Part shown: positions 1-32,963 of the stretch, piece after piece
Numbering within the stretch: position 1 is the stretch's first letter
Layout of the letters: each line of letters begins with the position of its first letter
IMG/VR virus record: IMGVR_UViG_3300025674_000194
Location: 1-32,963 of that record
Direction: 5' to 3' (one strand)
Origin: a virus
Length of the DNA: 32,963 nt
Translations under genes and position numbers: made by a program
Notes under the pieces: model-generated
Told to the model about the DNA's origin: nothing
What the model saw: the letters and a program-made list of their open reading frames with translations, nothing else
Databases searched by the model: none

Positions 1-28
1 GCAGCTTAATTAGAAGGAAAGAGGGACT

Positions 29-1921
29 ATGAGCAAGGCAAGAGAACTCGCAGATTTTGTAGCAGCAGGGAATCCCCTTGCTGATGGTTCTATTACTTTT
101 GATGAAATAGCTGATGGTAATTTAACTATTACCAGTGGCACGATCAAGCTGGATGGGAATTATCCTGTTGGTACAAACAACGTGGCCTTGGGTGATGAAA
201 GTCTACGTGATCTTACAACAGGCGGTAATAACACGGCTTTGGGTCGTGCATCTTTAACAAATATTGAGGATGGATCGCACAATACAGGTGTTGGTCAAAA
301 CTCTGTGACCCTTACAACAAGCGGCAGTTATAACACTGGGGTTGGGTCTGGCGCACTTCAAAATAACACCACCGCCAGCAACAACACTGCCGTTGGGTAT
401 CAGTCGCTTTACACAATAACAACATCAAGCGAAAACACAGCTTTAGGTTATCAAGCTGGATATAGTGCTACTAACATAGAAGCAACTTATGTTGGCTATA
501 GGGCTGGTTACGGAGTAACAACAGCCGCATCTGGAGTTGCTGTTGGTCGTTTGGCACTTGGCGGCAATAGTGCAGGTGTAACAGGTGGAAAAAACGTAGC
601 CGTTGGTAATGCCGCAATGTATGTTGTCACATCAGGTGCGGATAACGTGGCTGTTGGTGCTTTGTCTTTGTTTGATAATACTACGGGCAGTTATAACGTA
701 GCCCTTGGTGGTGATGCTTTGCAAAACAACACCACCGCCAACTACAACACGGCTATGGGCCGACAGGCTGCATTTAGTAATACCACTGGAGAACAAAACT
801 TAGCACTTGGTGGCCTTGCTTTCTACACAAACTCTACAGGCAGTTACAACGTAGCTTTGGGTATGGAAAGTCTTTATTCAAACACTACTGCAGGTAATAA
901 CACCGCTGTTGGTTTTAGGGCTGGGTATAGTAATACTACTGGTGACGGTAACACATTTTTAGGTCGTCAATCAGCTTATAGCAACACTACAGGATATAGC
1001 CTTGTAGCGGTTGGTAATGCTGCACTTTATGGTAACACTACAGGCTTAAATAATGTTGCGATTGGTCAGCAAGCACTCCAAGCCAACACCACCGCCAGCC
1101 AAAACACTGCCGTTGGGTATCAGGCGGGGTATAATAGCGTTACCAGCAATAACAACACGTTTATTGGCTATCAGTCAGGGCGAGACATTACTGGAAACAA
1201 CAACACAATGCTTGGCTCTCAGGCGGGTCAGCTTATTACGTCTGGAATAAAAAACACTGTTGTTGGCCTTTACAACGGCAACCAAGGCGGCTTGGACATC
1301 CGCACCTCAAGCAACAACATCGTGCTGTCGGATGGGGATGGTAATCCTAGGTTGTATGCTCAAAGCACGGGTAACTGGAAAGCCTCCTCCTCAACAAGCA
1401 CTGTTGGTTTTTTTGTTGATGTGGTAAACGGTTCTTATGGAAACAGATGCATTCAGGCTGGAGTGCAAAGAACTAGTTCTGGGGGCACTTACTACCTATT
1501 CAGCGGGCGTGATACAAATGCTGGGGTAGATAAGTTTGTAGTGCATGACGATGGTAGTGTTTACAACGGCACTGGTACTTACGGTACGCTTTCAGATGAA
1601 AAATTAAAAGAGAACATCCAAGACGCATCTTCACAATGGGATGATATTAAGGCTTTGCGTGTTCGCAAATACAGCATGAAAGCAGATGATCTTGATGCAC
1701 CAAATCAAATTGGTGTCATTGCCCAAGAACTTGAGGCATCTGGAATGTCTGGTCTTGTCATAAATACCACCGATCAGGACAATGATGGCAACGATCTTGG
1801 CACTACAACCAAGCAAGTTAAATACTCCATCCTCTACATGAAAGCAGTCAAGGCATTGCAAGAAGCAATGGATCGCATTGAAACCCTAGAGGCAAAAGTA
1901 ACTGCCCTAGAAAACGCATAA
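29..1921 (+). CDS. Tail fibre / receptor-binding protein with head repeats and S74 chaperone
   Basis: This 630-residue protein has three zones. Residues about 1-50 form a short N-terminal region. Residues about 50-430 are built from some 20 short repeats of the type N-x-A-V/L-G-x-x-x-L/G (NNTAVGYQSL, YNVALGGDAL), as in trimeric adhesin heads. From Ser522 the SDEKLKENI motif starts an intramolecular chaperone (peptidase S74) of about 109 residues, ending in a coiled coil. In this family the chaperone trimerises the fibre and cuts itself off just before the Ser; Ser522 and Lys527 are the likely dyad. GAGGG precedes the ATG by 3 bases. It heads the plus-strand block of virion genes and probably contacts the host surface. 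Fold and role are confident; the receptor is unknown. Confidence 0.9.
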   Translation: MSKARELADFVAAGNPLADGSITFDEIADGNLTITSGTIKLDGNYPVGTNNVALGDESLRDLTTGGNNTALGRASLTNIEDGSHNTGVGQNSVTLTTSGSYNTGVGSGALQNNTTASNNTAVGYQSLYTITTSSENTALGYQAGYSATNIEATYVGYRAGYGVTTAASGVAVGRLALGGNSAGVTGGKNVAVGNAAMYVVTSGADNVAVGALSLFDNTTGSYNVALGGDALQNNTTANYNTAMGRQAAFSNTTGEQNLALGGLAFYTNSTGSYNVALGMESLYSNTTAGNNTAVGFRAGYSNTTGDGNTFLGRQSAYSNTTGYSLVAVGNAALYGNTTGLNNVAIGQQALQANTTASQNTAVGYQAGYNSVTSNNNTFIGYQSGRDITGNNNTMLGSQAGQLITSGIKNTVVGLYNGNQGGLDIRTSSNNIVLSDGDGNPRLYAQSTGNWKASSSTSTVGFFVDVVNGSYGNRCIQAGVQRTSSGGTYYLFSGRDTNAGVDKFVVHDDGSVYNGTGTYGTLSDEKLKENIQDASSQWDDIKALRVRKYSMKADDLDAPNQIGVIAQELEASGMSGLVINTTDQDNDGNDLGTTTKQVKYSILYMKAVKALQEAMDRIETLEAKVTALENA

Positions 1922-1953
1922 GCCTTGACAAACAGACATTCACGAGTTAAACT

Positions 1954-2208
1954 ATGAGTGACATCAAACTTTCTCCAGAAGAAATAGAAGAAATGCTAGA
2001 TCGTGCAGCTAGGCGTGGGGCTAAAGAAGCCCTACGTTCTATTGGCTTACTAGACGATGATGCACAAAGAGATATTACAGAGATGCGTAGCTTGTTGGAA
2101 GCATGGCGTGACACTCGTAAGTCTATCTGGTCTACAGTAGTAAAATTAGCTACCGTTGGAGTCCTGACATTTATTGCAGGTGCGGTATGGATGACAATGG
2201 GTAAATAA
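1954..2208 (+). CDS. Small protein with C-terminal membrane helix (DUF6127-like)
   Basis: This 84-residue protein begins with an acidic, helical segment (SPEEIEEMLDRAARRGAKEALRSIG in pieces) and ends with one hydrophobic segment at about residues 63-80. It therefore looks like a single-pass membrane protein with most of the chain on one side. The pattern matches small phage and alphaproteobacterial proteins filed under DUF6127, assigned here from memory. It lies between the tail fibre and a fibrous virion protein, so a role in the virion or as a lysis accessory is possible. Neither is shown. A true holin candidate with two membrane segments is present at 29868-30197, which makes this one a less likely holin. 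Confidence 0.7.
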   Translation: MSDIKLSPEEIEEMLDRAARRGAKEALRSIGLLDDDAQRDITEMRSLLEAWRDTRKSIWSTVVKLATVGVLTFIAGAVWMTMGK

Positions 2209-2220
2209 AGGTAAAGTATT

Positions 2221-5031
2221 ATGGCTATTATACCAAAAGGTGATGAGAAGTTCTACGATGCACAAGGTAATCTGCCTTCGTACATTCAAGATGACTTGGA
2301 TAGAGTCGTAGCTGAAGGTAATATCCCTGAGAACCCAGACAACTATGTTATAAGTGGTGGTAAAGGTAACTGGACTATTACTTGGGACGATGGCACTACT
2401 GCACAGACTACTGTTCGTAACCCTTTAAGTGCTGCTAACGATGCTCGTCTTTTGGCTAATGCTTTCGAAGCCAGACAACAAACAACTGCAGCTACTCAAA
2501 CTACTGCAACTACAACAACTGGAACTTCAGGTGCTGGAACAACAGATACTACGACTACAGCTGCCCCTGTAACAACTTCTAGTGCAGTTGCAACTCAGCC
2601 TATTGTGATTGATGAAAGTGTAGCTGGTGGTGACTTTACTCCTGTTCAACCTTCTACAGATGATGAAAGTGTAGCTGGTGGTGACTTTACTCCTGTTCAA
2701 TCTTCTACAGATGATGAAAGTGTAGCTGGTGGTGACTTTACTCCTGTTCAACCTTCTACAGATGTAGCACAGGTAGGTGCAGGGCAGGTAGCTCCTATTG
2801 ACCCTAATAAACCTCAAACAGTTGTACAACAAGTTGCACCTGTAAACTATACCGATCAAACTCAAACACAACAAGCAGTTACTCAAGCAGGTACCTCTGC
2901 TTTACCATTAGGAACTGCAGGTATATCTGCCTTACCTGATCAAGTTACATACAGAACACAGTATGCGGGTACTCAAGGTGCTGTACCACAAACACTTGTC
3001 ACTACAGTTCCAGGATCAGGTGCTACTTATAACCCTACACAAATGGGTTATCAGACAGTTACATACGAAAATAAAACCACAGGTCAGACTACACCTGTAA
3101 CAGAGTTTAATGGTCAGCCTATGACCTATGTACCACCTGGATTTACTAAGGTACAAGCTATGGCAGAAGGTGGTTCAGTGGGAGAAATGTCTCCTGATGT
3201 GGTGCTTGCTAGAAGATTCCTAGGCTTTACTGGTCCATCAGAACAACTTACAAACTTCCTTGCTGCTAACCCTTCAGCAGCTGCCCGTATGGGTAAGTAC
3301 CAACAGGCTATGGCTGGTATGGCTAGAAACAGAGTTGGTGCACAAGAAGGTGTTGCTGGAACTACACTAGAAGATTTTCAGAAGATGCAGCAGAATCTGA
3401 TCACCCAGACTATGCAACCAATGCAGTCTCCTATTGCACAGATTCAACCAACTGCACCTGACTTTATTCCTGTAGATGCAGGTATGGCTACACCTGTTTC
3501 ACCTATGGCAGAAACTGCTACTGTAGGTACAGTAGAGCAAGCTGATATGCCAACAACTATGACCCCAGGTTCTATGACTGCTACGACAGTGACTCCTGCT
3601 GTACAAGCTGAGACAGCTGCTACCACAGCTCAGGTAGGTACTGTATCACCTCAAGCACAGGTCACTGGACAACAACAGCTTACCACTTCTGTTACAGGCA
3701 TGGAGGCTGCTCAAGGTACAGCCACTATGGTTAATGCCCCTGCAGCTAGAGAGATTCAAGAGGGTGAGCTTATCTCTGGTGCAGCAGATGCAGAAAAAGC
3801 AGCTACGTTTACAGAACAAATTGATGCAGCAACAGCTACTCCAACTAAACAAGCTACTGTCGCAGGACAGCTAGAAGGTTTAATGGCTCAGTTTGAAGGT
3901 GGTAATACACCAGCATGGGCTGCTGGCTCTATGCGTACAGCAATGCAGACACTAGCTGCTCGTGGCTTAGGTGCTTCATCTCTTGCAGGTCAAGCAGTTA
4001 TTCAAGCTGCAATGGAAGCAGCTCTACCTATTGCGCAAATTGATGCGCAAACACAGGCACAATTTGAATCACAGAACTTGTCAAACAGACAACAACGTGC
4101 TATGCTTGCTGCACAACAAAGAGCACAGTTCCTAGGTCAAGAGTTTGACCAAGCATTCCAAGCTCGTGTACAAAACTCAGCACGTATTGGTGACATTGCC
4201 AATATGAACTTTACTGCAGAGCAGAACATTGCACTTGAAAATTCTCGTGCAGCTAACACCATGAACCTAAACAACTTGTCTAACAGACAGGCTATGACAA
4301 TGGCTGAAGCTGCTGCATTGTCGCAGTTAGATATGGCTAACCTAAACAATCGTCAGCAAGCTGCAGTACAAAATGCTCAGAACTTCTTGCAGATGGAAAT
4401 GCAGAACCTGTCTAATGCACAGCAGACAGAGTTGTTTAAAGCACAACAGAATATCCAAGCTATCTTTACTGACCAAGCTGCAGAGAATGCTGCTGCACAG
4501 TTTAATGCTACAAGTGAAAACCAAACTGATCAATTCTTTGCTAACCTATCTGCACAGGTTGGACAATTTAATGCAGCACAAACAAATGCTATGGATCAGT
4601 TTAATGTAAACAGTGCAAATGCTATGCGTCAGTTTAACTCTGAGATCCAACAACAACGTGATCTGTTTAACGCACAGAATGGACTTGTAGTTGCTCAGGC
4701 TAACGCACAGTGGAGACAAAACATTGCCACACTGAACACTGCTGCACAAAATGAAAGTAACCTAGACTTTGCTAAAACTATCAATGCACTGACTTCTAAG
4801 AACTTAGATGAGATCTGGCAACGTGAACGTGATATTATGTCGTTTGCATTTAGTGCTGACCAATCTGCTATGGATAGGGCACTTCAGATTATCCTAGCTG
4901 ATAAAGACTTAGAGGTAGCTAGAGAAAAACTTGCCTCAGTAGAAGATGCTACAGATACAGAGTTAGCAATGAGATTCTTGTTTGGTACAAGTCCTGGTGG
5001 TATTCTTAAATCATTAAATCCGTTTGGATAA
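2221..5031 (+). CDS. Gln/Ala/Thr-rich fibrous virion protein
   Basis: This 936-residue protein has strongly biased composition. Residues about 85-300 are Thr/Gln/Val-rich and contain three tandem copies of a 17-residue unit (DESVAGGDFTPVQPSTD) starting at residue 131. Residues about 600-850 consist of repeating Asn/Gln/Ala stretches such as LSNRQQ, NLNNRQQAA, QFNA and NAMDQFN, typical of long helical or coiled-coil structure. A MAEGGSVGEMSP stretch sits near residue 315; similar Gly-Gly-x-Val pieces recur in marine phage proteins. No catalytic motif is visible. It is followed at 12 bases by the tail lysozyme gene, which suggests an internal virion or tail structural role. That role is inferred from size, composition and position. 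Confidence 0.75.
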   Translation: MAIIPKGDEKFYDAQGNLPSYIQDDLDRVVAEGNIPENPDNYVISGGKGNWTITWDDGTTAQTTVRNPLSAANDARLLANAFEARQQTTAATQTTATTTTGTSGAGTTDTTTTAAPVTTSSAVATQPIVIDESVAGGDFTPVQPSTDDESVAGGDFTPVQSSTDDESVAGGDFTPVQPSTDVAQVGAGQVAPIDPNKPQTVVQQVAPVNYTDQTQTQQAVTQAGTSALPLGTAGISALPDQVTYRTQYAGTQGAVPQTLVTTVPGSGATYNPTQMGYQTVTYENKTTGQTTPVTEFNGQPMTYVPPGFTKVQAMAEGGSVGEMSPDVVLARRFLGFTGPSEQLTNFLAANPSAAARMGKYQQAMAGMARNRVGAQEGVAGTTLEDFQKMQQNLITQTMQPMQSPIAQIQPTAPDFIPVDAGMATPVSPMAETATVGTVEQADMPTTMTPGSMTATTVTPAVQAETAATTAQVGTVSPQAQVTGQQQLTTSVTGMEAAQGTATMVNAPAAREIQEGELISGAADAEKAATFTEQIDAATATPTKQATVAGQLEGLMAQFEGGNTPAWAAGSMRTAMQTLAARGLGASSLAGQAVIQAAMEAALPIAQIDAQTQAQFESQNLSNRQQRAMLAAQQRAQFLGQEFDQAFQARVQNSARIGDIANMNFTAEQNIALENSRAANTMNLNNLSNRQAMTMAEAAALSQLDMANLNNRQQAAVQNAQNFLQMEMQNLSNAQQTELFKAQQNIQAIFTDQAAENAAAQFNATSENQTDQFFANLSAQVGQFNAAQTNAMDQFNVNSANAMRQFNSEIQQQRDLFNAQNGLVVAQANAQWRQNIATLNTAAQNESNLDFAKTINALTSKNLDEIWQRERDIMSFAFSADQSAMDRALQIILADKDLEVAREKLASVEDATDTELAMRFLFGTSPGGILKSLNPFG
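2611..2763 (+). repeat. Three tandem 51-bp in-frame repeats
   Basis: Three abutting 51-bp units (2611-2661, 2662-2712, 2713-2763) each encode DESVAGGDFTPVQPSTD, with Ser instead of Pro at the 14th residue of the middle copy. Near identity at the DNA level, including third positions, indicates recent duplication, so copy number may vary between relatives. Confidence 0.95.
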
Positions 5032-5043
5032 AGGAAATAAATA

Positions 5044-5838
5044 ATGTCTTATAACTATGGCCCAAACTATATATCTATGATTCAGGCACTACAATCTGGT
5101 GGACTGGAAGGTGCCTCTGCACTTAAGCAAGCTAGGGTTTCTAGGGGGTTAGCAGGTAGAGGTATTGATACTCAGAAAGTATCTGACTCAGAAGTAGAAT
5201 CAGCTCAGAAAAAATTACTTAAAAGATTCTCAGATGTTCGTGAAGAAAATCAAAGTGCTAAGTCTGAGTTGGCTTCTCTAATACAGGGGTTAGAAGAAAA
5301 AGATATAAATGTAGACCCTGTTACTAGTAAAATAGAACCACCTGCAGAGGATGTTTCTAACCTAAAGGTTTCTGAAAAACCTATGCAAACTGCATTTAAA
5401 CTTATTGATGATCTTAAGGCAAACTACGACATGACTACAGAACAAGCTGCAGGTTTTGTTGGAAACCTTTGGCATGAGACTGGTGGTTTTAAATTTATGC
5501 AAGAACTTAAACCTACTATTAAAGGGTCTAAGGGTGGTTTAGCATTTGCGCAGTGGACAGGTCCAAGAAGAACTCAGTTTGAAAATCTTCTAGAAGAACT
5601 TGGAGATTTACCTGCAGACAGTTATGAAGGTAACTGGGCAATGATTACTGAAGAGTTTGATACTACAGAGAGAGGTGCCCTTAATAAAATTCTAGAAGCA
5701 ACCACTGTAGAAGATGCAGCTACAACTACTTCTAAATTTTATTTAAGACCTGGAAAACCTATGCTAGATAAAAGAATACAGGATGCTAATACCATCTACA
5801 ATGCGTATCTAGAAAGTAGACAAGGTAGTGAGGAATAA
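5044..5838 (+). CDS. Virion-associated tail lysozyme
   Basis: The C-terminal half (about 118-255) of this 264-residue protein matches the phage tail lysozyme family. AAGFVGNLWHETGGF carries the presumed catalytic Glu145, and LAFAQWTGPRRTQFENLL is the second hallmark. Such proteins cut peptidoglycan locally so that the tail or internal proteins can cross the cell wall at infection. Residues 1-115 are charged and Ser-rich, without a signal peptide, and probably anchor the enzyme in the particle. It is placed among virion genes, away from the lysis cassette at 29.9-31.0 kb, which supports an entry rather than an exit role. It follows the fibrous protein gene by 12 bases. Confidence 0.85.
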   Translation: MSYNYGPNYISMIQALQSGGLEGASALKQARVSRGLAGRGIDTQKVSDSEVESAQKKLLKRFSDVREENQSAKSELASLIQGLEEKDINVDPVTSKIEPPAEDVSNLKVSEKPMQTAFKLIDDLKANYDMTTEQAAGFVGNLWHETGGFKFMQELKPTIKGSKGGLAFAQWTGPRRTQFENLLEELGDLPADSYEGNWAMITEEFDTTERGALNKILEATTVEDAATTTSKFYLRPGKPMLDKRIQDANTIYNAYLESRQGSEE

Positions 5839-5841
5839 TTA

Positions 5842-6366
5842 ATGCTGACATTTGAAAGACCCATCCCAGGGCAGTCACTTACAACTGAGCCTAAGAATGC
5901 TCCGTATGAAAGACCTCCAGAAATAGTTGATCCTATCGAAGCTATTGATGTACACATAGATAACCTACTAAAACCAGGTGCTATGGAAGATGTATTATAC
6001 TTCCTAGAGTATGGTGTAGACTTGGTGACCCTTGTACAGGGAATACTTCGTTCAGCTGTGATGGAAGGTATGCATAGTATTGATGTAAGCCTTATTATTG
6101 CTCCAGTACTTCATGAATATATTAAAGGGTTTGCTGATGCAACTGACATGGAGTATGATGAAGGGTTTGAAAACGAAGAAGACAAGAAAGCTCTGTCGTA
6201 CAAGCGTGATGTAGCTCGTGCTAAGAAGATGCTTGATAAACTCCGTGAGCAAGAGGGTGAAGCAATTCCAACTACTATGGAAGAGATGACTCAAGAACCA
6301 GAGATGGAACCTGAAGTCGAAGAGGAAGAAGAGCCAACTAAAATTGGCCTAATGGTGAGGGTATAA
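5842..6366 (+). CDS. Conserved phage virion-type protein, function unknown
   Basis: This 174-residue protein begins MLTFERPIPGQSLTTEPKNA and continues with PYERPPEIVDP, a Pro-rich opening I recognise as recurring in marine phages without an assigned activity. The middle (about 40-105) is predicted helical with hydrophobic patches. The last 35 residues are very Glu-rich (EPEMEPEVEEEEE). It has no membrane segment or catalytic motif. It starts 3 bases after the tail lysozyme stop and ends 2 bases before the next gene, so it is probably co-translated with virion genes. An adaptor or packaged protein is a guess only. Confidence 0.75.
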   Translation: MLTFERPIPGQSLTTEPKNAPYERPPEIVDPIEAIDVHIDNLLKPGAMEDVLYFLEYGVDLVTLVQGILRSAVMEGMHSIDVSLIIAPVLHEYIKGFADATDMEYDEGFENEEDKKALSYKRDVARAKKMLDKLREQEGEAIPTTMEEMTQEPEMEPEVEEEEEPTKIGLMVRV

Positions 6367-6368
6367 TC

Positions 6369-7301
6369 ATGGCATTTAGTTCATTAGGCGCATTAAATTA
6401 TTTTGAAAAAGTAGATGAAGAAAAGGCACGTCAAGATGACCTCAGAACTAGACGTGAGGACGCACTTCTTGGACTATACCTAAAGGGTGGTGGTGCTGCA
6501 GGTAAAGCTAATAAAGATGTTGAAACTGCTGCTGAAGCTGCATTAAAACTACAGGAACGTATTGATGGTTCAGGCATTCAAGATGAAGAAACTTTAAACT
6601 ATCTAAACAACATTGTTTCAGATCCGTTTGCAGCACAAGAAGTTCTTGAGTTTATTAATGAGCAAGCTACTGATTACGATAGGGTAATCAACCTTCAAGA
6701 CTTACGCACAATGATCGACATTGTCAAGGCACCTACGTCAGTTGAAGATAAGATTGATTTGTTCAAAGAGTTTGAAGTTGTTGACCTTACAAACAAAGAA
6801 GAGTATTATAAGTTAGCTCAAAGAATAAACAATATGACTACTAAAAGTGGTCGTACTGTATTTGTTGATGTACAACCAGAAGCTATTCAAAAGACTGACT
6901 TTGCTGCGAGAGAGAAGCAGTTCGAAGGTGTAATGCAGAATGTAATTAGAATTGCTCGTGCAGGTTTAGAGAACGATCCTAACAGAGTTCAGACACAAAA
7001 TGCTTTGAACAATTTAACCTCTTCTGACGCAGGAACAAAAGCTGATGCGAGAGATTACTTACTTTCTAAGTTTATTACACCAGACCTTATCACAAGTCTT
7101 GAAACAGAAAATCCATCAGCGTATCGTGGACTGTCTAACAACTTCCTAATCAAACCTTATATTGCAACTTCAGTACCACAAAACCAGGTGACATATCCAA
7201 CACCCCCAGCTGAGGCTATTGCTGCACTTCAAAATAATCCCAGCTTAAAACAAGACTTTGAATTAAAGTATGGACCAGGATCTGCTGACGAGTATTTATA
7301 A
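6369..7301 (+). CDS. Hypothetical virion-region protein
   Basis: This 310-residue protein is soluble and largely helical. It begins with a charged helical segment (YFEKVDEEKARQDDLRTRRE) and continues with acidic/hydrophobic helices. No motif was recognised and there is no signal peptide. The stop codon overlaps the start of the following giant gene as TAATG, so the two are translationally coupled. Its position between an unknown virion-type protein and the 1148-residue protein suggests a member of the internal virion or tail assembly set. Confidence 0.75.
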   Translation: MAFSSLGALNYFEKVDEEKARQDDLRTRREDALLGLYLKGGGAAGKANKDVETAAEAALKLQERIDGSGIQDEETLNYLNNIVSDPFAAQEVLEFINEQATDYDRVINLQDLRTMIDIVKAPTSVEDKIDLFKEFEVVDLTNKEEYYKLAQRINNMTTKSGRTVFVDVQPEAIQKTDFAAREKQFEGVMQNVIRIARAGLENDPNRVQTQNALNNLTSSDAGTKADARDYLLSKFITPDLITSLETENPSAYRGLSNNFLIKPYIATSVPQNQVTYPTPPAEAIAALQNNPSLKQDFELKYGPGSADEYL

Positions 7302-10300
7302 TGACAAACTTTTTTGATCAATTCGATCCACAGGAGGAGCCGACAGGTAACTTCTTTGATCAATTTGATACATCATCTGTACAGCAACCAGCTCTACCTG
7401 AGCCAGGAACTTACACAGAAAATGAGATGGTTGAAGATGATCGGATGTTTAACATCATCAACAACTATATGCTTGACCGCTATGGGCTTCAGTCTGTAGA
7501 GGGTCTCAGTCGTGAAAAGATTGTAGATGATTTTCTAGACAATCGTCGTGGTGTATCTGCAGGTAACACGGTACGTGGTTTATCTGAGATGGACTACCTT
7601 AACGACATTAAAGACGACCAGGATAAGATTGCTAATGCAGCCGCTGCTGCAGCTCTCTTTGAGAACATGGCAGGACTATACTCAAAAGAGACTACACTAG
7701 GTGAAAAGGTTAGGGGTACTGGAGACTATGTTCGTACAGCACTGCTAGACCCAATCAACTTAGCTGGAGGTCTTATCGGTAAGTTTATCGGTGGTGGTGC
7801 TGTTCGTGTAGGAACTCAGGGTGCTAAGAAAGTAGCACTACGTGAAATGGCCAAGAAGCAAGCAGCAGGTGCTAGTGCAAAAGAGGTATCTAAAACTGGC
7901 AAAAGAGTTTTTATCAAAGCTGTAGACGAGGCTGGTAAAGTTACAAGCAATCAGATTAAGAACTACTCAGCCCAACTACTATCATCTAAAGGTCTTAAGC
8001 GTCTAGCACAAAAAGGTGCTCTTGCTGAGATTGCTACAGTTACAAGCATCGAAGCTGCTGTGAGTGTTGGTATGGAGTATCTGTACCAAGACGGACTAGT
8101 TGAGCTGGGTGTACGTGACGACTATGATAAGTTTGCTATGGGTATTGCAGCCCTTGGTGCCACCGCTATTGGTGCGGTTCAAGCGGGTAAGGTTGTACTT
8201 CGTGGTAGCTCTGATGTAGCTGCACCATCTGTCACTGTAAAAGAACCAAGTGCTGAAGGTATGCTGGTTGATCTTGCTAAGTCTATTGAAGAATACACAA
8301 ATGCTCTTGTACCAAAGACTGGCAGTTGGAAGAACAAAGTTAAGGGTGGTGTAGAACTTAAAGATCTAGACACTGACTTCTTTGTTGATCTGTTGCTAGG
8401 TCATGTTGATGATGAAGGTAATGTTGTACTAAAGGGTATGGCCCAGATTGCCCAAGAACGTGGGTTAAGATATACTAAACGTGGTGATGGTGATCTGTAT
8501 AGCAACTGGATAGCTGACCTAATCAAGCAGTCAGACCCAGCAGAGATCAAACAGTTTATCAAAGCCTTTGAGAAGTCTACAGGTAATAAGCTAAAGCAAG
8601 CTAAGACTTTAACTATCGAAGAGTTTGCAGATACCTTTGCAGCTAAAATGAATGGTGCTGCTAGAGTACTTAATGCTGCATCACAGGGTGCAAAACTTAA
8701 CGGTATTTCTGCTAAAGACTTTGAGATTGCCCAACTAATTAACGAAGCACTAGACTTAGGATTCCTAAAGAAACCTGACGATCCATATGCAACACGTCTT
8801 TCAGAACAGTTACCAGAGTTTATTCGTAACAACCAAAATAGATTGATTAGATTGCTTGTGTCTAACCCATCAACCAGTGCACTTAACATGATTGGTTGGG
8901 GTGCTAATGCGGGTATCAACGCTGTATCCGACATGGCACTAATGACCTTACATGCAGGAAGAGGTACACTAGCAAAGGCTATTGGTATGGAGAAAGCTGG
9001 AGAAAAGTCTTATAGAATTGCTAGAGCACTTTTTGAGTCTAATGCTTTTCGTATGAGACTGTTGCTTGATCCTGATATGACTCATGCTGCATTTGAATCT
9101 GCACTTACACGTAACACAGAAGCACTGCAAACACTAGCAACTACATTACCTGGGGGTATTGATAACGTTACTAAACTTGTAACAGATGGTAAGTTTACTC
9201 CTAATCAAAAACTTCTAGGTGTGGCTACAGATGATGCAGTAGACTTTATTCAAACACTATCTTTCGTTAAGGCACAGGACAGTTTTACAAAGTCTCAAGA
9301 GTTTATCTTTCAGATGGATAAAGAATTAAGACTAGTAACTGGTAAAGGTTGGTCAGAGTTTTACAACTGGGAAGATGCTGCAAAGTTTATGGCTACGAAA
9401 GAGTATGCCCAGATAGAAGCTAAGGCAGTAGATAAAACTTTAGAATCTATCTTTAGTAAATCTTACAAAGGACCAGGACTTGTTGGTGAAGTTGCCGCAG
9501 TTATTGAGGATGCTAGAAATATCCCTGGTGTTGGTCTGCTTATTCCTTTTGGTCGATTCTTCAACAACACAGTAGACTTTGGATTACAATCCATTGGCTT
9601 TTCTATGGCAGGTAAAGCTCTAGGTAAATACTCAAATAAAAGTTATGGGGAACTCTTTACAAAAGCTACAGTATCTTGGGGTCTTACTTATACATTAGTA
9701 ATGGAAGAGAGTGAAAACCGTAAGGCAGGGTTAGGTCTCTATCAGGAATCTATTGGTGGTGAAGTTGTTACACGTCAATACGATTACCCAATCTCAGCAT
9801 TTAAAGCTGCTGCAAGAATTGCATCTTACTGGATGGATGGAGAAGAACCACCCACAGAACTGATTGCTCAAGTAGCTAGAGACTTTACACTTGAAGGTGT
9901 CCTTAGAAACCTAGATAAAACTCAGCAAGATGTTGCAGGTATTGGTTTCTATATGCTTCAGGGTGATATGAAAGAAATGTGGAGAGCCTTTGGTAAGTCT
10001 ATGGGGGGTATAGGTTCACAGGTAATCTCTGCAGGTACACGTTTTATCGAACCTGTAAATACACTGGCTGGTATTGCTAGGGGTGAACAAGCTAGACCTA
10101 TTGATCGTTATCAAGGAAATAAATTCTACAATGACTCTGTTCGTTATATTGACAATATTATTCCACTGTTTACTGGTGAACCAGTCGGTGAAACACTTAA
10201 GCAAGCAGCAACAGGAGAAGCTGATATTACATCTACAAAGTCATTAGGTGTAAGATCTATCAGGCTTACTGATACCCAGCGTGTTATGAACATGTTAGGC

Positions 10301-10747
10301 TACGAGCAGTTTGATATCAATGCTGCTAGACAAGTCAGAACAAAAGCTCCTGAAGCTGCTAACGAATACAATGGTATTTTGTTCGATGTTATTGAAGCAA
10401 AAGCTTCAGCCTTAATGGACAGCAAAGCATTTAGAAACATGCCGCTTGATAGGCAAAGACTGTATTGGAAAAAGGAGATACTGCCTGAAGCTCAAGAGTT
10501 AGCTAAGAGCTTCTTGTATCTACAATACTCAGGACCGCTTGATACCATCGACCTTCAATATGAACTGGCAGGTAAATACACCAATAAAAAACTAGATGAT
10601 GCTATCGAAGAGTTAAACTTTGATGGGGAGATTGGGGATATGACAAGGGCAGAACTATACGTCCTCAAGGAGTATCTCTCTACAGTAGAGCAAATAGAAA
10701 TGCTCAAGGTTCCTGCGGAGGTTGGAGCAAGACAATACGGTAGATAA
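7301..10747 (+). CDS. Giant internal virion-type protein
   Basis: At 1148 residues this is the largest protein of the window and the last gene of the plus-strand block. The N-terminus repeats a short motif, NFFDQFD (residues about 3-10 and 17-24). The remainder is mainly helical, with an Ala/Gly-rich segment around 150-310 (FIGGGAVRVG, GIAALGATAIGAVQAG) that could be membrane-interacting. Large helical proteins at the end of a podovirus late operon are usually internal core proteins ejected into the host at infection. I see no lysozyme, protease or polymerase motif. The gene stops 7 bases before a bidirectional terminator. The assignment rests on size, composition and position. Confidence 0.7.
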   Translation: MTNFFDQFDPQEEPTGNFFDQFDTSSVQQPALPEPGTYTENEMVEDDRMFNIINNYMLDRYGLQSVEGLSREKIVDDFLDNRRGVSAGNTVRGLSEMDYLNDIKDDQDKIANAAAAAALFENMAGLYSKETTLGEKVRGTGDYVRTALLDPINLAGGLIGKFIGGGAVRVGTQGAKKVALREMAKKQAAGASAKEVSKTGKRVFIKAVDEAGKVTSNQIKNYSAQLLSSKGLKRLAQKGALAEIATVTSIEAAVSVGMEYLYQDGLVELGVRDDYDKFAMGIAALGATAIGAVQAGKVVLRGSSDVAAPSVTVKEPSAEGMLVDLAKSIEEYTNALVPKTGSWKNKVKGGVELKDLDTDFFVDLLLGHVDDEGNVVLKGMAQIAQERGLRYTKRGDGDLYSNWIADLIKQSDPAEIKQFIKAFEKSTGNKLKQAKTLTIEEFADTFAAKMNGAARVLNAASQGAKLNGISAKDFEIAQLINEALDLGFLKKPDDPYATRLSEQLPEFIRNNQNRLIRLLVSNPSTSALNMIGWGANAGINAVSDMALMTLHAGRGTLAKAIGMEKAGEKSYRIARALFESNAFRMRLLLDPDMTHAAFESALTRNTEALQTLATTLPGGIDNVTKLVTDGKFTPNQKLLGVATDDAVDFIQTLSFVKAQDSFTKSQEFIFQMDKELRLVTGKGWSEFYNWEDAAKFMATKEYAQIEAKAVDKTLESIFSKSYKGPGLVGEVAAVIEDARNIPGVGLLIPFGRFFNNTVDFGLQSIGFSMAGKALGKYSNKSYGELFTKATVSWGLTYTLVMEESENRKAGLGLYQESIGGEVVTRQYDYPISAFKAAARIASYWMDGEEPPTELIAQVARDFTLEGVLRNLDKTQQDVAGIGFYMLQGDMKEMWRAFGKSMGGIGSQVISAGTRFIEPVNTLAGIARGEQARPIDRYQGNKFYNDSVRYIDNIIPLFTGEPVGETLKQAATGEADITSTKSLGVRSIRLTDTQRVMNMLGYEQFDINAARQVRTKAPEAANEYNGILFDVIEAKASALMDSKAFRNMPLDRQRLYWKKEILPEAQELAKSFLYLQYSGPLDTIDLQYELAGKYTNKKLDDAIEELNFDGEIGDMTRAELYVLKEYLSTVEQIEMLKVPAEVGARQYGR

Positions 10748-10754
10748 AATAAAA

Positions 10755-10771
10755 GGGGGCATCAAGCCCCC
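10755..10771. terminator. Bidirectional rho-independent terminator
   Basis: GGGGGC (10755-10760), a 5-base loop and GCCCCC (10766-10771) form a strong hairpin. It is followed on the plus strand by CTCTTTTTATA and on the minus strand by TTTTATTTTATC. It lies exactly between the converging plus-strand virion block and minus-strand replication block, so it should end both transcripts. Confidence 0.93.
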
Positions 10772-10777
10772 CTCTTT

Positions 10778-10984
10778 TTATATATCATCATCTAACATAT
10801 AATCTGCCCAATCATATGCTTGCCGCTTTATTTCTCGCATATCGTTACTCGACCTGCCACCAGCCAATAGACCACTTAATGCCTGACCTGCCAAGTAAAT
10901 CCTTGCGGTCAGGCTTTTTGTTGCAGGAGCCTTACGCTTTTGCTGAGTGAACTTCTTTGCTTCTTTCTCTAAGCTCTCTTTCAA
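10778..10984 (-). CDS. Small basic hypothetical protein, TTG start
   Basis: The predicted 68-residue protein is rich in Lys/Arg and Ala in its first half (KEAKKFTQQKRKAPATKS) and acidic at the end (YDWADYMLDDDI). I chose the TTG at 10984 because AAGGAG lies 7 bases upstream. The gene then overlaps the end of the preceding gene by 53 bases. It is the last gene of the minus-strand operon, immediately before the terminator. No family was recognised. Confidence 0.6.
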   Translation of the reverse strand: MKESLEKEAKKFTQQKRKAPATKSLTARIYLAGQALSGLLAGGRSSNDMREIKRQAYDWADYMLDDDI

Positions 10985-11120
10985 TTACCAGCTCCTTGTT
11001 TTTGAAATAGGCTTTGTTAAAACCCATCTCCCAATCCCTGTTATCTTTTGTATTAACTTGGTAGGGATTACCCAAGTTACCTCTGAGGAAGGATTGGTAT
11101 CCTTCGTTAAATGGTTTCAT
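10932..11120 (-). CDS. RMF-like small protein (tentative)
   Basis: Starting at the ATG at 11120, which overlaps the upstream stop as ATGA, this gene gives 62 residues: MKPFNEGYQSFLRGNLGNPY followed by a charged tail. The spacing of GYQ, a Gly, PYQ, W-x-x-G-aromatic and Ala resembles ribosome modulation factor, a small protein that pairs with ribosomes in slow-growing bacteria. The match is by eye over about 35 residues. If correct it could act on host ribosomes. An ATG-less extension to 11159 is possible but has no support. Confidence 0.6.
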   Translation of the reverse strand: MKPFNEGYQSFLRGNLGNPYQVNTKDNRDWEMGFNKAYFKNKELVIERELRERSKEVHSAKA

Positions 11121-11335
11121 CTTTTGCTTTGATGCTGTATTAGTGCTTCTAAGTACCATCTTGCTTTCTTCAAATCCTCTAGACCATTTTTATAACGCCA
11201 ACGATGTAAGTACTTCGCAACGTTGCCTCGATAATAACCGATAAGTTCCTCGTCTGTCAAGATATCTTTGATGTAATCAATACATTCAATGTCACCTTGA
11301 CCGTAGTGAGGAGGTTGGTTTACGTTATCTGTCAT
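11117..11335 (-). CDS. DUF3310 protein
   Basis: The 72-residue protein carries the compact signature VNQPPHYGQGDIECIDYI, then YYRGNVAKYLHRWRYKNGLEDLKKARWYLEALI. This fits DUF3310, a small phage domain of unknown chemistry, also found fused to the T7 gp1.7 nucleotide kinase. It spans nearly the whole protein, so it is a stand-alone version. The ATG overlaps the upstream stop as ATGA. Its place at the end of the nucleotide-metabolism block fits a role near nucleotide processing, but its activity is not established. Confidence 0.85.
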   Translation of the reverse strand: MTDNVNQPPHYGQGDIECIDYIKDILTDEELIGYYRGNVAKYLHRWRYKNGLEDLKKARWYLEALIQHQSKR

Positions 11336-11781
11336 AGTATAATCAACTCCGCTTCTGTATATGGAATGTGAAAGAACAACTCACCTGGTCTGATGTATCT
11401 ACCCTTTGCCTCACCAAGACTTTCCTTAGTCAACAGGAAGTCTCTGATACGCCAAGCTTGCTTGAGGTCTTTACGAAAGACGTAGAAGTTAAGTACTCCA
11501 TTCTCACCTTGGTACTTATCAAGTAGACGTTGCTTACGTTCTGGAATACGTATCTCTCTCCAGTGCGTAGGCCAATCACCATCCCAAGCTACCTTTACCT
11601 CAGCCTCATTGAAGTAGGTGTAGCCATGCTTCTGGGACACAACATCTACATTGTAGTTCTCCTCAGTGTTGACTAACACATGCCCCTTCTTAGTGAGGTA
11701 CTCTGTCAAAGCATCCTTAGCTTGTGAATCGTATGCCTCATACAGTGCTCTATTAAACGCTTTTCTGACTGGCTTGCCCAT
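11332..11781 (-). CDS. Conserved phage protein, possible PD-(D/E)XK nuclease
   Basis: This 149-residue soluble protein has D46 within NYNVDVV and, 15 residues on, E61-x-K63 within NEAEVKVAW. That spacing and the hydrophobic strands around it are compatible with a PD-(D/E)XK nuclease core, but no family was recognised and the fold is unproven. AAGGAG lies 10 bases upstream of the ATG, inside the end of the glutaredoxin gene (29-base overlap). The neighbours belong to DNA precursor metabolism. A nuclease that recycles host DNA would fit; this is inference. Confidence 0.65.
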   Translation of the reverse strand: MGKPVRKAFNRALYEAYDSQAKDALTEYLTKKGHVLVNTEENYNVDVVSQKHGYTYFNEAEVKVAWDGDWPTHWREIRIPERKQRLLDKYQGENGVLNFYVFRKDLKQAWRIRDFLLTKESLGEAKGRYIRPGELFFHIPYTEAELIIL

Positions 11782-12004
11782 GTTCTAGGTACTCCTTTAA
11801 TTCTGTGTACCCACCAATGTGAGAGCCTGAAGGGCTAAAGATCTGAGGTACTGTGGTAATACTAGAACGTTTTAAAAGGTAAAGCAACCACGAACTAGAT
11901 TTAGATTGGATATTATATTCGGTGTATTGTAAGTTAGCTCCTTTCAATAAAGCCTTAGCTTGATCACAAAAGTTACATTGGTCACGAGTGATCATTACGT
12001 ACAT
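11753..12004 (-). CDS. Glutaredoxin / NrdH-type redoxin
   Basis: The 83-residue protein has the thioredoxin-fold hallmarks of a glutaredoxin: active site C10-N-F-C13, TVPQIF with cis-Pro53, and GGY at 64-66. It covers the full usual length of a short phage glutaredoxin. It probably passes electrons to the ribonucleotide reductase encoded two genes upstream. The C-x-x-C is CNFC rather than the CPYC of classical glutaredoxins. The ATG follows GGAGACAAG directly, and the gene overlaps the DUF1289 gene by 23 bases, consistent with co-translation. Confidence 0.88.
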   Translation of the reverse strand: MYVMITRDQCNFCDQAKALLKGANLQYTEYNIQSKSSSWLLYLLKRSSITTVPQIFSPSGSHIGGYTELKEYLEHGQASQKSV

Positions 12005-12179
12005 CTTGTCTCCATTTCAATTCGTACAACAGTTTCTTTTGTTCGTAGTCAGACATGATCATCCAGTCACGTATCTCATCTACGGTTCGTAAACACCCTG
12101 CGCAGTATCCATCTTCTATTCGACAGACCTTTACACAGGGTGAAGGTGTAGACCCTACACTAGGTCTACGATTTCGCAT
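11982..12179 (-). CDS. DUF1289 small cysteine protein
   Basis: This 65-residue protein matches DUF1289: SPCVKVCRIEDGYCAGCLRT with C15, C19, C26 and C29, followed by an amphipathic helix containing the conserved Trp (VDEIRDW). The four cysteines probably bind a metal. The family is common in proteobacteria, often beside redox or DNA-metabolism genes, and its function is unknown. Its start lies within the last 25 bases of the RNR gene, and it is followed by glutaredoxin, so it may take part in redox support of the reductase. That link is inference from context. Confidence 0.85.
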   Translation of the reverse strand: MRNRRPSVGSTPSPCVKVCRIEDGYCAGCLRTVDEIRDWMIMSDYEQKKLLYELKWRQDVRNDHS

Positions 12180-14101
12180 GAGTCACCAGAGCAAGCCATA
12201 GTTTGCATTGCCACAGTGTTGTCTTCTTGTTCATACTCTGAAAGCTTTGACCAGTCAATAGCTTTTGGCATCAACTTTAGAAGTTCTTTGTATTCACGTT
12301 CACTACAATCTTGATATGGTGCTTGTTGGTAGGTATGATCAGAGTGTGGTAAGAAGGACACACCAGACATCTCATCAAAGTGTTTGTACACGAAGGCACC
12401 CACATCTAACCATTCCGAGTCACGAACTGAGATAGTCACCGATGGTTTATGCTCACACCAGTTACGTTGGTAAGCCAACCACATCTCTAACTGTTCGATA
12501 GCTGACATGTCGTTACGAGTCACAGCTTTGTTAGGTGACCTCTGAGGGAAGCTAAACACTGTAGTAGTGTCACCCTTAAACACACATGGTTCATGAGGAA
12601 TGCCTTGATCTTTCATGAACTGAGTAAGAGGATCTTTGTTGTCTCCTCGTACAGTCCTAATGTAAAACCGTGAGTGGCGAGCATGGATACCAGATGCTGA
12701 ATCCACAAGCTGAGAGACAGTGCCGCTTGGCTTAACGCATGTGATAGCAGCAGATACAGGGATACCAAGTTTATCAGCAAACTCAGCGTTAGTATCAACA
12801 GCCACTTGACGAAGGTGCGCAAGAGTTTCATTGAGTCCTTTATTCTTTGCTGTCAGTAATGGATTATCCATTATCCCCGTGAGTGACACACCAAGCAGTC
12901 GTTCGGCTTCTGTGTTGTCTCTCCACACCTTTCGCAGATATGGAAACTTTGTGTAGGTCGATTGGATAGTACCCAGAATTGTTGCCAGACGGACTTTTCT
13001 TTCCAAGTCCTCGATAGTATCTGTAGCACGTACGACACACTCGGTAAGATTGCAGAACTGATATGGACGAAGAATGATTTCACTGCATGGATTTGTACCA
13101 AACTCGTAATCACTATCCCGTCTACCATATTTTGCAGCTTGTTTCTTAGATGCTTCACGATTGAATACTCCTCGTTCTCCTGACTTAGATTCAACCAAAG
13201 CTGTCCATTCACGCATGAATGTCTCTACGTCAGGCTTTTCTGTATAGGATACAGAGTTATTAGCTAGTGCACGGTGAGCTGCTGTCTCCCACCACTGACC
13301 AGACTTAGCATGACGCATACGGTCATCACTTAGATTAGATAGAGAGATCATAGCTGATCGACGTACGCCACCAACCACAACGATCTGTCCAATGAAACAC
13401 ATTAGGTCATGGCACTCAATGCTTGAGAGCTTACGACCTTGTGCATTTTTAAATGTAGACACAGCGAAATTAAACAGTTCAACCAAAGGCGCTGGGCCTG
13501 ATGCTCTACCGCCAAAGGTTTTTAGTCTTGCACCTGCAGGACGTACACGAGAGACATCCCACTGAGGAATCTCACCAGCCCACAGAAGAGCTAGAACTTG
13601 GCGTAAAGCTTTAGCCCAACCTTCCTTGCTGTCTTTTACGACAACTACAGTATCACTCTCAAACAGCTCTGGTACTTCAGGTAGTTTGCTAATGTACTGG
13701 CGTTCAACAGAGAAGCCTACACCTGTACCACATAAGAGGATGAACATAGCTTCATCAAAAGACTTAGGGTCATCTACTGGTAAGTACGAGCAGTTATACC
13801 CTGCTGTGTTGTCACGTTCTAGTGCAGGACCAGCAGTCATCATAGCTCTCATAGATGGCATGATCTCTAGGTTCAAGATAGCATCGTGTATTTCTTTTTC
13901 AACAGCACCCCAATCAAACTCATAAACTTCCTTGCTTACAGGTCCGTCAAAATCATTGTTGGGTAAAGCTTTGTAGACTACCTCATAGATGTATCTGTAG
14001 ACAGTTTCGTCCCAGTTCTCACGTCCCTTACCATCAAAGTATTTTGCATACCGTGACTTGTGAATGAAGGATTGATAGTCTGTTGGTAATAGGTTACTCA
14101 T
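12155..14101 (-). CDS. nrdJ: Adenosylcobalamin-dependent class II ribonucleotide reductase
   Basis: The 648-residue enzyme reduces ribonucleoside triphosphates to deoxyribonucleotides with a cobalamin-derived radical. Landmarks are C104 in TAGYNCSYLP, the active-site loop NPCSE (C339, E341), C350 eleven residues later as in the Lactobacillus monomeric enzyme (C408/C419), KPSGTVSQLVDSASGIHARH near 455-475, and a C-terminal C-x4-C pair (C637, C642) that shuttles electrons. No ATP-cone and no class I metal ligands are seen. It is somewhat shorter than the roughly 740-residue bacterial relative. The ATG follows GGAGATAAGAG and overlaps the MazG stop. Use of this enzyme implies a host with cobalamin. 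Neighbouring MazG, ThyX and glutaredoxin complete a DNA-precursor module. Confidence 0.93.
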   Translation of the reverse strand: MSNLLPTDYQSFIHKSRYAKYFDGKGRENWDETVYRYIYEVVYKALPNNDFDGPVSKEVYEFDWGAVEKEIHDAILNLEIMPSMRAMMTAGPALERDNTAGYNCSYLPVDDPKSFDEAMFILLCGTGVGFSVERQYISKLPEVPELFESDTVVVVKDSKEGWAKALRQVLALLWAGEIPQWDVSRVRPAGARLKTFGGRASGPAPLVELFNFAVSTFKNAQGRKLSSIECHDLMCFIGQIVVVGGVRRSAMISLSNLSDDRMRHAKSGQWWETAAHRALANNSVSYTEKPDVETFMREWTALVESKSGERGVFNREASKKQAAKYGRRDSDYEFGTNPCSEIILRPYQFCNLTECVVRATDTIEDLERKVRLATILGTIQSTYTKFPYLRKVWRDNTEAERLLGVSLTGIMDNPLLTAKNKGLNETLAHLRQVAVDTNAEFADKLGIPVSAAITCVKPSGTVSQLVDSASGIHARHSRFYIRTVRGDNKDPLTQFMKDQGIPHEPCVFKGDTTTVFSFPQRSPNKAVTRNDMSAIEQLEMWLAYQRNWCEHKPSVTISVRDSEWLDVGAFVYKHFDEMSGVSFLPHSDHTYQQAPYQDCSEREYKELLKLMPKAIDWSKLSEYEQEDNTVAMQTMACSGDSCEIVDLV

Positions 14102-14469
14102 CTCTTATCTCCTGAACCTGATAGTGTACCTCGTGCTTTACGACCGTAGAGTTTCTCTAGGTTTTGAAAAGCGATGTCATGCAAGTCAATATTAAGATCA
14201 CGGGACAGTGCAGCTAGATACCACAACACGTCACCGATCTCTGCAGCAATACCTTGTCGATCAAAGTTGTTGTCACGAATCATCTTCTTGACTTTGTTTG
14301 CAACTTCACCTGCCTCACCTGCTAGACCAAGGGCAGGGTAGAGTATACTATGTGTACTGTTGTAGATAGCAGTCTTAGCTGCTGCCTTTTGGTACTGATC
14401 CATAGTCATACGTTCTTTAAAAGCTTCGTTGTAATAATTCCAAGCTTCTAAGTCTGATTCATTCAACAT
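14098..14469 (-). CDS. mazG: MazG-like nucleotide pyrophosphohydrolase
   Basis: The 123-residue protein fits a single-domain MazG/MazG-like enzyme, which hydrolyses (d)NTPs to monophosphate and pyrophosphate. The metal-binding pattern is visible as LGLAGEAGEVANKVKK (E52, E55) and EIGDVLWYL (E77, D80). Phage MazG proteins are thought to tune nucleotide or alarmone pools, or clean up dUTP. This length is typical for the phage form. GAGGTAAAGA precedes the ATG, and the start lies inside the end of a 53-residue gene. Its stop overlaps the RNR start, so both are expressed together. Confidence 0.9.
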   Translation of the reverse strand: MLNESDLEAWNYYNEAFKERMTMDQYQKAAAKTAIYNSTHSILYPALGLAGEAGEVANKVKKMIRDNNFDRQGIAAEIGDVLWYLAALSRDLNIDLHDIAFQNLEKLYGRKARGTLSGSGDKR

Positions 14470-14620
14470 TCTTTACCTCACATTCTTCCACAATTACATC
14501 GTCTATATCATATAGACTAGCCTCGATTAGTTCTTTTATCACATCAGAGTTATCCCCAAAGGTCTCAAGAAAGTTAGCATCGGGGTCTACTTTTATTTTT
14601 ATTGATAGCTCAAACCTCAT
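14459..14620 (-). CDS. Small acidic hypothetical protein
   Basis: Reading the gap upstream of mazG reveals a 53-residue frame: MRFELSIKIKVDPDANFL onward, ending ...IVEECEVKNVE. Alternating hydrophobic strands at both ends and an acidic helix in the middle give a plausible alpha/beta mini-protein. It overlaps mazG by 11 bases, in the style of this operon. AGGGG lies 10 bases before the ATG. No family was recognised. Confidence 0.65.
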   Translation of the reverse strand: MRFELSIKIKVDPDANFLETFGDNSDVIKELIEASLYDIDDVIVEECEVKNVE

Positions 14621-14631
14621 TCGAAAGACCC

Positions 14632-14880
14632 CTAGTTATACGCACTAGTGCCATCCATGTCAATCACAATCGGATCAATGCTCTTCATAAAATGCTTCTT
14701 CCATTCGTAAGCATCATCGAAGTCCTCGAACCAAAAGTTATCTTCACCAATTACACCATCTATCTCTGTCCTACACACCATAAAATACTTAGATCCATCA
14801 GGTGCCATTTCAAGTTCTGCATCAGATACTTCTTCAATAGCTATTGGACCTTCCGTAACTCCCCAGATCTTCACTTCCAT
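14632..14880 (-). CDS. Small acidic hypothetical protein
   Basis: An 82-residue soluble protein beginning MEVKIWGVTEGPIAIEEVSD, rich in Asp/Glu and aromatics (FWFEDFDDAYEW). Its start overlaps the end of the nuclease gene by 10 bases. The style, with repeated beta-strands followed by a helix, resembles other small modulators in phage replication operons, but no family was recognised. Confidence 0.65.
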   Translation of the reverse strand: MEVKIWGVTEGPIAIEEVSDAELEMAPDGSKYFMVCRTEIDGVIGEDNFWFEDFDDAYEWKKHFMKSIDPIVIDMDGTSAYN

Positions 14881-15212
14881 TTCCTTAATAACTCCATGTA
14901 ATGATCTATACTAATCATTGTAATCCAGTCTTTTCTATCTGCACGAAAGAACACAACTGGTTCTCCTTTGCCATGCTTATTGGCTTGCTCAATATAATCG
15001 TAGGCCATCTTCATACCAGACTTCCTACGCTTTACTTCAATAGTAATAGGCATCTTCTTTCTAGCTGCAGGGGACAGCTGGATATCTTCCCCAGTGTCCC
15101 CCATAGTTGTGGACTTTATGTCATCAGGCTCGAACTCAGGAAAGGTTTCTAATAGCTTGTCCCTGATTTCATTTTGTCCACCACGTCCTTTTGCCTTAGC
15201 TGCCCGTGTCAT
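14871..15212 (-). CDS. PD-(D/E)XK nuclease, probable Holliday-junction resolvase
   Basis: The 113-residue protein begins with basic AKAKGRGGQNEIRDKLL and shows a PD-(D/E)XK core: E42-D43 in GEDIQLSP, then E59-V-K61 in ITIEVKRR, followed by a helix with Gln (YDYIEQANKH). This pattern is found in small phage nucleases annotated as Holliday-junction or branched-DNA resolvases. They trim replication intermediates before packaging, the job of T7 endonuclease I. It is co-translated with the RecB/Cas4-like nuclease upstream (17-base overlap). GAGGTGTTCG precedes the ATG. Nuclease assignment is fairly sure; junction specificity is inferred. Confidence 0.75.
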   Translation of the reverse strand: MTRAAKAKGRGGQNEIRDKLLETFPEFEPDDIKSTTMGDTGEDIQLSPAARKKMPITIEVKRRKSGMKMAYDYIEQANKHGKGEPVVFFRADRKDWITMISIDHYMELLRKWK

Positions 15213-16059
15213 CGAACACCTCTTCTACCTTGGGTTCCTTCTCTACGTGTACTAGATATTCAATACCGTATGAGTACTTGAACATACGTAGGTTAGGCCA
15301 GCAAGCTTTCTTATACTCACAGAACTGACAAGACTTATCTAACTTAGTATTAGGACTTGCCTTACTTGCAGGTACAGGTTGAATACGGTCAGTAGGAATG
15401 TCACCTGCAACTAATTCTTTAGCTGCCAACATCTCTTCTTCTTTGGTTTTAAGATCTTCTGTAAAGTCATGTACATCTAAACAGATTTCACCACTGACTT
15501 TATCAATCGCAAGAAATGCACCGTGCGTCTTGTCTACAACAAGCGGATCATCCTTACCTGCATAGACATAAGAACTAAGCTGACTGATGTAACCAAAGGC
15601 ATCGTTCTCACGAAGTGTACCCTCTTTAAACTTCTTGAAAGCATATGGGCTACAAGACTTAACATCAACAGTCATACCGTCAATCACACAGTCACGGTGA
15701 CCACGTATGCCATGAACGTTGAGTTTGTCTTGAGAACCTTTCATGCTGTGACCAGAAGCTATCACCATAGATAGTATAAGTTCTTCAATCATGTCTCCGT
15801 AAAAGAAACGTAGAAGTAGGTTAGCACTGAGTGGCTCACCAAACCCTGGCTTGTTTACTTTGTACCAAAGCTTACGTTTGCACGGTGTGCCAATAGACGA
15901 AAGAGATAGATACCCACGAGGCTCTTGCGGCTTACTAAATCTTTTGTTGGCAGACATCGCAATGTTGTTGCCTAGCATAGAACCGATGGTTCCGTTCCAG
16001 CCGCCTTGTCCATAGATCACGGACTCAAGGTCTTCAACTAATGTATCAATCTTTTTCAT
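15196..16059 (-). CDS. Cas4/RecB-like PD-(D/E)XK exonuclease with iron-sulphur cysteines
   Basis: This 287-residue protein has the layout of Cas4-like 5'-3' exonucleases. One cysteine precedes the nuclease core (C60, TPCKRKLWY). The core has G-H-R-D123 and D132-V-K134, a QxxxY-type helix (ISQLSSYVYAG), and three cysteines near the C-terminus (C244, C247, C253), together suited to a 4Fe-4S cluster. In phages such enzymes replace T7 gp6, degrading host DNA or making single-stranded ends. No CRISPR array or other cas gene is seen, so a replication/recombination role is favoured. A strong AAGGAG lies before the ATG, just downstream of a hairpin at 16079-16094. Confidence 0.85.
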   Translation of the reverse strand: MKKIDTLVEDLESVIYGQGGWNGTIGSMLGNNIAMSANKRFSKPQEPRGYLSLSSIGTPCKRKLWYKVNKPGFGEPLSANLLLRFFYGDMIEELILSMVIASGHSMKGSQDKLNVHGIRGHRDCVIDGMTVDVKSCSPYAFKKFKEGTLRENDAFGYISQLSSYVYAGKDDPLVVDKTHGAFLAIDKVSGEICLDVHDFTEDLKTKEEEMLAAKELVAGDIPTDRIQPVPASKASPNTKLDKSCQFCEYKKACWPNLRMFKYSYGIEYLVHVEKEPKVEEVFDDTGS

Positions 16060-16078
16060 GTTATCTCCTTAAAAGGTA

Positions 16079-16094
16079 GCCCCCCGAAGGGGGC
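16079..16094 (-). terminator. UUCG-loop hairpin between SSB and nuclease genes
   Basis: On the transcript strand GCCCCC-UUCG-GGGGGC forms a six-pair stem capped by the very stable C(UUCG)G tetraloop, followed by UACCUUUU. It may be a partial terminator or an mRNA-stabilising/processing structure that sets a high SSB to nuclease ratio. The short U run makes full termination doubtful. Confidence 0.65.
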
Positions 16095-16099
16095 CACTA

Positions 16100-16126
16100 G
16101 TTGTTTTGGGAGGAGGTTAAAACAAC
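16100..16126 (-). promoter_or_regulatory. Inverted repeat displaying CCUCC in its loop
   Basis: GTTGTTTT (16100-16107) and AAAACAAC (16119-16126) form an 8-bp inverted repeat around the SSB stop codon. On the mRNA its 11-base loop contains CCUCCUCCC, complementary to Shine-Dalgarno sequences. It sits next to the UUCG hairpin. A role in mRNA folding or in translational damping of the next gene is possible. Confidence 0.4.
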
Positions 16127-16620
16127 ACTTCGCTGTTATTATTTTCAGCTGCAACAGATGGCGAAGCATCATCTGAAACAGTATCTGGAACATACTGAAC
16201 ATGGTCAAGAACTTTGACCACATCCAGTCGTGTACCTACAATACTTTTCATCTTAGTATCGTAGACTGATAGAACTACTTCTACAGTAGATCCGTTACCA
16301 ATGGTGCCATCAAGATCATAGTCCCAATCAGTACCATCAGACTTTTTAACAACAGGCGCACCACTATCCCAATCCCTTCCAGTGTCAAACTTACGGACTA
16401 ACTTTACCTTTGTACCACGTCCCTCTTGATCAGGAACACCACGCTTCATAGAACGTGAAGCCTTTAGTGTGGCTAGGTTGTCATCGTCAAGGATGAGGTC
16501 GATTGTGCAAGCACCGTTGCAATCTTGATAGGCTCCATCAAAACCCTGCATGTCACGGTTCTGTGGAAATACTTTTGCCCATTCGGCAATACCAGTTAGT
16601 TTTACTTTACGTGTAGCCAT
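16117..16620 (-). CDS. Probable single-stranded DNA-binding protein
   Basis: Using the ATG at 16620 (GGAGGG four bases upstream) the product is 167 residues, MATRKVKLTGIAEWAKVFP onward; a start at 16632 would add four. It is rich in beta-strand-type sequence with several Lys/Arg, and ends in an Asp/Glu/Asn-rich tail finishing SEVLF, as expected for phage SSBs (T7 gp2.5 analogues). It lies directly downstream of the polymerase and upstream of recombination nucleases, the classic place for an SSB. No motif is diagnostic, so the call relies on context, tail and general resemblance to marine phage SSBs. Confidence 0.7.
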   Translation of the reverse strand: MATRKVKLTGIAEWAKVFPQNRDMQGFDGAYQDCNGACTIDLILDDDNLATLKASRSMKRGVPDQEGRGTKVKLVRKFDTGRDWDSGAPVVKKSDGTDWDYDLDGTIGNGSTVEVVLSVYDTKMKSIVGTRLDVVKVLDHVQYVPDTVSDDASPSVAAENNNSEVLF

Positions 16621-16634
16621 TTGGCCCTCCATTG

Positions 16635-18482
16635 TTAGTGTACATCACTATAGCGTTGACCATACTGAACATCAATACCCAAGTCAACATTTAATTTAAG
16701 TTCTTGATTAAGTTTTTCAATAGCCCAGATCAATGCATCTGTGTGTTCATTTTGTTCTCCTTCTTTAACAAGGTTAATAGACTCGTCATGAAACTGACCA
16801 ATGATGTTTGGTCTGCGTGTTCTGTAGTAAGCAACCCACTTGTCAAAACAATAAGCACCAGTGGATTGGTTAAGTGTAGAGAACACGTCCTTCTCATAAC
16901 GAAGCGAATGCCAGAAACCACTTACAGGATTTTGTACCCACATCTCGCCGTTGATCTTACGTATCTTCTGAGCCTCAGCAAATGCTTTGACTGACCAGTT
17001 ACGTTTCCAATAAGCATCAAGCAGTGACTGAGCATGGGGGATAGCCATACCTGTCGTACGAGATAACTTAGCTGCACCAACTCCGTAGGTCGCAGAGTAA
17101 TTCACAACCTTGTAGTTCTTGCGTAGTGCCTTAAGCTCTGGACGTTGACCTTGATTGTAAGCGTCAATGTCAGACTGTTTGATAGCACCTGCATGTTTAG
17201 CCAAGTCTAAGTGTGGATCAAAACCTTCTTGAGACATCTCGTGTACATACCCAGGATCATATGGATACATGTAGTGTCTCTTAGTTGTATCTTCAAGGGA
17301 TGTCATGTCAGCACCGCAAAGAACGTAACCCTCTGGAGCAATCAAGCAGCCACGTATCTCTTTACCCCACGGTCTGTCTACCCCAGGCAGATTGACTAAA
17401 GGTTTCTTGTGTTTGAATCGTAAGGTGTTGGTAAGACCGTCGATCTCAGCACGGACATAACCATTCTGCTCACACTCGATAAATGCCTCAAAGATTTTGA
17501 GTCTGTGTTGCATCACAGTTAAACCTTCGAGAACTTCTACGGCAGGGTTACTCTCAGCGATTAGCTTTACTGAGTCGGTAAGTTCACCATCCTTACGGAC
17601 TTGAGGAATCTTTCTTTCTTCTCCAGTCTCCTTGTTCTTGTCGTATTTAAAGGTGCAAGGTTCCCAACCAAGTGAGTACAACCAGTCCTTGACTTGATCA
17701 GTGGAATTAGGATTGGGTTGATCCCAACCTTTAATAACTTCTACTTCACCGTCATAGTGCATTGGTAGGCTGTGCTCTTGTAGGAGGTCAAACCAACGTT
17801 GTCCATGAGCAGATGGAGAACCATCTTTCTTGAAACAATTCTTTGGTTTTGTTTTCTTGGTGGTCACCTTGCGCTTTGGCATAACTTGAATAAGCTCTGC
17901 CTCTTTCTCAGACTTCTGTTGAGTAAGATCGTCCACACATTTCTGTGCCAACTCTATATCCAACTTCCATCCGATCCGTTCTGCTACTGAAGCGCAGTCC
18001 ATCTTGAACTCCAGATAGCGGAAGAACTTGTCTAACTTTACCTTGTCCTTGTAGATAAACATAAATCTTTTGAGAACGTCTTGCCACAAGAGCCAGTTTA
18101 TTTTTACATCCTCTGTACATCTGTGTGCATACTCCTCTCTAGTTAAGTTTTCCCAATCGTCAATCTGAGGTTTGGGTACACCAAAGTCCTCACCGAATGA
18201 CTCAAGTCCATGCTTAGGTCTATCGTAGTTTAGTACCCAAGACATAGGCAGTGTGTCAAAGAGACGTGCTGTCACCTTGATACCCAAGATCTTTTCTAGA
18301 AGTGGTACATCATATCTAACAATATTGTGACCAACCAACCCCCGCTGAGAGAGTATAAGATCACGCATGTCAGAATAATCAAACAAAGTTTTATAGTCTT
18401 TACCATCATGGGTATAGGATAAGCAGTGTATCTTTGTAGCCTGATCAAGTAGTCCATCAGCTTCTACATCAAATACAATCAT
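16635..18482 (-). CDS. Family A DNA polymerase (T7-like)
   Basis: The 615-residue replicative polymerase has an N-terminal 3'-5' proofreading domain (D5-V-E7 in FDVEADG; GHNIVRYDVPLL; HRCTEDVKINW) and a C-terminal polymerase. Motif A is ADMTSLEDTTKRH, motif B is RKNYKVVNYSATYG, and motif C is the HDE in GQFHDESINLV. At the position equivalent to E. coli Pol I Phe762 it has Tyr462, as T7 does. No 5'-3' nuclease domain is present, normal for this group. T7 polymerase uses host thioredoxin; whether this one does cannot be judged. Its ATG overlaps the primase-helicase stop as ATGA, coupling the two replisome proteins. Confidence 0.95.
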   Translation of the reverse strand: MIVFDVEADGLLDQATKIHCLSYTHDGKDYKTLFDYSDMRDLILSQRGLVGHNIVRYDVPLLEKILGIKVTARLFDTLPMSWVLNYDRPKHGLESFGEDFGVPKPQIDDWENLTREEYAHRCTEDVKINWLLWQDVLKRFMFIYKDKVKLDKFFRYLEFKMDCASVAERIGWKLDIELAQKCVDDLTQQKSEKEAELIQVMPKRKVTTKKTKPKNCFKKDGSPSAHGQRWFDLLQEHSLPMHYDGEVEVIKGWDQPNPNSTDQVKDWLYSLGWEPCTFKYDKNKETGEERKIPQVRKDGELTDSVKLIAESNPAVEVLEGLTVMQHRLKIFEAFIECEQNGYVRAEIDGLTNTLRFKHKKPLVNLPGVDRPWGKEIRGCLIAPEGYVLCGADMTSLEDTTKRHYMYPYDPGYVHEMSQEGFDPHLDLAKHAGAIKQSDIDAYNQGQRPELKALRKNYKVVNYSATYGVGAAKLSRTTGMAIPHAQSLLDAYWKRNWSVKAFAEAQKIRKINGEMWVQNPVSGFWHSLRYEKDVFSTLNQSTGAYCFDKWVAYYRTRRPNIIGQFHDESINLVKEGEQNEHTDALIWAIEKLNQELKLNVDLGIDVQYGQRYSDVH

Positions 18483-20092
18483 GCTGCTATATCACTCCTC
18501 TCGTAAGGTATTTCTTCTGTTAGGATCGTAGTCTCTGGATCGTAGTAGACTGAACCTGCTCTGCCCAATTTAGCAAATGGACGGTTTTTGTCAACAATAA
18601 ATTCAGTAGTGTTCTGAAGTATTTCATCCTCGGACTCGGTGTCACGTTCAATCTTTACACAGATAATAGCTTCCTCTTCAAGAGAGGCTGCATACTTTGT
18701 GCGTCCATCGTCATTGACCTGTGATATAAATACCACACCGATGTTCAACTCCTTGGCAAGCTGTGCCATACGTGACCCAAGTGTAGTCAAGGTACTGGTA
18801 GCACCATCAACACCAGAGTTAGACAAGTAAGCCAGACGTTGTACGTGATCAACAAACACGAAGTCAGCACCGAAAGATGTGACTGCCATACGTGTGTAGT
18901 CAAGCAAGGTCAGAGGATCGTCATGAGACTGCATCTCAAAGATGATTGTCCTGTTGTTCTCTGAGTCAGCAATCTTGTTGGCTGCTGCTTCAACTTGATC
19001 AAGGGTGTAACCATTACGGTCTGCATCCTCTTTGGTACGGACGTTGACACCTAACTCATACGTAGCCATAGCACGTAGGGTAGTAGACTTCATCTCTTCC
19101 ATGTGAAGTAGAGCAACCTTGACACCCTCATTGTGCAGTAGGCCAGTCTCGAAGTAACGTATCACCTCAGTCTTACCAGTACCACGAGGTGCTTTGATAA
19201 ACGTCAGGCCACCCTTCACCATGCCACGAATCTTTTCGTCAAGTCCTGCATGACCAGTAGGTACATACTCGTAGGGATTCTCTGTGCGTAGTGCATTCGA
19301 GAAGTCTTCACTGGAACAGAAGAAGTTCTCAGGGCTGTACCGCATGGGCTTCTTAGCTGCCCACATCAAGTCCTTACCATCACCTGCTTGCAAGAAGTCG
19401 TTGGCATCCTTATGCTTGGACATAGGGACATACCAGAACTTATCTGGGAATGCTTGGTACAACTTATCAGCTGCCCTACGTCCCGCATGATCAAGCTCAC
19501 CTGCGTAGACGATCTCTTTGAAAGACGACAGATAAAGGTGATTGTGTGCTATAAACTTCTCACCGATACTTGCAGAGGGCAGTGACTTCACAGGAAATGT
19601 CTTGCCTAGGATTTGATACAGTGATGCAGCATCGAACTCACCCTCGGTTAGATAGATACGCTGTGATGTACCTGCGTTGAACTCTGGACCAAACAGATGG
19701 TTCATGCCCATGCCCCGATCCTTAGTCCATGACTTAGACTTGTCGTCAACCAAACGGTACTTGACCGTGTGTGGATACTTGTAAGCATAACGCACTGGTC
19801 TACCGTCTTCGCCCTGCTGTATGGCAATACCGTACAGTTCGGCTACGTCAGTATCAAGGCCACGTATGCCCTCATGTGTTTGTGACACTATGGGTATGTC
19901 CATAGGGTTTCTCCTTTCTTTCAAAGGATATTCAGCCTTCACCCATTCGAATACCTCTGGCATATCTTTAGATGGGTAGGCTCTCGAACAAGAATGACAA
20001 TGGCCAAAACCGTCATCATTCCAATTAAAAGCGTCACTTGATCCGCAATCAGTGTACGGACAAGCTAAGTGTGGGTTGTCATTGTTTGCCAC
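18479..20092 (-). CDS. Primase-helicase (T7 gp4-like)
   Basis: I place the start at the GTG at 20092, because GGAGG lies 6 bases upstream and the zinc motif follows at once; an upstream start at 20140 would add 16 implausible residues. The 537-residue product has an N-terminal zinc-binding domain (C11, C16, C32, C35), a TOPRIM primase core (YLTEGEFD with Glu151; GELDHAG with Asp201), and a RecA-type helicase with Walker A APRGTGKT (301-308) and Walker B FVFVDH. It would unwind DNA and lay primers for the adjacent polymerase. The order zinc-TOPRIM-helicase is that of bifunctional T7 gp4. The first 14 bases overlap the preceding gene. Confidence 0.93.
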   Translation of the reverse strand: MANNDNPHLACPYTDCGSSDAFNWNDDGFGHCHSCSRAYPSKDMPEVFEWVKAEYPLKERRNPMDIPIVSQTHEGIRGLDTDVAELYGIAIQQGEDGRPVRYAYKYPHTVKYRLVDDKSKSWTKDRGMGMNHLFGPEFNAGTSQRIYLTEGEFDAASLYQILGKTFPVKSLPSASIGEKFIAHNHLYLSSFKEIVYAGELDHAGRRAADKLYQAFPDKFWYVPMSKHKDANDFLQAGDGKDLMWAAKKPMRYSPENFFCSSEDFSNALRTENPYEYVPTGHAGLDEKIRGMVKGGLTFIKAPRGTGKTEVIRYFETGLLHNEGVKVALLHMEEMKSTTLRAMATYELGVNVRTKEDADRNGYTLDQVEAAANKIADSENNRTIIFEMQSHDDPLTLLDYTRMAVTSFGADFVFVDHVQRLAYLSNSGVDGATSTLTTLGSRMAQLAKELNIGVVFISQVNDDGRTKYAASLEEEAIICVKIERDTESEDEILQNTTEFIVDKNRPFAKLGRAGSVYYDPETTILTEEIPYERSDIAA

Positions 20093-20321
20093 GATTAACC
20101 TCCAATCTGAAAGCCCCCTCGGGACTCTCCATTGCAGCATACAGATCTACGAGCTGTTGTAAAGACATAACTATCACGTCATTCTTTTTCGTCTTTTCGT
20201 TGTACTGCATTATATATACACGGCCATCATCACTGATGATCACACTTACATCCTCGAACCTATCCTTCTCGTCAAGGGTACGGATGAATGCATGATCATA
20301 TTCTAACTCAACTGTGTACAT
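20079..20321 (-). CDS. Small hypothetical protein upstream of primase-helicase
   Basis: An 80-residue protein beginning MYTVELEYDHAFIRTLDEKD, with beta-rich charged sequence followed by an Arg/Glu-rich helix. AAGGAAGA precedes its ATG, which overlaps the upstream stop as TAATG. Its end contains the ribosome-binding site of the primase-helicase. No family was recognised; location suggests an accessory of replication. Confidence 0.7.
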   Translation of the reverse strand: MYTVELEYDHAFIRTLDEKDRFEDVSVIISDDGRVYIMQYNEKTKKNDVIVMSLQQLVDLYAAMESPEGAFRLEVNRGKQ

Positions 20322-20572
20322 TATTCTTCCTTATCTTCTACCCCAAATTTATACTCTGTCAGATCGTCTGCTTCATACTTTATATGGTCCTCAATGAAGT
20401 CATATACAACCTGCAAGTCTAACTTTGCTGCTGCACAGTACAGCACTAGCTTCAGCCCTTCTTCTTGTAGTAGCTTGGCACAGTTGTTATCCAAGTGGAA
20501 CTGATAGGTGGCACTACCATCCTCGTGCTCCTCTACTTGTTCTACTCCTATCATACCTGAGTCAGTCATCAT
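20321..20572 (-). CDS. Small acidic hypothetical protein
   Basis: An 83-residue acidic protein (MMTDSGMIGVEQVEEHEDGS, ending EYKFGVEDKEE). The first part looks like two beta-strands, followed by helices containing LLQEEGLKLVLYCAAAKLDL. AAGGGGAAGA lies just upstream of its ATGATG start. The stop overlaps the next start as TAATG. I do not recognise a family. Confidence 0.7.
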   Translation of the reverse strand: MMTDSGMIGVEQVEEHEDGSATYQFHLDNNCAKLLQEEGLKLVLYCAAAKLDLQVVYDFIEDHIKYEADDLTEYKFGVEDKEE

Positions 20573-20598
20573 TCTTCCCCTTCATGATATTCATATAG

Positions 20599-20772
20599 CT
20601 ATATTGCATCGCAGCACTCCCCATACTGGAAGTCACAACAGTCACAATAAATAACATCTCGGGAAATTTCCTCCGAATATGGGCATGGGTGCTTTTCTTG
20701 CTTGCCTTTGCACTTGTCCTCACTATGGAGTTCAAGGCACATCTCGCAGTATTTTTCTTCATAGTCAGTCAT
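20599..20772 (-). CDS. Tiny cysteine-rich, probable zinc-binding protein
   Basis: Translating the minus strand from the ATG that overlaps the thyX stop (ATGA) gives 57 residues: MTDYEEKYCEMCLELHSED, a central CPYS, and YCDCCDFQYGECCDAI at the end. Nine cysteines in C-x2-C-like pairs suggest one or two zinc-binding knuckles. A second ATG at 20775 would add one Met. It would be a stand-alone mini zinc finger; target unknown. Confidence 0.7.
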   Translation of the reverse strand: MTDYEEKYCEMCLELHSEDKCKGKQEKHPCPYSEEISRDVIYCDCCDFQYGECCDAI

Positions 20773-21452
20773 CATTCTTCATACATCCTTAATGCTTCCC
20801 AAGACATGGGATACAGGTTTTCCATCTCCTCGTCAATAGCATCTGCAACTACACGAGTCTCTGCCTGTGTGTCATCCTTGCAACGTAGGCTACACATCTT
20901 AGCAAAACTAAACACAGTACCTGACCAATACCACTCAGTCATCATAGACTGTGGCAATACCATACGTGCTTGCTCAGGTGCTACACCCTGTTCCAGTAGG
21001 TAGTTATATGTCTCTAGACTGTAGACATTTATCTCAGTCGGGTGGTAGGCTTGCCGCATTTGGTGATCCTCATAGAGTGTAACGACACCTTCACTACCCT
21101 GCTTCTTGTCTGCACTACGTCCACGCCACTGGTCAGGCTCATAGAACTCAGGCTCTTCATCCACGTACCTACGGCTGATCTCATTCCAAGGCATGTACTC
21201 ATGCTTGACTAGCTGACGTGCTACAAAGACAGGAGCCTTGACATGGAACGTAGTGAACGTGTGGTTGAACGGTGACTTGTGGTTGTGCCTCGCAAGGTAT
21301 TCAATCAGTCTGCAGTCTTTGGCAGACAATACCTTAGCCTCACCGTTGTGTACTCTGGGTAGCCAGTCAGACTTCTTACCAAAGCTGACCCTAGCTGCAT
21401 TGACTACAGATAGATCACTACCCATGTGGTCAACGTATGTTACTTCAATCAT
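20772..21452 (-). CDS. thyX: Flavin-dependent thymidylate synthase ThyX
   Basis: ThyX makes dTMP from dUMP with FAD, NADPH and methylene-folate. I use the ATG at 21452 because GGAGGT lies upstream and MIEVTYVDHMGSDLSVVNAA is the usual N-terminus; the 226-residue length is normal. RHNHKSPFNHT (55-65) is a conserved FAD/dUMP segment. The signature at 79-95 reads RQLVKHEYMPWNEISRRY, so the classic RHR is replaced by K-H-E. Related KH variants occur in other phage ThyX proteins, so activity is likely. Its start overlaps a 56-residue gene stop as ATGA. It supplies dTTP together with the RNR and MazG of this operon. Confidence 0.92.
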   Translation of the reverse strand: MIEVTYVDHMGSDLSVVNAARVSFGKKSDWLPRVHNGEAKVLSAKDCRLIEYLARHNHKSPFNHTFTTFHVKAPVFVARQLVKHEYMPWNEISRRYVDEEPEFYEPDQWRGRSADKKQGSEGVVTLYEDHQMRQAYHPTEINVYSLETYNYLLEQGVAPEQARMVLPQSMMTEWYWSGTVFSFAKMCSLRCKDDTQAETRVVADAIDEEMENLYPMSWEALRMYEE

Positions 21453-21619
21453 TTTACTTTCACCTCCAAACAAGCAACTGCCTCACCCTGATGTGTCACC
21501 AAGACTTGTGCATCATTAAGTGCAGTAATGCAATCTTCTTTTTTAGAATAGGTATTTAACTGGTAGTAGTCAATACCTTGGCTATTAGTTACCTGAAACC
21601 ATATCAATACCCAAACCAT
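21449..21619 (-). CDS. Small hypothetical protein with hydrophobic N-terminus
   Basis: The gap before thyX holds a 56-residue frame: MVWVLIWFQVTNSQGIDYYQ, then KKEDCITALNDAQV and a hydrophobic-polar tail ending LEVKVK. Start and stop both overlap neighbours (TAATG at 21619, ATGA at 21449). AGGAGAT lies 6-12 bases upstream. It may be exported or membrane-anchored. Its layout, with a hydrophobic start, aromatic middle, one Cys and a helix, resembles the small protein at 31396-31584. Confidence 0.65.
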   Translation of the reverse strand: MVWVLIWFQVTNSQGIDYYQLNTYSKKEDCITALNDAQVLVTHQGEAVACLEVKVK

Positions 21620-21837
21620 TAGTCATATCTCCTAACTTTCCAGTTCACCCAGCACTCAAGACAATGCCCTTTTCCAAGGAACAAGTCAATAGCAAATACA
21701 AGGTGAGGTAAACCATCACGTTTTCTCTGCCAGTTCCTAGCACTAAATGTTTGTTGACCTTGACCACCAAGCATCTTGTTTAGATTAATGGATAGTCTAA
21801 CCAAGCGTTTATAAATCTTATTGTATCGGACCTTCAT
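21619..21837 (-). CDS. Small basic hypothetical protein
   Basis: From the ATG at 21837 the product is 72 residues (MKVRYNKIYKRLVRLSINLN...), strongly basic, with C-x2-C near the end (GHCLECWVNWK). Starts at 21846 or the TTG at 21861 are possible; no clear ribosome-binding site decides. It overlaps the preceding gene by about 20 bases. Not recognised; nucleic-acid binding is plausible from charge. Confidence 0.6.
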   Translation of the reverse strand: MKVRYNKIYKRLVRLSINLNKMLGGQGQQTFSARNWQRKRDGLPHLVFAIDLFLGKGHCLECWVNWKVRRYD

Positions 21838-22006
21838 ACCAATCATCCCAAGTTTCTGCAAGCTGATTGTGGAACTCCACGTCAGCTGCCATTAAAAATA
21901 AAAGATGAGCAAGCTCAGGTGCATACTCATCCTCTAGTGTTCCATCTTGGAAACACTTACCCCAATGTCGGAACGTATCCGCAGGTATCTCTCTAGGTTT
22001 CTTCAT
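21818..22006 (-). CDS. Small hypothetical protein
   Basis: With the ATG at 22006 the product is 62 residues: MKKPREIPADTFRHWGKCFQ then an acidic helical part containing APELAHLLFLMAADVEFH and a Trp-rich end (ETWDDWYEGPIQ). GAGGAG lies upstream inside the preceding gene. No family was recognised. Confidence 0.65.
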   Translation of the reverse strand: MKKPREIPADTFRHWGKCFQDGTLEDEYAPELAHLLFLMAADVEFHNQLAETWDDWYEGPIQ

Positions 22007-22124
22007 TCTCTTCTGTCTCCTCACCTACTTTAAATGTTACAGTGACATAACCGAACTCATCCGTAACCCATACCTCGTGAATTGGACAAGTACGAAGCCA
22101 CTCCCAAAACTCTTCTCTAGTCAT
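21993..22124 (-). CDS. Very small acidic hypothetical protein
   Basis: A 43-residue frame fills the space after the integrase: MTREEFWEWLRTCPIHEVWV, then DEFGYVTVTFKVGEETEENEET. The start overlaps the integrase stop as ATGA and AGGAG lies upstream within the integrase. The acidic tail and beta-strand pattern look like a small binding protein. Unrecognised. Confidence 0.65.
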   Translation of the reverse strand: MTREEFWEWLRTCPIHEVWVTDEFGYVTVTFKVGEETEENEET

Positions 22125-23005
22125 TCTCTTTGTCTCCTATCTAGTGCAGCTCTCGCAGTCTTCAAGCTGAACTTGTTGTAAGGGTTGAGGCTCTGTACAT
22201 TCTTGTGTCCAGATACCGATTGAATTGCAAGATGATCTACCCCACTCTCAATCATCTGCACAATGGCAGTCTTTCTCAGGTCACCCACTCTGAGGTCATC
22301 AGGTAGCCCTGCAGTGTCCTTAACTTCTCCAAGCAGGGTGATCATCTGAGCAATCGTTAGCGGCCTGTAGGCGTTGTCCTGTGGCCTGTGGTGAGGTACT
22401 ACGTACGGTTGGAAGTCCCAGTCCTCCTTCTGCTGCTTGAGCATGGTGATTAGATTGTCAGGTATTGGTAGCTCAACGGTAGCACCACGCTTACTCTGTG
22501 TGATTGTTACCACACCCTCGTCTAAGTCTAGGTTATCCCAAGTGAGGTTGCGTATGTCTACTGGACGTTGACCCCACTCGTAACACATCAGGACAATCAG
22601 TCCAATGTTTCTCCAATTAAAGTTGGTAAAGGCAGTGTCAAGAAACCTCATGACCTGCTCGTGTGTCCAGACCACAGACCGTGGCTCACTGGTGCGCTTA
22701 CGTACTCGTGACATAGGGTTGACCGTGAGCTTCTCCATTGTGATCAGGTAGTTCATTACGACAGAGAAGATACGTGCATTGTGATTTGCATTGGCAGTAG
22801 ATGTTTCCGACTCCCAAGTGTCATAGATCTCAGTGCATAATGGTACGTTGATGTTGTGGATCGAGATGTTGCCCAAAGTTCTACCATTTACAGACATACG
22901 ACAGAAAGAATTAAGTGCTGTCTCGTAACCCTTCTGTGAGGAAGCTGCAAGAGAAGCGAACTGTCTGGTATGTAGGTATTCATTTACGGCTGTCTTGAAT
23001 CTCAT
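22121..23005 (-). CDS. int: Tyrosine recombinase (integrase)
   Basis: From the ATG at 23005 (AGGA nearby) the protein has 294 residues. An N-terminal SAM-like core-binding domain (about 1-100) precedes a catalytic domain with Arg147 (YEWGQRPVDI), Lys172 (SKRGATVELP), the DLRKT box with Arg244, His267 (SVSGHKN) and nucleophile Tyr276 (NPYNKFS). The His usually found three residues before the second Arg is Gly here, a variation seen in some active members. There is no long N-terminal arm-binding domain, so it is a simple recombinase. It follows tRNA-Arg directly and opens the replication operon, suggesting integration, or concatemer resolution, is possible. Target site unknown. Confidence 0.9.
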   Translation of the reverse strand: MRFKTAVNEYLHTRQFASLAASSQKGYETALNSFCRMSVNGRTLGNISIHNINVPLCTEIYDTWESETSTANANHNARIFSVVMNYLITMEKLTVNPMSRVRKRTSEPRSVVWTHEQVMRFLDTAFTNFNWRNIGLIVLMCYEWGQRPVDIRNLTWDNLDLDEGVVTITQSKRGATVELPIPDNLITMLKQQKEDWDFQPYVVPHHRPQDNAYRPLTIAQMITLLGEVKDTAGLPDDLRVGDLRKTAIVQMIESGVDHLAIQSVSGHKNVQSLNPYNKFSLKTARAALDRRQRE

Positions 23006-23049
23006 ATCTTTCCTATCCAGTGAGAACAATCGTCATGTGGATCATCCAT
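23002..23049 (-). CDS. Candidate 15-residue leader peptide of the integrase
   Basis: AGGAG (6 bases upstream) precedes an ATG at 23049 that opens a 15-codon frame, MDDPHDDCSHWIGKI. Its TGA overlaps the integrase ATG (ATATGA). This layout is typical of a coupled leader that controls translation of the next gene. Too short to prove by sequence alone. Confidence 0.45.
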   Translation of the reverse strand: MDDPHDDCSHWIGKI

Positions 23050-23065
23050 GTCTAACTCCTAGGTT

Positions 23066-23142
23066 TGGCCCACCCCGCAGGACTCGAACCTGCAACCCCC
23101 TGATTAGAAGTCAGGTGCTCTGTCCAGTTGAGCTAGGGGTGG
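23066..23142 (-). tRNA. tRNA-Arg (UCU)
   Basis: A complete cloverleaf can be drawn: acceptor CCACCCC/GGGGTGG with a G discriminator and encoded CCA, D stem GCTC/GAGC, anticodon stem CCTGA/TCAGG with loop CTTCTAA, and T arm GCAGG-TTCGAGT-CCTGC. The anticodon UCU reads AGA (and perhaps AGG). AGA is common in the plus-strand virion genes, so the tRNA may support their translation. The first pair is C1-G72. It lies 60 bp downstream of a promoter and next to the integrase, so it may also relate to an attachment site. Confidence 0.93.
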
Positions 23143-23145
23143 CGA

Positions 23146-23214
23146 ACCTAAAGTTATACTTAAAGTATTAATTATTTCTAGAAGAAATATTAAATACCTT
23201 AAGTTACTTTAAGT
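23146..23214. repeat. Four ACYTWAAGT elements, left control region
   Basis: Four copies of the 9-bp near-palindrome occur at 23146 (ACCTAAAGT), 23158 (ACTTAAAGT), 23196 (ACCTTAAGT) and 23206 (ACTTTAAGT). Pairs are 12 and 10 bp apart. They fill the space between a minus-strand promoter and tRNA-Arg. The same element recurs six times at 29433-29537. Confidence 0.75.
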
Positions 23215-23215
23215 A

Positions 23216-23244
23216 TACATAAGGCTTGTCGTTTAGCCTGTCAA
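23216..23244 (-). promoter_or_regulatory. Sigma70-type promoter for tRNA-Arg/integrase/replication operon
   Basis: TTGACA (23239-23244) lies 17 bp from TATGTA (23216-23221), reading on the minus strand. The -35 is preceded by ACCCC, as at the right promoter at 29389. ACTTAAAGT elements begin 1 bp downstream of the -10. It would drive tRNA-Arg and, by read-through, the whole 22-10.8 kb arm. Confidence 0.7.
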
Positions 23245-23248
23245 GGGG

Positions 23249-24211
23249 TCACCCAAAATATTTTTTACTAACACGGGCAGTGTAGTCATCCATGTAACTT
23301 GAGTAGGCACTCACATCGTCTATGTCGCAGTCTTCCATCAAGCCATAGGCGGTGTAACCGTAGCCGTCAAGTAATTCTGCGATCTTGTGAGGGTAGTCGA
23401 TGACTAGTTGCTCAAGCTGACAAACATTTTCTTCATCAACTTTGTTACTATACTTAGACGAGTATCCCCAAGTGTCCTCGACAATAGATGGGTCACGCTT
23501 GAACACTAACTGTGTCCAGTCAGCTAGACACAAGGCAGTCAGCAAAGTGTCAGCAAAATCAAGGTCTTGCGTCTCGTTTACACCATGCTGTCCATAGTAT
23601 CCGACACTGATGTTGGTACACTCAGACACGATACCAGAGTACTCATTGCTGTCAGTGTAAGAGCCACCGTCATCAGCTTCTAGTTGTGGTAGATTGAGTG
23701 CCTCGGCAAAGGACTTGGCGAATGCATCTGATGCAGTACGCATACCCATCTGGTGTGTGATCACAGACTTGTCACCGTAACGATCAAAGCTGATCACTGC
23801 GTCAAGTTGGTCAAGCCACTCGGGGTAATCTGTGATGAGGGCACGACTACCTTTGCACCCGACTTCTTCAGCTGCATGTACAACATACACACCCTCAACA
23901 CCTTCTTCAATCATACCAAGCATAAGCCATACACCAGTGGTACAGTCAGCACCAAGGCAGTTGGATTCCTTGCTGTTGGCTACAGACACTACGTCATTGG
24001 TGACGACTAGCTTCTGCATACCGTCAGTCTTGTGGACTGTGTCATGGTGTGACGTAAAGCACAGGTTAGGCTTGTCACCCACGATGTGGATGTAGTTGCC
24101 ATGATCATCTGGTCTACCGAACGTAGGTTCGAGAAACCGTTTGCAAAATTCTCGTTGCGTTAGGCTACCCTCTGGGCGTTTGTAACGCAGCATTTCAATT
24201 AAACTATACAT
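23249..24211 (-). CDS. M20/M28-type zinc peptidase-like protein
   Basis: This 320-residue protein has the di-zinc exopeptidase signature in order: H55-x-D57 (SHHDTVH), D89 in LGADC, the catalytic/metal pair E115-E116 (AAEEVGCKGS), D143 (SFDRYG) and H209 (YYGQHGVNE). The usual GADD is GADC here. It is somewhat short and lacks an obvious dimerisation domain. Such enzymes cleave small peptides or acyl-amino acids in the cytoplasm; there is no signal peptide. It is the last gene of the 27.9-23.2 kb operon, overlapping the Cys-rich protein gene by 8 bases. Its substrate and its use to a phage are unknown. Confidence 0.8.
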   Translation of the reverse strand: MYSLIEMLRYKRPEGSLTQREFCKRFLEPTFGRPDDHGNYIHIVGDKPNLCFTSHHDTVHKTDGMQKLVVTNDVVSVANSKESNCLGADCTTGVWLMLGMIEEGVEGVYVVHAAEEVGCKGSRALITDYPEWLDQLDAVISFDRYGDKSVITHQMGMRTASDAFAKSFAEALNLPQLEADDGGSYTDSNEYSGIVSECTNISVGYYGQHGVNETQDLDFADTLLTALCLADWTQLVFKRDPSIVEDTWGYSSKYSNKVDEENVCQLEQLVIDYPHKIAELLDGYGYTAYGLMEDCDIDDVSAYSSYMDDYTARVSKKYFG

Positions 24212-25793
24212 CTAGTTCTAACTCCTCTTGAACTTCTTCCCATTCATTATTATCATTTTTCTGCCAGATACCTGGGTGTGAATCTAGCTCGTACTTGGAT
24301 ACAACGTCACCGTCAGTCAGTGTACACATAACCTCGTTGGGGTACAGCTCACAATCCCAATCAGATGTGAAGTACTCGTCAATGTTATCGGGTGAGATAT
24401 AAGTGTCATCACACTCACAGTACACAACGTCATCTGTGTGCCAGTACTCGTCATCGGTACACATGATGAATACGTCACCGTCATGAATGATACCCTCGTA
24501 GACTTGCACGGCCTCGTGTTGACCGCCATAGCCGACACGGTAACAGACAATGGTCTGATCTACGTGTACAGTCTCTTGCCAGTAGTCACAGTACACATGT
24601 TCGTCATAGTAGCATGACTCACAGTAGTGCTCACTGGTGTGCTCAGAGTACCAGTACTCGTCCTCGGACAAGTTCTCGTTACACTGGGAACATGATGTGT
24701 GATGACCGCCAAGGATACCTTGATAGACACTGGCATCAATCTCGCCACATCTGGCTACGACAAGATGATCACCCATATCATCTAGTGATTGCGGTGTCAA
24801 GTCTAGGTATGGGCCGACAAAGCCATCGTCATACTCAACACGCTTGAGCTTGGCACCGATCCATGAGGCATCGTGACCAGTACGAGCACCCATCTGTGCT
24901 AGGCGTTCCTCAATACAGTCAATGGCTTGCTCAGATACACCGTACACTGGCCCTGCTTGTGGTGGTACATTGTTGGTGTATACAACACAACGGCCAGCCA
25001 CCAAGTCGTTTTGATCAAGGGCATAGACGATGGTAAAGTCACCACTTGCGTACGCCTCAGCAGGATGCATAGGAAGGTGGTCGAAGTCGTAACGCATACA
25101 GCTATGGGCAAGATGCTTGCGGTATGGCGTAGTGTCGATGTTCTCGTTGGGTGATTGCTTACCTGCATAGGCATCTTTGAAATGCTCTGCTTCTTTGGAT
25201 ACATGAATTGTAAACTCACGGGGTGCGAACTCCTGTAGATACTGATCATTGAGTTGAATGATTGTCTTGTGGTCAAGCTCGGGGAACATCAGACTGAATG
25301 CACGAGCAGGTTTCATAGCAGTGACACGGTCATTGTCACGATGCTCAAGTGATTGCCACACAGAAATCTTGGGGTGAAACTTCTCAGAACGTCGAGGGCC
25401 GAAGGCACACAGGCGGTATCTGATCTTGCAGGTCAGGTGGCTCTCACTACCAAGCAAGTTAAGTACTTGTTTTTCAAGCCATTTCTGCAAACGACTGTCT
25501 GCCATTTCCCACATGTTGAGGTGATCCCATTCACCCCATGCACGAAGCACAGGGTCAGTCTCGTTGACATCCTCGGCATAGACTTTCTTGACAACAAAGC
25601 CGTTGAGGTGTGGGTGTACGACATAATGCTTGTCCTCACCAACCCACACGAAACCTGCGGCAGGTTTGTTGCCCTCGTTGTCTAAGAAAGACACAGGCTC
25701 GAAGCTGTACGGTTGGTACGGCACAAGCACAAAGGGATAGTTACGTTCACGAAATGCGTCAACGTCTACAGTACGAATAGTATAAGCAACCAT
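24204..25793 (-). CDS. Large acidic protein with C-terminal cysteine-rich region
   Basis: From the ATG at 25793 (GGAGG 7 bases upstream) the product is 529 residues. The N-terminal 370 residues have ordinary globular sequence. The last 160 contain many cysteines in C-x2-C pairs (CSQCNENL, CESCYYDEHVYC), next to Asp, Tyr and Trp, suggesting two or more zinc-binding modules, then a very acidic tail. Codon use is GC-richer than in the virion block. No enzymatic motif was recognised. It sits between a conserved MNIF-type protein and the zinc peptidase, all stop-start coupled, so they may act together early in infection. Function unknown. Confidence 0.7.
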   Translation of the reverse strand: MVAYTIRTVDVDAFRERNYPFVLVPYQPYSFEPVSFLDNEGNKPAAGFVWVGEDKHYVVHPHLNGFVVKKVYAEDVNETDPVLRAWGEWDHLNMWEMADSRLQKWLEKQVLNLLGSESHLTCKIRYRLCAFGPRRSEKFHPKISVWQSLEHRDNDRVTAMKPARAFSLMFPELDHKTIIQLNDQYLQEFAPREFTIHVSKEAEHFKDAYAGKQSPNENIDTTPYRKHLAHSCMRYDFDHLPMHPAEAYASGDFTIVYALDQNDLVAGRCVVYTNNVPPQAGPVYGVSEQAIDCIEERLAQMGARTGHDASWIGAKLKRVEYDDGFVGPYLDLTPQSLDDMGDHLVVARCGEIDASVYQGILGGHHTSCSQCNENLSEDEYWYSEHTSEHYCESCYYDEHVYCDYWQETVHVDQTIVCYRVGYGGQHEAVQVYEGIIHDGDVFIMCTDDEYWHTDDVVYCECDDTYISPDNIDEYFTSDWDCELYPNEVMCTLTDGDVVSKYELDSHPGIWQKNDNNEWEEVQEELELDV

Positions 25794-25794
25794 G

Positions 25795-26286
25795 TTAGTT
25801 CCTCCATTCTGGTTCCTCACCCCAACGCCATGTCAGGGTTATGTTACGTTCTTTCCATCTGTCGTTCATGTACATGCGGTATGCCTCATGCACATCAGAA
25901 ACGTCTGAGTAATCAACACCACGTTCCATATTACGAGCACAGTTTGCGAAGTCAGTCAAGTCCTCATCAGGAAATTGACCATACTCTGCGTAGTGTTGAA
26001 AGGCAGGAATAAGTTCAGCCGACTTGTGTGCGCCTGACTTTTGATTAAACAAGGCACTCATGTGCTTGATAAGCCACATGAAATTGCCACGAGTAGCCCT
26101 AGCCCATATACTGCATGGGTGGTTGAGATACGCCACACGGTATACAGGTAGGGATGTGTCAGGGCATAAAGTCCTGATTGCGGTGGACAACATCTGCGCA
26201 CTTTCCAAGATCATCTTGTTCTTGCGTATGTCATCCAACCACAATGCTGACTGCTCTGGACATTCCGATAGAGCAAATATGTTCAT
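25795..26286 (-). CDS. Conserved phage protein of the MNIF...KMILESAQ type
   Basis: The 163-residue protein begins MNIFALSECPEQSALWLDDI and continues RKNKMILESAQMLSTAIR. I recognise this opening from phage proteins that share the pattern (K)MILE-x-AQ-L-ST; their function is not settled as far as I know. The middle contains HPCSIWARATRGNFMWLIKH and the C-terminus is Trp/Arg-rich. Conserved His, Cys, Trp and Glu residues would allow an enzyme. The gene overlaps the tandem-HTH gene by 4 bases and is followed by the Cys-rich protein. Confidence 0.7.
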   Translation of the reverse strand: MNIFALSECPEQSALWLDDIRKNKMILESAQMLSTAIRTLCPDTSLPVYRVAYLNHPCSIWARATRGNFMWLIKHMSALFNQKSGAHKSAELIPAFQHYAEYGQFPDEDLTDFANCARNMERGVDYSDVSDVHEAYRMYMNDRWKERNITLTWRWGEEPEWRN

Positions 26287-26771
26287 TGTTGAATAGCCTC
26301 CATGATTGTTTCTTTCAACTGTTTGAACTCACGTTCTAGCACTGCATACTGCAACTTGATTTCCATCAACTCACCCTGCAACTGACCATTCTCTGCTTTA
26401 GTCATCACAAAGTTACGGCGTTCACGTTTTGTTACAGTTGGTTGCAAACCCTCAGTGTACAGATTGTACCCACGAGACTTGTTACGATAGCCCAACTCTC
26501 TACGCCATCTGCACAGTGTATCGTTGCTGACACCAAACTTAGCCACGGTTTCAACACCAGTATGGTTGTCATAATACTGGCAAACCTCGTGTCTGAAGCT
26601 GAGAAGGTGCTTGTTACCACCTTGACCTTTGAATACACCTGCTTTGAGTGCCCACTTAGATGCGTTTGGCTTAGGTATTCCAAACTTCTGTACAGTTTCC
26701 TCTGTAGTGTGAGACTTGTAGAACTCAACAACCTGTGCTTTGAACTCATTTGTATACACTTTACGACCCAT
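26283..26771 (-). CDS. Tandem helix-turn-helix protein with C-terminal coiled coil
   Basis: This 162-residue protein contains two similar segments, about residues 8-48 (NEFKAQVVEFYKSHTTEETV, then QKFGIPKPNASKWALKAG) and 58-98 (FRHEVCQYYDNHTGVETVAK, then FGVSNDTLCRWRRELGY). Each looks like the HTH found in IS3-type OrfA and other transposase-derived regulators. Residues about 120-160 form a leucine/glutamate-rich coiled coil, probably for dimerisation. No catalytic DDE domain follows, so it is not a working transposase. A perfect AGGAGG lies before the ATG. It is a good candidate for a phage transcription regulator acting on the palindrome arrays nearby; that link is a hypothesis. Confidence 0.8.
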   Translation of the reverse strand: MGRKVYTNEFKAQVVEFYKSHTTEETVQKFGIPKPNASKWALKAGVFKGQGGNKHLLSFRHEVCQYYDNHTGVETVAKFGVSNDTLCRWRRELGYRNKSRGYNLYTEGLQPTVTKRERRNFVMTKAENGQLQGELMEIKLQYAVLEREFKQLKETIMEAIQQ

Positions 26772-26787
26772 TTTAACCTCCTACAGT

Positions 26788-26919
26788 TTACAATTTGGGT
26801 TCCAATTTTACATCCACAAAGCCCTTTGACTTCATGAATGCCACCATTTCACCGCCACGTTCTTGTGGCAATGAACATATGCGTACACCATCTACGCATA
26901 ACCACACATAACTATACAA
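26788..26919 (-). CDS. Very small hypothetical protein, probable TTG start
   Basis: A 43-residue frame fills the gap after the 102-residue gene: (M)YSYVWLCVDGVRICSLPQ, then ERGGEMVAFMKSKGFVDVKL. I favour the TTG at 26919 with AGGTGAG upstream; the GTG at 26907 is the alternative. It looks like a compact strand-strand-helix-strand protein. It ends 16 bases before the HTH gene. Unrecognised. Confidence 0.55.
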   Translation of the reverse strand: MYSYVWLCVDGVRICSLPQERGGEMVAFMKSKGFVDVKLEPKL

Positions 26920-27220
26920 GGGATCTCACCTGTCTAGTCACACTATAGTCTGCACACACCCACCCACCAGTGAATGACATTTCATGCAGACCAAAATTCG
27001 GATCAGCATTTTTAAGTTTGCCCACGCAATCCTCAAGGCTAGACCCGATCATCTGGACAGGTACAGCTGTCACACCATTGTGATACACCCCGTCGAGAAT
27101 ATAATAATTTGTTACATCAAGATCACGCACTTCTTGCATGATTTTGTTTCCTAATGTGTGATACCAACGCACCCACTTTTTGCGTCTGCGTTCACGTTCT
27201 ACCTCATCCTCATTTTCCAT
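26912..27220 (-). CDS. Hypothetical early protein
   Basis: This 102-residue protein begins with a charged helix (MENEDEVERERRRKKWVRWY) and continues with an alpha/beta region (YYILDGVYHNGVTAVPVQMI...). No membrane segment or motif was recognised. It overlaps a 37-residue gene by 11 bases at its start. It belongs to the tightly packed early operon. Confidence 0.7.
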   Translation of the reverse strand: MENEDEVERERRRKKWVRWYHTLGNKIMQEVRDLDVTNYYILDGVYHNGVTAVPVQMIGSSLEDCVGKLKNADPNFGLHEMSFTGGWVCADYSVTRQVRSLV

Positions 27221-27323
27221 TGTTCATCAACCTTTCCGCAATACGCTTAGTGGATGTGATGATGATAACTTTACCGTCATCACCATACAGCACCCACTTG
27301 TTACCCGATTGCACTAGTCGCAT
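27210..27323 (-). CDS. Very small hypothetical protein
   Basis: Thirty-seven codons: MRLVQSGNKWVLYGDDGKVI, then IITSTKRIAERLMNNGK. A beta-hairpin followed by a basic helix is plausible. The start is 4 bases after the preceding stop and the TGA lies inside the next gene's start. Too small to assign. Confidence 0.6.
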   Translation of the reverse strand: MRLVQSGNKWVLYGDDGKVIIITSTKRIAERLMNNGK

Positions 27324-27326
27324 AGA

Positions 27327-27854
27327 TTATGCGGCAGCTTGTGTTGGCTTTGCAGATGCCATCGCTTGCACTTGTGCGAAAGATACACCCATTTCTTTGG
27401 CCATTTTCGCCATGTAGGTGTGCAGCTGCTCAACACGTTGATCGTGAGACTTTTCGGGCTTGGCCGCAGTCAGTACAGGGAATGCCGCCTTGAATGCATC
27501 GGACTTGACACCCACCTTAGATGCAGCAAGAGTGCGGACACCTTCAAGCACATCATGGTTAAGCCCACCGTTTTTACCCACCTTGCACGATGCTTTACCA
27601 TCCTTGAAGGTAAACTTCACATCAGACAATGCGACAGCCAAGATACGCTTGAGGGGCGCACTGAATTGAGATAGCTTGTAACCATCCTCAATCTTGTACG
27701 AACCAAACGACTTGCCATTGGTGAAGGCAATAAGGGCGTACATTGGCTTGTTATTCTTTTCGCCAAACTGTTCGAGTGCATACTCGACAGCCTTGAAAAA
27801 ACCATACTCTGCACCACGTGCATTGCTTACCCATTCTTTTACATAATCAGTCAT
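27327..27854 (-). CDS. First gene of the early operon, hypothetical
   Basis: From the ATG at 27854 (AAAGGAT upstream) the product is 175 residues. It begins MTDYVKEWVSNARGAEYGFF and ends in an Ala/Lys/Gln-rich helix (VEQLHTYMAKMAKEMGVSFA...). The centre contains FGSYKIEDGYKLSQFSAPLK and a Lys/Gly-rich stretch (FKDGKASCKVGKNGGLNHD). The longer frame to 27929 adds 25 residues that lack a start signal. It is basic overall and may bind nucleic acid. As the promoter-proximal gene it is probably made first and in quantity. Not recognised. Confidence 0.75.
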   Translation of the reverse strand: MTDYVKEWVSNARGAEYGFFKAVEYALEQFGEKNNKPMYALIAFTNGKSFGSYKIEDGYKLSQFSAPLKRILAVALSDVKFTFKDGKASCKVGKNGGLNHDVLEGVRTLAASKVGVKSDAFKAAFPVLTAAKPEKSHDQRVEQLHTYMAKMAKEMGVSFAQVQAMASAKPTQAAA

Positions 27855-27931
27855 CTCATTTATCCTTTCATGCTTTGAGATTGCCAGACAATAAGACACA
27901 CCACACGGGTGCGCCTTACACGCTGGCAACG

Positions 27932-27949
27932 TGTAACCTAGGTGTTACA
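27932..27949. repeat. TGTAAC/GTTACA inverted repeat
   Basis: TGTAAC (27932-27937) and GTTACA (27944-27949) form an inverted repeat with a 6-base spacer, about 80 bp upstream of the first early gene. It is related to the TGTTACA palindromes at 29044 and 29275 but with the halves in the opposite order. Confidence 0.45.
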
Positions 27950-28500
27950 TTGTAAGCAAGCATTGCGCATTGCCTACCACCGTTCACGGTATCCTATGCT
28001 TATTGGCTATCACCATCCCGAAAGATATTTACCAGACCGTCAACTATATGTTGTGGCGTGGTGGTTATCGGTGCTATCAACACCCACCAAAAAGGCTTAT
28101 GTTTGTATCGGATTGTATGTCTTAATTCGGATCGCATTGCTAAATCAATGTTGCCATCCTAGGGGGAAACCATACTGAAAACCCCTTTCAACTTGTATTT
28201 AAACTAGGCGCAAAGTTTACATGCGTAAAACCATGATCGGGATTGTCAAACCCTAGGTCTAGCCCTAGTCGAAAACCAGTAATGTCAAATAGCGTGCCTC
28301 AGTACAATGCCCCTTGGCTAGTGGCGGGGTATCAAGCGATCTGGTCAACGTATGCGCCATTTCGACTTGATGACCTACCCTAACCCGTACCCAAAAGATA
28401 CTCAAGCACTATAAAGGATAGGTAAAAACTATACCTTTGAGACTAGACCTATCCGAAAGTATAGGTGGCCTATTTTGTGGATAATAGCTCGGGCGCACGG

Positions 28501-28521
28501 GCGTGTGCGCATACACGTGCG
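28501..28521. other. Alternating purine-pyrimidine tract
   Basis: Twenty-one bases alternate strictly between purine and pyrimidine (GCGTGTGCGCATACACGTGC and one more G). Such tracts can adopt Z-DNA under negative supercoiling. It lies within an unusually GC-rich 50-bp patch of the control region. Confidence 0.5.
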
Positions 28522-28631
28522 GGTGCGGGTGTAACCCGAAAGGATCGTCAATAACTATTACGGATAGGGTAGACTATACCAAAGGATAGATGTTCTCTGT
28601 CAATATACTATTTCGGATAGAAGTTAGTGTT

Positions 28632-28691
28632 TTGTTCTATGTTTGTTCTTTTTACCAACTGGTCAAAACTAGAACGAAAGTAGAACAAACA
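28632..28691. repeat. Mirrored pairs of TTGTTCT / AGAACAA elements
   Basis: TTTGTTCT occurs at about 28632 and again 10 bp on. In the opposite orientation AGAACGAA and AGAACAAA occur about 11 bp apart at 28671 and 28682. The inner arms TGTTTGTTCT (28640-28649) and AGAACAAACA (28682-28691) are perfectly complementary over 10 bp. This could bind a dimer pair or a recombinase, or form a cruciform. Confidence 0.6.
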
Positions 28692-28730
28692 GAGGGTAAA
28701 CAGTGGACAAATAGTGTCCAAATAGGGGGA

Positions 28731-28740
28731 ACCGATCGGT
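28731..28740. repeat. ACCGATCGGT perfect palindrome
   Basis: A 10-bp perfect palindrome in the control region, 40 bp after the mirrored TTGTTCT elements. One copy only was noticed, so function is uncertain. Confidence 0.35.
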
Positions 28741-29043
28741 CAGGTAGGGTGGGTGCTGGAAAGCCGAAAACGCACTCTACGGGCCTATTTTCGGGGTGTA
28801 GGATAGGTGAAGGATAGGTTCGCTATCCGTATTCCCCCGCAGTATATCCAAAGGGATAGGGTCAGCTATCCGAAAGGGTAGGACTATACGAATGGATAGG
28901 CTCAGGCTATACCAAAGGATATACGTCTAGTACAAAAGGATAGGTAGGCTATACCAAAGGATAGGTTAGGTATCCATAGGGGTAGGGTGGGGTGGTATTA
29001 TATATAATGAGCTATACTGGGGGATACATAACTTACCCCAAAG

Positions 29044-29058
29044 TGTTACAATGTAACA
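29044..29058. repeat. TGTTACA-A-TGTAACA palindrome
   Basis: A perfect 15-bp palindrome with a central A. A second copy with a 3-base centre lies at 29275-29291. Confidence 0.6.
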
Positions 29059-29274
29059 AAAAGTAGTAGTTCGTCTATCCTTTTGGGTATATCATAATCC
29101 CCTATTGTATTAGAAACATAATAAAATCAGATAGTTAGCTACGACAAAAGTATTAATGCAGCTATACTTTCGGATCACCCGACCTATCCGAAGGGGGTGC
29201 ATGGGCCAGCGGGGGTATAGCCGTACGTATATATGCCCAATGACAGAGATGGGGTTTTTTCAAGCCTCACTTTT

Positions 29275-29291
29275 TGTTACAATTTGTAACA
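29275..29291. repeat. TGTTACA-ATT-TGTAACA palindrome
   Basis: The two 7-base arms are perfect complements around ATT. It lies about 100 bp upstream of the right promoter, next to the TGTGATCACA pair, and may be an operator shared with the copy at 29044. Confidence 0.6.
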
Positions 29292-29306
29292 TTACGTTAC
29301 TCATTT

Positions 29307-29346
29307 TGTGATCACATCGTGTTATTCAGTTATTTTTGTGATCACA
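29307..29346. promoter_or_regulatory. Two TGTGATCACA operators spaced 30 bp
   Basis: TGTGATCACA occurs at 29307-29316 and 29337-29346, the second extended to a 14-bp perfect palindrome TTTGTGATCACAAA. Centres are exactly 30 bp apart, close to three helical turns, so two bound dimers would face the same way. They lie 43-82 bp upstream of the -35 of the right promoter. Confidence 0.6.
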
Positions 29347-29388
29347 AATTATTTATCAATAAAAATAAAATATTTTTTGCCTTACCCC

Positions 29389-29418
29389 TTGACTCGGGGG
29401 CACGAAGTATTATATAAT
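29389..29418 (+). promoter_or_regulatory. Sigma70-type promoter for the rightward lysis/late arm
   Basis: TTGACT (29389-29394) and a perfect TATAAT (29413-29418) are 18 bp apart. ACCCCTTGAC around the -35 is shared with the left promoter at 23239. ACTTAAAGT elements begin 14 bp after the -10. The nearest gene starts at 29616, leaving a leader of about 190 bases. Confidence 0.75.
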
Positions 29419-29432
29419 ACATTAAGTATTAT

Positions 29433-29537
29433 ACTTAAAGTAACTTCGTGTGACTTAAAGTGCACTTAAAGTAACCTAAAGTATCTATTAACTTTTATAT
29501 ATTTATAGTTATTATATACTTTAAGTATACTTTAAGT
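29433..29537. repeat. Six ACYTWAAGT elements, right control region
   Basis: Copies start at 29433, 29453 and 29464 (ACTTAAAGT), 29474 (ACCTAAAGT), 29518 and 29529 (ACTTTAAGT). Spacings are 20, 11, 10, 44 and 11 bp, near multiples of one helical turn. The first lies in TATACTTAAAGTAACTT, a 17-bp string found also on the minus strand at the left control region. Confidence 0.8.
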
Positions 29538-29584
29538 ACCTTCTTTGGACGAATAAAGTTTTTTCTGTCGTCCCATTTAAAGTA

Positions 29585-29612
29585 TTGACTTCAAAATTTC
29601 CTACGGTATAAC
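29585..29612 (+). promoter_or_regulatory. Possible second promoter
   Basis: TTGACT (29585-29590) and TATAAC (29607-29612) are 16 bp apart, directly before the ATG at 29616. Transcription from here would start at or inside that gene, so it would give a leaderless message or serve only the genes beyond it. Confidence 0.35.
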
Positions 29613-29615
29613 TAT

Positions 29616-29867
29616 ATGCAAAGACGAAACATCTATTCCTCCGACAAAGTACTAGAAGAGTTCTATAAGGCTCTTGCAAGTAAGGACGAAGGTAGACTCC
29701 GTAGGGTACACATACCAAGATCTGATGTATTCTACGTAAGAGAAGCTATTTTTCAAGACACTGGAGTTAAATACTCACTAGATAGAGTAGAAAGAGCTAT
29801 GTACCTTGAAGGTATGCTAAGTAAATACGATGTTTTTGAACCAAATAGAAAGAGGGACTGGGAGTAA
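29616..29867 (+). CDS. Hypothetical protein, first gene of rightward arm
   Basis: This 83-residue basic, soluble protein begins MQRRNIYSSDKVLEEFYKAL and contains a helical core with VRRVHIPRSD-like and DRVERAMYLEGML segments. No ribosome-binding site precedes the ATG, and there is no other in-frame start before the upstream stop. It is followed without a gap by the holin-like gene (TAA-ATG). No family was recognised. Being first in the arm, it could be regulatory or a lysis component. Confidence 0.65.
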   Translation: MQRRNIYSSDKVLEEFYKALASKDEGRLRRVHIPRSDVFYVREAIFQDTGVKYSLDRVERAMYLEGMLSKYDVFEPNRKRDWE

Positions 29868-30197
29868 ATGGTTGTAGACTTTGATATTGACGGTGACGGC
29901 AAGATCACAGCAGAAGAAGTAGCTATGAAAGAACGTATGCTTGAGATAGAGCTACGTGAAGAAAAGGCTGAGTCCCAAAAGTTTATGGCCTGGGTAGCTA
30001 TGGGTATGATGATTATCTTTACTATCTTCCTATTTACTCCAATGATGTCTGATTCTAGAGTATCTGCACTGGCTGACCTACTTGGTTTGTTCTATATTGC
30101 CCAAACTGGCGTAGTAGCTGCTTATATGGGAGCTACAGCTTACATGGCAGGTAAACCAATGGGCAATAAAGTAGCAATGTCAAAGGATATGAGATAA
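29868..30197 (+). CDS. Holin-like membrane protein with an EF-hand
   Basis: The 109-residue protein has a canonical EF-hand calcium loop at its N-terminus (residues 6-17: D6, D8, D10, Gly11, Ile13, E17), then an acidic helix. Two membrane segments follow, at about 41-59 and 70-93, with a short basic tail. Size, two membrane spans and a position directly before the endolysin suggest a class II holin, which opens the inner membrane at lysis. The EF-hand is unusual for a holin and could make it respond to calcium. Stop and next start overlap as TAATG. Confidence 0.7.
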   Translation: MVVDFDIDGDGKITAEEVAMKERMLEIELREEKAESQKFMAWVAMGMMIIFTIFLFTPMMSDSRVSALADLLGLFYIAQTGVVAAYMGATAYMAGKPMGNKVAMSKDMR

Positions 30198-30667
30198 TGG
30201 CGTTTAGACTTTCACAAAGATCACTGGATAAACTAGACGGAGTCCACCCAGAGATGGTGGCCACAGTGCAAAAAGCTATTGAGCTTACTGATGTAGACTT
30301 TGGGGTAACCTATGGTGTACGTACCTTAGAAGCTCAGAAGGAATTAGTAGCTTCTGGTAGATCACAAACTATGAAGTCTAAGCATTTGATTCAAGGTGAT
30401 GGGTATTCCCATGCTGTAGACCTTGTAGCTTACTTTGGTTCCAACGTTTCTTGGGAATTAAACGTATACGATAATATCTGTGATGCTATGGCTGAAGCAG
30501 CTAGACAGATTGGGTGTGCAATCAAGTGGGGAGCTGCCTGGTCAGAGGGAGATATCAGAACCTACCCAGGAACAGCAGAAGATGCTATGAATACATACAT
30601 TGATCTAAGACGTTCTCACGGACTTAGACCTTTCATTGATGCACCACACTTTGAATTGATGGCGTAA
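30197..30667 (+). CDS. Endolysin, M15-type peptidase
   Basis: The 156-residue protein matches phage L-Ala-D-Glu / D-Ala-D-Ala peptidases of family M15, which cut peptidoglycan cross-links at lysis. Zinc ligands are visible in SKHLIQGDGYSHAVDLV (His in SKH and Asp in AVD) and near the end in PHFEL (His). An early FGVTYGVRTLEAQKELVASG segment is also typical. There is no signal peptide, so it should depend on a holin, encoded directly upstream. It is followed by a spanin-like gene, completing a lysis cassette. Confidence 0.9.
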   Translation: MAFRLSQRSLDKLDGVHPEMVATVQKAIELTDVDFGVTYGVRTLEAQKELVASGRSQTMKSKHLIQGDGYSHAVDLVAYFGSNVSWELNVYDNICDAMAEAARQIGCAIKWGAAWSEGDIRTYPGTAEDAMNTYIDLRRSHGLRPFIDAPHFELMA

Positions 30668-31029
30668 TGCGTTGGCTAGTACTAGTTCTACTTCTTTCTG
30701 GATGTGGATTAACTTCCTTGCTTCCATTTGGTGGGTCTGGTGGACCTACAGTTAATAGTAATGCACAGATAGGTAAAGAGAATCGTCAATCTGTCGTATC
30801 TGTAGAGCAGACCACTACAGCTGGTAGAGACATAGTTACAAAAGAAGTAGAGACTGGTACAGTGGAAAACCTAGATATTACTAATACAAACATCCCACCG
30901 TGGGTAATCTTATTACTTATCCTAGGTTGGTTATTACCTACTCCAACAGAGATAGGTAGATCTATTATGGACTTTATACTTAGATTGTTTGGACGTAAAG
31001 ATAATCCTAAATACGACAGATTTAAATAA
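30667..31029 (+). CDS. Candidate one-piece spanin (lipoprotein with C-terminal membrane helix)
   Basis: This 120-residue protein has a lipobox L10-S-G-C13 after a short hydrophobic signal, a Thr/Val/Gln-rich periplasmic segment (about 25-72), and an inner-membrane helix at about 76-91 (IPPWVILLLILGWLL). It ends with a basic tail. An N-terminal lipid anchor plus a C-terminal transmembrane helix is the plan of a u-spanin, which joins outer and inner membrane in the last step of Gram-negative lysis. The position after holin and endolysin agrees. It is proposed by architecture rather than by family. Confidence 0.75.
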   Translation: MRWLVLVLLLSGCGLTSLLPFGGSGGPTVNSNAQIGKENRQSVVSVEQTTTAGRDIVTKEVETGTVENLDITNTNIPPWVILLLILGWLLPTPTEIGRSIMDFILRLFGRKDNPKYDRFK

Positions 31030-31078
31030 AGGAGTAGGGGTAATATAGCAAACGTCCTGTGTTCCCCCTAATTATTAT

Positions 31079-31396
31079 ATGGCAATACCTGAACGAGTAA
31101 AAAACAAGATGAAAGAAGTTGGCCTTAAAGAAGTCAACAAACCGCAACGTCTAAATGACGACAGTGGTAAGTCTCACCATGTTATGGCCTCTGAAGGTGG
31201 TAAGTATAAGTATATCAAGTTTGGTCAGAAGGGTGTGAAAACCAATCAGACTGCAGGACAGCGAGAGGCATTCAAGTCTCGCCACGCAAAGAATATCAAA
31301 AAGGGTAAGATGTCTGCAGCATACTGGGCTGATAAAGTAAAGTGGTCTCCCTCTAAAACTAAATCCCCTTCTAAGAAGTGGGTGAAAGGTTCATAA
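31079..31396 (+). CDS. Small lysine-rich protein with a KSRHAKNIKKGKMSAAYWADKVKW motif split below
   Basis: This 105-residue basic protein contains FKSRHAKNIKKGK followed by MSAAYWADKVKW, a motif I recognise from phages and some large viruses as a conserved domain of unknown function. The tail is Ser/Lys-rich (SPSKTKSPSKKWVKG), rather like a histone tail. No Shine-Dalgarno precedes the ATG; the AAGGAG at 31028-31033 is too far upstream. It may bind DNA or be packaged in the virion. It opens a run of five basic genes. Confidence 0.7.
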   Translation: MAIPERVKNKMKEVGLKEVNKPQRLNDDSGKSHHVMASEGGKYKYIKFGQKGVKTNQTAGQREAFKSRHAKNIKKGKMSAAYWADKVKWSPSKTKSPSKKWVKGS

Positions 31397-31584
31397 TGTG
31401 GATAGGGATAATGCTCGTATGTTTTGATCCTATGGCATTGTCCTGTAAGATTATAGCAAAACCAGAGCCATTTTATACTGAGCAGTCTTGTTTAGAAGAA
31501 GCAGAAAAGATTGCCACTACAATAAGACAAGGTGGTGCTTATGCTACACCACACTGCCATAAGGTTGAAGGAGATAGTGCATAA
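31396..31584 (+). CDS. Small secreted or membrane-anchored hypothetical protein
   Basis: From the ATG at 31396, which overlaps the preceding stop as TAATG, the product is 62 residues. It has a hydrophobic start (MWIGIMLVCFDPMALSC), then FYTEQSCLEEAEKIATTI and a His/Cys end (ATPHCHKVEG). Cysteines and the short signal-like start suggest export. An extension to 31378 adds six residues without support. Confidence 0.65.
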   Translation: MWIGIMLVCFDPMALSCKIIAKPEPFYTEQSCLEEAEKIATTIRQGGAYATPHCHKVEGDSA

Positions 31585-31844
31585 TGCCATACAAGTCTAG
31601 AGCACAACAAGCAGCTGTAGCCATTGCTAAGAAAAAAGCTGCAGCTAAGAAAAAGACTGGTATGTCTAAAGGTGGAGACACTATCAATGCTGCTGGCAAC
31701 TACACCAATCCAACAATGCGCCGTAAGCTCGTACAACAAGTTAAGGCAGGTTCAAAAGGTGGTAAGCCTGGACAATGGTCTGCGAGAAAAGCCCAGATGG
31801 TTGCAAAACAATATAAAGCAAAAGGCGGGGGCTACAAAACATGA
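31584..31844 (+). CDS. Small basic protein with the GQWSARKAQ motif
   Basis: This 86-residue, highly basic protein has an Ala/Lys stretch (AIAKKKAAAKKKTGM) and then NAAGNYTNPTMRRKLVQQVK and GGKPGQWSARKAQMVAKQYK, a domain I recognise as recurring in phages with no assigned function (DUF5872/DUF6321-type; the number is from memory). DNA or capsid binding is plausible from charge. It overlaps both neighbours by one or four bases. Confidence 0.75.
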   Translation: MPYKSRAQQAAVAIAKKKAAAKKKTGMSKGGDTINAAGNYTNPTMRRKLVQQVKAGSKGGKPGQWSARKAQMVAKQYKAKGGGYKT

Positions 31845-32302
31845 AGGCTCCCCAAAAGTCATTAAAGAAATGGACAAAGCAGAAGTGGCGCACAAAGAGT
31901 GGCAAGCCTAGTGCTAAGACTGGAGAACGGTACTTACCCGAGGCTGCAATTAAATCTTTGTCGTCTGCAGAATATGCAGCTACCACTAAAGCAAAACGTG
32001 AAGGTACAAAGGCTGGCAAACAGTTTGTAAAACAGCCAAAGAGTATAGCAAAGAAAACAGCAAAGTTTAGAGCAGCAGAGGGCGGTATGGCTAAAAAACC
32101 AATGAATCCAGGGATGAAAGCCCTGAAGAAAGCAGCACCAGAAGTAGCCAAGAAAATGGGTTATAAAGCTGGAGGACAAGCAATGCATCGTATGCCAGAT
32201 GGCACAATGATGAAAGGTGCAAAGCATGGATATAGACACGGTGGGTTAGTTCACTCCACTGGCAAATTAAACACTGGCATTAGAGGGTGTGGAGATAAGT
32301 AA
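31841..32302 (+). CDS. Basic protein with a KKWTKQKWRTKSGKPS domain
   Basis: The 153-residue protein starts with LKKWTKQKWRTKSGKPSAKT and GERYLPEAAIKSLSSAEYAA, a conserved domain of unknown function in phage and giant-virus genomes. A long Lys/Ala linker follows, then NPGMKALKKAAPEVAKKMGY and a Gly/His-rich end with a repeated Met-x-x-Gly pattern. It looks like a DNA-binding or scaffold-like virion protein. Its ATG overlaps the preceding stop as ATGA. Confidence 0.75.
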   Translation: MKAPQKSLKKWTKQKWRTKSGKPSAKTGERYLPEAAIKSLSSAEYAATTKAKREGTKAGKQFVKQPKSIAKKTAKFRAAEGGMAKKPMNPGMKALKKAAPEVAKKMGYKAGGQAMHRMPDGTMMKGAKHGYRHGGLVHSTGKLNTGIRGCGDK

Positions 32303-32679
32303 TGGCTGATAAAAAGAAAAACAAACCCGCAGTAACTAAACGTATGCATACTCAAGAGGCTGCAGAATATTCACTTGCTACTTCTCCACGATTTAAAAAA
32401 ATTGCTGCAAAGGTAGAAAAAGGAGAGCTTACTACTGCAGAAGCCTTGGATATGTTAGTTCCTAAAGACCTAAAAGGTGAAGAACGTAAAAAAGCACGTA
32501 GGCAAATTGCGGGTGCTCTTGGTACTCAAACTGCAAGGCAATTTGTAACAAAAACACGACAAAAGGCTGCTGAAAAGGTTAATCAACCAGGTGGTGAGTA
32601 CGAAAAGAAACAGTCACGTAAACCTGGTATGTATAAAGGTGGCATGGTAGATATGCGTAAAACAGGCTTGTTTAGGTAA
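32302..32679 (+). CDS. Basic helical hypothetical protein
   Basis: This 125-residue, Lys-rich protein has a helical middle (RFKKIAAKVEKGELTTAEAL, then DMLVPKDLKGEERKKARRQI) and ends in KPGMYKGGMVDMRKTGLFR. The Lys-Gly-Gly-Met-Val tail recurs in marine phage proteins. Its ATG overlaps the upstream stop as TAATG. It belongs to the same basic cluster; function unknown. Confidence 0.7.
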   Translation: MADKKKNKPAVTKRMHTQEAAEYSLATSPRFKKIAAKVEKGELTTAEALDMLVPKDLKGEERKKARRQIAGALGTQTARQFVTKTRQKAAEKVNQPGGEYEKKQSRKPGMYKGGMVDMRKTGLFR

Positions 32680-32689
32680 GGAATAAATA

Positions 32690-32963
32690 ATGGCTAAAGA
32701 ATATAAGACAATTGCAGCTGCACAAAAAGCTGGATCAATGTATTATACTGGTAAAGACGGTAAGAAAAAACTTGCTGTTACCAAAGAGCAGTTAGATGCT
32801 TGGAAGAAAAAAAACAAGGGTAAGTACACAGGTTCAGCACTTACTGCTTGGGCTAATGCTAAAGGTAAAGACATCAAAGGCGACAGCAAGCGTGATTCTT
32901 CTCCACGTCCTAAGCTACGTCCAGGTTCAGAGTCTGCAGGTCCAGGAATGGGTGTAATGACTA
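32690..32963 (+). CDS. Basic hypothetical protein, cut by window end
   Basis: AAGGA precedes an ATG at 32690. The open frame MAKEYKTIAAAQKAGSMYYT continues through Lys-rich and Ser/Pro/Arg-rich segments to the end of the window without a stop. At least 91 residues are coded. It is the sixth protein in this run; real length and role cannot be judged. Confidence 0.7.
   Translation, partial: MAKEYKTIAAAQKAGSMYYTGKDGKKKLAVTKEQLDAWKKKNKGKYTGSALTAWANAKGKDIKGDSKRDSSPRPKLRPGSESAGPGMGVMT

Follow-up and report, generated by a model that had tools for sequence, protein, structure and literature searches.

In phage lambda, CI and Cro bind 17-bp operators, OL and OR, which are placed at and upstream of the promoters, with the CI gene between them. 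Ribbon-helix-helix repressors such as MetJ and omega read short operator sites arranged in tandem, head-to-tail, at intervals of about one helical turn. In the Bacillus phage GIL01 a complex of LexA and gp7 controls both P1 (early/replication) and P3 (late) (PMC6182141), and in the Cluster A mycobacteriophages the repeated short operators known as stoperators are asymmetric and spread over the genome (PMC9283540, PMC6550527). HK022 and lambda each have a pair of diverging operons whose leaders carry similar elements, put and nut respectively, for which RNA hairpins are predicted (PMC9378689). For the HMO-2011-type phages, which are among the dominant marine virus groups, promoters and repressors are nowhere mentioned in the paper on the diversity of the group (PMC9038755), and nothing relevant was found, judging from titles and abstracts, in the literature on HMO-2011 and promoters.

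The DNA analysed here is a 33-kb virus fragment (32,963 bp, hereafter the window) which matches the Roseobacter phages CRP-345, CRP-603, CRP-207, CRP-9, CRP-13, and CRP-1. These phages are relatives of the Puniceispirillum phage HMO-2011, and the window is a fragment of a marine podovirus of that type. Its leftward genes comprise a tRNA-Arg, an integrase, ThyX, a helicase/primase, a polymerase and a ribonucleotide reductase, and its rightward genes p83, a putative lysis cassette and the structural genes; between the two arrays described below lies a further operon (23249-27929), also reading leftward. The features referred to are as follows.

22121..23029, minus strand: tyrosine integrase, left arm
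23066..23142, minus strand: tRNA-Arg (TCT), first gene of the left arm
23146..23214, no strand: left array, four ACYTWAAGT sites as two pairs around a dyad spacer
23167..23195, no strand: AT-rich dyad spacer of the left array, with a ATTTCTTCTAGAAAT core
23216..23221, minus strand: putative -10 of P_L, TATGTA, weak, with a spacer of 17; read from the sequence only and not returned by the consensus scan
23239..23244, minus strand: -35 hexamer of P_L, TTGACA, inside the conserved ACCCCTTGACA; aligned in relatives
26283..26771, minus strand: tandem-HTH protein, the binder proposed in the original prediction; not conserved with the arrays
29389..29418, plus strand: P_R, TTGACT-18-TATAAT, from sequence and consensus scan; conserved in relatives
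29401..29408, plus strand: CACGAAGT, in the untranscribed -35/-10 spacer of P_R; partner of ACTTCGTG
29419..29537, no strand: right array, opening with a degenerate site ACATTAAGT that adjoins the -10 and continuing with six ACYTWAAGT sites (four, a 44-bp step, two)
29443..29450, plus strand: ACTTCGTG, downstream partner of the spacer element CACGAAGT
29585..29612, plus strand: second putative promoter, P2, TTGACT-16-TATAAC, 3 nt before the ATG of p83
29616..29867, plus strand: p83, a conserved 83-aa protein, first gene of the late arm and candidate reader of the sites

Exact ACYTWAAGT sites on the plus strand begin at 23146, 23158, 23196, and 23206 in the left cluster and at 29433, 29453, 29464, 29474, 29518, and 29529 in the right. 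These ten sites form two clusters only, the 17 strand matches in the 32,963 bp comparing with 2.05 expected (0/100 shuffles), and local models matched for composition never gave four or six sites in regions of that size (20,000 simulations each). The clusters of four and six described in the original prediction are thus borne out at exact coordinates, each just downstream of a TTGAC promoter, and a motif search returned none elsewhere, either in the window or in the mapped relatives. The string given there as common to both arrays is also present, as TATACTTAAAGTAACTT at 29430-29446 (plus strand) and 23217-23201 (minus strand). The claim of regular spacing holds in part; the start-to-start distances are 12, 38, and 10 bp on the left and 20, 11, 10, 44, and 11 bp on the right, so that neighbouring sites do lie 10-12 bp apart, but the arrays are phased only approximately, since neither central gap (38 or 44 bp) fits a whole number of helical turns cleanly.

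Both arrays are preceded by ACCCCTTGAC, at 29384-29393 on the plus strand and 23249-23240 on the minus strand, and the two promoters diverge. No other sigma-70-type match in the surrounding 7 kb is as good as P_R (11/12), and of the 60 distinct p83 loci 55 gave a promoter. In the window, the TATAAT of P_R runs directly into ACATTAAGT, and at P_L a single nucleotide separates the weak -10 from the first site. Of 38 right arrays, 22 have their first site, two mismatches being allowed, abutting the -10 with no gap, and in 38 of the 55 promoters of the set selected by p83 the start of the first general site is no more than 17 nt away from the -10. As the sites lie over or near the predicted start of a near-consensus promoter, repression would fit better than activation, the other readings being those of activator or silencer sites.

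A P2-like promoter is present in 39 of the 60 distinct p83 loci; in the window it ends 3 nt before the start codon of p83, which suggests that a p83 mRNA made from it would be leaderless. In five loci (L047, L049, L050, L054, and L056) a ACTTAAAGT site lies inside the P2 promoter. Between the right array and P2, TTTTTTCTGTCGTCC (29559-29574) is kept, as TTTTCTGTCGT or similar, in nearly all p83 loci read. An unusual 1.4-kb non-coding stretch at 27930-29380 holds many CTATCCGAAAGGATAG-like dyad copies at 28400-29200, along with paired GTGATCAC and TGTTACA-type palindromes; similar GTGATCAC elements precede p83 in CRP-1 and CRP-345.

Viral contigs were scanned with a pattern of promoter plus site and, separately, with a pattern of the site doublet, and many relatives were recovered. 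Where relatives of the window's genes were found, a cluster usually lay next to p83, or next to the integrase on the downstream side of the M28 peptidase gene. The tandem doublet occurs in 27 of 29 related records, against no match for a reversed control pattern, and in those carriers that were mapped the sites are confined to two places, one upstream of the replication module and the other upstream of p83, the first late gene. As these first sets of records had been picked by the motif or by the tandem-HTH gene, the test was repeated on loci chosen by p83 alone. About half of these carry ACTTWAAGT arrays, and many others have a similar promoter followed by palindromic repeats of an altered motif, such as ACTTAAGT or ACTNNAGT, recognised by eye. 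In a test independent of the motif, the 8-mers of the right array of 20 p83-chosen loci served as bait for the 8.5-9.7 kb upstream, and the best window fell at the integrase/replication boundary in 18; no second array was returned in the other two (L241 and L242). These two have p83 proteins about 80% identical and a right array with no clear second copy near the integrase. Summed over the loci, own left-right pairs scored 487, whereas permuted pairings averaged 329 and never exceeded 428 (P about 5e-5).

The cultured phages follow the same pattern, CRP-9 and CRP-13 each having a motif of its own that is common to its two sites. When the CRP-13 genome was scanned for ACYNNNRGT, the two densest windows were its two array sites (7 and 6, the next having 2); in CRP-9 the array sites scored 5 and 3, the lower figure being equalled by one unrelated window. 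In CRP-1 the late promoter carries yet another variant, and the left side has one site at most. These three phages, with their differing motifs, have a common host strain, FZCC0023. In a 293-kb contig (L118), with none of the window's genes found nearby, five ACTTTAAGT-type sites stand in 11-bp steps at 3824-3876.

A second kind of constraint is seen within P_R, where an 8-bp element of the -35/-10 spacer is the reverse complement of an element about 40 bp downstream. The two vary jointly in relatives, as CACGAAGT/ACTTCGTG, CACAGAGT/ACTCTGTG, CATAGAGT/ACTCTATG, and CTCAGAGT/ACTCTGAG, and over the right promoters of 35 loci the mean score of an element with its own partner was 6.17, compared with a permuted maximum of 5.49. 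Since one arm of the pair lies in untranscribed DNA, the constraint cannot act through RNA, and this co-variation indicates that at least part of the constraint acts on DNA. Correction of imperfect palindromes by template switching could be an alternative source of the co-variation.

The arrays are a real and conserved regulatory element; the sites, their restriction to two places, the conserved layout and the sharing of a drifting motif within each genome are all read directly. As the motif drifts between phages yet stays common to the two promoters of each, one trans-acting regulator probably reads both, and the single regulator originally proposed for the two arms is thereby well supported on comparative grounds. 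Its source is most likely the phage itself, because CRP-1, CRP-9, and CRP-13 share a host strain and differ in motif. We therefore propose, with moderate confidence, that both clusters are operator arrays for one phage-encoded DNA-binding regulator of transcription, most likely a cooperative repressor. We infer that a protein binds the arrays, that its binding represses, and that transcription starts where the consensus predicts. The repressor would bind cooperatively to palindromic sites of 8-9 bp, in this case ACTTWAAGT, that follow one another at intervals of roughly a helical turn. The predicted start of a host sigma-70-type promoter lies at or close to the beginning of each array, which reaches some 100 bp further downstream. 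With the sites occupied, the left promoter (tRNA, integrase and replication genes) and the right promoter (p83, lysis and structural genes) would be blocked together, whilst the operon between the arrays would stay free, and release of the repressor would switch both arms on.

Systems of this kind, in which one regulator acts at replication and late promoters, have precedents in GIL01 and lambda; for this phage group, judging by the searchable literature, the novelty lies in the arrangement, the drift of the motif and the lack of a recognised regulator. Like lambda, the locus has several palindromic operators, presumably cooperative, at a pair of diverging promoters that enclose early genes; however, the 9-bp sites run downstream from the start site, arrays are also found in phages lacking an integrase, and the window has no recognised CI- or Cro-like gene. 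The likeness to GIL01 lies in one repressor complex acting on both the replication and the late promoter, and in the tandem boxes which GIL01 has inside its late promoter, whereas GIL01 makes use of the host LexA, on which its lysogeny depends, and the motif of the present group differs within one host; the arrays here are also longer, and their readers are candidates only. The sites resemble stoperators in being repeated short phage operators, but are palindromic and confined to two places. Whatever the regulator, the two conserved arrays are the DNA that it must read; they predict which operons switch together and offer a bait for its isolation, and the differing motifs on one host strain amount to a natural experiment in the co-evolution of operator and regulator, with possible cross-immunity.

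As to which protein reads the sites, no family other than p83 occurs in every one of the 20 array-bearing genomes or fragments compared, but several of these records are fragments, which biases the comparison against distant core genes such as those for capsid and terminase, and p83 is thus a candidate only. The window p83 has no homolog in Pfam, PHROGs or the PDB sequences, and no DNA-binding homology was found there. Nor is it singled out by the correlation of protein with array divergence (Spearman 0.42), because the integrase (0.62) and helicase (0.61) correlate better; moreover, closely similar p83 proteins adjoin differing motifs. By co-occurrence it is nevertheless the best candidate, at what we would put as somewhat under an even chance. 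The arrays share with the operators of MetJ and omega the head-to-tail placing of short sites at about one helical turn, although no ribbon-helix-helix protein was detected here and the resemblance of p83 to the pattern of Arc is one noted by eye only. Going further, p83 may be a new class of DNA-binding master regulator acting on mirror-image arrays at replication and late promoters, its drifting motif sorting phages into groups of regulatory compatibility, akin to immunity, even where there is no integrase; this is possible but rather doubtful. The protein family in question is small, has no known relatives and belongs to an ocean phage group that ranks among the most abundant.

Two other candidates for the reader were rejected. 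The tandem-HTH protein, put forward in the original prediction, does not serve as a general reader; its gene was missing, by HMM search, from six genomes in which both arrays are present and the interval between them is covered in full (G012, G013, G014, G016, CRP-9, and CRP-13), and its divergence is uncorrelated with that of the arrays (Spearman about 0.00). The product of the first early gene (p200) was likewise rejected because the first inter-array genes fall into several unrelated families.

The dyads invite a reading at the level of RNA, in which the transcripts of both arms would start with a long hairpin that protects the mRNA or antiterminates, as with put and nut, which are likewise elements in the 5' leaders of two diverging operons. 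Both leaders do fold better than all 200 shuffles (z -3.4 and -5.3, the latter for the left leader); however, dyads must fold, and a hairpin needs no equal repeats at 10-12 bp. RNAalifold on the left alignment returned only the pair of 9-bp sites, with one compensatory change and a positive covariation term, and neither compensatory support beyond the sites nor a conserved structure of the put/nut kind was found in the left-leader alignment. In right arrays the 5' arm often has variants with an unpaired C (ACCTAAAGT; 13 C compared with 5 G variants). In contrast to put and nut, the palindromic repeats here run from the predicted start site and vary jointly with promoter DNA that is not transcribed. 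A hairpin as the sole explanation is thus disfavoured, and we consider an RNA leader element unlikely.

The sites might instead be iteron-like and mark origins of replication primed by transcription, for they flank an AT-rich dyad behind a promoter, and the GC-skew minimum falls near the right array. The skew does not discriminate, because its switch coincides with the change in gene direction; no initiator gene was recognised among the inter-array genes examined, and there are two such elements, at the promoters of the replication and late operons, rather than one. An origin is accordingly an improbable explanation.

The original prediction also entertained a switch of the lysogeny type. Such a CI-like switch, with the tandem-HTH protein as immunity repressor, has in its favour that a regulator-like gene sits between two diverging promoters, that the integrase adjoins a tRNA in the window phage, and that HMO-2011-type phages include integrase carriers, of which the distant relative CRP-3 integrates experimentally at a tRNA-Met site (PMC6918029, PMC9038755). 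It is not supported, however, since both arrays persist where no integrase homolog was found, in the complete genomes of CRP-9 and CRP-13 and in contig G016 (contig G009 also lacks one, but is cut near the site and was left out of the count). No conserved repressor gene was found to travel with the operators, the tandem-HTH gene being absent from six two-array genomes and diverging independently of the arrays as described above, and no ACTTWAAGT clusters were recognised in the parts of the CRP-3 genome read. A search of 84,980 species genomes found no p83-bearing prophage, as judged from the sizes and titles of the six matching contigs; all six came from metagenome bins, and their lengths of 24-63 kb suggest that they are viral contigs and not prophages. 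Where lysogeny is present the arrays may serve it, yet they are not specific to it, and a CI-like switch is very improbable.

That a host regulator such as CtrA (TTAA-N7-TTAA) reads the sites, or that they are arm sites of the integrase, is scarcely credible and both were rejected, for although some neighbouring sites happen to form TTAA-N7-TTAA (e.g. 29518/29529) and the left array lies beside the integrase, the TTAA spacing is not fixed, as site spacing varies from 9 to 13 bp, CRP-1, CRP-9, and CRP-13 carry different motifs in the same strain, the second array is about 6 kb away from the integrase, and arrays are kept where the integrase is lacking.

The neighbourhood of the left array has two further features. 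The gene at 23249-24211 of the window encodes a phage M28-family peptidase (PHROG 4191), which stands beside the left array in many relatives. In locus L050 the tRNA-Arg gene is apparently truncated past the anticodon arm and continues directly into the integrase region, near the integrase start.

Follow-up and report, generated by a model that had tools for sequence, protein, structure and literature searches.

We identified an array of 16-bp near-palindromes (CTATMC-N4-GKATAG), set on a two-turn lattice, in the non-coding region that separates the two divergent gene blocks of a CRP-9/HMO-2011-like roseophage. The array is probably a multi-site operator at which a dimeric regulator would control the divergent operons, and the region that houses it is likely to be the early/late region that decides between lysis and lysogeny in a temperate roseophage of the HMO-2011/CRP-9 type. 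The kind of system is known; its new traits are the number of sites, their strict two-turn spacing, and the fact that whole arrays are exchanged between related phages.

The array and its genomic setting

The window, by which we mean the whole stretch of 32,963 bases analysed here (an IMG/VR record), encodes an integrase, and its kin are the Roseobacter phages CRP-9, CRP-1, CRP-2, CRP-13, CRP-207, and CRP-603. Genes are encoded leftward from approximately 11.1 to 27.9 kb and rightward from 29.6 kb, and the non-coding control region (27864-29615, 1.75 kb) lies between these blocks. The leftward block encodes ribonucleotide reductase, ThyX, a phrog_624 DNA-binding protein, and a polymerase and primase/helicase that were assigned by comparison with CRP-9, and an endolysin is found among the rightward genes. 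An integrase was found in 23 of 25 related records and in every contig with a CTATMC array that was long enough for the search, and is missing from CRP-9 and CRP-13. The genes and elements discussed below are as follows.

22121-23029, minus strand: tyrosine integrase, in the left operon beside tRNA-Arg
26283-26771, minus strand: tandem helix-turn-helix (HTH) protein ending in a long helix, candidate regulator that would bind the array
27327-27863, minus strand: first gene of the left operon, of unassigned function
28409-29215, unstranded: whole CTATMC-N4-GKATAG array, non-coding control region
28449-28464, unstranded: array site, 12/12
28574-28589, unstranded: array site, 12/12
28634-28648, plus strand: GTTC-N7-GTTC, predicted box of the alphaproteobacterial LexA type (consensus from PMC3091678)
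28672-28686, minus strand: GAAC-N7-GAAC, predicted box of the same type (same consensus)
28844-28985, unstranded: phased core of seven 16-bp sites (142 bp), starting at 28844, 28866, 28884, 28907, 28928, 28949, and 28970
28980-29009, plus strand: G-rich stretch and TATTATATATAATG box, promoter-like, between two array sites, with no good -35
29012-29027, unstranded: array site, 11/12, 42 bp past the last core site
29075-29090, unstranded: array site, 10/12, 63 bp beyond the site at 29012
29162-29199, unstranded: two array sites, at 29162 (10/12) and 29184 (9/12)
29389-29418, plus strand: sigma-70-like rightward promoter, TTGACT-18-TATAAT, 11/12, from the promoter scan
29616-29867, plus strand: first gene of the right operon, encoding a small conserved protein, used as the anchor for gathering the control regions of relatives

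With the 12 arm positions scored and the four-base loop left free, 11 sites match the motif at 10/12 or better within 28400-29215 (ranging from 28449 to 29177), against a mean of 0.27 and a largest count of 3 in 500 dinucleotide shuffles. At 9/12 or better there are 13 sites, compared to 2.0 in shuffles, and four sites are perfect, compared to none. Matches elsewhere in the window do not exceed chance, and none of them scores better than 10/12, a value reached three times. A first-pass annotation made from the sequence had proposed a palindrome array in this control region and named lack of enrichment over shuffled sequence as a refuting result; the array is borne out by these counts. Its figure of about 18 copies was slightly high, as matching gives 11-13 sites, a lenient weight matrix gives 15-16, and the remainder are half-sites. 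The seven copies that it placed 18-24 bp apart within 145 bp were recovered as the phased core, with spacings of 22, 18, 23, 21, 21, and 21 bp within 142 bp; the weakest core site is that at 28928 (9/12).

The spacing of the sites is regular well beyond this core. When the distances between pairs of sites in 12 genomes are pooled, they show peaks at 21, 42, 63, 84, 105, 126, 148, 168, 190, and 213 bp, corresponding to a lattice period of 21.0 bp with multiples visible out to about 210 bp. When compared to 5000 random placements that kept the same minimum spacing, the lattice was supported in the window (p = 0.0006), in L199 (p = 0.019), and in L148 (p = 0.034), while in each of L185, L179, and L188 it was reached by none of the 5000 placements. 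It was borderline in L128 (p = 0.06) and not significant in L096, L178, or L149 alone, so that three to four of ten genomes lack individual significance. The local pattern of 22-18-23-(20/21) bp is repeated in L185 and L148. The linkers vary in both length and sequence, which suggests that the array is not simply the product of recent tandem duplication. A two-turn lattice kept over approximately 200 bp is unusually regular for a phage operator.

Candidate functions of the array

The palindromic form of the sites could mean that they work as hairpins, in a folded RNA or a cruciform, but we consider this extremely improbable. Both strands of the region fold better than dinucleotide shuffles (z of -5.6 and -4.7), but palindromes fold by construction and any array of them would do the same, and we therefore discounted this result. 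The first-pass annotation had described hairpin halves conserved over differing loops. The loops do differ (GAAA, CAAA, AAAG, TTTC, and TTTT), but the halves are mostly imperfectly complementary, and the state found most often has A opposite G at arm position 5. Fully paired stems occur at 7 of 88 sites from nine genomes compared to a mean of 16.3 when whole arms were re-dealt (a count as low arose in 1 of 2000), although the sites were picked by a mismatch threshold and this cut-off may exaggerate the deficit. A pairing deficit is also seen at arm position 5, which accepts either letter and so is untouched by the threshold (Fisher p = 0.01); related sites are not fully independent, and the p values for the arms are therefore guides. 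The median hairpin energy of the sites is about 0, and an Rfam scan of the region gave no family near its gathering score. Covariation of the halves across relatives had been suggested as a check, and we found no covariation of the arms that would preserve pairing, for which reason the RNA hairpin or cruciform was rejected. The halves are conserved as half-sites and not as complementary strands.

We favor instead an operator, in which a dimeric DNA-binding regulator would bind both halves of each 16-bp site. Because the sites lie on a 21-bp two-turn lattice, the dimers would be aligned on one face of the helix and could bind cooperatively, and this cooperative binding might span some 200-330 bp. 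The bound array would then silence or switch the promoter inside it together with the divergent operons, of which the left would serve replication and integration and the right lysis and packaging, and host LexA would couple this switch to DNA damage through the GTTC-N7-GTTC boxes. Part of what would be expected of a lambdoid-type operator cluster is seen here, namely clustered near-palindromes between divergent operons and sites on one helix face about two turns apart. The overlap of operator and promoter is less clear. In most relatives with a CTATMC array, a G-rich stretch followed by a TATATATAATG box lies inside the array, between sites, but the box is without a good -35 and may, judging from its sequence, need an activator; the main TTGACT/TATAAT promoter, a strong match in the scan, lies approximately 190 bp beyond the last array site. 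Promoter-like matches across the region are no more numerous than in shuffles.

The consensus of alphaproteobacterial LexA is GTTCN7GTTC/GAACN7GAAC (PMC3091678), and the only two GTTC-N7-GTTC sequences in the 33-kb window are both in the control region. These exact matches to the box of the SOS repressor differ in sequence from the CTATCC array and sit in a gap within it. Across 79 distinct control regions, which we gathered via the proteins flanking the region, a spacing of 7 gives 51 sites in 28 regions compared to 2.4 in shuffles, while spacings of 3-6 and 8-12 give 0-7 sites each; the 79 regions share ancestry, so the 28 cannot be counted as separate events, yet spacing 7 is clearly the one preferred. 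It is chiefly because of these LexA-type boxes, with their specific spacing, that we prefer a transcription switch to an origin, and they make a host SOS input to the control region probable. Four to six GTTC-N7-GTTC boxes are present in L101 and L099; in these two relatives TTGTTCTC was considered as a separate phage array class, which we dropped because it consists of LexA-type boxes.

An iteron-type origin is the strongest rival to the operator reading, though we regard it as unlikely. A phage initiator dimer would in this case bind the phased near-palindromes, bend or wrap the DNA, and open the AT-rich stretch at approximately 29300-29600, as lambda O does at ori-lambda. The phased row of near-palindromes with A-rich centres resembles the lambda iterons, imperfect inverted repeats that are bound by O dimers (PMC7466680), and GC content drops to 0.35 just to the right of the array, placing phased repeats near an AT-rich stretch. 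In lambda, however, the iterons number four and lie within gene O (Stx phages have six), whereas here there are more sites, in non-coding DNA and around promoter-like and LexA-type boxes. The cumulative GC skew, which the first-pass annotation had pointed to as a check, does have its minimum at the control region, but the change coincides exactly with the switch in gene direction and is hence uninformative. Against an origin speak the position of the sites around the promoter-like box and, in the relatives L096 and L097, four further sites close to where the first left gene starts, at 48-174 bp upstream of it; the LexA-type boxes point to transcription control. DnaA boxes occur in 7 of the 79 regions, where 8.7 would be expected; the window has one perfect TTATCCACA, but without enrichment in the relatives an origin of the DnaA-box type was dropped. 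No O-like initiator was recognised among the proteins scanned, although the HTH protein could be the initiator for an iteron-type origin.

It seems to us more doubtful still that the array is a strip for another nucleoprotein, such as a partition site, a packaging-related site, or a site for a host nucleoid or regulatory protein. Plasmid centromeres also have helically phased sites, and the variation of array class among relatives could stem from regulators of the host rather than of the phage. On the other hand, no ParA/TubZ-like gene was recognised among the left operon proteins scanned, the integrase makes a partition system less needed, and the terminase genes of CRP-9 sit elsewhere, away from the control region. 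The operator is thus the part of the first-pass interpretation that has gained support, from the conservation of the sites, the 21-bp lattice, the promoter-like box, the LexA-type boxes, and arms that do not covary; the RNA or cruciform part has fallen away, and an iteron origin is left as the less likely alternative.

As an operator, the array can be compared to known phage systems. The OR and OL operators of lambdoid phages, bound by CI and Cro, are imperfect palindromes that cluster between the divergent operons of a temperate phage at intervals of about two turns, and their sequence differs between heteroimmune relatives. The array described here is alike in its clustering, two-turn spacing, divergent setting, and relative-specific sequence. 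It differs in having eleven to thirteen sites in one region rather than three plus three, and in a lattice that extends at least 200 bp; moreover, no CI/Cro-like protein was recognised, and the candidate regulator is a transposase-type tandem HTH protein. The stoperators of cluster A mycobacteriophages (L5 and Bxb1) are also many short sites, and their motif and repressors differ between related phages (PMC6550527). In contrast to the near-palindromic 16-bp sites in one control region here, stoperators are asymmetric 13-bp sites in one predominant orientation. We rejected a stoperator system because the sites are confined to one place and not dispersed genome-wide.

A candidate regulator and array classes among relatives

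The tandem HTH protein encoded at 26283-26771 is our leading candidate for the binder of the array, an assignment that we make tentatively; the binder could also be another protein, of the phage or of the host. The HTH protein is encoded leftward, 1.8-4.1 kb from the start of the right gene, in all 14 of the 14 CTATCC contigs with enough DNA. In the AlphaFold2 model (mean pLDDT of 80, pTM of 0.38) it has two domains of three helices each and a long C-terminal helix, and we infer that it dimerises. Foldseek returned only weak matches for this model (best E of 0.05), to DNA-binding domains of the bipartite transposase, paired-domain, and CENP-B types, and a peptide-pattern search found no relatives in bacterial genomes. 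The first HTH domain is absent from the protein of some relatives. Co-occurrence suggested that this protein is the sole determinant of array class, but this was weakened by the finding that the family occurs in all array classes and that its identity does not follow class. The gene is also hypervariable (approximately 60% identity) between genomes in which its neighbours are 96-99% identical and the arrays hardly differ. Array class requires four label changes on the HTH tree compared to six on the tree of a neighbour, a difference that lends weak support. The open-access papers that we searched describe no regulator or operator for this phage group.

CTATCC/CTATAC is the over-represented element in 16 of the 79 control regions (the window and fifteen relatives), at a homologous place, and across whole contigs of 48-59 kb the CTATMC sites are essentially confined to the control region. 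Other elements occupy the homologous place elsewhere: TGAATRTG dyads in L196, L130, L044, and L122; CATTATGTCT sites with a 14-bp period in L152, L182, L163, L139, and L172; and TAGTTTAACGTTAAACTA at about 31-33 bp in the control regions of CRP-9, L013, and L014. Many of the 79 regions have no strong array by k-mer tables, and since the classes were set by eye from these tables, borderline cases are uncertain. The first-pass annotation had taken absence of the array from close relatives to speak against it. The CTATCC sequence is indeed absent from the cultured phage CRP-9, and is thus dispensable for the group, but a different palindrome array replaces it there, along with LexA-type boxes. 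As CRP-9 has no integrase and yet has an array and LexA-type boxes, such arrays are not strictly tied to lysogeny.

A broader scenario, which we put forward as speculative and rather unlikely, is that HMO-2011-type phages keep one fixed position for an exchangeable array cassette, whose versions have unrelated motifs and geometries, are each read by a separate regulator, and occur together with host LexA boxes. If this is true, the cassette would be a large-array immunity system of a dominant marine phage group, in which a transposase-type tandem-HTH regulator possibly replaces the CI-type repressor. The portions of the literature covered here describe HMO-2011-type phages as dominant and broadly distributed in the sea, with integrases in most members of subgroups I and III (PMC9038755), and report integration for the related CRP-3 (PMC6918029); these portions of the two papers name no repressor, operator, or promoter. 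With a concrete candidate control region that contains LexA-type boxes, immunity groups, SOS inducibility, and control-region exchange become directly testable.

Other elements of the control region

Several further elements were observed in the control region. A perfect DnaA-box word, TGTGGATAA, lies at 28476-28484 in the array region, and two near relatives differ from it by one base. To the right of the array, a block of GCATGGGCCA ... TACGTATATA ... CCCAATGACAG at 29199-29246 has parts in 37-62 of the 79 regions, in any array class, and is possibly an origin core or a terminator. Two TGTGATCACA palindromes follow at 29307-29346, and the same word occurs in the control regions of 42 of 79 relatives. 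Seven copies of an ACTTWAAGTA repeat are found at 29433-29583, between two rightward promoter-like elements, and relatives have related repeats of altered sequence in the same place (e.g., ACCTTAAGGT in L180). A TTGACT-16-TATAAC element at 29585-29618 reaches to within four bases of the ATG that starts the first right gene and may give a leaderless transcript; of the 79 regions from relatives, 66 have a TTGAC/TATAA pair, and the last such pair is typically at most 33 bp upstream of the gene. On the other side, the sequence at 28080-28270, upstream of the left operon, is well conserved, with TGACAATCCCGAT and GTAAACTTTGCGCC read leftward, and could include the left promoter or encode a leader RNA.
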